A stretch of DNA of 38,960 nt from assembly GCA_023249635.1 (NCBI GenBank), contig JAHFCH010000038.1, forward strand, positions 1-38,960. Direction: 5' to 3'. The translations under genes were made by a program, and so were the position numbers. The notes beneath the pieces were generated by a model that worked only from the letters and a program-made list of their open reading frames with translations, made no database searches and was not told the DNA's origin. Below are positions 1 to 38,960 of this stretch, piece by piece; within the stretch, counting starts at the first letter, position 1; each line of letters begins with the position of its first letter. The stretch comes from Fibrobacterota bacterium. GTDB lineage: Bacteria > Fibrobacterota > Fibrobacteria > UBA11236.

Positions 1-272
1 TATTCGCAGCCGCTTTCCCGGCAGAAGCCCAGTCCGCGGCGCACGGCCTGGCCGTAGCCCCGGTTGCTCTCGAAGCTATGCAGGCGCAGCTTGGGATAGC
101 TCGTCAGCAACCTTTCCACCACCGCCGCGGTATCGTCCTTGCTCCCGTCATTGATCACGGTGACCGTGCCGATATCGGCCCACAGATCTTTGGGGATGCG
201 GGCCAGGACTTCCGGCAAAGTAGCGGCGGCGTTATAGGCGGGGATGAAAATCCCCAGGAGCGGCCCGTTCAT
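1..272 (-). CDS. Glycosyltransferase family 2, N-terminal fragment
   Basis: This is the first 90 residues of a GT-A fold glycosyltransferase; the rest lies beyond the left edge. The N-terminus reads as a typical GT2 strand (GIFIPAYNAAATLPEVL), followed by an IPKDLW segment and the nucleotide-binding loop VINDGSKDDT, where family members carry D-G-S/D-x-D. A later NRGYGQAVRRG stretch is also typical (GNRGxGAAxxxG). Such enzymes move a sugar from a nucleotide or lipid donor to an acceptor at the inner membrane; polyprenol-phosphate mannosyl or glucosyl transferases share this opening. The ATG (272-270) overlaps the stop of the upstream epimerase gene (ATGA), so translation is probably coupled. 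Specificity cannot be read from this fragment. Confidence 0.9.
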   Translation of the reverse strand, partial: MNGPLLGIFIPAYNAAATLPEVLARIPKDLWADIGTVTVINDGSKDDTAAVVERLLTSYPKLRLHSFESNRGYGQAVRRGLGFCRESGCE

Positions 273-1201
273 ACCGCGCCCGCCAGCACGCTGCGCAAGG
301 AGGCCAGGGTCGCGATGCCTTCCGGGAAAGTCCGCGGGGAGTAGCCCAGATCGGCGCGGGCCGCGTCGCAAGGGAAGTCGGCGTCTTGGATAAGGCCGGT
401 ATAGGTTTGCCAGGTGAAAGCCGGAGGCCGGCGGAGGATTTTCCCGATCACCCAGGCCGCGGCGACCGCGAGCCGGCACAACCAGGCGGGCACGGAGACG
501 ATGGGTTTGCGCTTGCCCATGTGCTTCAGCAAGGCATCGCCCATTTCCATCAGGCTGATCGATCCCCCTCCCGAGAATACGTATGTCTTGCCGAAGGCGG
601 CGGGATTGCGGGGCAGGGCCAGGAATCCCGCGGCGAGATCATCGACGTGGACGGGATTCTTTCGGGCGCGGCCTCCGGCGGGCAGGAATACGAAGTCGCC
701 GCGGCGGAGATGCGCGACGAAAGCCATGAATTCGGCGGCGCCTCCGTCCTCGTATGCCAGGGTGGGCCGGATAATGGTAAACGGGATGCGCCCGGCTTTG
801 ACCCATTCCTCACCCGCGAGCTTGGAGCGCGCATAAGCATTGCCACGAGGATAGGCCACGGAAATGGAGGAGACGTAGATGAAATGGCCCGCGCGCGCGG
901 CTTCGGCGGCCCGGACCAGGTTGCGGGTGCCATCGGCATTGACCGCCTGGAAAACGGCCTCATTGCCGGGACTCAGCAGCACGGCCGCCAGATGAAAGAC
1001 TACGTCGGTGCCGGCCAGCGCGGGCGCCAGGGTTTCCGGCCGGGTGATATCGCCGAAGACCACCTCGATGCCGTCCGCGGAAAGACCCTGCGCGAACGCG
1101 TCGCCCGGCAGGCAAAGCACGCGCACGCGCTCTCCCTTTTCCGCAAGGCTTTTCGCCAAGCGGCGGCCCATGGTCCCTGCGCCACCGGTGATTAGAATCA
1201 A
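269..1201 (-). CDS. NAD-dependent epimerase/dehydratase (extended SDR)
   Basis: This is an extended short-chain dehydrogenase/reductase of about 310 residues. The N-terminus ILITGGAGTMGRRLA carries the GxxGxxG dinucleotide-binding loop. FGDITRPETL and HLAAV follow, and the catalytic Ser plus YxxxK appear as YVSSISVAY and YARSK. Family members epimerise, dehydrate or reduce nucleotide sugars, or act on steroid-like or isoprenoid substrates; the exact reaction is not readable. The frame is open further upstream, but I chose the TTG at 1201-1199: it puts the Rossmann strand at the N-terminus and has AAAAAGGGA about six bases before it. The downstream glycosyltransferase overlaps by four bases, which suggests a shared sugar or glycolipid pathway. 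Confidence 0.85.
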   Translation of the reverse strand: MILITGGAGTMGRRLAKSLAEKGERVRVLCLPGDAFAQGLSADGIEVVFGDITRPETLAPALAGTDVVFHLAAVLLSPGNEAVFQAVNADGTRNLVRAAEAARAGHFIYVSSISVAYPRGNAYARSKLAGEEWVKAGRIPFTIIRPTLAYEDGGAAEFMAFVAHLRRGDFVFLPAGGRARKNPVHVDDLAAGFLALPRNPAAFGKTYVFSGGGSISLMEMGDALLKHMGKRKPIVSVPAWLCRLAVAAAWVIGKILRRPPAFTWQTYTGLIQDADFPCDAARADLGYSPRTFPEGIATLASLRSVLAGAV

Positions 1202-1316
1202 TGGGTGTCCCTTTTTACGCAAGATAAGAAGAAGCGAAGCGCAAATCTTTGAAGATTCGGCAGGCTTTCCCCGGGATGGGTGATTCCGGCGCGCCACCCT
1301 CCGGCGGGATGTTAAT

Positions 1317-1324
1317 TAGTTTTC
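1317..1324 (+). promoter_or_regulatory. Possible TAnnTTT-type -10 element before the kinase gene
   Basis: TAGTTTTC fits the TAnnTTTS pattern repeated before other genes in this window and ends 9 bases before the kinase ATG. It implies a very short leader. The AT-rich GTTAATTAGTTTT stretch stands out against the GC-rich surroundings. Confidence 0.35.
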
Positions 1325-1333
1325 CCCGAGGCC

Positions 1334-3148
1334 ATGGACGAACTCGATATCACCACCATGAAAACCCGGGCCCTGGGCCGCGGCGTCAGCAAACCGGGCG
1401 AACAGCCCGTGGGGCCCGCCTATCCCGAGCGCCAGTACGCCACCGGCTCCCAACCCGTACTCGATCTCTCCCCCATCGACGATTCCGGCACCGCGGAGCA
1501 GCCGCAAGCCGATGCCTCGCTTTTCGCGGGCGGCATCCCCATGGATCCCTTCTCGGGGGATCCTTTCGTGGGGCAGATGGTGGGCAATTGCAAGATCCTT
1601 GAGAAAATCAACGAGGGCGGCAGCGCCCTCATCTACCGCGCCCACAACGTCAACTTCAACCTCGATCGCGTGATCAAGATCCTGCGCCCGGCCTTGGCCG
1701 AGGACGAGGACAATTTCGAGCGCTTCAAGCAGGAAGCCCAGTTGACCGCGCGCCTCGATCATCCCAACATCCTGCGCGTCTTCGATACCGGCGAGATCGG
1801 CAAGCAATTCTTCATCGAGATGGAATTCGTGGAAGGCCAGTCCCTGCGCTCTTACCTGGCCTCGCATATCCGCGTGCGCGAGGCGGACATCCTCGGGCTG
1901 GCTTCGCAAATCGTGGGCGCGCTCGACTACGCGCACAACGTGCAGATCAAATCGGGTGAAGGCGACCTGATCCGCGGCATCCTGCATCGGGACATCAAGC
2001 CTGAGAACATCATGATCACCAGCGCCGGCGCCGTGAAGCTCATGGATTTCGGCGCGGCCAAGCCCATGAGCGTGAATACCCGTACCATGCAGGGTACTGT
2101 GGTGGGTACGCCGCATTACATGTCCCCGGAACAGATCAACGGGGACCCGCTGGACGCGCGCAGCGATTTCTTCTCCCTCGGCGTCCTGCTTTACGAACTG
2201 TGCACGGGACGGCGCCCGTTCGAGGCGGATAACCTGGCATCGCTATTGTGGAAGATCGACGCTTGCAAATACGAGCGCATCCGCAAACTACGCCCGTCCA
2301 TATCGCCGCTTACGGAAGAGCTGATCGAAAAGCTGCTGTCCAAGAGCGTGGAATACCGGCCCGCCACGGCGGTCGAGATCCAGGAAACGCTGCAGATCTC
2401 CCTGCGCGCCTTCCGGGTCTGGGGCAGCGGAGGCACCGCGCGTATCCCCTATTCCTGGAAGCGCAGCTATCCCACCATCGCCTTGGTTGCTTCGCTGGTG
2501 GCCTTGTCGCTTTCCGGCTACACCTTCTGGCGCGGCTGGCGCTTCATGCACGGCTTCTCGGCCTCGCCCCAGTTGAAATCGTATTTCTCCTCCCTGCTCG
2601 GCAAGGGCATGGAAGCGGAGATGGCCAAGGATTGGTCGGCGGCCCTGGCCGCCTATGAACTGGTGCCGGCTCCCGATAAAGGCGGAGATCGCGATGTGTA
2701 CCTGGAAGCCCAATTGCGCAGCGGCTCCATCTATTTCCGCCACAAGGATCAGTTGACCAAGGCCCGCTCCATACTGGAAAGCCTCCGTCGCGACTACGAT
2801 GATCCCGCCATCGACGCCTATCTGGGCCAGCTTTATTACGGGCAGGCGCTGTATCTGGAAGCCAAGGATCGCCTGGAAGCCTATTTCAACTCGAGCAAGA
2901 CCACGGTGCTGCGCAATTCCAGCTATTTCAATCCGCATGATTTCCAGAAGGACGCCCTGTACGCCTACGCCAACGCGCTGGATGGACAGTACACCTTCAT
3001 AGAGCAGAAGCCGGAACTACTGGATGCCGCCATCACGGCTTGGGATCGCTTCGGTCGTTTCGCCGATTGCGCCGCCGATCCGGACGACAAGCGTTGCCGC
3101 TCGATGGAGAAGCGGTCGGACGAGCTCTCCAAGCAGCGCAAGAAGTAA
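1334..3148 (+). CDS. Membrane-anchored Ser/Thr protein kinase with C-terminal repeat region
   Basis: This is a Hanks-type kinase of 604 residues, PknB-like. A disordered N-terminus (1-80) precedes the kinase domain (about 83-350). Visible motifs are a degenerate glycine loop (INEGGSALIYRA), the ATP lysine in VIKIL (Lys115), catalytic HRDIKPEN (His218-Asn225), DFG (238-240) and an activation segment ending GTPHYMSPEQ. One hydrophobic span (about 381-398) then leads to roughly 200 residues that look like TPR-type helices, presumably outside the inner membrane. The design suggests a receptor kinase with a sensory or docking tail. The ATG follows CCGAGGCC. An S45 hydrolase gene starts 17 bases after the stop, so the two are probably cotranscribed. 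Substrates are unknown. Confidence 0.92.
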   Translation: MDELDITTMKTRALGRGVSKPGEQPVGPAYPERQYATGSQPVLDLSPIDDSGTAEQPQADASLFAGGIPMDPFSGDPFVGQMVGNCKILEKINEGGSALIYRAHNVNFNLDRVIKILRPALAEDEDNFERFKQEAQLTARLDHPNILRVFDTGEIGKQFFIEMEFVEGQSLRSYLASHIRVREADILGLASQIVGALDYAHNVQIKSGEGDLIRGILHRDIKPENIMITSAGAVKLMDFGAAKPMSVNTRTMQGTVVGTPHYMSPEQINGDPLDARSDFFSLGVLLYELCTGRRPFEADNLASLLWKIDACKYERIRKLRPSISPLTEELIEKLLSKSVEYRPATAVEIQETLQISLRAFRVWGSGGTARIPYSWKRSYPTIALVASLVALSLSGYTFWRGWRFMHGFSASPQLKSYFSSLLGKGMEAEMAKDWSAALAAYELVPAPDKGGDRDVYLEAQLRSGSIYFRHKDQLTKARSILESLRRDYDDPAIDAYLGQLYYGQALYLEAKDRLEAYFNSSKTTVLRNSSYFNPHDFQKDALYAYANALDGQYTFIEQKPELLDAAITAWDRFGRFADCAADPDDKRCRSMEKRSDELSKQRKK

Positions 3149-3161
3149 TTCCTACCTTTCC
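3149..3161 (+). promoter_or_regulatory. TTCCTACCTTTCC promoter-like motif
   Basis: This 13-mer matches the TTCCTATATTTCC motif at 10319 and 22252 in 11 of 13 positions. It lies between the kinase stop and the S45 hydrolase ATG, four bases before the ATG, so it may give the hydrolase its own near-leaderless transcript as well as read-through from the kinase. Confidence 0.45.
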
Positions 3162-3165
3162 GCGT

Positions 3166-5652
3166 ATGGATGCGGGAACGTCACAGGCATCGGCCCGAAC
3201 GCGCAAGGCGGCTTGGGTCAGCCCTGTTGCGTTGACCGGCGCCTTGCTTCTCTTCCTCGTCCTTCTGGATTCCCGCCTCGGCCCCATCCCTCCCCCGGCC
3301 CGCTTCTTCAGCCCCTTCTCCGGGTTTTGGCGCAACGCCGAGCCCTTCGGCAGCTCGGATGATCAACTGCTCGCCCCGGGTCTCTTTGAAACGGTAAGCG
3401 TGGTTTTCGATCGTCGCCGCGTGCCGCATATCTTCGCCCAGAACGCCCACGATCTCTTTTTCGCCCAGGGGTACGTAACCGCGCGCGATCGCCTGTGGCA
3501 GATGGAAGTGCAGGCCATGTCGGCGGCGGGACGGCTCTCCGAGATCCTCGGGCCCGGGCTCATCGAGCATGATCGTTTCCAACGCCGCCTCGGTATCCCC
3601 CAGGCCGTGGAGCGCTCCCTGGAACTGTCCAAGAAGGACGATGAATCCTGGCTGGCCATGCAGGCATACGCCGACGGAGTCAACGCTTGGATCAACAACC
3701 TCGATCCCGAAGACTATCCCCTGGAATACAAGCTGCTCGACTACGCGCCGTCGCATTGGGCGCCCGCCAACACGGCTCTCATGCTGAAGAACATGCAATG
3801 GACGCTTTCCGGCGGCGGGGATGATCTGCCGTTGACCAATACCATGGCCCGCCTGGGTCGCGAATTCGTGGGCCGCTTCTTCCCGTTGCGCGTGCCCGAG
3901 GTGCCGACCATCATCCCGGCGGGCACGGCTTGGGATACCGCCGCGCCGCCGGCTCCCGCCCCCATGCCCCGCATCGTCCCGCCCACCTTGCTTCCCATGC
4001 CCGTGGATACGCTGCCGCATGCCGTGCCGCCCAAGCGGCCCGACCCAGGTAATGGCAGCAACAACTTCGTAGTGGCAGGAAGCCGCACCGCCGGCGGCCA
4101 TCCCATCCTCGCCAATGATCCCCATCTGGATTTGGGGCTGCCTTCGCTTTGGTATGAGGTGCAGCTTTCCGCGCCCGGCATGGGCGTGTATGGCGTTTCC
4201 CTGCCGGGAGCGCCGGCTGTCATCATCGGCTTCAACCGCAAGATCGCCTGGGGCGTGACCAACGGGAATGACGACGTGCTGGATTGGTACCGCGTGACCT
4301 TCAAGGACGCGACCATGGCCGAGTACATGTACGGCGGCCAATGGCGCCCGACCCATTCCGAGGTGGAGGCCATCAAGGTGCGCGGCGGGAAAACCGTACT
4401 CGACACGGTGATCTATACCCATCAAGGTCCGGTGGCCTTGAAGGATCAGGAGAAACCCGCCACCCGTAATTCCCCCGCCATGCACGCTCTGCGTTGGCTG
4501 GCCCTGGATGCCTCCGACGAGTTGCTGGCCTTCCTGCGCATCATGAAGGCCGGGAATTACGCCGAGTTCTCCGCTGGCTTGGAGCCCTTCCATTGCCCCT
4601 CCCAGAATTTCGCCTTCGCCGCCGCCGATGGCGACATTGCCCTATTCCACCATGGGCTTTTCCCGCGCAAGTGGAAAGGCCAGGGGCGTTTCACCATGGA
4701 CGGCTCCGAGCCCGGCAACGATTGGTCGGGATGGTTGCCGCGCCGCGACGAACCCGTTTCCCGCAATCCCGCCCGCGGCTGGTTGTTTTCCGCCAACCAG
4801 GATCCGGTCGATTCCACCTATCCTTTCTACCTGGGCGCGCAATGGTTGAACGGCGCGCGCCCGCGCCGCTTGGCCCACCTGCTTGCCGACGCCGATTCCT
4901 TGACCCCGGACGGCGCCTTCGCGATTCTCCAGGACGAATATGATCTGCATGCCTCCGACGTATTGCCCGCCCTGCTGCCGCGCATAGCCGGCCTCACGCT
5001 CTCGTCCGAGGATTCCGCCGCCCGCAAGGAGCTGGCGGCCTGGGATTTCCGGCACGTTCCCGACGGGCGCGCCCCCGCGCTTTTCGACAAATGGTGGAGC
5101 CTGCTGTACCGGACCATCTGGGCCGACGAATTCGGCGGGGACAGCCTGCATTATCAATGGCCGTCCAAGGATCGCACCCGCAAGATGATCCTCGAAGAGC
5201 CGGAAGCGGAATGGTTCGAGGACATCTCAACCCTATCCCATGAGTCCTTGCCTATCCTGGTGGCGCGCACCTTTCGTGAAGCCTGCGCCGCGCTCAAACG
5301 CAGGCCGGGAGGCGCGCCTACCTGGTCCGCTTACCGTCCCGTCGATGTGCGGCATCTGGCGCATATCGATGCCTTCGGGGATTTGGGCGTCGCGGCGGGC
5401 GGTTGCGGCGATTGCGTAAACGCGATGAAAGGGACCCATGGCCCCTCGTGGCGCATGGTAGTGGAAATGGCGGGGGAACCCCGCGGTTACGGGATCTATC
5501 CCGGCGGGCAATCCGGCAATCCCGGTTCGCCCCATTACGATGAGTTCATCTCCGACTGGGCCGCGGGCCGTCACTACGATCTCGATTACCTTGATGATCC
5601 GGGATCCGCCGGCAAGGAAGCCGCCTACCGCCTGCAATTGAGGGGCAAGTAG
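3166..5652 (+). CDS. Penicillin acylase family (S45) N-terminal nucleophile hydrolase
   Basis: This 828-residue precursor has the usual S45 length. A hydrophobic segment near the N-terminus (about residues 18-33) should send it across or anchor it in the inner membrane. The mature beta-subunit start is visible as GNGSNNFVV: Ser298 is the expected autoprocessing site and nucleophile, with Asn-Asn after it as in the family. The C-terminal GGQSGNPGSPHYDEF is also typical. Family members cleave amide bonds of penicillins, cephalosporins, acyl-homoserine lactones or other N-acyl compounds; which one cannot be said here. The frame is open to 3040, inside the kinase gene, but ATG 3166 is the first start outside it and precedes the signal segment. 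It sits between the kinase and a small membrane protein in one operon. Confidence 0.92.
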   Translation: MDAGTSQASARTRKAAWVSPVALTGALLLFLVLLDSRLGPIPPPARFFSPFSGFWRNAEPFGSSDDQLLAPGLFETVSVVFDRRRVPHIFAQNAHDLFFAQGYVTARDRLWQMEVQAMSAAGRLSEILGPGLIEHDRFQRRLGIPQAVERSLELSKKDDESWLAMQAYADGVNAWINNLDPEDYPLEYKLLDYAPSHWAPANTALMLKNMQWTLSGGGDDLPLTNTMARLGREFVGRFFPLRVPEVPTIIPAGTAWDTAAPPAPAPMPRIVPPTLLPMPVDTLPHAVPPKRPDPGNGSNNFVVAGSRTAGGHPILANDPHLDLGLPSLWYEVQLSAPGMGVYGVSLPGAPAVIIGFNRKIAWGVTNGNDDVLDWYRVTFKDATMAEYMYGGQWRPTHSEVEAIKVRGGKTVLDTVIYTHQGPVALKDQEKPATRNSPAMHALRWLALDASDELLAFLRIMKAGNYAEFSAGLEPFHCPSQNFAFAAADGDIALFHHGLFPRKWKGQGRFTMDGSEPGNDWSGWLPRRDEPVSRNPARGWLFSANQDPVDSTYPFYLGAQWLNGARPRRLAHLLADADSLTPDGAFAILQDEYDLHASDVLPALLPRIAGLTLSSEDSAARKELAAWDFRHVPDGRAPALFDKWWSLLYRTIWADEFGGDSLHYQWPSKDRTRKMILEEPEAEWFEDISTLSHESLPILVARTFREACAALKRRPGGAPTWSAYRPVDVRHLAHIDAFGDLGVAAGGCGDCVNAMKGTHGPSWRMVVEMAGEPRGYGIYPGGQSGNPGSPHYDEFISDWAAGRHYDLDYLDDPGSAGKEAAYRLQLRGK

Positions 5653-6222
5653 ATGGCGGCCTTGATGCTTTTCGCGGCGGCCTGGGCCGGGGGCTATCTG
5701 TTCCCCTGGTGGTGGCCCGCCTTGGCGGGATACGCCTTGGGCCTATGGCGTCCCCGCAGCGCCGCGGGCGCGTTCTGTTCCGGATTCGCCGGCGTCGCGG
5801 CGGCCTGGGCCTCGGCCGCCGCGGTCCAGGATCTACGCAACCACCATATCCTCGCGGTCCGCATCGCCCAGGTTTTCCATATCCCCGGGGGAGGTCCCTT
5901 GGCGGTTACCGCCCTGCTGGGAGGCCTGATGGGCGGCCTCGCCTGCCTGGCTGGTTACTCCCTGCGCGCATGGCTATGGCCGCGCAGCGCTCCGGCCGCC
6001 CCCGCGCCGGTTCCCGAGGCGGCCAGGAAAGCCGCCGCCGATACCGCGGGATCGGACAATGCCGTGGCCGGAGAACCCTTGCGCGGGGTGGACGATGCCG
6101 GCCTACCGATGGAGCCGGAGCCCGAACCCGAAGTTGCGCCTGCACCGGAGCCCGATCCGGACCCGATCCCGGATACCGAGACCACGGGCGACGGGGACGA
6201 CCCCGAACCGCCCCGGCCCTGA
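5653..6222 (+). CDS. Small membrane protein with acidic Pro/Glu-rich tail
   Basis: This 189-residue protein starts directly after the S45 stop codon, with GAGGGGCAAG just upstream. Residues 1-115 hold about four hydrophobic segments. The pattern around LRNHHILAVRIAQVF and VTALLGGLMGGLACLAGYSLR recalls uncharacterised small membrane proteins seen in Bacteroidota, from memory only. Residues 116-189 are Ala/Pro-rich, then strongly acidic (repeated PEPE and PDPDP), and probably disordered. The last 268 bases lie antisense to the tail of the convergent EamA gene. Being packed against the S45 gene suggests a linked role, but no function can be given. Confidence 0.7.
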   Translation: MAALMLFAAAWAGGYLFPWWWPALAGYALGLWRPRSAAGAFCSGFAGVAAAWASAAAVQDLRNHHILAVRIAQVFHIPGGGPLAVTALLGGLMGGLACLAGYSLRAWLWPRSAPAAPAPVPEAARKAAADTAGSDNAVAGEPLRGVDDAGLPMEPEPEPEVAPAPEPDPDPIPDTETTGDGDDPEPPRP

Positions 6223-7178
6223 TCCGGCGGGGGTCCCGCGGGTTTGCTCCCGCCCAATCCCAACTTCAAGGTTCCCGCCACCACCAGTCCCAAACCCAGG
6301 ATTTGCATCCAGCCCGCATGCTCGCCCAACAACGATCCGGAAAGGATCAAGGTCGAGACCGGTCCCACGCTGCTCGCCACCGCACTCCGTCCCGCGCCCA
6401 CCAGGCGCACACCGTACCCGTACAGATAAACGGGGATGACGTTGCAGAACACGGCGGTGAAAGCCGCGATCCACAGCACCGGACGCGGCTGGGCCAGATC
6501 CGACATCGGATGAGTCAGGAAGAATTGAGCGAGTACGAACATGAAGGAAGCGGCCATGCATCCCGCCGCGAAGAATGCGGGCCCATAACGATGCACCAGC
6601 CGTCCCTGCCATACCAGGAACAAGGCATAAAACACCGCGCTCGCGAATACCAGGGCGCCTCCGGTCCACGGATGCCCGCCCGCGCCCAGGGACGCCTCGC
6701 CGCCGAAGGAGAGCGCGATACCGGCGTACGAGAGCGCCAAGGGGAAGTAAAGCATCCGCTTGATGGGTTTACGGAAAATGAGCGCGGAAAAGATCACGAC
6801 CAACGTCGGATACACGTAGAGAATCAAGCGTTCCGTGCCCGCCGTGACGTATTGCAATCCCACCATGTCGAAGATGCTGGCCAGGTAATAGCCGGAAAAT
6901 CCCAACCATACGATGATGCCGAGATCCTTGCGTCCCAAAGGCGCAAGACGGCGCGCATCGGGCCCGAAGAAGCGGGCGAGGAACGGCCAGATGAAGAAAG
7001 GCAGGGAGAATATCCCGCGCAGGGACTGCAGCACGATCGGGGCCGTCCCGTACCGGTAGCACAGTTTGAAGAATACCGATTTTGCCGAGAACAGCACGGA
7101 GGCGGCCACCACGGCGGCTATGCCCAGCTTGATGTTCCCGTTCCCCTGCGGCGCGGCCGCGGCCCTTTGCGAATCCAT
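5955..7178 (-). CDS. EamA/DMT-superfamily transporter with long C-terminal extension
   Basis: This is a drug/metabolite transporter family protein of 407 residues. About ten hydrophobic segments form two EamA halves (first about residues 20-150, second about 160-295; the second ends GEHAGWMQILGLGLVVAGTLKLG). Relatives export or import amino acids, nucleosides or other small metabolites across the inner membrane. Family members usually stop near 300 residues; here the frame runs on for about 100 Gly/Ser-rich residues antisense to the convergent gene. The ATG at 7178 is preferred over an in-frame TTG at 7199 inside the terminator U-tract, because GGGGAAAGGG lies just before it. The only promoter I see is beyond the terminator at 7198-7227, so expression probably depends on read-through. 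Confidence 0.88.
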   Translation of the reverse strand: MDSQRAAAAPQGNGNIKLGIAAVVAASVLFSAKSVFFKLCYRYGTAPIVLQSLRGIFSLPFFIWPFLARFFGPDARRLAPLGRKDLGIIVWLGFSGYYLASIFDMVGLQYVTAGTERLILYVYPTLVVIFSALIFRKPIKRMLYFPLALSYAGIALSFGGEASLGAGGHPWTGGALVFASAVFYALFLVWQGRLVHRYGPAFFAAGCMAASFMFVLAQFFLTHPMSDLAQPRPVLWIAAFTAVFCNVIPVYLYGYGVRLVGAGRSAVASSVGPVSTLILSGSLLGEHAGWMQILGLGLVVAGTLKLGLGGSKPAGPPPDQGRGGSGSSPSPVVSVSGIGSGSGSGAGATSGSGSGSIGRPASSTPRKGSPATALSDPAVSAAAFLAASGTGAGAAGALRGHSHARRE

Positions 7179-7197
7179 GATCCCTTTCCCCGGAAGC

Positions 7198-7227
7198 AAA
7201 AAAAAGGCCCGCTCAGATGAGCGGGCC
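7198..7227 (-). terminator. Intrinsic terminator 20 bases before the EamA start (putative attenuator)
   Basis: On the minus strand a perfect 9-bp stem GGCCCGCTC/GAGCGGGCC with loop ATCT is followed by eight T residues. Two flanking A-T pairs can extend the stem. It points in the same direction as the EamA gene and ends 20 bases before its ATG. The 5' arm CCCGCTCA can instead pair with TGAGCGGG upstream in the leader (7267-7274), which would undo the terminator. Confidence 0.9.
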
Positions 7228-7254
7228 TTCCTTTGATCCGGTATTGCTATCGAA

Positions 7255-7353
7255 TCAGTGCATGCACCCGCTCATTGCGCCGTGAATTCGCTTCACCTGC
7301 CAGGCTTTGGCCATGACGGGATGGAGGGTTAGGACGGCGGAAAGGCAGGTCAT
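7255..7353 (-). CDS. Putative 32-residue leader peptide
   Basis: This short ORF (MTCLSAVLTLHPVMAKA...) starts with an ATG exactly where the upstream consensus promoter should begin transcription, so its mRNA would be leaderless. It ends in TGA before the terminator. Codons 27-29 contain the antiterminator sequence, so a ribosome reaching the stop would cover it and favour termination, while one stalled earlier would leave it free. The peptide is rich in Met (4), His (3) and Cys (2), with one Trp. The first 17 residues are hydrophobic and end in AKA, so a tiny secreted peptide is an alternative. No coding evidence exists beyond position and frame. Confidence 0.4.
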   Translation of the reverse strand: MTCLSAVLTLHPVMAKAWQVKRIHGAMSGCMH

Positions 7354-7360
7354 GGATCCA

Positions 7361-7388
7361 AGTATATGCAAAAGCGCTCGCTTGTCAA
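7361..7388 (-). promoter_or_regulatory. Consensus sigma-70-type promoter (TTGACA-16-TATACT)
   Basis: On the minus strand TTGACA (7388-7383) is separated by 16 bases from TATACT (7366-7361). The start point would fall at 7354-7353. It lies just after the stop codon of the upstream gene (7404) and drives the leader and EamA gene. No other site in the window shows such a close match to the classical consensus. Confidence 0.75.
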
Positions 7389-7403
7389 GGGGATATGCGG
7401 GGA

Positions 7404-9176
7404 TTACTCCGGAATTTTCATAAGGGCCAAATCGGCCGCGGCGCGGGCCTTCCCGGCCGCCTGCAACAAGGCCACGGCATTGCCGCGGGCCAGATTGAGC
7501 AGGGTCGGGTTGCCGGAAAAGCGCGCGCGCAGGGAGGACCATAAAGGGTGGTGATCGTCCAGGGAATCGAGGGGCATGCCCGCGAGGCCGCCTGGTGAGA
7601 GCGCGTCAGAATCCAGGACGGCGGGCTCTACCAGCAAAGCCGAGGCGCCATCGCAATAAACCAAAGCCCAGCCGTCCGCAATCAGACGCGCGGCCAAGGG
7701 CAAGAAGCGGCGATCTTCCGCGATTGGCAACAGCGCATGCGTCAGACCATGCTCGGCTGCATAACCCGTGAATCTTTCCGGGGTATCCACCGCTTCCAGG
7801 AAATCACGGTAAAAGGCGGCGGAACGCAGGATCATCCGGCCATCCACGTAGGTGAGCTTGGGATAAAGCCGGAATTCCAGGTAACCGCCATAACGGAGCT
7901 CATTGAACAAGTTGCCGGGGATGGGGTGCGCCGCCAGTAAATCGACCGCGGTGGCGGGAAAGCGGAAAGGGGTTTCCAATTTTCCCGGCAACTCATAGTC
8001 CCAGGCGCGATGGATTCGGGGGCCATAGAATGCCGCGATGCATGCGAGGGCCCCGGCGCCGATTGCGAGCCCCCTGCGAGCGTCCCCGGACCCTTGGGTA
8101 ACCTGTAGGTTACGTCCGGCTGCCATCAATCCGGCCAACAATGCCAAGGGCAAGTTGCGTTGGGCCATGCAGCCGAGGATCGAGAAGGCGAGGAAGAGGA
8201 GCAGATGCCCCGGGCTGGTGCGCTTGCGCGCGCGCAAGAACGTGTACAGGACGAACGCGGCCAGGGCCATCAGGACCAGAGCGGAGGCTGCTTCGCGGTA
8301 GAGGAGTTCGGAGAAGGGAAGGTTTTCGGCGATCTCGCGGGAGAATACATTGGACGGAAGCGGAGTGATACGCGCCAATAGGGACAGCGGGAGCAGGAAT
8401 CCGTTCAACCCATAGGGCGTAGCGAAACCCGCTATCCACAGTCCAGCGACGGTCCAGGCCAGCGGAGCCAAGCCTATGGGGTTCCGGCTTGCCGACCGCG
8501 GATCGACGGGGCCTTCCGATCCCGCATCGCGCAAGCCGGCTCCGATTCCCGAGCGCGCCGCGAATTCTCCCAGGGCCAGGCACGAGACCAGGATGGCTCC
8601 GAGCGGATAGAGTCCTTGGATATTGGCCATGGCGATTTGCACCGGAACCAGTATCAACCAGGGCCGGCGCAGATTTCCGCGGAGAAATTCCATGGTAACC
8701 GAATACTGGATGCCGAGCCCGAGCAGCGTAAGCGCGATCGGGCGCACATCGAGGAAAAAGCGGACATGGTAAATACCGAGCGCAGCCATAGGCAGCAACC
8801 AGGGCCAGGTACGCCGATGGAAATGGGGACGCAGGGCGAAGGCGAGGGCACCGGCCACCGCTGCGCATTTGCCCGCGATCAAGGCCCCCGCGCCTCCCAG
8901 CTTCCAACCCATATAGGCCAGGACCTGGAAGCCCCAATGAAGATCTATCCAAGGCGCACCCAAAGAAGATTGGCAAAAGGGATCGACGCGCAGGAATTCC
9001 ATCCGCGCCCGCATCAGCTTCGCCGCCGCCAGGTGCCACCAGATATCCGTATCAGTCAGCGGATACCAGAGGCAGGCCCAGACCCAGGCGAAACCCAGGC
9101 CAATGCAGGTAAGGGCCATCCACAGGGAGCCCCCGCGTTTCGCGGCGAAGATCGGATTCTGCCCTGGATCGGCCAT
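7404..9176 (-). CDS. Polytopic membrane protein, GT-C glycosyltransferase-like
   Basis: This protein has 590 residues and about ten to twelve hydrophobic segments. Near the N-terminus, after the first span, comes YPLTDTDIWWHLAAAKLM with an acidic DTD, then DPFCQSS and WIDLHWGFQVLAYMGWKLGG. This order (DTDxWWHLA, DPFS, WxxxxWxFQV) is what I associate with lipid-linked-sugar GT-C-type membrane proteins in many Gram-negative phyla. The soluble C-terminus contains LFNELRYGGYLEFRL and YVDGRM, also typical. A role in sugar transfer to an envelope polymer is likely, but donor and acceptor are unknown. The start at 9176 precedes the first span; no good Shine-Dalgarno sequence is seen. It is divergent from the nucleotide-sugar gene at 9240. 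Confidence 0.75.
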   Translation of the reverse strand: MADPGQNPIFAAKRGGSLWMALTCIGLGFAWVWACLWYPLTDTDIWWHLAAAKLMRARMEFLRVDPFCQSSLGAPWIDLHWGFQVLAYMGWKLGGAGALIAGKCAAVAGALAFALRPHFHRRTWPWLLPMAALGIYHVRFFLDVRPIALTLLGLGIQYSVTMEFLRGNLRRPWLILVPVQIAMANIQGLYPLGAILVSCLALGEFAARSGIGAGLRDAGSEGPVDPRSASRNPIGLAPLAWTVAGLWIAGFATPYGLNGFLLPLSLLARITPLPSNVFSREIAENLPFSELLYREAASALVLMALAAFVLYTFLRARKRTSPGHLLLFLAFSILGCMAQRNLPLALLAGLMAAGRNLQVTQGSGDARRGLAIGAGALACIAAFYGPRIHRAWDYELPGKLETPFRFPATAVDLLAAHPIPGNLFNELRYGGYLEFRLYPKLTYVDGRMILRSAAFYRDFLEAVDTPERFTGYAAEHGLTHALLPIAEDRRFLPLAARLIADGWALVYCDGASALLVEPAVLDSDALSPGGLAGMPLDSLDDHHPLWSSLRARFSGNPTLLNLARGNAVALLQAAGKARAAADLALMKIPE

Positions 9177-9223
9177 GGGGCAAAGGTAACAAGGGCCCGT
9201 GCGTGGAGATCCGCATCCGCCCT

Positions 9224-9235
9224 TTACTAATTTTA
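9224..9235 (+). promoter_or_regulatory. Possible -10 element TTACTAATTTTA
   Basis: It contains TAATTTTA (TAnnTTT pattern) and ends four bases before the ATG at 9240. It is a weaker match (8 of 12) to TTCCTATATTTC and implies a leaderless transcript. Confidence 0.3.
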
Positions 9236-9239
9236 TCCC

Positions 9240-10318
9240 ATGCCCAGGATAGCCTTGCTCGGTTGCGGCGGTTTCATCGGCAGCCATTGCCTGGACGCCT
9301 TCCTGGCCGATCCCGACACCTTCGTGGAGGGCTGGGACTGGTCCCCGGCCAAGATCCTCTCCCACCTCGCCCAACGCAATTTCCGTTTCCATGCGGGCGA
9401 TATCTACACCCAGCCCGATCTCGCGGACCGCCTGGCCCAAAGCGATGTGGTCATCAGCCTGGCGGCCATCTGCAATCCTTCCCAGTACAATACCCGCGCC
9501 TTGGACGTGATCGACAGCAATTTCATCCAGGCCCGAGGATAGCCGAACTCTGCGCCGAACGCGGGAAATGGCTCGTCCAGTTCTCCACCAGCGAAGTCTA
9601 CGGACAGACGCTGGCGCATTGGACCGGCGCCGAAGATCCCAAACCCGATCAATACGAGATGGACGAAGGCGAAACGCCGTTGTTGCTGGGACCCGTGACC
9701 AGCCAGCGTTGGAGCTATGCCTGCGCCAAGCAATTGCTGGAGCGCTACGTGTACGCCTTGCATAAGGAAAAGGGCCTGGATTTCACCTTGGTGCGTCCGT
9801 TCAACTTCCTGGGACCGCGGATGGATTTCCTTCCCGGCCGCGAGGGCGAAGGCCTGCCGCGGGTTTTGGCCTGTTTCACCGGGGCCTTGCTCGACAAGCG
9901 TCCCCTGCCCTTGGTTGATGGCGGGCATTCGCGCCGTACCTTCCTGGCGGTCGAAGAGGCGGTCAAGGCGCTTTCCCTGATGCTTGATCAACCCGGAATG
10001 GCCAAGAACCAGATTTTCAATCTGGGCAATCCCGCCAACGAAACCACCATCCGAGGGCTGGCCGAATTGATGCGGACCGTTGCCGCCGAGATAACCGGCG
10101 ACGAAAGCTACCGCTCCCTGGCCCTGGAATACGTTTCCTCCGAGGCTTTCTACGGCGAGGGATATGCCGATTCTGATCGTCGGATGCCGCGCATTGACAA
10201 GGCTTTGCGCCTGCTGGGATGGGAACCGCAAAGGGATTTGCGCGACATTCTCCGCCGCACCTTGGAGCACGCCTTCGCGACCCATCGTCCCGGTCCGGAC
10301 ACCGCCGCGCGAACCTGA
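9240..10318 (+). pseudogene. UDP-apiose/UDP-xylose synthase-like SDR, frameshifted
   Basis: Two frames together encode one protein resembling plant UDP-apiose/xylose synthase and the decarboxylase domain of ArnA. Frame one (9240-9542) holds the Rossmann loop GCGGFIGSH, SLAAICNPSQYNT and VIDSNFIQA. The second frame continues with RIAELCAERGKW, FSTSEVYG, RWSYACAKQLLERYV (YxxxK), LVRPFNFLGPRMDFLPG, FNLGNPANETT and FYGEGYADSDRR. The break lies at about 9525-9540. One extra base there would give an uninterrupted frame of 359 residues and the spacing expected from the plant enzyme. Family members decarboxylate UDP-glucuronate, with or without ring contraction. It may be a sequencing error or a recent mutation; no -1 slippery heptamer is visible. 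Confidence 0.85.
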
Positions 10319-10331
10319 TTCCTATATTTCC
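10319..10331 (+). promoter_or_regulatory. TTCCTATATTTCC promoter-like motif
   Basis: This is identical over 13 bases to the site at 22252-22264. It starts directly at the stop codon of the upstream gene and lies 57 bases before the ATG of the AlgX-like gene. TATATTTC fits a TAnnTTTG-like -10 element. Confidence 0.6.
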
Positions 10332-10387
10332 GAGCCATCGGCGCAGGGGAGCGATCGCGCGCCGCCACATCCTTTCCGGGAGTACGC

Positions 10388-12454
10388 ATGCCCACCCCCC
10401 GTAACGCCTCCGTTACCCCTGTCACCTCAGCTACCCGTAACACGCATGCTCCCAAAGGAACGGCCCTGGCTGCCGCCGCCTGCGCGGCCTTGGCGCTGAT
10501 CGCTTGCCAAGTGGAGGACAAGAAATCCGCCGAGCCGGACGTCACCACTTTGAATCAGGCTTACAATCGCCTGCATTCCCACGTTCTGGTCCGCCACATC
10601 CGCGTGCCCACCGAGGCCAATCTCGACCTGGCGGCCTATTCCAAGAACGTCATGTTGATCGATCCGGAATGGAAGGCCGTGCATCCCGCCTCCCGCGTGG
10701 GCCTGACGGGGATTTCCTTCAACGGGCTGCTGCAGGACGTGAAGCCCATCCTCGATTTCACCCCGCTTACCGATGGCGAGAAGGCCCACCCCCTGGCCTG
10801 GACTCCCGTGCTCGAGCATTTGCTGAAATGGAATTTCGAGAAGGCCTCGGCCTTGGCCAATGCCTACGCGGCCGTTACGGGCGAGCGTTGGGGCGACACG
10901 ACCGATCTGGCCCAGCCTTTCCAGGAATTCGGATCCCTTTACATCCACAGCAAGGGTAATGTGAAGGAAGTCTGGGTCGAGCTTGAGTTCAAGCCCTGGC
11001 TCAATTCCTTCCTGGATGGGGTGCTCGATCAGGATCGCGACGGCTATCCCGATGCGGTGGCGCGCCTGGACCCCCGTATTTTCACGGCCGAGATGGCGGC
11101 GGAAATCTCGGGCGAGTATACCCATAAGGTTTTGAGCGAAGGCCAGGTGATTGACTGGGCCCGCAACCTTGCTTCACGTTGGTACCCTTCCTACAATACC
11201 GATTTGCTCCCCTTGAAATCGGGATCGGCATGGCCGTACGAGGAAACCCCCGACGCGACCAAGAAGGAAATGTCCGGGGTGTGGGTCGCCAATCCCCTCT
11301 TCATCCTGCAAGGCCATCCCTTCGCCGATACCCTGTTCAACGCCTTTGAAGTGGAAGGCATGGGCGGGGCTAAGACCGAATTCCAGAAGCGCAAGGAAGG
11401 CAAGCCGGTGGCGCGCGGCCTCGACAAGGGCCTCAGCTCGCGCCTGGAGGCGATCATCACCAAGGTGGATAAGGAAAAGAAGGCCTACGGCGCCGGGGAT
11501 TGGAAGAAGTGGACCACGCGGCTCGCCCCGTTCCATGAGGACCTGAAGAAGTTCGCATCCCAGGAACCGGAAGCCGTGCTCGGCCTCATGGCTCCCGGCA
11601 AATTCCTGGTTTTCCGCCGCGAAGTGGAATACCTGCAGGCCCCGGATTGGACCACCCCGGGCGCCCCCGCGAGCCCGGTCCCGACCATCGCGGCCTTCAA
11701 GGATTATCTCGCCGCCCAGGGAATCGATTTTCTCTTCGTGCCCATTCCCACCAAGCTGGACATCTATCCCGAAAACATCGCCCCCAAGACGGATACCCTG
11801 CCCGGGCATATCGCGCAACCCTTGGGCCGCAAACTGATCCGCGAACTCGCAGAGGCGCGCGTGGAAACCCTGGATTTGCTGGAGCCCTTCCTCAAGATCA
11901 AAGCTGCCAGCGAATCCGGCAAGCGCAGCCTTTATCAGCGGCAGGATACCCATTGGACCACGGTGGGCCTGGAAGCGGCCGCGCAGTTGGTGGCGGAACG
12001 CATCAAGCGCTATTCCTGGTACGACACCCTCTATCGGGACAAGAAGGATTATAAGCTGAAGGACACCACCTTCGACAACCTGGGCGACATCCAGGCGCGC
12101 CTGCCGGACGCGAAGAAGGCCGAGGTGGCTCCGGAATCCCTGCTGGGACGCCAAGTGGTGGACAACTCCGGGACCCTGTACGAGGACGTGGACTCGGCTT
12201 CGGTGCTGGTATTGGGCGACAGCTATACCGGCGTATTCCAGACGGTGGGCTGCCGTCACGCAGGCGTTACCGCGCACCTGGCCAAGGAGCTGGGCGGCCC
12301 GGTGGATTTGATCATGGGTTGGGGCGGAGGCCCCGAGGCGCCGGGTAAGCTCAAGAAGCGCGGCGACGCATACCTCCATCCCAAGCGCCTGGTCGTGTGG
12401 ATGATGTCCTCGCGCGATCTCTTCGTCTATCCCGGAGGATGGTCCGCGAAGTGA
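10388..12454 (+). CDS. AlgX/AlgJ-like SGNH-fold lipoprotein (putative O-acetylation-type protein)
   Basis: This 688-residue lipoprotein has a long n-region, a hydrophobic Ala-rich core and a lipobox-like LIAC (Cys40). Residues 41-400 are not recognised. The C-terminal third resembles the SGNH domain of alginate O-acetylation proteins AlgJ/AlgX: FLFVPIPTKLDIYP, RQDTHWTTVGLEAAA with the Asp-His pair (Asp520, His522), and VLVLGDSYTG with the nucleophile Ser612 in GDS. In that family these residues are the triad that acetylates an exported polysaccharide. No AlgI-type MBOAT gene lies nearby, so it may work with a distant partner or act as an esterase. The next gene overlaps by four bases. Confidence 0.7.
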   Translation: MPTPRNASVTPVTSATRNTHAPKGTALAAAACAALALIACQVEDKKSAEPDVTTLNQAYNRLHSHVLVRHIRVPTEANLDLAAYSKNVMLIDPEWKAVHPASRVGLTGISFNGLLQDVKPILDFTPLTDGEKAHPLAWTPVLEHLLKWNFEKASALANAYAAVTGERWGDTTDLAQPFQEFGSLYIHSKGNVKEVWVELEFKPWLNSFLDGVLDQDRDGYPDAVARLDPRIFTAEMAAEISGEYTHKVLSEGQVIDWARNLASRWYPSYNTDLLPLKSGSAWPYEETPDATKKEMSGVWVANPLFILQGHPFADTLFNAFEVEGMGGAKTEFQKRKEGKPVARGLDKGLSSRLEAIITKVDKEKKAYGAGDWKKWTTRLAPFHEDLKKFASQEPEAVLGLMAPGKFLVFRREVEYLQAPDWTTPGAPASPVPTIAAFKDYLAAQGIDFLFVPIPTKLDIYPENIAPKTDTLPGHIAQPLGRKLIRELAEARVETLDLLEPFLKIKAASESGKRSLYQRQDTHWTTVGLEAAAQLVAERIKRYSWYDTLYRDKKDYKLKDTTFDNLGDIQARLPDAKKAEVAPESLLGRQVVDNSGTLYEDVDSASVLVLGDSYTGVFQTVGCRHAGVTAHLAKELGGPVDLIMGWGGGPEAPGKLKKRGDAYLHPKRLVVWMMSSRDLFVYPGGWSAK

Positions 12455-13338
12455 TAGGTATCCGCTGCGCGGCCGCGTTGTTGGCCGCATCCCTGGGAGC
12501 CTGCCGCCTAGAGCCTCCCGATCCCGCCTCCCAGGCCGCCGCCATCCTCCGCAAGCATCCCTCCGGATTCTCCGATCAACTCGCGGCCCTGGATGCCTTG
12601 GCCGCCCGCGAGGTAGCGGCCCTCGAGCCCGATATGGTTCCTCCGCAAAGGGTATCCCTGGCGGAAAGCCTTTTCGCATATTCGGCCCGCCTCAAGCCCG
12701 CCTTCGCCGCCGCCTCGGCCGCGCCCGATTCCGATTCCGTCCGCATCGCCGCGCTCAATGCCTTCATCTTCGATTCCCTGGCCCTGCTACCGCTGGATGC
12801 CGATACCGGTTTGGCCGCCACGGTTCCCAGCCTCGCCTTGGCGCGCCGTAAAGGCAATTGCGTTGCCCTCACCCTCATCTACCTAGGCCTCGGTCAAGCC
12901 TTGGATGTCCCGCTGGTGCCCGTGTTCCTGCCGGGGCATCTCTGCTTGCGGTTGCGCCGTGGCCCCGTGGCCCGCAATATCGAAACCCTGCGAGGCGGCA
13001 TCGCGCGCACCGATTCGTTCTACCGCGAAACCTTCACCCTGGGGAAACGTCCCTGGTACTCTCTCGCCGATGCGCGGCCCAATCAAGCGCTGGCGGCGCT
13101 GGTCTTCAACCTGGGCAATGCGCGCCGATTCCATGGCGACACGCGCGCGGCCGCCGACGAATACCGCCTGGTCGAGGAGGCCTTGCCGGGATTTCCCGAA
13201 GCCTTGGGCAACCAGGGAGTATGCCTTTGGCTGCGGGGGGACAGCGCCGGCGCCAAAGCGAAATTCACCGCGGCCCTGGCCGGGGATTCCCTTTCCGCTC
13301 CCGCCCTGAGGAATTTGGGGCTGTTCTCCGGCAGGTGA
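12451..13338 (+). CDS. Transglutaminase-like lipoprotein with TPR-type C-terminus
   Basis: About 295 residues. The signal peptide ends in a lipobox (ASLGAC). The central part has RKGNCVALTLIYLGLGQAL and, later, VFLPGHLCLRL: the Cys in GNC and the His in PGH are placed as in SirB1/transglutaminase-like domains. After it come YxxExALPGFPEALGNQG and AKAKFTAAL, which are TPR-type helices. The role may be a cysteine peptidase or a structural relative in the periplasm. I prefer the GTG at 12451, which overlaps the upstream TGA (GTGA) and has GGAGG 11 bases before it. An in-frame ATG at 12439 sits directly against that GGAGG and is the alternative. Confidence 0.7.
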   Translation: MIGIRCAAALLAASLGACRLEPPDPASQAAAILRKHPSGFSDQLAALDALAAREVAALEPDMVPPQRVSLAESLFAYSARLKPAFAAASAAPDSDSVRIAALNAFIFDSLALLPLDADTGLAATVPSLALARRKGNCVALTLIYLGLGQALDVPLVPVFLPGHLCLRLRRGPVARNIETLRGGIARTDSFYRETFTLGKRPWYSLADARPNQALAALVFNLGNARRFHGDTRAAADEYRLVEEALPGFPEALGNQGVCLWLRGDSAGAKAKFTAALAGDSLSAPALRNLGLFSGR

Positions 13339-13403
13339 ACCGTTTCCCGGCCAGATCATCTCCGCGGGTGGTCCCACGGCCCGCGACCCGGTATCTTATC
13401 CTC

Positions 13404-13595
13404 GTGGCACGCCGCAATCAGAATCCTATCCGCTCCTCCGACGAAGCATCCCCCTTTCGGGAATTCGTGCTGGGTGCGCTCCTGCTCAGCGCCTGCTTCA
13501 TCAGCCTATGCGCCTACGCTTCCTACCAGCGTAAGGATTTGGTCGAGCACGCGACCCGGCTGACGGTGAACAGCGCCGCTACCCTCCCCCACTGA
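13404..13595 (+). CDS. Short pilin-like single-span protein
   Basis: This 63-residue ORF starts with GTG and has one hydrophobic span: FREFVLGALLLSACFISL followed by CAYASYQRKDL. That stretch resembles the start of the pilin-like protein at 14390 (FFILSVAFVSLGAYTSTQR) closely enough to suggest common origin. It lacks the Gly before Phe needed for a normal prepilin peptidase site and has no globular domain. It could be a decayed pilin, a small regulator of pilus assembly, or not a gene. TATCTTATCC lies just upstream, and a GTG start with no clear Shine-Dalgarno sequence would fit leaderless expression. Confidence 0.45.
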   Translation: MARRNQNPIRSSDEASPFREFVLGALLLSACFISLCAYASYQRKDLVEHATRLTVNSAATLPH

Positions 13596-13608
13596 CCGCT
13601 TCTCTTAT

Positions 13609-13654
13609 GACTTTTTGAGGGCCTTTTGAGGGCCTCTTAATGGCTTTTTGAGCC
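13609..13654 (+). repeat. Four imperfect 11-base tandem repeats
   Basis: The run GACTTTTTGAGG, GCCTTTTGAGG, GCCTCTTAATGG, CTTTTTGAGCC has a period of 11-12 bases, about one helical turn, in otherwise GC-rich DNA. It lies 100-145 bases upstream of the DUF4114-like/pilin operon and could be a regulator-binding array. Confidence 0.5.
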
Positions 13655-13751
13655 GAGGGCATCCCAATCCGCCGCTTCCGGTTCCGCATCGGCCCCGCAA
13701 ACCCATTCCGGACTTAATGCTCCATCCCTTAGAATCAGGATGGGTAACCTT

Positions 13752-14396
13752 ATGAAAAATCCGATCCTGCCGGTTTTGCTACTGGGCTGTGCGGCTTTCT
13801 GTTCCGCGCAGACCGACATCTATGTCCCCTATCGCAACAAGAACATGTGGACGGCGGACACGCTATATCTCGGCGCCGGATTCGCGCGAATGAGCAACAA
13901 GCCCGTGACCATCTGGCTGGTAGGCAATGAAGCGGGATGGGAAGGACAGTTGTTCTATGTCGATCCCGTCACTGGGGCGGAGACTTTCCTACTCACCAAT
14001 ATGGGAACCCCCGGGATACCCGTGGAGCTGACCGCGCTCGCCAACGTACCCATCGGCCAAAATCTCACCTTCATGTATAAGGTGGTGAGCAAGAAATCCA
14101 GCGACATGAGCATCGATAAAGGGAAGATCAGGACGCCTAAATACACCGGCCCCAATCGCCGCAACAGCCACTACTTCAGTCAAGCCACCAGCGACGTGAA
14201 TAACAACCCCTCTTTACGATTCGGCCATCGCTGGTCGGTGGCCGGTCGTCTCGCAGCGACCAGGCTCGAATTCGGCTTCGAAGACAATACCGAACCCGCA
14301 TCGGACATGGACTTCGACGATATCATCTTCGGCGTGGACGGGCTGACCCTGGTGAACTTCGAGCGTACCGCCAAGGTACGGAGCTACGTATGGTGA
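13752..14396 (+). CDS. Secreted DUF4114-like protein
   Basis: This 214-residue protein has a signal peptide (MKNPILPVLLLGCAAFCSAQ, cut after SAQ or nearby). The C-terminal part reads LEFGFEDNT, then DMDFDDIIFGVDGLTLV; this Asp-rich pattern matches DUF4114 (FGFED...DFNDVVF), a domain found in secreted and surface proteins, possibly calcium-binding. ATG 13752 is preferred to ATG 13740 because it starts the signal peptide and follows AGGATGGGTAACCTT. It is the first gene of a set with three pilin-like genes and overlaps the next by seven bases, so it may be a pilus-associated or exported surface factor. Confidence 0.7.
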   Translation: MKNPILPVLLLGCAAFCSAQTDIYVPYRNKNMWTADTLYLGAGFARMSNKPVTIWLVGNEAGWEGQLFYVDPVTGAETFLLTNMGTPGIPVELTALANVPIGQNLTFMYKVVSKKSSDMSIDKGKIRTPKYTGPNRRNSHYFSQATSDVNNNPSLRFGHRWSVAGRLAATRLEFGFEDNTEPASDMDFDDIIFGVDGLTLVNFERTAKVRSYVW

Positions 14397-14821
14397 AGGC
14401 TAACCTGACGGCAATCCGCGCGCAGGCGGGATTTTCCATAGTGGAAATCCTGATCGGATTCTTCATCCTGTCCGTCGCCTTCGTAAGCCTGGGGGCGTAC
14501 ACGTCGACCCAGCGTTCCGGATTGTACAAATCCAACCAGCTCGCCGACGGTACCCAGGCGGCGGTCTCGGCGTTGGAGGAAATGAAGCGGGAACTTTCCG
14601 ATTCGGCGACCTTCAAGCAGCGATACGCCTTGACGGCCTCCGGCGCCCTCCCCCTGCAGCGGGATCGTAAGGTCAACAACGTGCCCTACGGAGTAACGGT
14701 GACGCTCACGCGCGGACCGGCCAACGATTACCTGCTCAAAGTGCGGGCCAAGGCGACGTGGAAGGGATCGCATAGCGTGGAATTCGGAGTCCTGGTTCCC
14801 GGGGCGGCTACGGGCACATGA
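14390..14821 (+). CDS. Type IV pilin-like protein (PilV-type minor pilin)
   Basis: 143 residues. A basic leader ends in QAGFSIVEILIGFFILSVAF: G|F cleavage by prepilin peptidase, Glu at position 5 and a hydrophobic assembly helix. The IVEILIGFFILSV pattern and the QAAVSALEEMKREL region after it resemble PilV/GspI-type minor pilins. The start overlaps the upstream stop (ATGGTGA), so translation is coupled. Minor pilins prime assembly of type IV pili or pseudopili. The set lacks an assembly ATPase or secretin nearby, so the core machinery must be elsewhere. Confidence 0.85.
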   Translation: MVKANLTAIRAQAGFSIVEILIGFFILSVAFVSLGAYTSTQRSGLYKSNQLADGTQAAVSALEEMKRELSDSATFKQRYALTASGALPLQRDRKVNNVPYGVTVTLTRGPANDYLLKVRAKATWKGSHSVEFGVLVPGAATGT

Positions 14822-15411
14822 TCATGCGCGCGCAAAGGCAATCGGGGGTAACGCCTATGGAACTGCTGATCGGCGGATTCCTGGGCCTTCTGCTTACCTT
14901 GTGCGGAGGCTACCTGTTCACCACCCAGGTGAAAGGCTATACGGACATCCGCGATCAGGCGCGCATCCAGGCCGATATGAAGAAGGCCATGGCGGTGATC
15001 ACGCGGCAGATTTCCAACGCCGGCGCCTGCCTTCCCAATCCGCGTTCGGGTTTCACGGCGGGCCATGATAGGCTTTCCTTCCGCTACGTCGACGTGAAGC
15101 GGAAATTCTGCGATAGCGAAGCGGATATCCTCACCATGAGCTTTTATACCCAATCGGACAATGAGCAGGATTACCTGATGCAGGAAGTGCGTTGCCCGGG
15201 AAAGTCACCCGACACGCGCGCCATCTTCGAAGTGCCCGGGGGCTTGGACATGGTATTCAATTACCAGGATAAATCCGGGACCGCCACCATGGACGTTTCC
15301 CGGATCCACGCGGTGGAATTGGATCTGTCTTTGCACACCCGCAAAGGAGCGGGACGACCCATCCGCACCCGGCAGCAAACCTTGAGGGTCAATTGCCCCA
15401 ATCTTTTATGA
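14818..15411 (+). CDS. Type IV pilin-like protein (PilW-type)
   Basis: 197 residues. The prepilin site is QSGVTPMELLIGGFLGLLL: Gly|Val with Glu at position 5, an unusual variant of GFTLxE with Pro in the motif. After the helix comes DQARIQADMKKAMAVITRQISNAG, typical for PilW/GspJ proteins (QxxxRxAxxxLxxDIRxAG). Cys residues at GACLP, RKFC, VRCPG and VNCPN could form disulfides in the periplasm. The start overlaps the upstream stop by four bases (ATGA), and the next gene does the same. Confidence 0.85.
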   Translation: MIMRAQRQSGVTPMELLIGGFLGLLLTLCGGYLFTTQVKGYTDIRDQARIQADMKKAMAVITRQISNAGACLPNPRSGFTAGHDRLSFRYVDVKRKFCDSEADILTMSFYTQSDNEQDYLMQEVRCPGKSPDTRAIFEVPGGLDMVFNYQDKSGTATMDVSRIHAVELDLSLHTRKGAGRPIRTRQQTLRVNCPNLL

Positions 15412-16001
15412 ACGCCACCAACGCCAAGAGCTCCACCACGGACATGCACACGCGCCTGCGCAGTGATGGGCAGGGCGGCTTCGCCCTGCTCGGAGTCATC
15501 GGGATCATGATGGTGCTGGCGATCCTGGGCACCATGGTCTACCACAACGTGAACACGGACATCACCCATTCCGGCAAGGACGTGAACCGCGTGCGCGCCG
15601 AATTCGCCGCGGAGAGCGCGGTGCAATGGGGCCTCGCGGAAGTCGCCCGCAAGCGTCCCGGCAAGGAACCCTTCACCCTGGCCACCCATGATGCGGCAGG
15701 CGAGCACCCGATTTCCGGAAGCGCCAAGGACGAAGATGGAGCTCCGCTGCATCTGGGGGGCGAAGACGTGGAGCGCATGTACGGAGCCAAAGGCGGGATC
15801 GACAAGGATGGCTGGATCTACGAGACCGTGCACAGCCGGGAGTTGACCGTCTCCAACGCCAAAGACGAATTGCTCGCCTTCAAGGTCTGGTATCCGGACG
15901 ACAGCACCCTGCGCGTTCAGGGCCGGGGCGAGGTCGACGGATCCACGGCCGACGTGGATCTGGTAAGCCATATCCGCGATATCGCCGTTCCCATGCCGTA
16001 A
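15408..16001 (+). CDS. PilX-type minor pilin-like protein
   Basis: 197 residues. A polar leader of about 20 residues is followed by QGGFALLGVIGIMMVLAILG, a pilin-type helix. It lacks the usual Glu at position 5 but has the style of PilX/GspK proteins (GxALxxxLxxLxxLxLLG). VNRVRAEFAAESAVQWGLAEV is the typical second part of this family (AE-A-ESAxxxG). The ATG at 15408 overlaps the upstream TGA. It is the last gene of the cassette; PilV-, PilW- and PilX-like genes in this order are the usual minor-pilin arrangement. Confidence 0.8.
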   Translation: MNATNAKSSTTDMHTRLRSDGQGGFALLGVIGIMMVLAILGTMVYHNVNTDITHSGKDVNRVRAEFAAESAVQWGLAEVARKRPGKEPFTLATHDAAGEHPISGSAKDEDGAPLHLGGEDVERMYGAKGGIDKDGWIYETVHSRELTVSNAKDELLAFKVWYPDDSTLRVQGRGEVDGSTADVDLVSHIRDIAVPMP

Positions 16002-16015
16002 TCGCGGCCCCAGCG

Positions 16016-16039
16016 CGGGACCCCTTTTCGGTGGTCCCG
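16016..16039. repeat. Inverted repeat after the pilin cassette
   Basis: CGGGACC and GGTCCCG form a perfect 7-bp stem with a 10-base loop. It lies 15 bases after the stop of the PilX-like gene. There is no T-run, so it may be a weak terminator or a 3' stabilising hairpin. Confidence 0.5.
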
Positions 16040-16054
16040 ACCCCACCCGTTTCA

Positions 16055-16244
16055 TACTTTGGAATCCCGCCCGTAGGCGGGTTCTACCGGGAATAATCCT
16101 CCCGATTGACCCCTCCCCGGGCAGGAAGTAGATTTCGAAACGAACACTGAAGGATCGGCTTCATCCCCCTCGCCCCGCTTAGCCGGGGCGGCGTGGGCCG
16201 GCGCCGGCTTCCTCCCACGCACCAGTCCCGCCTACGGGGGGGAC
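16055..16244 (+). promoter_or_regulatory. Hairpin-rich region upstream of the DUF4062 gene
   Basis: TACTTTGG (16055-16062) may be a -10-like element. It is followed by perfect inverted repeats: CCCGCC-CGTA-GGCGGG (16066-16081), GCCCCG-6-CGGGGC (16172-16189), the 12-base palindrome GCCGGCGCCGGC (16197-16208), and GTCCC/GGGAC arms at 16225-16244. If transcribed, this would be a highly structured 200-base leader. No gene is seen in it. Confidence 0.4.
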
Positions 16245-16267
16245 TTCACGGAAAATCCGGGGATCCC

Positions 16268-17605
16268 ATGGACAAATCCCTCCACGTATTCGTCTGCAGC
16301 ACTTATCGCGATCTCGTGAGCGAGCGTAATGCCGTTCTCGATGGTTTGGACGGTCTCTGCGACCAATTCTCCTCCCTCTCTTACCATTGCCCCCGTTCCA
16401 TCCAACCATTGGACACGGCCAAGGAGGAACTGCGCCGCAGCGATGTCATGGTGATGATCGTCGGGCATCTACAGGGCGTCATCGCGCCTGGGATGGACAT
16501 AGCCCACGGGGAAGCGGAATACCTGGAAGGGGCTTCGCTGAAAAAAAACGTATTGGTCTACTTGCGCGATTTGGAGTCTGGCCTCTACCCGGCGCATTTC
16601 GAGCGCGACCCGCAACGGGCCGTCCAGCTCAAGGCCTTCCGCGATAAGCTGGAGCGCGAGCATGGGGCCAAGGTTTTCGACGACATATATTCCCTGGTCT
16701 CGCTGGTGACACAGGATCTTTTCCGGCTGGCGCAGGAATCGGGCCTCAAGCCGAAGTCCGGCCCCAAGACGGTGAAGTTCAGGGCCCGCGCCTGGGAAAC
16801 ACGCAAGTTACCCGTGGGCGGCATACCGCAGTTGCAACCGCAGCCTGCCCAAGCCAATGATTCGCAAACGCGAACCATCCCCATTCTGCAGAAGGCCCTG
16901 GCGACCCCGTTCCGGCGGCGGCGCGCGGGCGGCGGACATTTGGCGCGCGGCCTGGCCTTGGGCGCGGCGGTGCTGGCCTTGCTTGGCCTCGCGGCCGCGA
17001 AACTCAAAGGCACGCCCGGAGTCAAAACCGGCCCGGTAGCCTCGGCCACGCAATCGCCCTCCGCTGCCGTCCCGGCTCCGGCCGACGGTTTCGGAAACGC
17101 GGGTCCCGCAGCCTCGGTCGCGGAAATCCCCGCCCCGGTTCCCGTGGCTCCCCTGCCCCCCAAGCCCTCCGGCGTGGTCAAGGTGACGGACGATGATGAT
17201 CCCACCAAGGCCTTCCTGCGCAAAGCCACGGAAGGTTCGGCGGAAGATCAGTTCCAGGCCGGCCAGATGTACGAGACCGGGAAGGATGTCCCCAGGGACG
17301 ATTCCTCCGCCTTCCGCTGGTATAAGAAGGCCGCGGAGCAGGGCATGGCCGAGGCCCAATACAAGGTCGCGCTGATGTACCGGTACGGCAAAGGAACCAC
17401 CAAAAGCTCATACGCAGCGGCGCGCTGGTTCCAGACGGCCGCCGAGCAGGGCCATCCCCGCGCCCAGGTGAAATTGGGCCAGATGTACAAATCGGGCAAG
17501 GGCGTCCCCAAAGACGAAACCTCGGCCTTCAAATGGTTCCTCAAGGCAGCGGATCAGAAGGATCCGGAGGCCGAGAAAATCCTCGCCGAACTCAAGGAAA
17601 ACTGA
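16268..17605 (+). CDS. DUF4062 - transmembrane - Sel1-repeat protein
   Basis: 445 residues with three parts. Residues 4-150 match DUF4062: HVFVCSTYRDLVSERNAVLD (the family has FISSTYxDLxxER), then AKEELRRSDVMVMIVGHLQG. A linker leads to one hydrophobic span (about 224-245). After a Pro-rich stretch come at least three Sel1-type repeats (about 325-440), for example AFRWYKKAAEQGMAEAQYK and AARWFQTAAEQGHPRAQVK. DUF4062 is a TIR-like flavodoxin-like fold often placed at the N-terminus of large signalling or NLR-like proteins. Sel1 repeats bind proteins or cell-wall fragments. This suggests a membrane sensor with the DUF4062 part inside the cell. ATG 16268 begins the domain; the frame is open further upstream. 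Confidence 0.85.
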   Translation: MDKSLHVFVCSTYRDLVSERNAVLDGLDGLCDQFSSLSYHCPRSIQPLDTAKEELRRSDVMVMIVGHLQGVIAPGMDIAHGEAEYLEGASLKKNVLVYLRDLESGLYPAHFERDPQRAVQLKAFRDKLEREHGAKVFDDIYSLVSLVTQDLFRLAQESGLKPKSGPKTVKFRARAWETRKLPVGGIPQLQPQPAQANDSQTRTIPILQKALATPFRRRRAGGGHLARGLALGAAVLALLGLAAAKLKGTPGVKTGPVASATQSPSAAVPAPADGFGNAGPAASVAEIPAPVPVAPLPPKPSGVVKVTDDDDPTKAFLRKATEGSAEDQFQAGQMYETGKDVPRDDSSAFRWYKKAAEQGMAEAQYKVALMYRYGKGTTKSSYAAARWFQTAAEQGHPRAQVKLGQMYKSGKGVPKDETSAFKWFLKAADQKDPEAEKILAELKEN

Positions 17606-17642
17606 GCCCCGGATAGCCGCCGCCGCCTTACTTTGATAAAGC

Positions 17643-17667
17643 GGTCGGGATAGAGACCCGGCCTTTT
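17643..17667 (+). terminator. Intrinsic terminator after the DUF4062 gene
   Basis: GGTCGGG and CCCGGCC pair over 7 bp (one G-U) with loop ATAGAGA, followed by TTTT. It lies 38 bases after the DUF4062-Sel1 stop and before the TPR gene, separating the two. Confidence 0.65.
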
Positions 17668-17720
17668 CCCACGGGATTTCCCACGGATCCGATTCACCAG
17701 CCGAGGCAGAGGGGTTTGCC

Positions 17721-20441
17721 ATGCGCTTAGTGTCCCGTCTTGTTTTCATATGCGCCCTGGCCGCCGCGGCGATGCCGTGCCACGCGGAAACCCTGCACGG
17801 CCGCGTGGTCGATCGCGCTTCCCTGGAATCCTCCTCGGCGGGCAAAGGCCTGGCAGGCGCCAAGCTTCTCCTGTACGATGCGGGCGGCCACACCCTGGCG
17901 GCGAAGAGCTCGGGCAAAACGGGCGGCTACGCCTTTCCCCGGCTTGCCCCCGGCGTGTACACCGTGGCCATCTCCCGCAAAGGCTGGCTGCCCAAGCGGC
18001 TGCTGCGCGTGATCGAGGTTAACGCCGAAGATACCCTATCCCGCGATTTCCTTCTCGATCGGCTACCTCTGCGCGGCGGCCTGCCCGCGCTTACCGAAGC
18101 GCCCGCTCCCGCGAAACGCAAAGCCAAACCGAAAACCGTGGCGCCATATTACCCGCAACTGGCCGAAGGCATGTTGGCCGCCCTGCGCATGCCCGCCTTC
18201 CATCGCGACCTGGCCCATGGGGAAATCACCTTGGGACGTTTCTTCGATGCGGAGGATACCACCCTGGCGTATCGGGATCTGTGGGCGGGATTGCTGTGGG
18301 CCGAAATCGAATCGCAGGATCGGCCCGTCGAATCCATGGTCTACCTGGCGCATGCCTACGATTCCGCGCTCAAGGCCGAAAGCTTCGCGTCCCCGGCAGC
18401 GCTCAAGCCTTGGCTGAAGGCCGATGCCGATTCCACCCAGGCCCTGACGCTGACGGCGCGGGCCATGCTGCTGAAGCCCGGGAAAAAGGACCTACCTACC
18501 GATCTCGCGAAAAAGTCCGTGCCCAAATCCATCACCCTTAAAATACTGGAAGCCCAATTCGCCATGGCCGCGCCCAAACCGAAGAAGAAAGCCTTCCTCG
18601 CCAAGATCAAAGGACTGATCGGTCCCGAGTACGCGCGTAAATTCGCCCTGCTTATCGATCCGCCACGCAAACAGAAAACCGCCAAAACCGCAGCCCCCGC
18701 CCCGACGGGTCCGCCCCGCGCGGATATGGAAGCGATCTGGAAAGTGGTGACGGATGCCGCCGCCGCCCGCGAAGCGAATCCCGTGGCCTTGTACCACCTG
18801 GCCATGCGCAAAGCAGAACTGGGCAAGGCCCGGGAGGCCGTAACCGACCTGCAACGCCTGGCCCCCCTGCGCCCCGATGAAGCCCGCAGCGTGGCCGCCC
18901 TGGCGGATCTGAAGCTGGGCCTGGGCGACACCAGCGCCGCCGCGGGACTCTACGATTCCTTGTCGCGGGTGGAAGCGCCCGAATGGCAGGCCAAGGGCTT
19001 CCGTGCCGCCGCGCGTCTGGATTGGGCGCATGCCCGCGGAGAAACCGCCGAACGCGGGTTATGGCGCGCCATCGGGCTCGACTCCCGATCCCCGGCGGCA
19101 CGCGCCGACCTGCTGCTGCTGGCCGAAATCACCTTGACGCGGGATTCCTGGACCCCGGTAGAGGCCCTGCTCGATTCCCTGATCAAGCAGCGGCCCCGCG
19201 AAGCGGACGCCTACTTCTGGCTGGGACGCATGGCGCTGAAACGGCAACAGGACGGGGTGGCGCTGGAGCGCTTCCAACGCGCCGCGGCCCTGGCGCCGCA
19301 GCGTCCCGAGTTCGCCACCGCCGTGGCCGGCGCCCATTTCGCCCGCGAAGAATGCGATGCCGCGCTCAAGGTCCTGAAGCCGGTGCGCTCGCGGTTGGGC
19401 GGTGAAGGCCTCTCCATCTACGGCCAATGCCTGCTGCGCCAAGGGCGCTCCCAGGAAGCCGTAGCGGAATTCGAAAAGCTATACGCGGCGCGCCCCAATC
19501 CCGCCAACCTCTCGGCCTGGGCCCGCGCCTTGACCGCCGCCAAGCAGCCCCGCAAGGCCGTGGCCGCCATCCAAGCTTCGCCGCATGCGGGAGACTTCGA
19601 AGCGCGCAAGGCCTTGGCCGAAGCCGATATCGCCTTGGGTGATGCCGCCGGAGCGCGGCAACTGCTCGACCCGGCACCGGCCGGCCGCGAAACCGATCCC
19701 GAATTGCATTACCTGTTGGGGCAGGCAGCCTTCGCCTTGCGCGAATACCCCGAGGCCGGCACCCAGTTGACCGGGGCGTTACAGTACCGTGAAGATTACC
19801 CCGACGCCAAGTACCTGCAGGGCCTGTGCCTGCTCAAGCAAGGCCGCAGCGGCGAGGCCCACCATTATTTCCAGGAACTGATGGATTCGGAAAAACCCTC
19901 CTGGCGCGCCAAGGGTTTGCTGGGACAAGGCCAGGCCTTCGCCAAGGAAGAGAAGCCGGAAGCCGCCGAAGAGAATCTGCGCCGCTCATTCCAGGCCGCG
20001 CCCGGCGCCGAAGCCGCCGCCCACCTGGCGCTGACCCTGCTCAAGCTGGGCAAGTTGTCCGAGGCCGCGGAGTGGGCCGCCAAGGCGCGCAAGCTCGATC
20101 CGGATGAACCCCTGGGCCTGATGGCTTCGGTAGATGGTTTGTTGGCGGATCATCGCGAAGCCGAAGCCCTGGCGCTGGCGCAAGCGGGACTGGAAGCCCA
20201 TCCCGATGGCTGCGATTTCATGGTGGTAGCCGCCAAGGCCCAATTGCGGGCCGGTCATGATGGCGAGGCCGCGGAGTTGAGCCGGCGGGCCAGCGGACGT
20301 TGCCCGGAGGAATCGGCTCCCTACTATTACCTGGGCACTTTATCGGCCCGGGCCGGTACGGTTAAGGAAGCCAGGCGCCTGTTCGCCGAATATCTGCGTA
20401 CCGGCGGCGATGCCAAGCGCGTCCCCGTCGCTTACCGCTGA
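17721..20441 (+). CDS. Large periplasmic TPR protein with carboxypeptidase-regulatory-like domain
   Basis: 906 residues. A signal peptide (about 1-22, ending CHA) is followed by a beta-sandwich like the carboxypeptidase regulatory domain (about 24-113): LHGRVVDRASLE, KTGGYAFPRLAPGVYTVAISRKGW. A Lys/Pro-rich linker comes next, then long arrays of TPR-like helices (about 340-905), e.g. GRSQEAVAEFEKLYAARPNPA and AEWAAKARKLDPDEP. Such proteins act as scaffolds or adaptors of envelope complexes. ATG 17721 has AGAGGGG about nine bases before it. TTACTTTGATAAAG (17628-17641) could hold a promoter. The gene overlaps the 3' end of the convergent lactonase gene by ten bases. No partner can be named. 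Confidence 0.85.
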   Translation: MRLVSRLVFICALAAAAMPCHAETLHGRVVDRASLESSSAGKGLAGAKLLLYDAGGHTLAAKSSGKTGGYAFPRLAPGVYTVAISRKGWLPKRLLRVIEVNAEDTLSRDFLLDRLPLRGGLPALTEAPAPAKRKAKPKTVAPYYPQLAEGMLAALRMPAFHRDLAHGEITLGRFFDAEDTTLAYRDLWAGLLWAEIESQDRPVESMVYLAHAYDSALKAESFASPAALKPWLKADADSTQALTLTARAMLLKPGKKDLPTDLAKKSVPKSITLKILEAQFAMAAPKPKKKAFLAKIKGLIGPEYARKFALLIDPPRKQKTAKTAAPAPTGPPRADMEAIWKVVTDAAAAREANPVALYHLAMRKAELGKAREAVTDLQRLAPLRPDEARSVAALADLKLGLGDTSAAAGLYDSLSRVEAPEWQAKGFRAAARLDWAHARGETAERGLWRAIGLDSRSPAARADLLLLAEITLTRDSWTPVEALLDSLIKQRPREADAYFWLGRMALKRQQDGVALERFQRAAALAPQRPEFATAVAGAHFAREECDAALKVLKPVRSRLGGEGLSIYGQCLLRQGRSQEAVAEFEKLYAARPNPANLSAWARALTAAKQPRKAVAAIQASPHAGDFEARKALAEADIALGDAAGARQLLDPAPAGRETDPELHYLLGQAAFALREYPEAGTQLTGALQYREDYPDAKYLQGLCLLKQGRSGEAHHYFQELMDSEKPSWRAKGLLGQGQAFAKEEKPEAAEENLRRSFQAAPGAEAAAHLALTLLKLGKLSEAAEWAAKARKLDPDEPLGLMASVDGLLADHREAEALALAQAGLEAHPDGCDFMVVAAKAQLRAGHDGEAAELSRRASGRCPEESAPYYYLGTLSARAGTVKEARRLFAEYLRTGGDAKRVPVAYR

Positions 20442-21508
20442 AGCGGGTCGAGCACCCGCACGCAAACCGGGGACGGTACGGAAACCTCGTGTCCGGTCCA
20501 TTCCAGGCTCCCGGTATCGGGATGGATGCGGAACACGGATACGGAATCGGAGCGCTGGTTGGCGGCCAGTAGGAACCTTCCCGAAGGCTCAATGGTGAAA
20601 TGACGCGGGAATTTCCCCCGCGTGCCCGTGTATCCCGCATAGGCCAGGCTTCCGTCTTCCGGGCGGATATCGAAATGGGCGATGCTGTCATGCCCGCGAT
20701 TGCTGACATAGAGGAAGCGACCGCCCGGCTCCACCAAAATGCCGGAGCCGTAATTCTCCCCGGCCGATTCCGGCGGCAGGCAGGAAACCGATTGCATCTC
20801 CGCGAGGCTCCCGTTCAGTCCGTTATACGCGTAGTGGGAAACGCGTGCTTCCAGCTCATGGATTACGTAGGCCCATTTTCCGCCGGGATGGAAAGCGAGA
20901 TGGCGCGGACCGGAACCGGGTTTGGAGGTGGTGAATGGCGAAACCGCGGGGCGCATGCTCCCGCGCTCCGCGTCGAAGGAGTAGGCCATAATCCGGTCGA
21001 TACCCAGATCGACCGCCAGCACGTGGCGGTTGAAGGGATCGGCGGAGACGAAATGGGGATGCGGGCTTTCTTGCCTGCTGGTGATGGGACCGGACCCCTC
21101 ATGAATCTGGCGAAAGGCCACCGGGCCGAGCGAACCTTCTGGCATAACCGGAAAAACCGCCAGGTTACCGCCCCCGTAATTGGCCACCATCAGGAACCGC
21201 CCGGCCTTGTCCAAGGCCAGATGGCAAGGCCCTCCGCCCTGGGACGGTTGTTGGTTGAGGAAGCGGAGCTGACCCGATCCGGGTTCTATGGCGAAGGCGC
21301 TCAGGGCGCCTCCCGGCTTTCCGTAATAGGTATCGACCTCGTTGACGGCGTATAGATTGCGGCCTTTGGCGTCGATGATGAGATATGAAGGGTTGACCAC
21401 CCCGGCCAGCACGTGCTGAAGCTTAAGGGCGCCATCGGATGGGTCGAGGGAGAACTGGTAGATGCCCTCGCCGCCGTTGGAAGTATAGGACCCTATATAA
21501 ACATGCAC
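20432..21508 (-). CDS. Lactonase family (YbhE/Pgl-type) beta-propeller protein
   Basis: 358 residues with the 7-bladed propeller layout of the 6-phosphogluconolactonase/lactonase family. It begins VYIGSYTSNGGEGIYQF, continues with GRNLYAVNEVDTY, GGPCHLALDKAGRFLMVANYGGG, SPHPHFVSADP, GSGPRHLAFHPGGKWAYVIHEL and GKFPRHFTIEPSGRFLLAANQ. These repeated D/xGRFL-xVAN and H-xxxxP blocks are the family signature. E. coli YbhE hydrolyses 6-phosphogluconolactone in the pentose phosphate pathway; many homologues have other or unknown substrates. The start is GTG at 21508, chosen because the first blade begins there; no in-frame ATG precedes it. CCCCGC/GCGGGG arms flank an AT-rich TATTATT just upstream. 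Confidence 0.85.
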   Translation of the reverse strand: MHVYIGSYTSNGGEGIYQFSLDPSDGALKLQHVLAGVVNPSYLIIDAKGRNLYAVNEVDTYYGKPGGALSAFAIEPGSGQLRFLNQQPSQGGGPCHLALDKAGRFLMVANYGGGNLAVFPVMPEGSLGPVAFRQIHEGSGPITSRQESPHPHFVSADPFNRHVLAVDLGIDRIMAYSFDAERGSMRPAVSPFTTSKPGSGPRHLAFHPGGKWAYVIHELEARVSHYAYNGLNGSLAEMQSVSCLPPESAGENYGSGILVEPGGRFLYVSNRGHDSIAHFDIRPEDGSLAYAGYTGTRGKFPRHFTIEPSGRFLLAANQRSDSVSVFRIHPDTGSLEWTGHEVSVPSPVCVRVLDPLQR

Positions 21509-21546
21509 ATCCGGCCCCGCATCGAATAATACCGCGGGGTAGAGAT

Positions 21547-21571
21547 AAAAAAATACGCGTCGTGACGCGTT
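21547..21571 (-). terminator. Intrinsic terminator
   Basis: On the minus strand ACGCGT-CACG-ACGCGT forms a tight hairpin followed by ATTTTTTTA. It starts directly after the stop of the 169-residue gene (21572) and should separate it from the lactonase gene downstream. Confidence 0.8.
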
Positions 21572-22081
21572 CTATTTGAGCAAGTCGGTGATCCGGCCGT
21601 TTTCGCTTTTTACCGGACCGTAATATTCGGGATCTTCGTCCTTGGTTTTCTGGATCTCCAGATAGCAGTTCACGATCCTGTCCTCCAGGGATTTCGTGTC
21701 CCGGAGCTCCCAATAGCCGCTTTCGTCCTGGATGACCAGTTCGCTGCATTTTATCTTGAGCTGATCGAAGAAATCGGCGACACCCATGTGGATTTCCAAG
21801 GGCGCGAATTGCGTCTTGACCCAATTCTTGAAGTACCCGTCACCGGTAATCTGGAACGTCATCGGTTCGCAATTCTCATGGGGTTCGATGATGAACATCG
21901 TCAACTTACCGTTGTAGGGGATGTCCTCGTCGGGATGGGCCAGCATTGCGGGCCCCTCGCTCTCCATCATCTCCGTGATGCTCCACCCCTTCTCCTTCGA
22001 GATGAGGTTGGCCATGATGTAAAACTCTTTGATCCGTAATTTCGGATTGACCCGACCGCGGTAGTGGATGGTAATGCCCAT
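21572..22081 (-). CDS. Conserved-looking protein of unknown function
   Basis: 169 residues, no signal peptide or membrane span, acidic, probably cytosolic. It opens MGITIHYRGRVN and has the stretch MFIIEPHENCEPMTFQITG, then FFDQLKIKCSELVIQDESGYW. From memory, proteins starting MGI-T-IHY-G occur as uncharacterised small proteins in several phyla, but I cannot name a family. AAGGGA lies six bases before the ATG and ATAAAATA about 30 bases upstream; a strong terminator follows. It is a single-gene unit divergent from the U32 gene, with a dyad repeat in between (22105-22135). Confidence 0.75.
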   Translation of the reverse strand: MGITIHYRGRVNPKLRIKEFYIMANLISKEKGWSITEMMESEGPAMLAHPDEDIPYNGKLTMFIIEPHENCEPMTFQITGDGYFKNWVKTQFAPLEIHMGVADFFDQLKIKCSELVIQDESGYWELRDTKSLEDRIVNCYLEIQKTKDEDPEYYGPVKSENGRITDLLK

Positions 22082-22104
22082 ATGGATTCCCTTATGCCCC
22101 TTAC

Positions 22105-22135
22105 GGATATTTTATCCCAAATCCGCCGATTTGGG
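22105..22135. promoter_or_regulatory. Two overlapping dyads in a divergent promoter region
   Basis: GGATA-TTT-TATCC (22105-22117) and CCCAAATC-CGCC-GATTTGGG (22116-22135) are perfect inverted repeats next to each other. On the minus strand they overlap the likely promoter (ATAAAATA) of the 169-residue gene, so an operator is plausible. No T-run follows either. Confidence 0.45.
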
Positions 22136-22251
22136 GAGGGGTCATGAAGGCGCAACCTACCCAAGCGCTTACCTGACGGGGGTTTGCGACACCCGTCCGG
22201 GGCCCGGAAACGGTCCTTACCGGGGGGGTAGCACCGGGGATACGGCAGGGG

Positions 22252-22264
22252 TTCCTATATTTCC
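22252..22264 (+). promoter_or_regulatory. TTCCTATATTTCC promoter-like motif
   Basis: Identical over 13 bases to the site at 10319. It ends seven bases before the ATG of the U32 gene, so the transcript would be nearly or fully leaderless; no Shine-Dalgarno sequence is present. Confidence 0.6.
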
Positions 22265-22271
22265 CTCCCCC

Positions 22272-24842
22272 ATGCCCGCCTACGCCAAAAGCCCCGAAAT
22301 CCTCTCCCCCGTGGGCAATATGGAGATGTGCCGGGCCGCCGTACACAACGGCGCCAACGCCATCTACGTGGGCTACCCCGGGTTCAACGCCCGCGGCCGC
22401 ACCCTGGATCATACCTGGGAAGACCTGGAGGCCATGATCGCTTTCTGCCGCAGCCGCGAGGTGAAGGTGTTCCTGGCGCTGAACATTCTCCTCTTCGAGA
22501 AGGAATTGCGGCAGCTGCTGGATTCCCTCCCCCGCGCCCTCCTGGCCGGCGCCGACGCCTTCATCGTCCAGGACATCGGATTGGCGCGCTTGCTTCGCTT
22601 CCTGTGCCCCGGCCAGGCGGTGCACGCTTCCACCCAGATGACCGTGACCAGCCACGAGGCCATCGCGCTTACCGCCGACCTGGGCATGGCCCGATATGTC
22701 CTGGGCCGCGAAGTCTCGGTGCCCGAGATGAAGTTGATCCGCGCGGGCACGCAGAAGGAACTGGAAGTCTTCGTACACGGCGCGCTATGCGTTTCCTATT
22801 CCGGGCAATGCCTGACCAGCGAAGGTTTCGGCGGACGCTCCGCCAACCGCGGGCAATGCGCCCAATCCTGCCGTATGGAGTACGACCTGATGGTGGACGG
22901 CGAACGCCGCGACCTGGGCTCCCGCCGCTACCTGGTATCCCCCAAGGATCTGTGCGGCCTTGACGATGTGCCGGCCCTGATGGAAGCCGGCATTGATTCC
23001 TTCAAGATCGAAGGCCGGCTGAAGACGCCGCAATACGTGGCGGCTACCGCTTCCGCGTATCGGGACGCTATCGCGACGGTGGCGGCAGCCGCGGGTTCGA
23101 CATCGGCGGCGCTCGCCGCTCCGGTCGCCAAGGGCGGGGCTGCAGGTGCGGACGCCCTGCAGGTGACGTATTCCCGCGGCTTCTTCAATGGTTGGCTGGG
23201 CGGCGTCGACCATCAACGCCTGGTGGATGGTCGTTACGGCTCCCATCGCGGCCTGGAGATAGGCAAGGTCTCCGGAAGGGGCCCAGGTAGCTTGCGAGTT
23301 ACCTCGTCACGTCCCTTGCGGGCCGGCGACGGCCTGCTCTTCGCGGATTTTTCCGGACCCAAGGAAAGGACCTGGGGAGGGCGCATCTTCACGGCCGATG
23401 CCCGCGCCTCCGGCGATTGGGATCTGACCTTCGCCAACGATTTTCCCGCGGCGGAAATCCCCGCGGGCGCAGCCGCCTGGCTCAATGATTCGCCCTCTCT
23501 GGAGCGGGATCTCAAGAACAGTTATTCCGACAAGGCCCGTTGGAAAACCCTGCCCCTGCGCATGCGCGCCTCCGGGACCGAAGGCCAATCCCTGACCCTG
23601 ACGGTGACCGATACCCACGGGCATACCGCCGAGGCGCGTTCGGCCGGGCTGCTGCAACCAGCGCGCACTCCCGCAGGCGGGCTTACCCGGGAGCGGACCG
23701 AGGCGGAAGCCGGGGCCCTTTCCGGCACCGACTTCCATCTCGAGTCCCTGGAATTCGAGGTGCCCGCCGGCCTGTTCTTGGCCGACAAGGAGATCCGCAA
23801 GACGCGGCAGGCAGCCGTGGCCGCCCTGCGGGAACAACGTGACCTACGGGTTACCCGGACGATTCGGAACCCGGAAGAAGCCATGGCGTGGATGGACGGT
23901 GAGGCGCTGGCAGGCTTGCGGAACGCGGCATCCCCTTCGCCCAGGGAAACGCCCATGCAGGCGCGCCTCAATCTGCTCGTCCGTGAGCGGTCCAGCCTGG
24001 AAGCCCTGGAGGGTATGCCCCTGCACACGGTCTACCTCGAATTCGAACATGGCAAGGATTACAAGGCCGCCGTGGCCGAAGTGCGCGCCCTGGGCTTCAA
24101 GGCCGGCATCGCCACCACCCGCATACTCAAGCCGGCCGAATACCATAACCTCAAGGTCATCGAGGCGCTGGCCCCGGATGCCGTGCTGGTGCGCAATCTG
24201 GGCGCCTTGTCCTGGCTGGCAGGCAAGGGCCTGCTACTGGAGGGCGACTTCAGCCTGAACGTCAGCAATTCGCTTTCGGCGGCATGGCTTGCGGAAAAGG
24301 GCCTCTCCTCGCTCTGCCCTTCCTACGATTTGAACCAATGGCAACTGTTCGATCTCATCGACGCCATGGACTCGGCGGAACCGGGGGCCGCGGGGCGCTT
24401 GGAGATTACCGTGCATCAATACCTGCCCAGTTTCCACATGGAGCATTGCGTATTCGCCGCCTTCATGAGCAATGGCTCAAGCTACAAGGATTGCGGGAAG
24501 CCCTGCGAAAGCCACCGCGTGGAACTGCGCGACCATACCGGGGCCCTGCATCCCCTCAAGGCCGATCAGGAATGCCGCAATACCATGTTCAACGGCAAGC
24601 CGCAAAGCGCGGCCATGCTCGTGCCTTCGCTGCTCGCGAAAGGCATCCGTCGCTTCCGCCTCGAGGCCTTATACGAGAACGGCGAAACCCTGCGGGCCAA
24701 GATCCAGGCGTATGCGGCGCTGGTGGGCGGCCTTTCGACGCCGGAAGACGTGTTCAGCCGCATGGGCATTGTCGAGAAATACGGCGTGATGGAAGGCCAA
24801 CTCCGCACTTCGGCCGTGCATAAGGATCGCAAGAAGGGTTAG
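22272..24842 (+). CDS. rlhA: U32 family protein, RlhA-like (23S rRNA hydroxylation type)
   Basis: 856 residues. It opens PEILSPVGNMEMCRAAVHNGAN, the standard U32 start, and has VHASTQMTVT and FKIEGRLKTPQYV. Four cysteines (Cys173, 180, 196, 200, spacing C-x6-C-x15-C-x3-C) match the cluster that binds iron-sulfur or similar cofactors in U32 proteins. A second set (Cys726, 741, 745 and one in DQECRN) lies near the C-terminus. E. coli RlhA makes 5-hydroxycytidine in 23S rRNA and TrhP acts on tRNA; the long form with an inserted DUF3656-type middle part is common outside the enterics. It used to be called a collagenase-like peptidase. The frame is open to 22068, but ATG 22272 is right by homology. 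The gene symbol is tentative. Confidence 0.85.
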   Translation: MPAYAKSPEILSPVGNMEMCRAAVHNGANAIYVGYPGFNARGRTLDHTWEDLEAMIAFCRSREVKVFLALNILLFEKELRQLLDSLPRALLAGADAFIVQDIGLARLLRFLCPGQAVHASTQMTVTSHEAIALTADLGMARYVLGREVSVPEMKLIRAGTQKELEVFVHGALCVSYSGQCLTSEGFGGRSANRGQCAQSCRMEYDLMVDGERRDLGSRRYLVSPKDLCGLDDVPALMEAGIDSFKIEGRLKTPQYVAATASAYRDAIATVAAAAGSTSAALAAPVAKGGAAGADALQVTYSRGFFNGWLGGVDHQRLVDGRYGSHRGLEIGKVSGRGPGSLRVTSSRPLRAGDGLLFADFSGPKERTWGGRIFTADARASGDWDLTFANDFPAAEIPAGAAAWLNDSPSLERDLKNSYSDKARWKTLPLRMRASGTEGQSLTLTVTDTHGHTAEARSAGLLQPARTPAGGLTRERTEAEAGALSGTDFHLESLEFEVPAGLFLADKEIRKTRQAAVAALREQRDLRVTRTIRNPEEAMAWMDGEALAGLRNAASPSPRETPMQARLNLLVRERSSLEALEGMPLHTVYLEFEHGKDYKAAVAEVRALGFKAGIATTRILKPAEYHNLKVIEALAPDAVLVRNLGALSWLAGKGLLLEGDFSLNVSNSLSAAWLAEKGLSSLCPSYDLNQWQLFDLIDAMDSAEPGAAGRLEITVHQYLPSFHMEHCVFAAFMSNGSSYKDCGKPCESHRVELRDHTGALHPLKADQECRNTMFNGKPQSAAMLVPSLLAKGIRRFRLEALYENGETLRAKIQAYAALVGGLSTPEDVFSRMGIVEKYGVMEGQLRTSAVHKDRKKG

Positions 24843-24880
24843 GCCAAATTGGCCTGACCGTTGAGCCTCCCGGCTCAACG
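24841..24880 (+). terminator. Tandem hairpins after the U32 gene
   Basis: AGGCCAA-A-TTGGCCT (24841-24855, overlapping the stop codon) is followed by CGTTGAGCC-TCCC-GGCTCAACG (24859-24880), both perfect. There is no T-run. They may form a factor-assisted terminator or a 3' stabilising structure. Confidence 0.5.
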
Positions 24881-25020
24881 AACATTGACCCGATCGAGGC
24901 GTTTACCCGATCGCATTCACCCTGAAAACGTCGGCGCAATTTTTCCCATCGTCCGCGGCCCGGAAAATCCGCGCGTAGTATTGATTCCAGGTTTGCTGTG
25001 CAAGCCGGAGGACATACACG

Positions 25021-27231
25021 ATGGTTTCCAGCTACGATTTCAACGCGCCCCGCGCGCGTATCGCCCTTGCCGGCATTGCCTGGGGACTCTGCCTTGGCCT
25101 CGCCGCGGCGCAGGCGCAGACCAAAACCATTCCGGTCACCATCCGGGATTTCTCCGCGGCCCATGCCGATTTCGAAAGCCCCCAATGTTTTGGCGGCAAG
25201 AATATGGTGCAGTCCACGCTGGATGCCGACCGCAAGCCCTGGCACAACGCGGCCAACATTTGCCCGGACAACCATCTGGCGGATTGGTTTCGTGATGCGC
25301 CGGACAATAAGCGTTATTGCCGCGAAGCGATCCTGACCCACAAGGCCGGCACCGAGAACATCTTCACCTACGACAACGACTTCTACTTCCCCATCGACGA
25401 CGTACCCTCGCGGGAATTCGCCATCCCCGGCGAGGACGGCAAGCAGCACAATTTCCATTTCTGCATGGAGATGCACGCGGCCTTCAAGTACCGGGGCGGG
25501 GAGGTTTTCGATTTCAAGGGCGACGACGACGTGTGGGTATACGTAAACCGCCAGCTGGCTCTCGATCTGGGAGGCGTGCATACGCCTCAAGCCGGCACGG
25601 TCGATCTGGATGCGATGCGATCGCAATTGGCGATTGCCCCCGGCAATTACTACGACTTCGATTTCTTCTTCTGCGAACGCCAGACCATCGGTTCCCACCT
25701 GTGGTTGAGCACCAGCATCGACATCATCCCTCCGCCGGCCCCGGGCTATCATATCGCGGACGCCGATCTCAACCTTTACCATGCCGGTGATACCGTTATC
25801 TTGGACGAGTCCGCGGGCGCGCGTCTGTTCAAGGCGGCCGAAATCTCCACGCGCAACGAGACCATCGATTGCTCGGACGTATCCAGTCAGGTCAAGAGCC
25901 CGGTGGATGGTGACTGGACCTTCGCCGGCGTTCCGCTCCCGCATGGCCCCCAGGCAAGCATCGATCCCGCGGCTTATCCATCCGGGACCTATCCGCTCAA
26001 GTTAGGCAAAGGCGGAATATGGGATTCGGTTTGGGTGGTATTGACCCATAAACCCCTGCCCCGCGCGGTGCGCGGTTGGTATCTCGACAGGGACGGCGAT
26101 GGCCGTATCGAGACCGCCATGATCCTGTTCGATTCTCCCCTGACCCAGCCCCCGTCCGATGTCACGTTCACCAATCCTTTCAACCTCTCCCAGGTGGAAA
26201 AGGGCCCCTCCGCCGTAGCCGAACCCCACCTCACCACGGCTATGGTAGAACCCTTTTCCCCTGGGACCGGATTTCCGGCGGCCGAGCTGGGCCATATCGG
26301 CGCGCAGCCAGGCGCCTTCGCGGCCCAGAACGTGGTCATGGAAGACAGCGTGGGGGCGGTTTTGATCGGCGCCGTCGCCTTCCCCCCTGTCGGGTTAGGC
26401 CGCGCGGCTTTGGAGGTCGAGTTCTCCGAGCCCGTCTCCCTTGATCCTACTCTGCCCGGTTTCCCTTTCGATATAAAGCGCGCAGGCATCGCCCAGCCAT
26501 CCGAAGGCTTCCAGGCCACCGGCATGACCCGGATTTCGCCGACCCGGTTCCGCTTCGAATTCGCGGCGGAGACGCGCTATCCCGTGCCCCGCGACAGCCT
26601 GCGGATATCCCTGACAGGGACCGCGGTTTCAGGGCTGGCCGATCTCCATGGCAACCGTAGCCGCATGGCTTTCTTCATCCCCGTAGCCGGCGATCCGGTG
26701 CGCGGCGAGGCCGCCATCGGCATTTCCCTGGTGCAAGGGGTGACCTCCGGGAAGCCCGTTGGCGAGGGTCCCGCGGGAGCGGGCATTATCGTCTTGCATG
26801 CCGGCGGCGTCTGCATCAATTGCCGGGATGCGGGAATCTCCGGACGCCTGCCCGCGGTGCCCACCGACTCCGACGGGTTCCGCGCCCTGGGTCCCACCTG
26901 GAGGGTAACCTCCAAGTTTCCCTTCCGCTTCGCCTTTACCGTGTTCGACAATCTCGGTCAATTCGTAAACCGCGCCGAAGGCTCCGTACCCGCGGACCGG
27001 CTGGCGCTCATTCCACGCGGGGGCGGCCCGGACGACTCAGCCCGCGTGGAAATGACCTTGCTGCCCCGCGCGGCCGACGGCAACGCCCTGGCGACGGGGG
27101 CCTATATCCTGAAAGGAAGGGTGGACATTCTGGATCAGCCCGTGTACCAGGGGCCCCAGGGCGAGGACGTGCTGATCATCCCGGTGGGACGCAGCCTGGT
27201 CTCGCGCTTCGGCTATGTGCGGGAACGCTGA
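25021..27231 (+). CDS. Secreted fibro-slime domain protein
   Basis: 736 residues with a signal peptide (about 1-32, ending AQAQ). Residues 35-240 form a fibro-slime domain: TIPVTIRDFSAAHADF, CMEMHAAFKYRGGEVFDFKG and DDDVWVYVNRQLALDLGGVH, ending FFFCERQTIGSHLWLSTS. The domain was defined on proteins from Fibrobacter and slime moulds and is related to PA14-type carbohydrate-binding modules. The rest looks like several beta-sandwich domains; the final part (FRFAFTVFDNLGQFVNRAEG, LATGAYILKGRVD) resembles FlgD-like or sorting-type C-terminal domains. It is probably an outer-surface or secreted polysaccharide- or adhesion-related protein. GCCGGAGG lies nine bases before the ATG. It is the best taxonomic marker in the window. 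Confidence 0.9.
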   Translation: MVSSYDFNAPRARIALAGIAWGLCLGLAAAQAQTKTIPVTIRDFSAAHADFESPQCFGGKNMVQSTLDADRKPWHNAANICPDNHLADWFRDAPDNKRYCREAILTHKAGTENIFTYDNDFYFPIDDVPSREFAIPGEDGKQHNFHFCMEMHAAFKYRGGEVFDFKGDDDVWVYVNRQLALDLGGVHTPQAGTVDLDAMRSQLAIAPGNYYDFDFFFCERQTIGSHLWLSTSIDIIPPPAPGYHIADADLNLYHAGDTVILDESAGARLFKAAEISTRNETIDCSDVSSQVKSPVDGDWTFAGVPLPHGPQASIDPAAYPSGTYPLKLGKGGIWDSVWVVLTHKPLPRAVRGWYLDRDGDGRIETAMILFDSPLTQPPSDVTFTNPFNLSQVEKGPSAVAEPHLTTAMVEPFSPGTGFPAAELGHIGAQPGAFAAQNVVMEDSVGAVLIGAVAFPPVGLGRAALEVEFSEPVSLDPTLPGFPFDIKRAGIAQPSEGFQATGMTRISPTRFRFEFAAETRYPVPRDSLRISLTGTAVSGLADLHGNRSRMAFFIPVAGDPVRGEAAIGISLVQGVTSGKPVGEGPAGAGIIVLHAGGVCINCRDAGISGRLPAVPTDSDGFRALGPTWRVTSKFPFRFAFTVFDNLGQFVNRAEGSVPADRLALIPRGGGPDDSARVEMTLLPRAADGNALATGAYILKGRVDILDQPVYQGPQGEDVLIIPVGRSLVSRFGYVRER

Positions 27232-27238
27232 CGCGGGT

Positions 27239-27628
27239 TCAGTAAGTGCCTTTGCAGGACCAGGTTTCGCTCTCGTTGTTGTGGAGGCAGCGTACCTTGC
27301 CGAAATTCTCGTACCGGAATTCCAGCTCGTATCCGTAGGAATCGGTGTGGTATTGCGGGATGCCGCATTCGCGGCAGGCCGCTTTGAAGTCCCAGTTCAC
27401 GTGGTTCTCGTAGCCCGGGGAGATATCCTCCAGGCGCACCGGATACTTGCCCGCGCGATCCTTGTACTTCTCGATCTGCACGACGGCGGTATCCAGGATG
27501 GCCGTGCCGCTGCGGGCCTGGAGGCATTTCGCCGGGCCGCAGCAGGCGGAAAGCGCGCAGAGACCGGCCAGCGTTGTCAGAGCGAAGGCGGAACGCGAAG
27601 CGACAAATGCCGCTCGGAGGGCCTTCAC
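27239..27628 (-). CDS. Small Cys-rich lipoprotein
   Basis: 129 residues. The signal peptide is unusually long and ends in a lipobox-like LSACC. The mature part has DTAVVQIEKYKDRAGKYPVRLEDISPGY, cut here as DTAVVQIEKYK then AGKYPVRLEDISPGY: the spacing recalls the mature part of pseudopilins of the GspG type. Paired cysteines (AACRECG, VRCLHN, WSCKG) suggest disulfides outside the inner membrane. It starts with GTG, overlapping the upstream stop (GTGA). Last gene of a five-gene run. Function unknown. Confidence 0.75.
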   Translation of the reverse strand: MKALRAAFVASRSAFALTTLAGLCALSACCGPAKCLQARSGTAILDTAVVQIEKYKDRAGKYPVRLEDISPGYENHVNWDFKAACRECGIPQYHTDSYGYELEFRYENFGKVRCLHNNESETWSCKGTY

Positions 27629-28056
27629 GCTTCCTTGAGCTTCACGAAAACGTCGGCGGTATAATCATCGTCTTCCGGGTCCAGGGGCTTCTCCTCGCCC
27701 GGGACTTCCGGCGCGCCTTCCGAAGCGCGGTAGGCGATTGTGAGCTTCAATCGGGATAGCGGGATCACCGATTGGTTGTCCATCACGAACATCTTCTCTT
27801 CGCGGAAATCGAAGGTGAGAACCTTGGTCACCTCGCTACCGTCCAGGGGCAGATCGGAAGTGATGCCGTTGCGGGCCAATTCCTCGAATGTGACCGCACG
27901 GCCTTTCTTGGTGTAACCCAGCACGGCCTTGCCCGCGTACTTGGAAACCGAATCGAGGATTTCCGCGTTGATCTCCTTGATGTTCACCGAAACCTCATCC
28001 AGGAAGGCCAGTTTGAAACTGCGGGGTTCGCTCGCGATCCGATAGGTAAGGGACAT
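27625..28056 (-). CDS. Hypothetical cytosolic protein
   Basis: 143 residues, no signal or membrane span. It starts MSLTYRIASEPRSFKLAF, has the regular beta-rich stretch EVTKVLTFDFREEKMFVMDN, and ends with an acidic EEKPLDPEDDDYTAD tail. I do not recognise a family. The frame opens at 28083, but ATG 28056 with CAGGTCGGA before it seems better. A GC-rich hairpin (CCGCGCC-GTT-GGCGCGG, 28092-28108) lies between it and the alpha/beta hydrolase stop. The downstream lipoprotein gene overlaps by four bases. Confidence 0.65.
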   Translation of the reverse strand: MSLTYRIASEPRSFKLAFLDEVSVNIKEINAEILDSVSKYAGKAVLGYTKKGRAVTFEELARNGITSDLPLDGSEVTKVLTFDFREEKMFVMDNQSVIPLSRLKLTIAYRASEGAPEVPGEEKPLDPEDDDYTADVFVKLKEA

Positions 28057-28121
28057 TCCGACCTGCCGACGAAGGCACCCCAACCCGGGGTCCGCGCCGT
28101 TGGCGCGGGATCAAATCTAAT

Positions 28122-28967
28122 TCAGCGCGCCGCGGGAGGGGCCGGAGAAGGCGCCTGGGAAGGGCCCGGATCCTTCCCCAGAAAGGCCTCCAGGGCCTTG
28201 CGTTTGGCGGGAAACGCGTCCAGGTCATTGTGGCCCCCGCCCGTAATGGGCACGAAGGCGAGGGAATCGCTCCGGGATTCGGTCAGCATCCGGCCATACT
28301 TGAAGGCGATGACGTCATCCTTGGTCCCATGCAGGATCAGCACCCGGGCGGGAACCTTCGGGAGCTTGGCGCGATTGTCCAGGGTGAAGGTCAGATAGAA
28401 CCAGGGCAGCATGTACCAGTACTCCCGGTACAACATTCCCCGCAGGCTATGGTATGGCGATTCGAGGATCAGGCCTGCCAGATGCTTTCCCTGGGCTACA
28501 TCCACCGCCACCCCGGTTCCGATGGAGCGCCCGTAAACGATGATGTCGCTGTCACCGTATCCTGCCTGCCGCAGGTAATCGTAAACGGCCTGGGCATCCC
28601 GGTACAGGCCCTTTTCGGTCACCTTACCCCCGCTCTTTCCGTAGCCGCGGTAATCAAACACGATCAGATCGGTTTCCAGGTATTTCAGATCCTCGAAGAT
28701 GGTGCCCCAGGAATCCAGGGAGCCCGCATTCCCATGGCAATACAGGATGACGCGCCGGCTGCCGAAGCGTTTGTAGTGGATGGCATCGATTTCCACGCCA
28801 TCGGAAGCGCGCAAGCGAACCTCTTCCCCTGCGCGGATAAAACCGAAGCGATGATCGGCGGGAAGCTTTTCCGCGGGGAAGATCAAATCCCGTTGCATGA
28901 CGCAGCCGAAACCGCAGATTATCACGATGACGATCAGGAGCACGCGGAGGATTTGCAAAGCGGTCAA
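28122..28967 (-). CDS. Membrane-anchored alpha/beta hydrolase (BEM46/ABHD13-like)
   Basis: 281 residues. The N-terminus has one hydrophobic span (about 5-22), so the enzyme is held at the inner membrane. The hydrolase core has the oxyanion-hole motif YCHGNAGSL, DYRGYGKSGG, the nucleophile in VYGRSIGTG (Ser148), an acid in ILHGTKDDVI and the His in GGGHNDL. This arrangement is that of the Bem46/ABHD12-13 group, serine hydrolases of largely unknown, probably lipid or ester, substrates. The start is TTG at 28967, overlapping the upstream TGA (TTGA). A start at a later Met would remove the membrane span. Confidence 0.85.
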   Translation of the reverse strand: MTALQILRVLLIVIVIICGFGCVMQRDLIFPAEKLPADHRFGFIRAGEEVRLRASDGVEIDAIHYKRFGSRRVILYCHGNAGSLDSWGTIFEDLKYLETDLIVFDYRGYGKSGGKVTEKGLYRDAQAVYDYLRQAGYGDSDIIVYGRSIGTGVAVDVAQGKHLAGLILESPYHSLRGMLYREYWYMLPWFYLTFTLDNRAKLPKVPARVLILHGTKDDVIAFKYGRMLTESRSDSLAFVPITGGGHNDLDAFPAKRKALEAFLGKDPGPSQAPSPAPPAAR

Positions 28968-29503
28968 GCGGCGGCCATATCCGGCAAAGCCAGGTCGGGA
29001 TATTTCCCCGCGATGCGGGCCCGGAAGCCCGCCAGATCCTTGCGGAACAGCCTATGCACGCATTGCCTGTCATGATACAGGGCACCGGTGGCCAAATCCA
29101 GCACCAGGTCTTCGCTTTCGTTATGCGCGCAAGGATCGGAAGGGAATGGATCGGAAGGATGGGAAAGGATTTCCCAGGTCCGCAACGCGGCCGCATCCAC
29201 GCCTTGGGCCCGGTTGAGAGCCGCGTAGACGCGTCCCAGGCTGCCGTGGAGATCCAGATCGGGCGCTTCGATGGATCCGAGTATGCGGGGGGCATCGAAG
29301 CGATGCGCCTCCAGCCGCGCGATCAACTCGGCCTCGGAAAGTTCCATGGCGCAAATGACCTCGGGATTCTTCTCCCCCATCGCTTCCATCAAGGCCGAAA
29401 GGATCTCCACGTATTCGACGTGGATGCCTTTGGCATCGCGCAAATGCTCTTCCACCGCGGCCAGGCGCTGGTTGAACCGTTGCATGTCCTTCTGGGACGG
29501 CAT
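28964..29503 (-). CDS. Hypothetical cytosolic protein
   Basis: 179 residues, acidic, mostly helical by eye, with no signal peptide. The first 30 residues (MQRFNQRLAAVEEHLRDAKG) could form a short coiled coil. Later it has DLVLDLATGALYHDRQCVHRLF. No family recognised. It starts 11 bases after the stop of the membrane-protein gene and its stop overlaps the start of the alpha/beta hydrolase, so it is within the operon. Confidence 0.65.
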   Translation of the reverse strand: MPSQKDMQRFNQRLAAVEEHLRDAKGIHVEYVEILSALMEAMGEKNPEVICAMELSEAELIARLEAHRFDAPRILGSIEAPDLDLHGSLGRVYAALNRAQGVDAAALRTWEILSHPSDPFPSDPCAHNESEDLVLDLATGALYHDRQCVHRLFRKDLAGFRARIAGKYPDLALPDMAAA

Positions 29504-29514
29504 GGGGTAACCGC

Positions 29515-29964
29515 TCAGGTACGGGTGCGGCCCAGGCCGTCCCGCAGCAGGGGCAAAGCCAAGCGCGGCAACGACAGGGAAAGCCAGCCGATGGCCAGCC
29601 AGAGGAAATTGACGCCTTGCCCGTACACCTTGGCATGCGCGAATACCGCCACCAGCATCAGCAGCAGCAGGCCCAGGTAGCGGGTGGCGCGATTGCTATC
29701 GAAGGCGGGCCGAAAGCGCACGAAGAGGAGCCATAACAGCAGAATGGGCAGGACCGAGCGGGGGACCGAGGCCAGGGTTATCATCAGGCTCAGGTAAAAG
29801 AGGGCGAAGAAATGATGCGGCAGAGATTCCCCGCCGGGAGTCCGGAAGGTGAGGATGATGGCGGCCACCAGCGCGAAGCCCATCGGGAACAGGATGGCGC
29901 TGCAATAGATCCAGGTGACGGGGCGACGGGTATCCCGGAGCCAGTCGGTAAGCGTTTGCAACAT
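29515..29964 (-). CDS. Hypothetical four-span membrane protein
   Basis: 149 residues with about four hydrophobic segments (WIYCSAILFPMGFALVAAII, FFALFYLSLMITLASV, VLPILLLWLLFV, YLGLLLLMLVAVFAHA). I do not recognise a family. It is the first gene of the five-gene minus-strand run, and the TTCCTATATTTC motif lies five bases before its ATG, so the message would have almost no leader. Confidence 0.65.
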   Translation of the reverse strand: MLQTLTDWLRDTRRPVTWIYCSAILFPMGFALVAAIILTFRTPGGESLPHHFFALFYLSLMITLASVPRSVLPILLLWLLFVRFRPAFDSNRATRYLGLLLLMLVAVFAHAKVYGQGVNFLWLAIGWLSLSLPRLALPLLRDGLGRTRT

Positions 29965-29969
29965 GCCCC

Positions 29970-29981
29970 GAAATATAGGAA
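29970..29981 (-). promoter_or_regulatory. TTCCTATATTTC promoter-like motif (minus strand)
   Basis: A 12-base exact match to the motif at 10319 and 22252, on the other strand, five bases before the ATG of the membrane-protein gene. It supports the motif being a promoter element rather than a chance repeat. Confidence 0.6.
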
Positions 29982-29996
29982 CGCTGCGGAAATAAC

Positions 29997-30025
29997 AAGG
30001 CCCCCCGCTTGCGCAGGGGGCCTCG
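29997..30025 (-). terminator. Intrinsic terminator after the SGNH lipoprotein gene
   Basis: On the minus strand AGGCCCCC-TGCGCAAGC-GGGGGGCCT forms a strong GC stem followed by TGTTATTT. It starts about 25 bases after the SGNH gene stop and separates it from the downstream operon. Confidence 0.75.
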
Positions 30026-30048
30026 TGAGGTCGATATCGCGGTCCGGA

Positions 30049-31299
30049 TTAATCCGGCATCGGGTAGGTTTTGCCCAAGGTGGTATTGATGACCTCGAGG
30101 AAGAGCTTGGCCACTTCCTTGTATCCCTTGGCGTTGGGATGGATGCCGTCCAGGCTGAAGGCGGATTGCCCGGTGGCGTCCACCAGGGGGTATTTTCCGT
30201 TCAGGCCCGCGACTTCGCCTCGGTAGAGCTTACCCAGCAGGGTATTCACGTCCACCAAGGTGAGGCGGGTGGGATTATCCTCGCACTTCTTCTTCAGGTA
30301 GGCATTGTATTCCGTGGTCAGCTTGATGGCGGTAGTCACTTCGGCCGTCGTGAGGGTCACGCTCGCGGGCAGCGGTTTGGCGACATGGCCCACCGAATCC
30401 GGGATGCCGTAGCCGAGCTTGATGAGCTCCAGGGCGGGCAGCAAGACCAACTTGACGTCGGTTTCCTCGGTGCCGAACTTGAGGGCGGTATCCTTGACCG
30501 GCATGAAGGTGGCCGGATTGAAGATCCAGGTGGGAACCGTGGTCGCGAAGGGGATGGTGGTGATGGAGGGGATATTGGCCACGAAGATGCGGGCGGTGGT
30601 TTCCGTCATCAGGGTGTCGAAGGCCTTGTCCATCATCGCGGTGTAGGCGGCGGTGGGGGTAACCGTCGTACCCTCGATCACGGTGCCCGCGGTGATGCCG
30701 CCCAGGATATCATTGTTCCCGATCCACATGGTCATAACGGTGGGCTTCAGCAGGATGGCCTGGCGCATCATGGAGGTATTGTTGAGCACGCCCCCGCGCA
30801 GGACGATGTTGAAGAACCCGTTGTTCCCGGATTGGGACGAGCTGCTATCGTAGGCGTAGATGAAATCCTTGGTGCTCGCGCCCGGTACGCCCAGATTGTT
30901 GTAAGGGCGGTCGAGCCTGCCGTTGAGCAGCAGGCTGCTGACCGTCATGCTGGAATCGAACACCTTGTAGGTGATGCCCTTTCCGGTCGAGTCGAGGTAG
31001 TAGGGCGTGGTATTCTTCCCGCCCACTTTGGTGCGGCTGACCCCGGGGGAATCGATTAGCGGAAGCTGGAAGTCGGCATCGACTCCCATGGACTTGGCCA
31101 AAAGCGCCGGATAGCTGAGCTTCTGCCAGCTGGCCTTCAACCCATTGCTCTGAAAACCCGACGTGAGGCTATTGCCCACCGCCACATAATACTGTGCCTT
31201 GATACCGGTATCGGTTCCCGGCTCTTCAGTACTCTTGAAGCAACCCGTGAATAACGCGGCGCCAAGCAAGCCACCCACAACGATCTTGTATGAACGCAT
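30049..31299 (-). CDS. SGNH/GDSL-type hydrolase lipoprotein
   Basis: 416 residues. The lipoprotein signal peptide ends LFTGC (Cys20). SGNH blocks are readable: block I as VAVGNSLTSGF (Ser44; GNS instead of GDS), block II Gly in NLGVPGAS, block III as WIGNND and block V as SLDGIHPN. The catalytic set for an esterase or lipase is complete. Proteins of this kind are often found beside FadL-type porins in Bacteroidota-like genomes, from memory. The frame opens at 31383, but ATG 31299 with GGAGGG seven bases before it starts the signal peptide. ACTATAATTTCCC (31320-31332) on this strand looks like its promoter. It is divergent from the FadL-like gene, so the two are probably linked in function. 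Confidence 0.87.
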   Translation of the reverse strand: MRSYKIVVGGLLGAALFTGCFKSTEEPGTDTGIKAQYYVAVGNSLTSGFQSNGLKASWQKLSYPALLAKSMGVDADFQLPLIDSPGVSRTKVGGKNTTPYYLDSTGKGITYKVFDSSMTVSSLLLNGRLDRPYNNLGVPGASTKDFIYAYDSSSSQSGNNGFFNIVLRGGVLNNTSMMRQAILLKPTVMTMWIGNNDILGGITAGTVIEGTTVTPTAAYTAMMDKAFDTLMTETTARIFVANIPSITTIPFATTVPTWIFNPATFMPVKDTALKFGTEETDVKLVLLPALELIKLGYGIPDSVGHVAKPLPASVTLTTAEVTTAIKLTTEYNAYLKKKCEDNPTRLTLVDVNTLLGKLYRGEVAGLNGKYPLVDATGQSAFSLDGIHPNAKGYKEVAKLFLEVINTTLGKTYPMPD

Positions 31300-31319
31300 G
31301 AAACCCTCCACTAATGTGA

Positions 31320-31332
31320 GGGAAATTATAGT
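31320..31332 (-). promoter_or_regulatory. Probable -10 region of the SGNH lipoprotein gene
   Basis: ACTATAATTTCCC on the minus strand contains the classical TATAAT and also resembles the TATATTTCC motif with one extra base. It lies about 20 bases upstream of the ATG at 31299, with GGAGGG in between. Confidence 0.55.
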
Positions 31333-31367
31333 TTTATCCTCCCCTTTGATAGCGCTTCCGTAGAATT

Positions 31368-31375
31368 TAATTTTC
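31368..31375 (+). promoter_or_regulatory. Possible -10 element of the FadL-like gene
   Basis: TAATTTTC fits TAnnTTTC in an AT-rich stretch, followed by a 52-base leader with AGGAGG before ATG 31428. It is divergent from the SGNH promoter about 40 bases away. Confidence 0.4.
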
Positions 31376-31427
31376 CCCGCCACTCACGATCCGTTTTGTC
31401 CTGGCTTGATTACAGGAGGAATCCCAA

Positions 31428-32726
31428 ATGCACGCACGGCTGGTTACCTACTCCGCTTTCATATTATCCCTAATGTCCTCCGCGTTTGCGGGAAGCGTCG
31501 ACAATCGCAATAACAACAGCGCGGATTTCATCCGCAATGTCAGCCGGAACGCTGCTACCGAAGGCGCAGATATTTCCATTTATAACCCCGCGGGAGCGGT
31601 GATGATGGAAGATGGGCTCCATCTTTCCCTCTCCAACCAGACGGTAGCGAAATTCAATCAGCATAGTCTCTCCCCCACCCAAACCGCCTCGAAAGTCACC
31701 TACCAATCGGACATCGTGAGCCCGGTCTATCCCACCGCCTTCGCGGTGTATAAGAAAGGCCTGTGGGCGGCTTTCACCGCCTTCAGTTTCCCCGGTGGCG
31801 GCGGTGAGCTGGAATACACCCACGGTTCCGCGACCACCTTCCTCATCCAGACCAACCTTCGAACCCAAGGGCTCAACGCGGATGCCTACCTGCGGTCGAT
31901 TTATTATGGTGGAACCCTGGGCGGCAGTTATCTCCTCCGGCCTTGGGTCTCGGTATCTGCCGCCGCCCGCACCATCTACGCCCGCACCGATATCACCGTG
32001 GACGGGGGCAAGGATTTCCCCCCGGGCAATACCTCCAAAATCATCGATCATATGGAAGAGGCCCGCGGCTATACGGGAGTATTCGGGGCCGACTTCTTCC
32101 CTCTGCCCGCCTTGACCCTGGGCATCCGCTACGAAGCCGTCACCCCCCTGAATTGGGAGGTCCAGAAATCCAACATCAACATGGAAACGGTCATCAAGGA
32201 CAAGACCACCCGGGAAGGCTATATCGCCAAGCTGCGGGCCGTGCTACGCGCGCCCGGCCAAACCTTCGACCGCGACCTGCCCGCCGTGCTGGGCCTCGGG
32301 GCCGGCTACCGCATCATCCCCGCCTTGCGCGCCGACCTTTCCATGAACGTCTATTTCAACAGCCAGGCCGATTGGGACGGCAAGGAAGACCTCCACGACG
32401 ACGGCTACGAATTCGCCTTGGGTGCGGAATACGCCGCCACCGGCATTCCCCTCAAGGCCAGCATGAGCGGCATGTACACCATCAGCGGCGCGGACCAGCA
32501 TGCCTATAACGTCGAGAATCCCGCTTTGGACAGCTACACGTTATCGGGCGGCGCCCGTTACGGGATCGGCAAGCGCTTCGGCGTTACCGCAGGCTGGGCG
32601 GGGAATTTCGCCATCGAGGACAAGGCGGACTTCCCCTTGCTCAGCACCCCCACCTATTCCCCCACTGCCGATCTCGAGAAGCGCGTACTCATTTACAGCC
32701 TCGGCGTCGACTACCGCTTTTTCTAA
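31428..32726 (+). CDS. FadL/OmpP1-family outer-membrane transport protein
   Basis: 432 residues. A signal peptide (about 1-21, ending AFA) precedes a FadL-type N-terminus: NNSADFIRNVSRNAATEG and ISIYNPAGAVMMEDGLHLSLS (the NPAG motif is typical). Alternating hydrophobic strands follow, e.g. ADLSMNVYFNSQADW, and the protein ends YSLGVDYRFF with a terminal Phe, as in beta-barrels inserted by the Bam machinery. FadL proteins let long-chain fatty acids or other hydrophobic compounds cross the outer membrane. ATTACAGGAGGAATCCCAA precedes the ATG, a strong ribosome-binding site. Its stop overlaps that of the convergent TRAP permease gene by four bases. Confidence 0.88.
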   Translation: MHARLVTYSAFILSLMSSAFAGSVDNRNNNSADFIRNVSRNAATEGADISIYNPAGAVMMEDGLHLSLSNQTVAKFNQHSLSPTQTASKVTYQSDIVSPVYPTAFAVYKKGLWAAFTAFSFPGGGGELEYTHGSATTFLIQTNLRTQGLNADAYLRSIYYGGTLGGSYLLRPWVSVSAAARTIYARTDITVDGGKDFPPGNTSKIIDHMEEARGYTGVFGADFFPLPALTLGIRYEAVTPLNWEVQKSNINMETVIKDKTTREGYIAKLRAVLRAPGQTFDRDLPAVLGLGAGYRIIPALRADLSMNVYFNSQADWDGKEDLHDDGYEFALGAEYAATGIPLKASMSGMYTISGADQHAYNVENPALDSYTLSGGARYGIGKRFGVTAGWAGNFAIEDKADFPLLSTPTYSPTADLEKRVLIYSLGVDYRFF

Positions 32727-34009
32727 GCCAGGAAGCGCACCAGCCACAACGACAGGCCCGGGCACCAGGTGATGATGCCCAGGCACCCCGTCAAGATGAT
32801 CATATAGGGCACGCAGGCCGAGACCACCTTTTCCATAGGCGCCTTGAATACCGACGAGGCGATGAACAGGTTGAGCCCGATGGGCGGCGACAGGTAGCCG
32901 ATTTCCATGTTCACGATGAAGATGATGGCGAAGTGCACGGGGTCGAATCCGTAGGCCGCCGCCATGGGTGACAGGATGGGGCCCAGTAGCAGAATGGCCG
33001 ACATCATGTCCATCGGGCAGCCCGCGATCAGCAGGAAGATATTGACCAGGATGGCGAACATCCATTTGCTGTGGATATAGCCCTGGATGTTTTCCGCCAG
33101 GCGCTGGGGAATCTGCTCCAAGGCCAGGTATTGGTTCAGCGATTGCGAAAGCACGATAACCAGGAACAGCGTGCCCATGGTTAGGCCACCCTGGGTCAGT
33201 ACCCCGGGCAGCTTGCGCAGTTTCATTTCCCGATGGACGAAGAGCTCGACGACGAGGGCATAGATGACCGCCACCGCCGCGGCTTCGGTAGCGGTGCATT
33301 TTCCCGTGTAGATGGAACCGAGCACCAGGAAGGGGAGCAGCAGGGACCAGAAGCCCTTGCGGGTGGCCGCCAAGGCCTCGCCCAGGCTGAAGCGGGCGCG
33401 GGCCATCTTGCGATGCGTCCACATGGAATAAATGGCGAGTACGGCGGCGATGAAGAGGGCGGGCATGACGCCGGCCTTGTACAAATCGCCTACCGGCACC
33501 GGACGCTCGGGGGTGGAAACCACCACCCCGTACAGGATCATGGGGATGCTGGGGGGTACGAGTACGCCCAGGGAACCGCCGGTGGTGAGCAGCCCCAGGG
33601 AAAACATTTCCGGATAGGCCGCCTTGCGCAAGGCCGGGTACAACACCGAGCCAACCGCGATCAGGGTAACCGCGGAGCTACCTGAGATGGCCGCGAAGAA
33701 CACGCAAGCCGCCACGCCCGTCACGGCCAGGCCCGCCGGCAGCCAGCCCACCCAAGCCTGGGCCACCGCCACCAGCCGCCGGGCGATGGAGCCTTCGGTC
33801 ATGATCTGCCCGGCCGCCACGAAGAAGGGGATGGCCAGGAGCATATCCTTGTTGACCGTATTGAACATGTCGGCGATGATTTCGACCAGAAACCCGTCGC
33901 CCAGGAATTGCACGCAAGCCAGGGTGACCACGCCCAAAGCCACGAACAAGGGCGCGCCGATCAGCAGGCAAATCACGGCGGCCAAGGTGATGATCCATCC
34001 GATCAGCAT
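32723..34009 (-). CDS. dctM: TRAP transporter large permease (DctM)
   Basis: 428 residues, about twelve hydrophobic segments, as in the DctM subunit. Clear family stretches are AIPFFVAAGQIMTEGSIARRL, here read as IPFFVAAGQIM and GSIARRLV, then SGSSAVTLIAVGSVLYPALR, GGSLGVLVPPSIPMILYGVV, and GYLSPPIGLNLFIASSVFK. The subunit forms the Na+-coupled elevator channel that takes substrate from the periplasmic binding protein. It starts two bases after the DctQ stop, within an operon TatT-DctP-DctQ-DctM. Substrate is set by DctP and, here, perhaps TatT. Confidence 0.95.
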   Translation of the reverse strand: MLIGWIITLAAVICLLIGAPLFVALGVVTLACVQFLGDGFLVEIIADMFNTVNKDMLLAIPFFVAAGQIMTEGSIARRLVAVAQAWVGWLPAGLAVTGVAACVFFAAISGSSAVTLIAVGSVLYPALRKAAYPEMFSLGLLTTGGSLGVLVPPSIPMILYGVVVSTPERPVPVGDLYKAGVMPALFIAAVLAIYSMWTHRKMARARFSLGEALAATRKGFWSLLLPFLVLGSIYTGKCTATEAAAVAVIYALVVELFVHREMKLRKLPGVLTQGGLTMGTLFLVIVLSQSLNQYLALEQIPQRLAENIQGYIHSKWMFAILVNIFLLIAGCPMDMMSAILLLGPILSPMAAAYGFDPVHFAIIFIVNMEIGYLSPPIGLNLFIASSVFKAPMEKVVSACVPYMIILTGCLGIITWCPGLSLWLVRFLA

Positions 34010-34011
34010 GT

Positions 34012-34575
34012 TCAGTTTTCCCCGGCCGCGGATGCGGGAGTGGATGCGGAAGCGGACTCCGGGATGGGGATTTCATCGGAACCCAGGGAAATGGCCCCAG
34101 TACGGATAATCAGAACGCATAGCCCGGAGAAGCGCAGGCCGATGAGAAGGAAGGCCAGCGGGATGACGGCCTGAACGATCCACAGGGGCATCCCCATGCC
34201 CAGGGAGACCTCCCCCACTTGGCGGGTTTCCAGCACGAAGCGCAGGGCCAGCCAGGCCAGCAGCAGACAGAGCAGCGCGGTGATAAGGCAAGCGACCAGT
34301 GACGTCCATTTGCGCATGGAGGGAGGAAACCATTTCTCGCCGGCCTGGACCACCAGATGGCGCCGCTTATGCACCGCCAAGGAAGCGCCCACGAACCCCA
34401 CCCACACCAGCAGGTATACCGCCAATTCCTTGGCCCAGACCAGACCCTGGTTAATCGTCTCCCGCAAGGCGAAGTCGGCGAAGACCACCAGGATCATGAC
34501 GCCCAAGGCCGCAGCCAGGAAGATTTCCTCGGCCCTGGCGAGCAGGCGATCGAGTTTGGGGAAGAAGGCGGCCAT
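34012..34575 (-). CDS. dctQ: TRAP transporter small permease (DctQ)
   Basis: 187 residues with four hydrophobic segments. The stretch ALRETINQGLVWAKELAVYL has the conserved position of the W-(A/T)-E-E motif of DctQ proteins (here W-A-K-E), and LVWVGFVGASLAVHKRRHL is also typical. The C-terminus carries a Ser/Ala/Pro-rich tail not needed for the fold. It supports the large permease in the membrane. It begins four bases after the DctP stop, with TAAGG overlapping that stop as ribosome-binding site. Confidence 0.92.
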   Translation of the reverse strand: MAAFFPKLDRLLARAEEIFLAAALGVMILVVFADFALRETINQGLVWAKELAVYLLVWVGFVGASLAVHKRRHLVVQAGEKWFPPSMRKWTSLVACLITALLCLLLAWLALRFVLETRQVGEVSLGMGMPLWIVQAVIPLAFLLIGLRFSGLCVLIIRTGAISLGSDEIPIPESASASTPASAAGEN

Positions 34576-34579
34576 GGCC

Positions 34580-35650
34580 TTACTTGGCGGGCGTGGCGGG
34601 TTTCACCGGGACAGGCTTGGCCGCGGCGGGCTTCGCCACCACAGGCGCGGTTGCCGAATGTTCCGCGCGGTACTTGGCCAGTGCCGCCTTGGTCTTGGCC
34701 AGCAAATCCGGTCCCACGGTTTTCGCGAACTCGGCATGCAAAGGTTCCAGCACGTTCGCGAATGCCTGCTTCTGCGCGTCGCTCAAGGGGTACACCTTCA
34801 CGCCTTCGGTTTCCATCAGCTTGATCACTTCCGGCTCCAGGGCGCGCACGCCGGCCCGGCCCGCCACCGCCTCGGCCTTCGCGTCTCCCAGCAGGATCTT
34901 GCGCAAATCCTCGGGCAGCTTATCCAGAAAGGCCTTGTTGTAGATGACCGCGCCCGGTTGGTACATATGCTGGGTAAGCACGTAATACTTGATGGCGGTA
35001 TGCCACGAAGTCGCCGTCGTGAACAAAGGCGAATTATCGAAGGCGTCCACCACCCCGGTTTGCAGGGAGGTCAGCACTTCGGGAACCGAGATGGGCACCG
35101 GGTTGGCGCCCAGGGCCTTCCACATGCGCAGGTGGATAGGCGAAGGTTGGGAACGCGCTTTGAGCCCCTTGGCATCCGCCGGGGTGAGTACCGGTTTATC
35201 CTTGGATCCGATGCTGCGCCACCCGTTCTCGTTCCAGCTTTGCAGGGTAAAGCCATGTTTCGACATCAGGTCGGCGTAGGGCGTGAAGAGCACCTCGTCC
35301 AGCACGTAATCGGCCTCATCCAGGGTGCGGAACAGGTAGGGCAATTCCAGAAGCTGCAACTCCGGGATCAACGAGGCCAGGGCGCCCACGCTACCGCCCC
35401 AGGCTTGCACGCGACCCCGCTGCAGGCTACGCAGGGTTTCCACCTCGCCGCCCAATTGGCCGCCCAGGTACAGCTTGAATACCAACCGGCCGCCGCTTTC
35501 CTTTTCCACCCGGTTCTTCATGGCCGTCATCTGCTCGCTCCAGGGGGTCCCCTCGGGAGCGATGGTCACGAAGCGGACTTCGATGGGCCCGGCCGCGGCG
35601 ACCGTGGCCGCCGCCATCATTCCTAGGGTAACAGCAAGGATACGACGCAT
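34580..35650 (-). CDS. dctP: TRAP transporter substrate-binding protein (DctP family)
   Basis: 356 residues. The signal peptide (about 1-22) ends AAA before GPIEVRFVTIAPEGTPW. Typical DctP regions follow: SGGRLVFKLYLGGQLGGEVE, ELPYLFRTLDEADYVLD, KGLKARSQPSPIHLRMWKAL and VLTSLQTGVVDAFDNSP. In DctP proteins the Arg in the K-x-R region binds the substrate carboxylate; here GLKARSQPSP places Arg at that point. The C-terminus has an Ala/Pro/Lys-rich extension. The frame opens at 35677, but ATG 35650 starts the signal peptide. It lies ten bases after the TatT stop. Substrate: an organic acid, perhaps hydrophobic. Confidence 0.93.
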   Translation of the reverse strand: MRRILAVTLGMMAAATVAAAGPIEVRFVTIAPEGTPWSEQMTAMKNRVEKESGGRLVFKLYLGGQLGGEVETLRSLQRGRVQAWGGSVGALASLIPELQLLELPYLFRTLDEADYVLDEVLFTPYADLMSKHGFTLQSWNENGWRSIGSKDKPVLTPADAKGLKARSQPSPIHLRMWKALGANPVPISVPEVLTSLQTGVVDAFDNSPLFTTATSWHTAIKYYVLTQHMYQPGAVIYNKAFLDKLPEDLRKILLGDAKAEAVAGRAGVRALEPEVIKLMETEGVKVYPLSDAQKQAFANVLEPLHAEFAKTVGPDLLAKTKAALAKYRAEHSATAPVVAKPAAAKPVPVKPATPAK

Positions 35651-35660
35651 GCGGGTTACC

Positions 35661-36656
35661 CTAATCGAACCAATCATGCAGGTGCTCCTTCAGTTGCCGG
35701 GCCAGGGCCTGCTCATAGCGATTCTCGGGTTCGGCGTCCGGCAGCGAGCCCGGCGGGGTGGCAATCACGTAATCCAATTGCTTGACGAAAACGTCCTTGT
35801 CCCTGGCCTTGGTCGCGTACAGTTCCGCGTACAGGGTCCGGGTGCCGAAGTAATTGGGCTCGATGGCGATGGCTTTCTCGAAGTGCGATTTGGAAAGCTT
35901 CAGGTCCCCGCCGGGAACCTTGGTGGGCAAGGCGCCGAAAAAGCGGTGCGCGGCGCCGTGAAAATACTTCTCGTCCAGGTCCAGCACCCTTTGGCTATAG
36001 GCTTCCAGCTTGGATTTGTTCCCCAACCGTACCATCAGGCTTTTGCTGGAAGCCCATTTGCCCAGGTTGGCGGAATACCAGTAGATGGCGTCGATGTAGG
36101 GCATGCCCAGCATCTGCACGGCCTTTTTCTCGTCCTTGGTTTCCTGGAAGGATTTCACGAAACCGGGATCCAGGGACATGGCGCGTTCGGCGGTCTCGAC
36201 GCCTTTCAGGAACAGGGAATCCTTGGCGGCGGGTTCGGTTTCCACGTAGTTGGCCACCAGGTAATAGCAACGCGCCAGGCGGCCCAGCAAGGCGGCGTCC
36301 GGGGCCGATTGCGAAGCTTCGATATAGGCGGCCAGAGCCATACGGGCCGAGTCGGGACTGCCGCGATGGGCCCAGTTGGCGTCGCCGAGCGCGCGCGCTG
36401 CGGATGCGGTTGCGGTACCGGGAGCGGGTGCAGGCCCGCCTGCCGATTGGGAACCGGGATTCCCGTGTCCGGCGGCCCCGCCGCCGGCGGAGTCCGGGGC
36501 GGCCGCAGCGACAGTCTCTTTTCCGGCCGTGCCCGCTTCCGGCGTCGCGCCGATGGTCGTGGAACGTCCCGCGCATCCTGCCAATATCCCCAAAAGCGCG
36601 GCCAAAGCCGTGCCTGCGGCGGTCAGTTGGAAGCGAGTCCTATGCAACGAAGCCAT
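35661..36656 (-). CDS. tatT: TRAP transporter T-component (TatT-like TPR lipoprotein)
   Basis: 331 residues. A lipoprotein signal peptide ends LAGC (Cys28), then about 70 Ala/Gly/Pro-rich residues lead to a helical domain. AIYWYSANLGKWA, YFHGAAHRFFGALPTKVPGGDLKLSKSHFEKAI and ELYATKARDKDVF agree with the TRAP T-component family, first described as Treponema pallidum TatT, a trimeric TPR protein that binds the DctP-like partner TatP. It is thought to help with hydrophobic ligands. The gene leads the TRAP operon, which supports the call. ATG 36656 follows GGGAGGG; TTCCTAATTTGG lies 24 bases upstream. Confidence 0.88.
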   Translation of the reverse strand: MASLHRTRFQLTAAGTALAALLGILAGCAGRSTTIGATPEAGTAGKETVAAAAPDSAGGGAAGHGNPGSQSAGGPAPAPGTATASAARALGDANWAHRGSPDSARMALAAYIEASQSAPDAALLGRLARCYYLVANYVETEPAAKDSLFLKGVETAERAMSLDPGFVKSFQETKDEKKAVQMLGMPYIDAIYWYSANLGKWASSKSLMVRLGNKSKLEAYSQRVLDLDEKYFHGAAHRFFGALPTKVPGGDLKLSKSHFEKAIAIEPNYFGTRTLYAELYATKARDKDVFVKQLDYVIATPPGSLPDAEPENRYEQALARQLKEHLHDWFD

Positions 36657-36679
36657 TCGCCCTCCCGTAGCTGTGGGTG

Positions 36680-36691
36680 CCAAATTAGGAA
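36680..36691 (-). promoter_or_regulatory. TTCCTAATTTGG promoter-like motif of the TRAP operon
   Basis: On the minus strand this matches TTCCTA and the TTT core of the TTCCTATATTTC motif. It is 24 bases before the tatT ATG. The nearby GC-rich strand gives no classical -10/-35 pair. Confidence 0.45.
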
Positions 36692-36865
36692 AAGGTTTCC
36701 GCTGCCGCTTTGGACAGGAATAGTGTCGTGAATGTAATCACCGCCTACGATTTCTGCGAGCTGCGGCCATCCCATCCGGCGGTAAATCAGGGCGCAAGCC
36801 GCGAACCCCGTAACCATGCCGGTTCCTCACTTTTCCATATCGATTCCCGCGGCGGTTTCTGCCCG

Positions 36866-36873
36866 TAATTTTG
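36866..36873 (+). promoter_or_regulatory. TAATTTTG element (exact TAnnTTTG)
   Basis: This is an exact match to the Bacteroidota -10 consensus TAnnTTTG, 50 bases before the start of the 290-residue gene. It is the only plus-strand promoter-like element I see in the intergenic region 36657-36923. Confidence 0.45.
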
Positions 36874-36923
36874 CATCATGCCCCGCGTGTCGCGGACCCT
36901 CGCTCGCGGGCAACGGAGCCTTC

Positions 36924-37796
36924 ATGCGCCTTGGCGAAAACAAACCTTTGCAGCGATCAGCAGCCTTGCCACCCATCCCCGAGCAAAGGGCGATCCAACA
37001 TTCATCTCCCGCCCCCGCCGGGCCGACCCCGGGTAACCCGAATATCGGACGGCCCACTCCGCCCTTCGACGCCAAGGGACGTTCTTATGATCTGTGGGGA
37101 ACCACCGATCTATTCAGCGGCAGCCGCCACGAGCGAATCGCCCATACCGGCGCCCCCATCGCGGCGGAGGCCGGCAGCCCCACCTTCTATCAATCGCGGC
37201 GCAACCAATTATCGGCCCGGACCAACCAAGCGCATATCGCCCACCTGACCTATCCCCAGGACAAGGAATTGCGCGAAAGCTACCGGCATGCGCGCGTTAC
37301 CGAGGAGAAGTTCACGCGCACGCATCGCGGCGACATCGACAAGGAGATCAAGGCGGGCCATCGCGACGCCTACGTTCCGCCCCGGGAATTCCGCCCGCCC
37401 AGCCTGGGCGCGGGCGCGAGCACCGATGCGACGGCCATCCCCGATACCCATCATCCCCGTCCGCTGCATCGCGATACCCTGGTGCGCCTCGACGATATGG
37501 TGAACAAGGCGGCCACGGCTTTCGTGAACAAACCCGGTAAGCAGACGGAGCGAGCCTACAAGGAAACCCTCAACGCCCGCACCGTATACGAGAAGCGGCA
37601 CAAGTCCGAGATCGATAGGGAGATGCGCAGCGGCGCCTGGAAGCAACCGACCATCGGTTGGCAGCATCCGGATTACCGCGAGCTGCGCATGGCCGATAGC
37701 CGCACCATCCAGGAAAGCGATCTGGTGGCGGGGAATCGCGTCTATGAACTGGGCCCGCCGTCCTTCCGGCCGCCTACCGGTCCCGACGGCGCTTAA
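36924..37796 (+). CDS. Unknown protein with a duplicated basic motif
   Basis: 290 residues, no signal peptide or span, rich in Arg, His, Pro and Tyr, basic. A helical motif occurs twice: EEKFTRTHRGDIDKEIKAGH and TVYEKRHKSEIDREMRSGAW, so about 40 residues are duplicated, separated by a Pro-rich linker (FRPPSLGAGAS). A related FRPP phrase recurs at the C-terminus (SFRPPTGPDGA). I recognise no family. The frame is open from 36816, but ATG 36924 has CGGAG seven bases before it and starts closer to the ordered part. It stands alone between the TRAP operon and the DoxX pair. A structural or nucleic-acid-binding role is possible; no evidence decides. Confidence 0.65.
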   Translation: MRLGENKPLQRSAALPPIPEQRAIQHSSPAPAGPTPGNPNIGRPTPPFDAKGRSYDLWGTTDLFSGSRHERIAHTGAPIAAEAGSPTFYQSRRNQLSARTNQAHIAHLTYPQDKELRESYRHARVTEEKFTRTHRGDIDKEIKAGHRDAYVPPREFRPPSLGAGASTDATAIPDTHHPRPLHRDTLVRLDDMVNKAATAFVNKPGKQTERAYKETLNARTVYEKRHKSEIDREMRSGAWKQPTIGWQHPDYRELRMADSRTIQESDLVAGNRVYELGPPSFRPPTGPDGA

Positions 37797-37842
37797 TCGC
37801 GCACTATCGGGTTCAGGCGCGACCGTTTCCGTCTCCCCGCGC

Positions 37843-38202
37843 TTACTCGTTCCTCGATGCCCACAGCACCAATGCGATGAGCGCGAATTGCAACGGTAGG
37901 CGACCCCACAAAAGCGCGGGCGGAAAACCCCGAAAGCGTTCGGGGTGCAGCGCCATATTCACATTGGCCGGGAAGATGGCGAGCAGCAACGCCGTCAGCC
38001 CCCATCCGGCTTGCTGGCGCAGACCGGGAACCAGCAGGGCCGCTCCCAAGGTCATCTCGGCGACGCCGCTCAGGTATACCAGCGGCAAATGCAAAGGCAG
38101 GTACGCGGGCATGATGGCCAGGTACCATTTCTTGTTCAGGAAATGATTTCCACCCGCCAACAAAAAGAAGACGGCCAGCAGCCAGCGGAGCACGGCTTGC
38201 AT
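37843..38202 (-). CDS. DoxX-family membrane protein
   Basis: 119 residues with four hydrophobic segments. It starts VLRWLLAVFFLLAGGNHFLN, the standard opening of DoxX-like proteins (hydrophobic span, GxxHF), and has VYLSGVAEMTLGAALLVPGLR and FPANVNMALHPERFRG, which are also typical. The family is named after a subunit of the archaeal thiosulfate:quinone oxidoreductase, but most bacterial members are uncharacterised. It begins four bases after the stop of the channel-like gene, so the two form an operon. Confidence 0.85.
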   Translation of the reverse strand: MQAVLRWLLAVFFLLAGGNHFLNKKWYLAIMPAYLPLHLPLVYLSGVAEMTLGAALLVPGLRQQAGWGLTALLLAIFPANVNMALHPERFRGFPPALLWGRLPLQFALIALVLWASRNE

Positions 38203-38206
38203 CGGC

Positions 38207-38548
38207 TTACGGCTCCAGATGGAAACGGTGCAGGCCGCGATGCAGCACGGGCGCGAACATGATGCCCACCGAAGTCAGGAAAGCCACGCCGCTATACATG
38301 GCATAGATGCCCGCGAACAGTTTGCTCGCCGCCGTGGTCATGGGAGCCACAGGCCCCATGCCCGTGAGGATCATGCTGGCGTTGAGGAAGGCGTCTATCC
38401 AGGGAAGCCGGGCCACGAAATGGTATCCCACCATGCCGGCTCCCAGTGAGAAGAGCACGATGAGCAATGCCAGGCGGCCATGGCGGAACAGCTTGGGAAG
38501 AAAGACGCCGATAGGCGTGAGACCGTGGACCGGGGCGGATTTGGGCAT
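38207..38548 (-). CDS. Small ion-channel-like membrane protein
   Basis: 113 residues with two spans (LALLIVLFSLGAGMVGYHFV and FAGIYAMYSGVAFLTSVGIM) around a re-entrant-like stretch ILTGMGPVAPMTTAASKLF. This TGMGP-(V/A)-x-P-xTxxGKxF pattern belongs, as I recall, to an uncharacterised group with potassium-channel-like (two-TM plus pore loop) layout. The canonical TVGYGD filter is missing, so conduction is unproven. The ending APVLHRGLHRFHLE is typical. ACGGAGG lies eight bases before the ATG, and GCTATTTTCC (38568-38577) may be its -10 element. Confidence 0.7.
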   Translation of the reverse strand: MPKSAPVHGLTPIGVFLPKLFRHGRLALLIVLFSLGAGMVGYHFVARLPWIDAFLNASMILTGMGPVAPMTTAASKLFAGIYAMYSGVAFLTSVGIMFAPVLHRGLHRFHLEP

Positions 38549-38567
38549 GAAGGAAACCTCCGTGCCC

Positions 38568-38577
38568 GGAAAATAGC
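38568..38577 (-). promoter_or_regulatory. Possible -10 element GCTATTTTCC
   Basis: On the minus strand this resembles CCTATATTTCC with one base less, about 20 bases before the channel-like gene ATG and directly after the stop of the upstream gene. Confidence 0.35.
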
Positions 38578-38578
38578 T

Positions 38579-38960
38579 TTAACGCGGAAGGATACGGAAA
38601 ATCCTCGTCTGCGTCCCCTGCAGCAACAGGTAGGCGCCTTCCGGGAGATCGAGCTCCGGCAACGCACCTGCGCGGGCCGCTCCCGACCAGACGGGACGCC
38701 CCACGATGTTATACACCGTGCTGGGTACCATGCCGGTGACTGCAGGTGAAACATGAGCGGGAGGAACGCCCGTCGCCACGGGGCAACCCGGAACGCGTAC
38801 TGTATCCACCTTGGGATGCAGATCAACGTATAGGGACGATACGCGCAATTCCTCGATGGCGGGAACCGGCCCGAAAGACTTGAGCGGATCGGCCCATGCC
38901 ACCACCGCGAACGCGGTCTTGAGCACGGTCACGGTATCCTTGACCATGAAGCCCGTAAAG
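38579..38960 (-). CDS. C-terminal part of a secreted protein with a sorting-domain-like end
   Basis: The last 126 residues of a protein whose start lies beyond the right edge; no stop occurs before the edge. The first part (FGPVPAIEELRVSSLYVDL) looks like a beta-rich domain. The last 45 residues read VYNIVGRPVWSGAARAG, then LPEGAYLLLQ and a basic end TRIFRILPR. This VYdxxGRxVW...LPxGxYxL...R pattern is that of C-terminal sorting domains used by type IX secretion and of similar domains in Fibrobacterota. The protein is therefore probably secreted or surface-exposed. Function of the missing part unknown. Confidence 0.75.
   Translation of the reverse strand, partial: FTGFMVKDTVTVLKTAFAVVAWADPLKSFGPVPAIEELRVSSLYVDLHPKVDTVRVPGCPVATGVPPAHVSPAVTGMVPSTVYNIVGRPVWSGAARAGALPELDLPEGAYLLLQGTQTRIFRILPR

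Follow-up and report, generated by a model that had tools for sequence, protein, structure and literature searches.

A probable tryptophan-codon attenuator upstream of an EamA-family transporter gene in Fibrobacterota

Layout of the EamA locus

The window analysed here is a stretch of 38,960 nucleotides that forms part of a 6.75-Mb Fibrobacterota assembly (labelled G000). On its minus strand it carries a gene for a transporter of the EamA/DMT family, preceded by a leader of about 155 nt. The features of this locus, in the order in which they would be transcribed, are the following.

7361–7388, minus strand: near-consensus promoter, TTGACA (7388–7383), 16-nt spacer, TATACT (7366–7361)
7255–7353, minus strand: leaderless upstream open reading frame (uORF) of 32 codons, proposed to encode the leader peptide MTCLSAVLTLHPVMAKAWQVKRIHGAMSGCMH, followed by a stop codon; its ATG (7353) lies 7 nt after the −10 box
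7300–7302, minus strand: TGG, codon 18 of the uORF and the proposed regulatory Trp codon, 27 nt before the antiterminator strand
7267–7275, minus strand: antiterminator 5′ strand ATGAGCGGG, within the end of the uORF and complementary to CCCGCTCAT (7225–7217) at all 9 positions
7234–7257, minus strand: small hairpin TGATTCG...CGGATCA within the antiterminator loop, starting at the uORF stop codon; present in most members of the genus and variable outside it
7198–7227, minus strand: intrinsic terminator GGCCCGCTC (7227–7219)-ATCT-GAGCGGGCC (7214–7206)-T8 (7205–7198), ending about 19–20 nt before the EamA ATG
7182–7191, minus strand: Shine–Dalgarno-like purine-rich stretch GGGGAAAGGG before the EamA ATG
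5955–7178, minus strand: EamA/DMT-family transporter gene, the proposed regulated gene (Pfam EamA PF00892, E = 1.9e-26), with its ATG at 7178

The promoter is the sole promoter-like site between positions 5000 and 10000, and its letters are as given in a preliminary description of the locus. That description also placed a strong intrinsic terminator shortly before the EamA ATG, which we confirm at 7227–7198, and a perfect complement of the terminator 5′ arm, which exists and, at 9 nt, is one base longer than reported. It overlooked the leaderless uORF at 7353–7255 and the Trp codon within it. The predicted transcript start lies at or next to the ATG of this uORF, and the window leader has no room for a Shine–Dalgarno site ahead of it. 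Before the EamA gene, several relatives have AAGGAG at the position of GGGGAAAGGG.

The EamA open reading frame has a Gly/Ser-rich C-terminal extension (window 5955–6222) that overlaps, in antisense, the end of a plus-strand open reading frame at 5653–6222. A convergent neighbour with a similar start sequence stands at the same place in three other genomes (G001, G002 and G005).

Conservation and alternative pairing of the leader

Close homologues of the EamA gene occur in 13 of the 168 Fibrobacterota genomes searched, and the leader is present in every one of the 13. All follow a common plan, which comprises the leaderless uORF, a Trp codon, the antiterminator strand, an invariant GCCCGCTC and an intrinsic terminator. 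A −35/−10 pair lies 6–9 nt upstream of the uORF ATG in each homologue, and the uORF is found at the same place throughout, with 30–36 codons (60 in one). A GTDB scan of 80 loci found the plan at both Fibrobacteria loci and at none of the 78 outside Fibrobacterota. The EamA genes of the genus Fibrobacter are distant paralogues, and a leader detector run over all fetched loci recovered no leader at them.

The 5′ arm of the terminator doubles as the 3′ strand of the antiterminator, such that the two structures share a strand and are mutually exclusive. Both the alternative pairing anticipated in the preliminary description and the terminator are retained at all 13 homologous loci, with the complementarity between the uORF end and the 5′ arm weak in a few; the antiterminator on its own is weak in G005 and G001 (p 0.1–0.26). 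Within the 5′ arm, the segment GCCCGCTC is identical in 13 of 13, and the 3′ arm deviates from a perfect complement in seven. For the window genome alone, a 9-nt complement arises in about 0.2% of dinucleotide shuffles. Across the 13 homologues, the pairing exceeds dinucleotide shuffles in run length (combined Fisher p = 1.6e-7) and in duplex energy (1.2e-8); these values assume independent sequences, which the six leaders of one genus are not. With one sequence for each of five lineages, the fair comparison, p is 2e-4 and 2e-5, respectively. The reading frame of the complementary GAGCGG changes from genus to genus (M-S-G as opposed to G-A-A or G-A-V), which indicates that this segment is conserved as RNA and not as peptide.

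A terminator is expected after the upstream gene at 9440–7404, and one account of the locus would be a plain terminator of that gene, or the unregulated leader of a constitutive promoter. Against it, the promoter separates that gene from the terminator, a second partner of the 5′ arm is conserved, and the same cassette recurs in G000 ahead of cimA and of one further gene; we give this account almost no weight.

The preliminary description left the choice between an attenuator and a riboswitch. A metabolite-binding riboswitch, with the uORF present by coincidence, would also be built from a leader with a terminator and an antiterminator, and the leader fold is more stable than all 200 shuffles (z = −4.24). 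The Rfam scan proposed there as a check returned no family at the gathering score over the window. A crossing-pair pseudoknot had been suggested for the leader, and its elements exist as letters (ACCTGCC/GGCAGGT and CGCCGT/ACGGCG) but are not conserved: the first crossing pair shrinks to a run of 2–4 nt in 11 of 12 relatives, and the sole other 7-nt run has different letters. Upstream of the antiterminator, both sequence and folds vary between homologues and no fold is conserved, whereas an open frame with a Trp codon persists in all 13. A riboswitch is thus highly improbable, and it is the attenuator half of the earlier proposal that stands; we are confident that the leader at 7388–7178 is an attenuator. 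When the leader was scanned against Rfam at a lax cut-off, all matches (Leu, Thr and Trp leaders, terminator-like small RNAs) fell below threshold, and none amounts to membership; the Trp_leader family (RF00513) scored 22.2 bits, short of its gathering score of 41, and no T-box matched either at the gathering score or in the lax scan.

Folding with a modelled ribosome is consistent with a switch governed by ribosome position. With the RNA masked to 12 nt beyond the Trp codon (the assumed footprint reaches about 13 nt downstream) and the transcript extended up to the 5′ arm, the minimum-free-energy fold pairs this arm with the antiterminator strand in 13 of 13 leaders; when the mask runs past the stop codon instead, all 13 leaders form the terminator. 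Under that assumed footprint, a stalled ribosome would therefore free the antiterminator strand in every leader and a ribosome at the stop would mask it. Of the two structures, the terminator has the greater equilibrium stability, so the switch would have to be kinetic, as is usual. In the absence of a ribosome, the RNA of the uORF itself sequesters the antiterminator strand in about half of the leaders, which would give termination by default.

The Trp codon and the candidate leader peptide

From its position and conservation, we propose the uORF at 7353–7255 as a candidate leader peptide. At least one TGG codon is present in the uORF of every homologue (one in ten, two in two and three in one, none of them adjacent), and the distance from TGG to the start of the antiterminator is 14–36 nt, usually 26–32; the lower extreme, merely 14 nt, belongs to G014. 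At the local Trp frequency of 2.2%, the chance of a Trp in the 10-codon window before the antiterminator is about 1e-9 for the 13 leaders and 3e-4 for the five lineages. Counted over all leader codons, Trp is modestly enriched (17 of 456; p = 0.02 at the same frequency). Ahead of the Trp codon, at window 7313–7296 (GGCCAAAGCCTGGCA), lies a small GGC-AAA-GCC hairpin, shared by G006 and much of the genus, that might make the polymerase pause and so keep it in step with the ribosome.

The peptides themselves drift fast, and across genera they have little in common besides Trp. Within the genus, changed codons are mostly nonsynonymous (10 versus 5, 16 versus 3 and 16 versus 4). Rapid drift with retention of Trp suits codon sensing and not a nascent-chain arrest motif. 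A TnaC-like nascent-peptide sensor of free tryptophan, coupled to a transporter that exports the excess, would explain a conserved Trp in the peptide. TnaC likewise needs a Trp residue, and export of aromatic amino acids is known from YddG-like proteins. However, a stall at the stop codon, as such a sensor would require, would hide the antiterminator and promote termination at this locus, the distance from Trp to the stop varies, and the residues next to Trp are not conserved across genera, all of which make this explanation very unlikely.

We consider it likely that the leader instead carries out ribosome-mediated transcription attenuation of the trp-leader type, sensing the supply of Trp-tRNA(Trp) and controlling the EamA transporter. 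Transcription would begin on or beside the uORF ATG, with immediate translation of the leaderless uORF by a ribosome. When Trp-tRNA(Trp) is plentiful, the ribosome would reach the stop codon and cover ATGAGCGGG, the terminator would form, and transcription would end before EamA. When charged tRNA(Trp) is scarce, the ribosome would wait at the TGG of codon 18, leaving ATGAGCGGG free to pair with CCCGCTCAT as the latter emerges; with these strands paired, no terminator would form and the transporter would be transcribed. The preliminary idea that the leader reports the substrate of the transporter is thereby plausible, with the qualification that the report would be indirect, through the charging of tRNA(Trp).

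Two features of these genomes count against a Trp attenuator. Most leaders hold a single Trp codon, fewer than typical trp leaders; consecutive Trp codons, which are typical of Trp-specific attenuators but do not strictly define them, are absent. In addition, trpE and trpB are present in these genomes, and where we looked for such a leader upstream of them we found none. As the biosynthetic genes lack the leader, the transporter would provide for scavenging under a control of its own, separate from that of synthesis.

The arrangement resembles the enterobacterial trpL attenuators (RF00513, Trp_leader) in its Trp-codon leader open reading frame, its antiterminator strand within the end of that frame, its terminator just before the gene and its reliance on ribosome position. 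It differs from them in that the EamA uORF is leaderless, longer and mostly limited to a single Trp codon, and in that the target is a transporter and not trp biosynthesis. A leaderless counterpart exists in Sinorhizobium meliloti, where the rnTrpL RNA (encoding peTrpL) begins with the ATG of a Trp-codon uORF and functions as a ribosome-dependent attenuator (PMC7298713). The likeness is one of plan, with no sequence relation expected: the S. meliloti peptide has 14 amino acids, precedes trpE(G), contains several consecutive Trp codons and belongs to another phylum.

Sister leaders and the role of the transporter

In nine genomes of the family, the window genome and eight relatives, a leaderless cassette with Ile-rich, Trp-free peptides lies directly before the citramalate synthase gene cimA. 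These leaders were found by a pattern search for the cassette, and not by the leaderless-promoter pattern; the leaderless promoter is matched in members of the genus, and loosely or not at all in four of the sister genus. The product of cimA, the first enzyme of an Ile pathway, matches TIGR00977 (641 bits against a cut-off of 450). A third set of leaderless attenuators follows the same plan. Representative loci are given below.

G000:C98:746–791, minus strand: cimA leader with an Ile-run peptide, for example MSQRLIAIIRIIIDSGRSGL; also L211, L202, L205, L213, L222, L223 and L225–L232
G000:C192:10973–10754, minus strand: third leaderless attenuator (L265); also L016, L199, L209, L210 and L214

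The cimA leaders share with the EamA leader the leaderless uORF, a GAGCGG-type antiterminator strand, the GCCCGCTC 5′ arm and the spacing, and differ in having runs of Ile codons in place of Trp and in controlling citramalate synthase. They serve as a control for codon content and argue for Trp more strongly than does its modest excess over all codons: Trp codons stand at the regulatory position in 13 of 13 EamA leaders, as in Trp-specific attenuators, and TGG is absent from all nine Ile leaders of cimA. Judged from these sequences, the codons of a leader in this clade indicate which amino acid the pathway concerns, and because Ile leaders precede a gene of an Ile pathway, the same logic suggests that the EamA protein serves Trp supply. 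The peptides of the third leader have 43–48 codons; W-R is conserved close to their start, most contain Cys, and A-M comes further on. The gene that follows has no Pfam or NCBIfam match and, by eye, resembles a degenerate methyltransferase.

The leaderless-promoter pattern matched 26 sites in G000, some of them by chance (the control rate is 15 compared with 26), and two of the matches fit the attenuator plan, namely the EamA leader and the third leader. Several ordinary genes of G000, including purC and DeoR-family regulators, also appear to be leaderless, starting 6–9 nt after a −10-like box (apparent loci are L257 (G000:C222:17672), L239, L240, L250 and L262), which makes leaderless translation plausible in this organism.

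We know of no Trp-codon logic in the bmrB leader of Bacillus subtilis. That leader resembles the present one in subjecting a transporter gene to leader-peptide attenuation, and differs in that its target, bmrCD, is a multidrug ABC transporter and its signal is ribosome-targeting antibiotics (PMC4191407). By analogy with bmrB–bmrCD and with the msrD leaders, the EamA leader could be a ribosome-mediated attenuator that senses translation inhibitors or a general slowing of ribosomes, with EamA a drug exporter and the Trp codon merely a slow or arrest-prone point. Its anatomy is compatible with this, many EamA proteins are exporters, most of the peptides have basic residues close to Trp, and multidrug transporters under leader-peptide attenuation exist (PMC4191407; PMC10314930). 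Against it, the fast-drifting peptide has no conserved arrest motif, the sole fixed feature is a Trp codon at a set distance from the antiterminator, and the sister leaders follow an amino acid pathway; we regard drug sensing as unlikely.

Named transporters show only sub-threshold similarity to the EamA protein, the nearest solved relative being YddG, at a weak level. The YddG family consists of amino acid exporters, and the weak similarity fits an amino acid substrate but does not fit the proposed direction of transport; one would not expect Trp starvation to raise the level of a YddG-type exporter, which counts against the Trp-attenuator reading. If the gene is induced on Trp starvation, the simplest interpretation is that its product takes up Trp or a precursor. 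Under Trp-sensing attenuation, then, a Trp-related transport function for the EamA protein is somewhat favoured; the substrate would probably be Trp or a Trp precursor, and the direction most likely uptake. More tentatively, and with slightly less than even confidence, we propose that one leaderless cassette (the GAGCGG uORF end and the GCCCGCTC arm) has been re-used before different Fibrobacterota genes with only the leader codons changed (Ile for cimA, Trp for EamA, and Cys, Trp and Met in the third leader), and that EamA mediates Trp-starvation-induced uptake of Trp or a precursor.

The attenuation mechanism itself is classic and already known; what is new is its occurrence before an EamA transporter in Fibrobacterota. 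Our literature search found no paper describing an EamA leader system and none on amino-acid attenuation in Fibrobacterota, so this appears to be the first description of such attenuation in the phylum; judged from titles and the opening lines of abstracts, no paper among those listed named an EamA Trp importer. Sequence alone rarely reveals the substrate of an EamA-type protein, and the leader supplies a probable signal, Trp supply, and hence a probable and testable substrate, for a transporter of this very large family. If the re-use of the cassette and the uptake reading are both true, EamA would be an importer from a superfamily better known for export. Together with the Ile leaders and the third type, the EamA leaders reveal a small leaderless regulon in a little-studied phylum, one that could be read from codon content phylum-wide, and their leaderless leader peptides tie attenuation to a form of initiation whose behaviour changes under stress.
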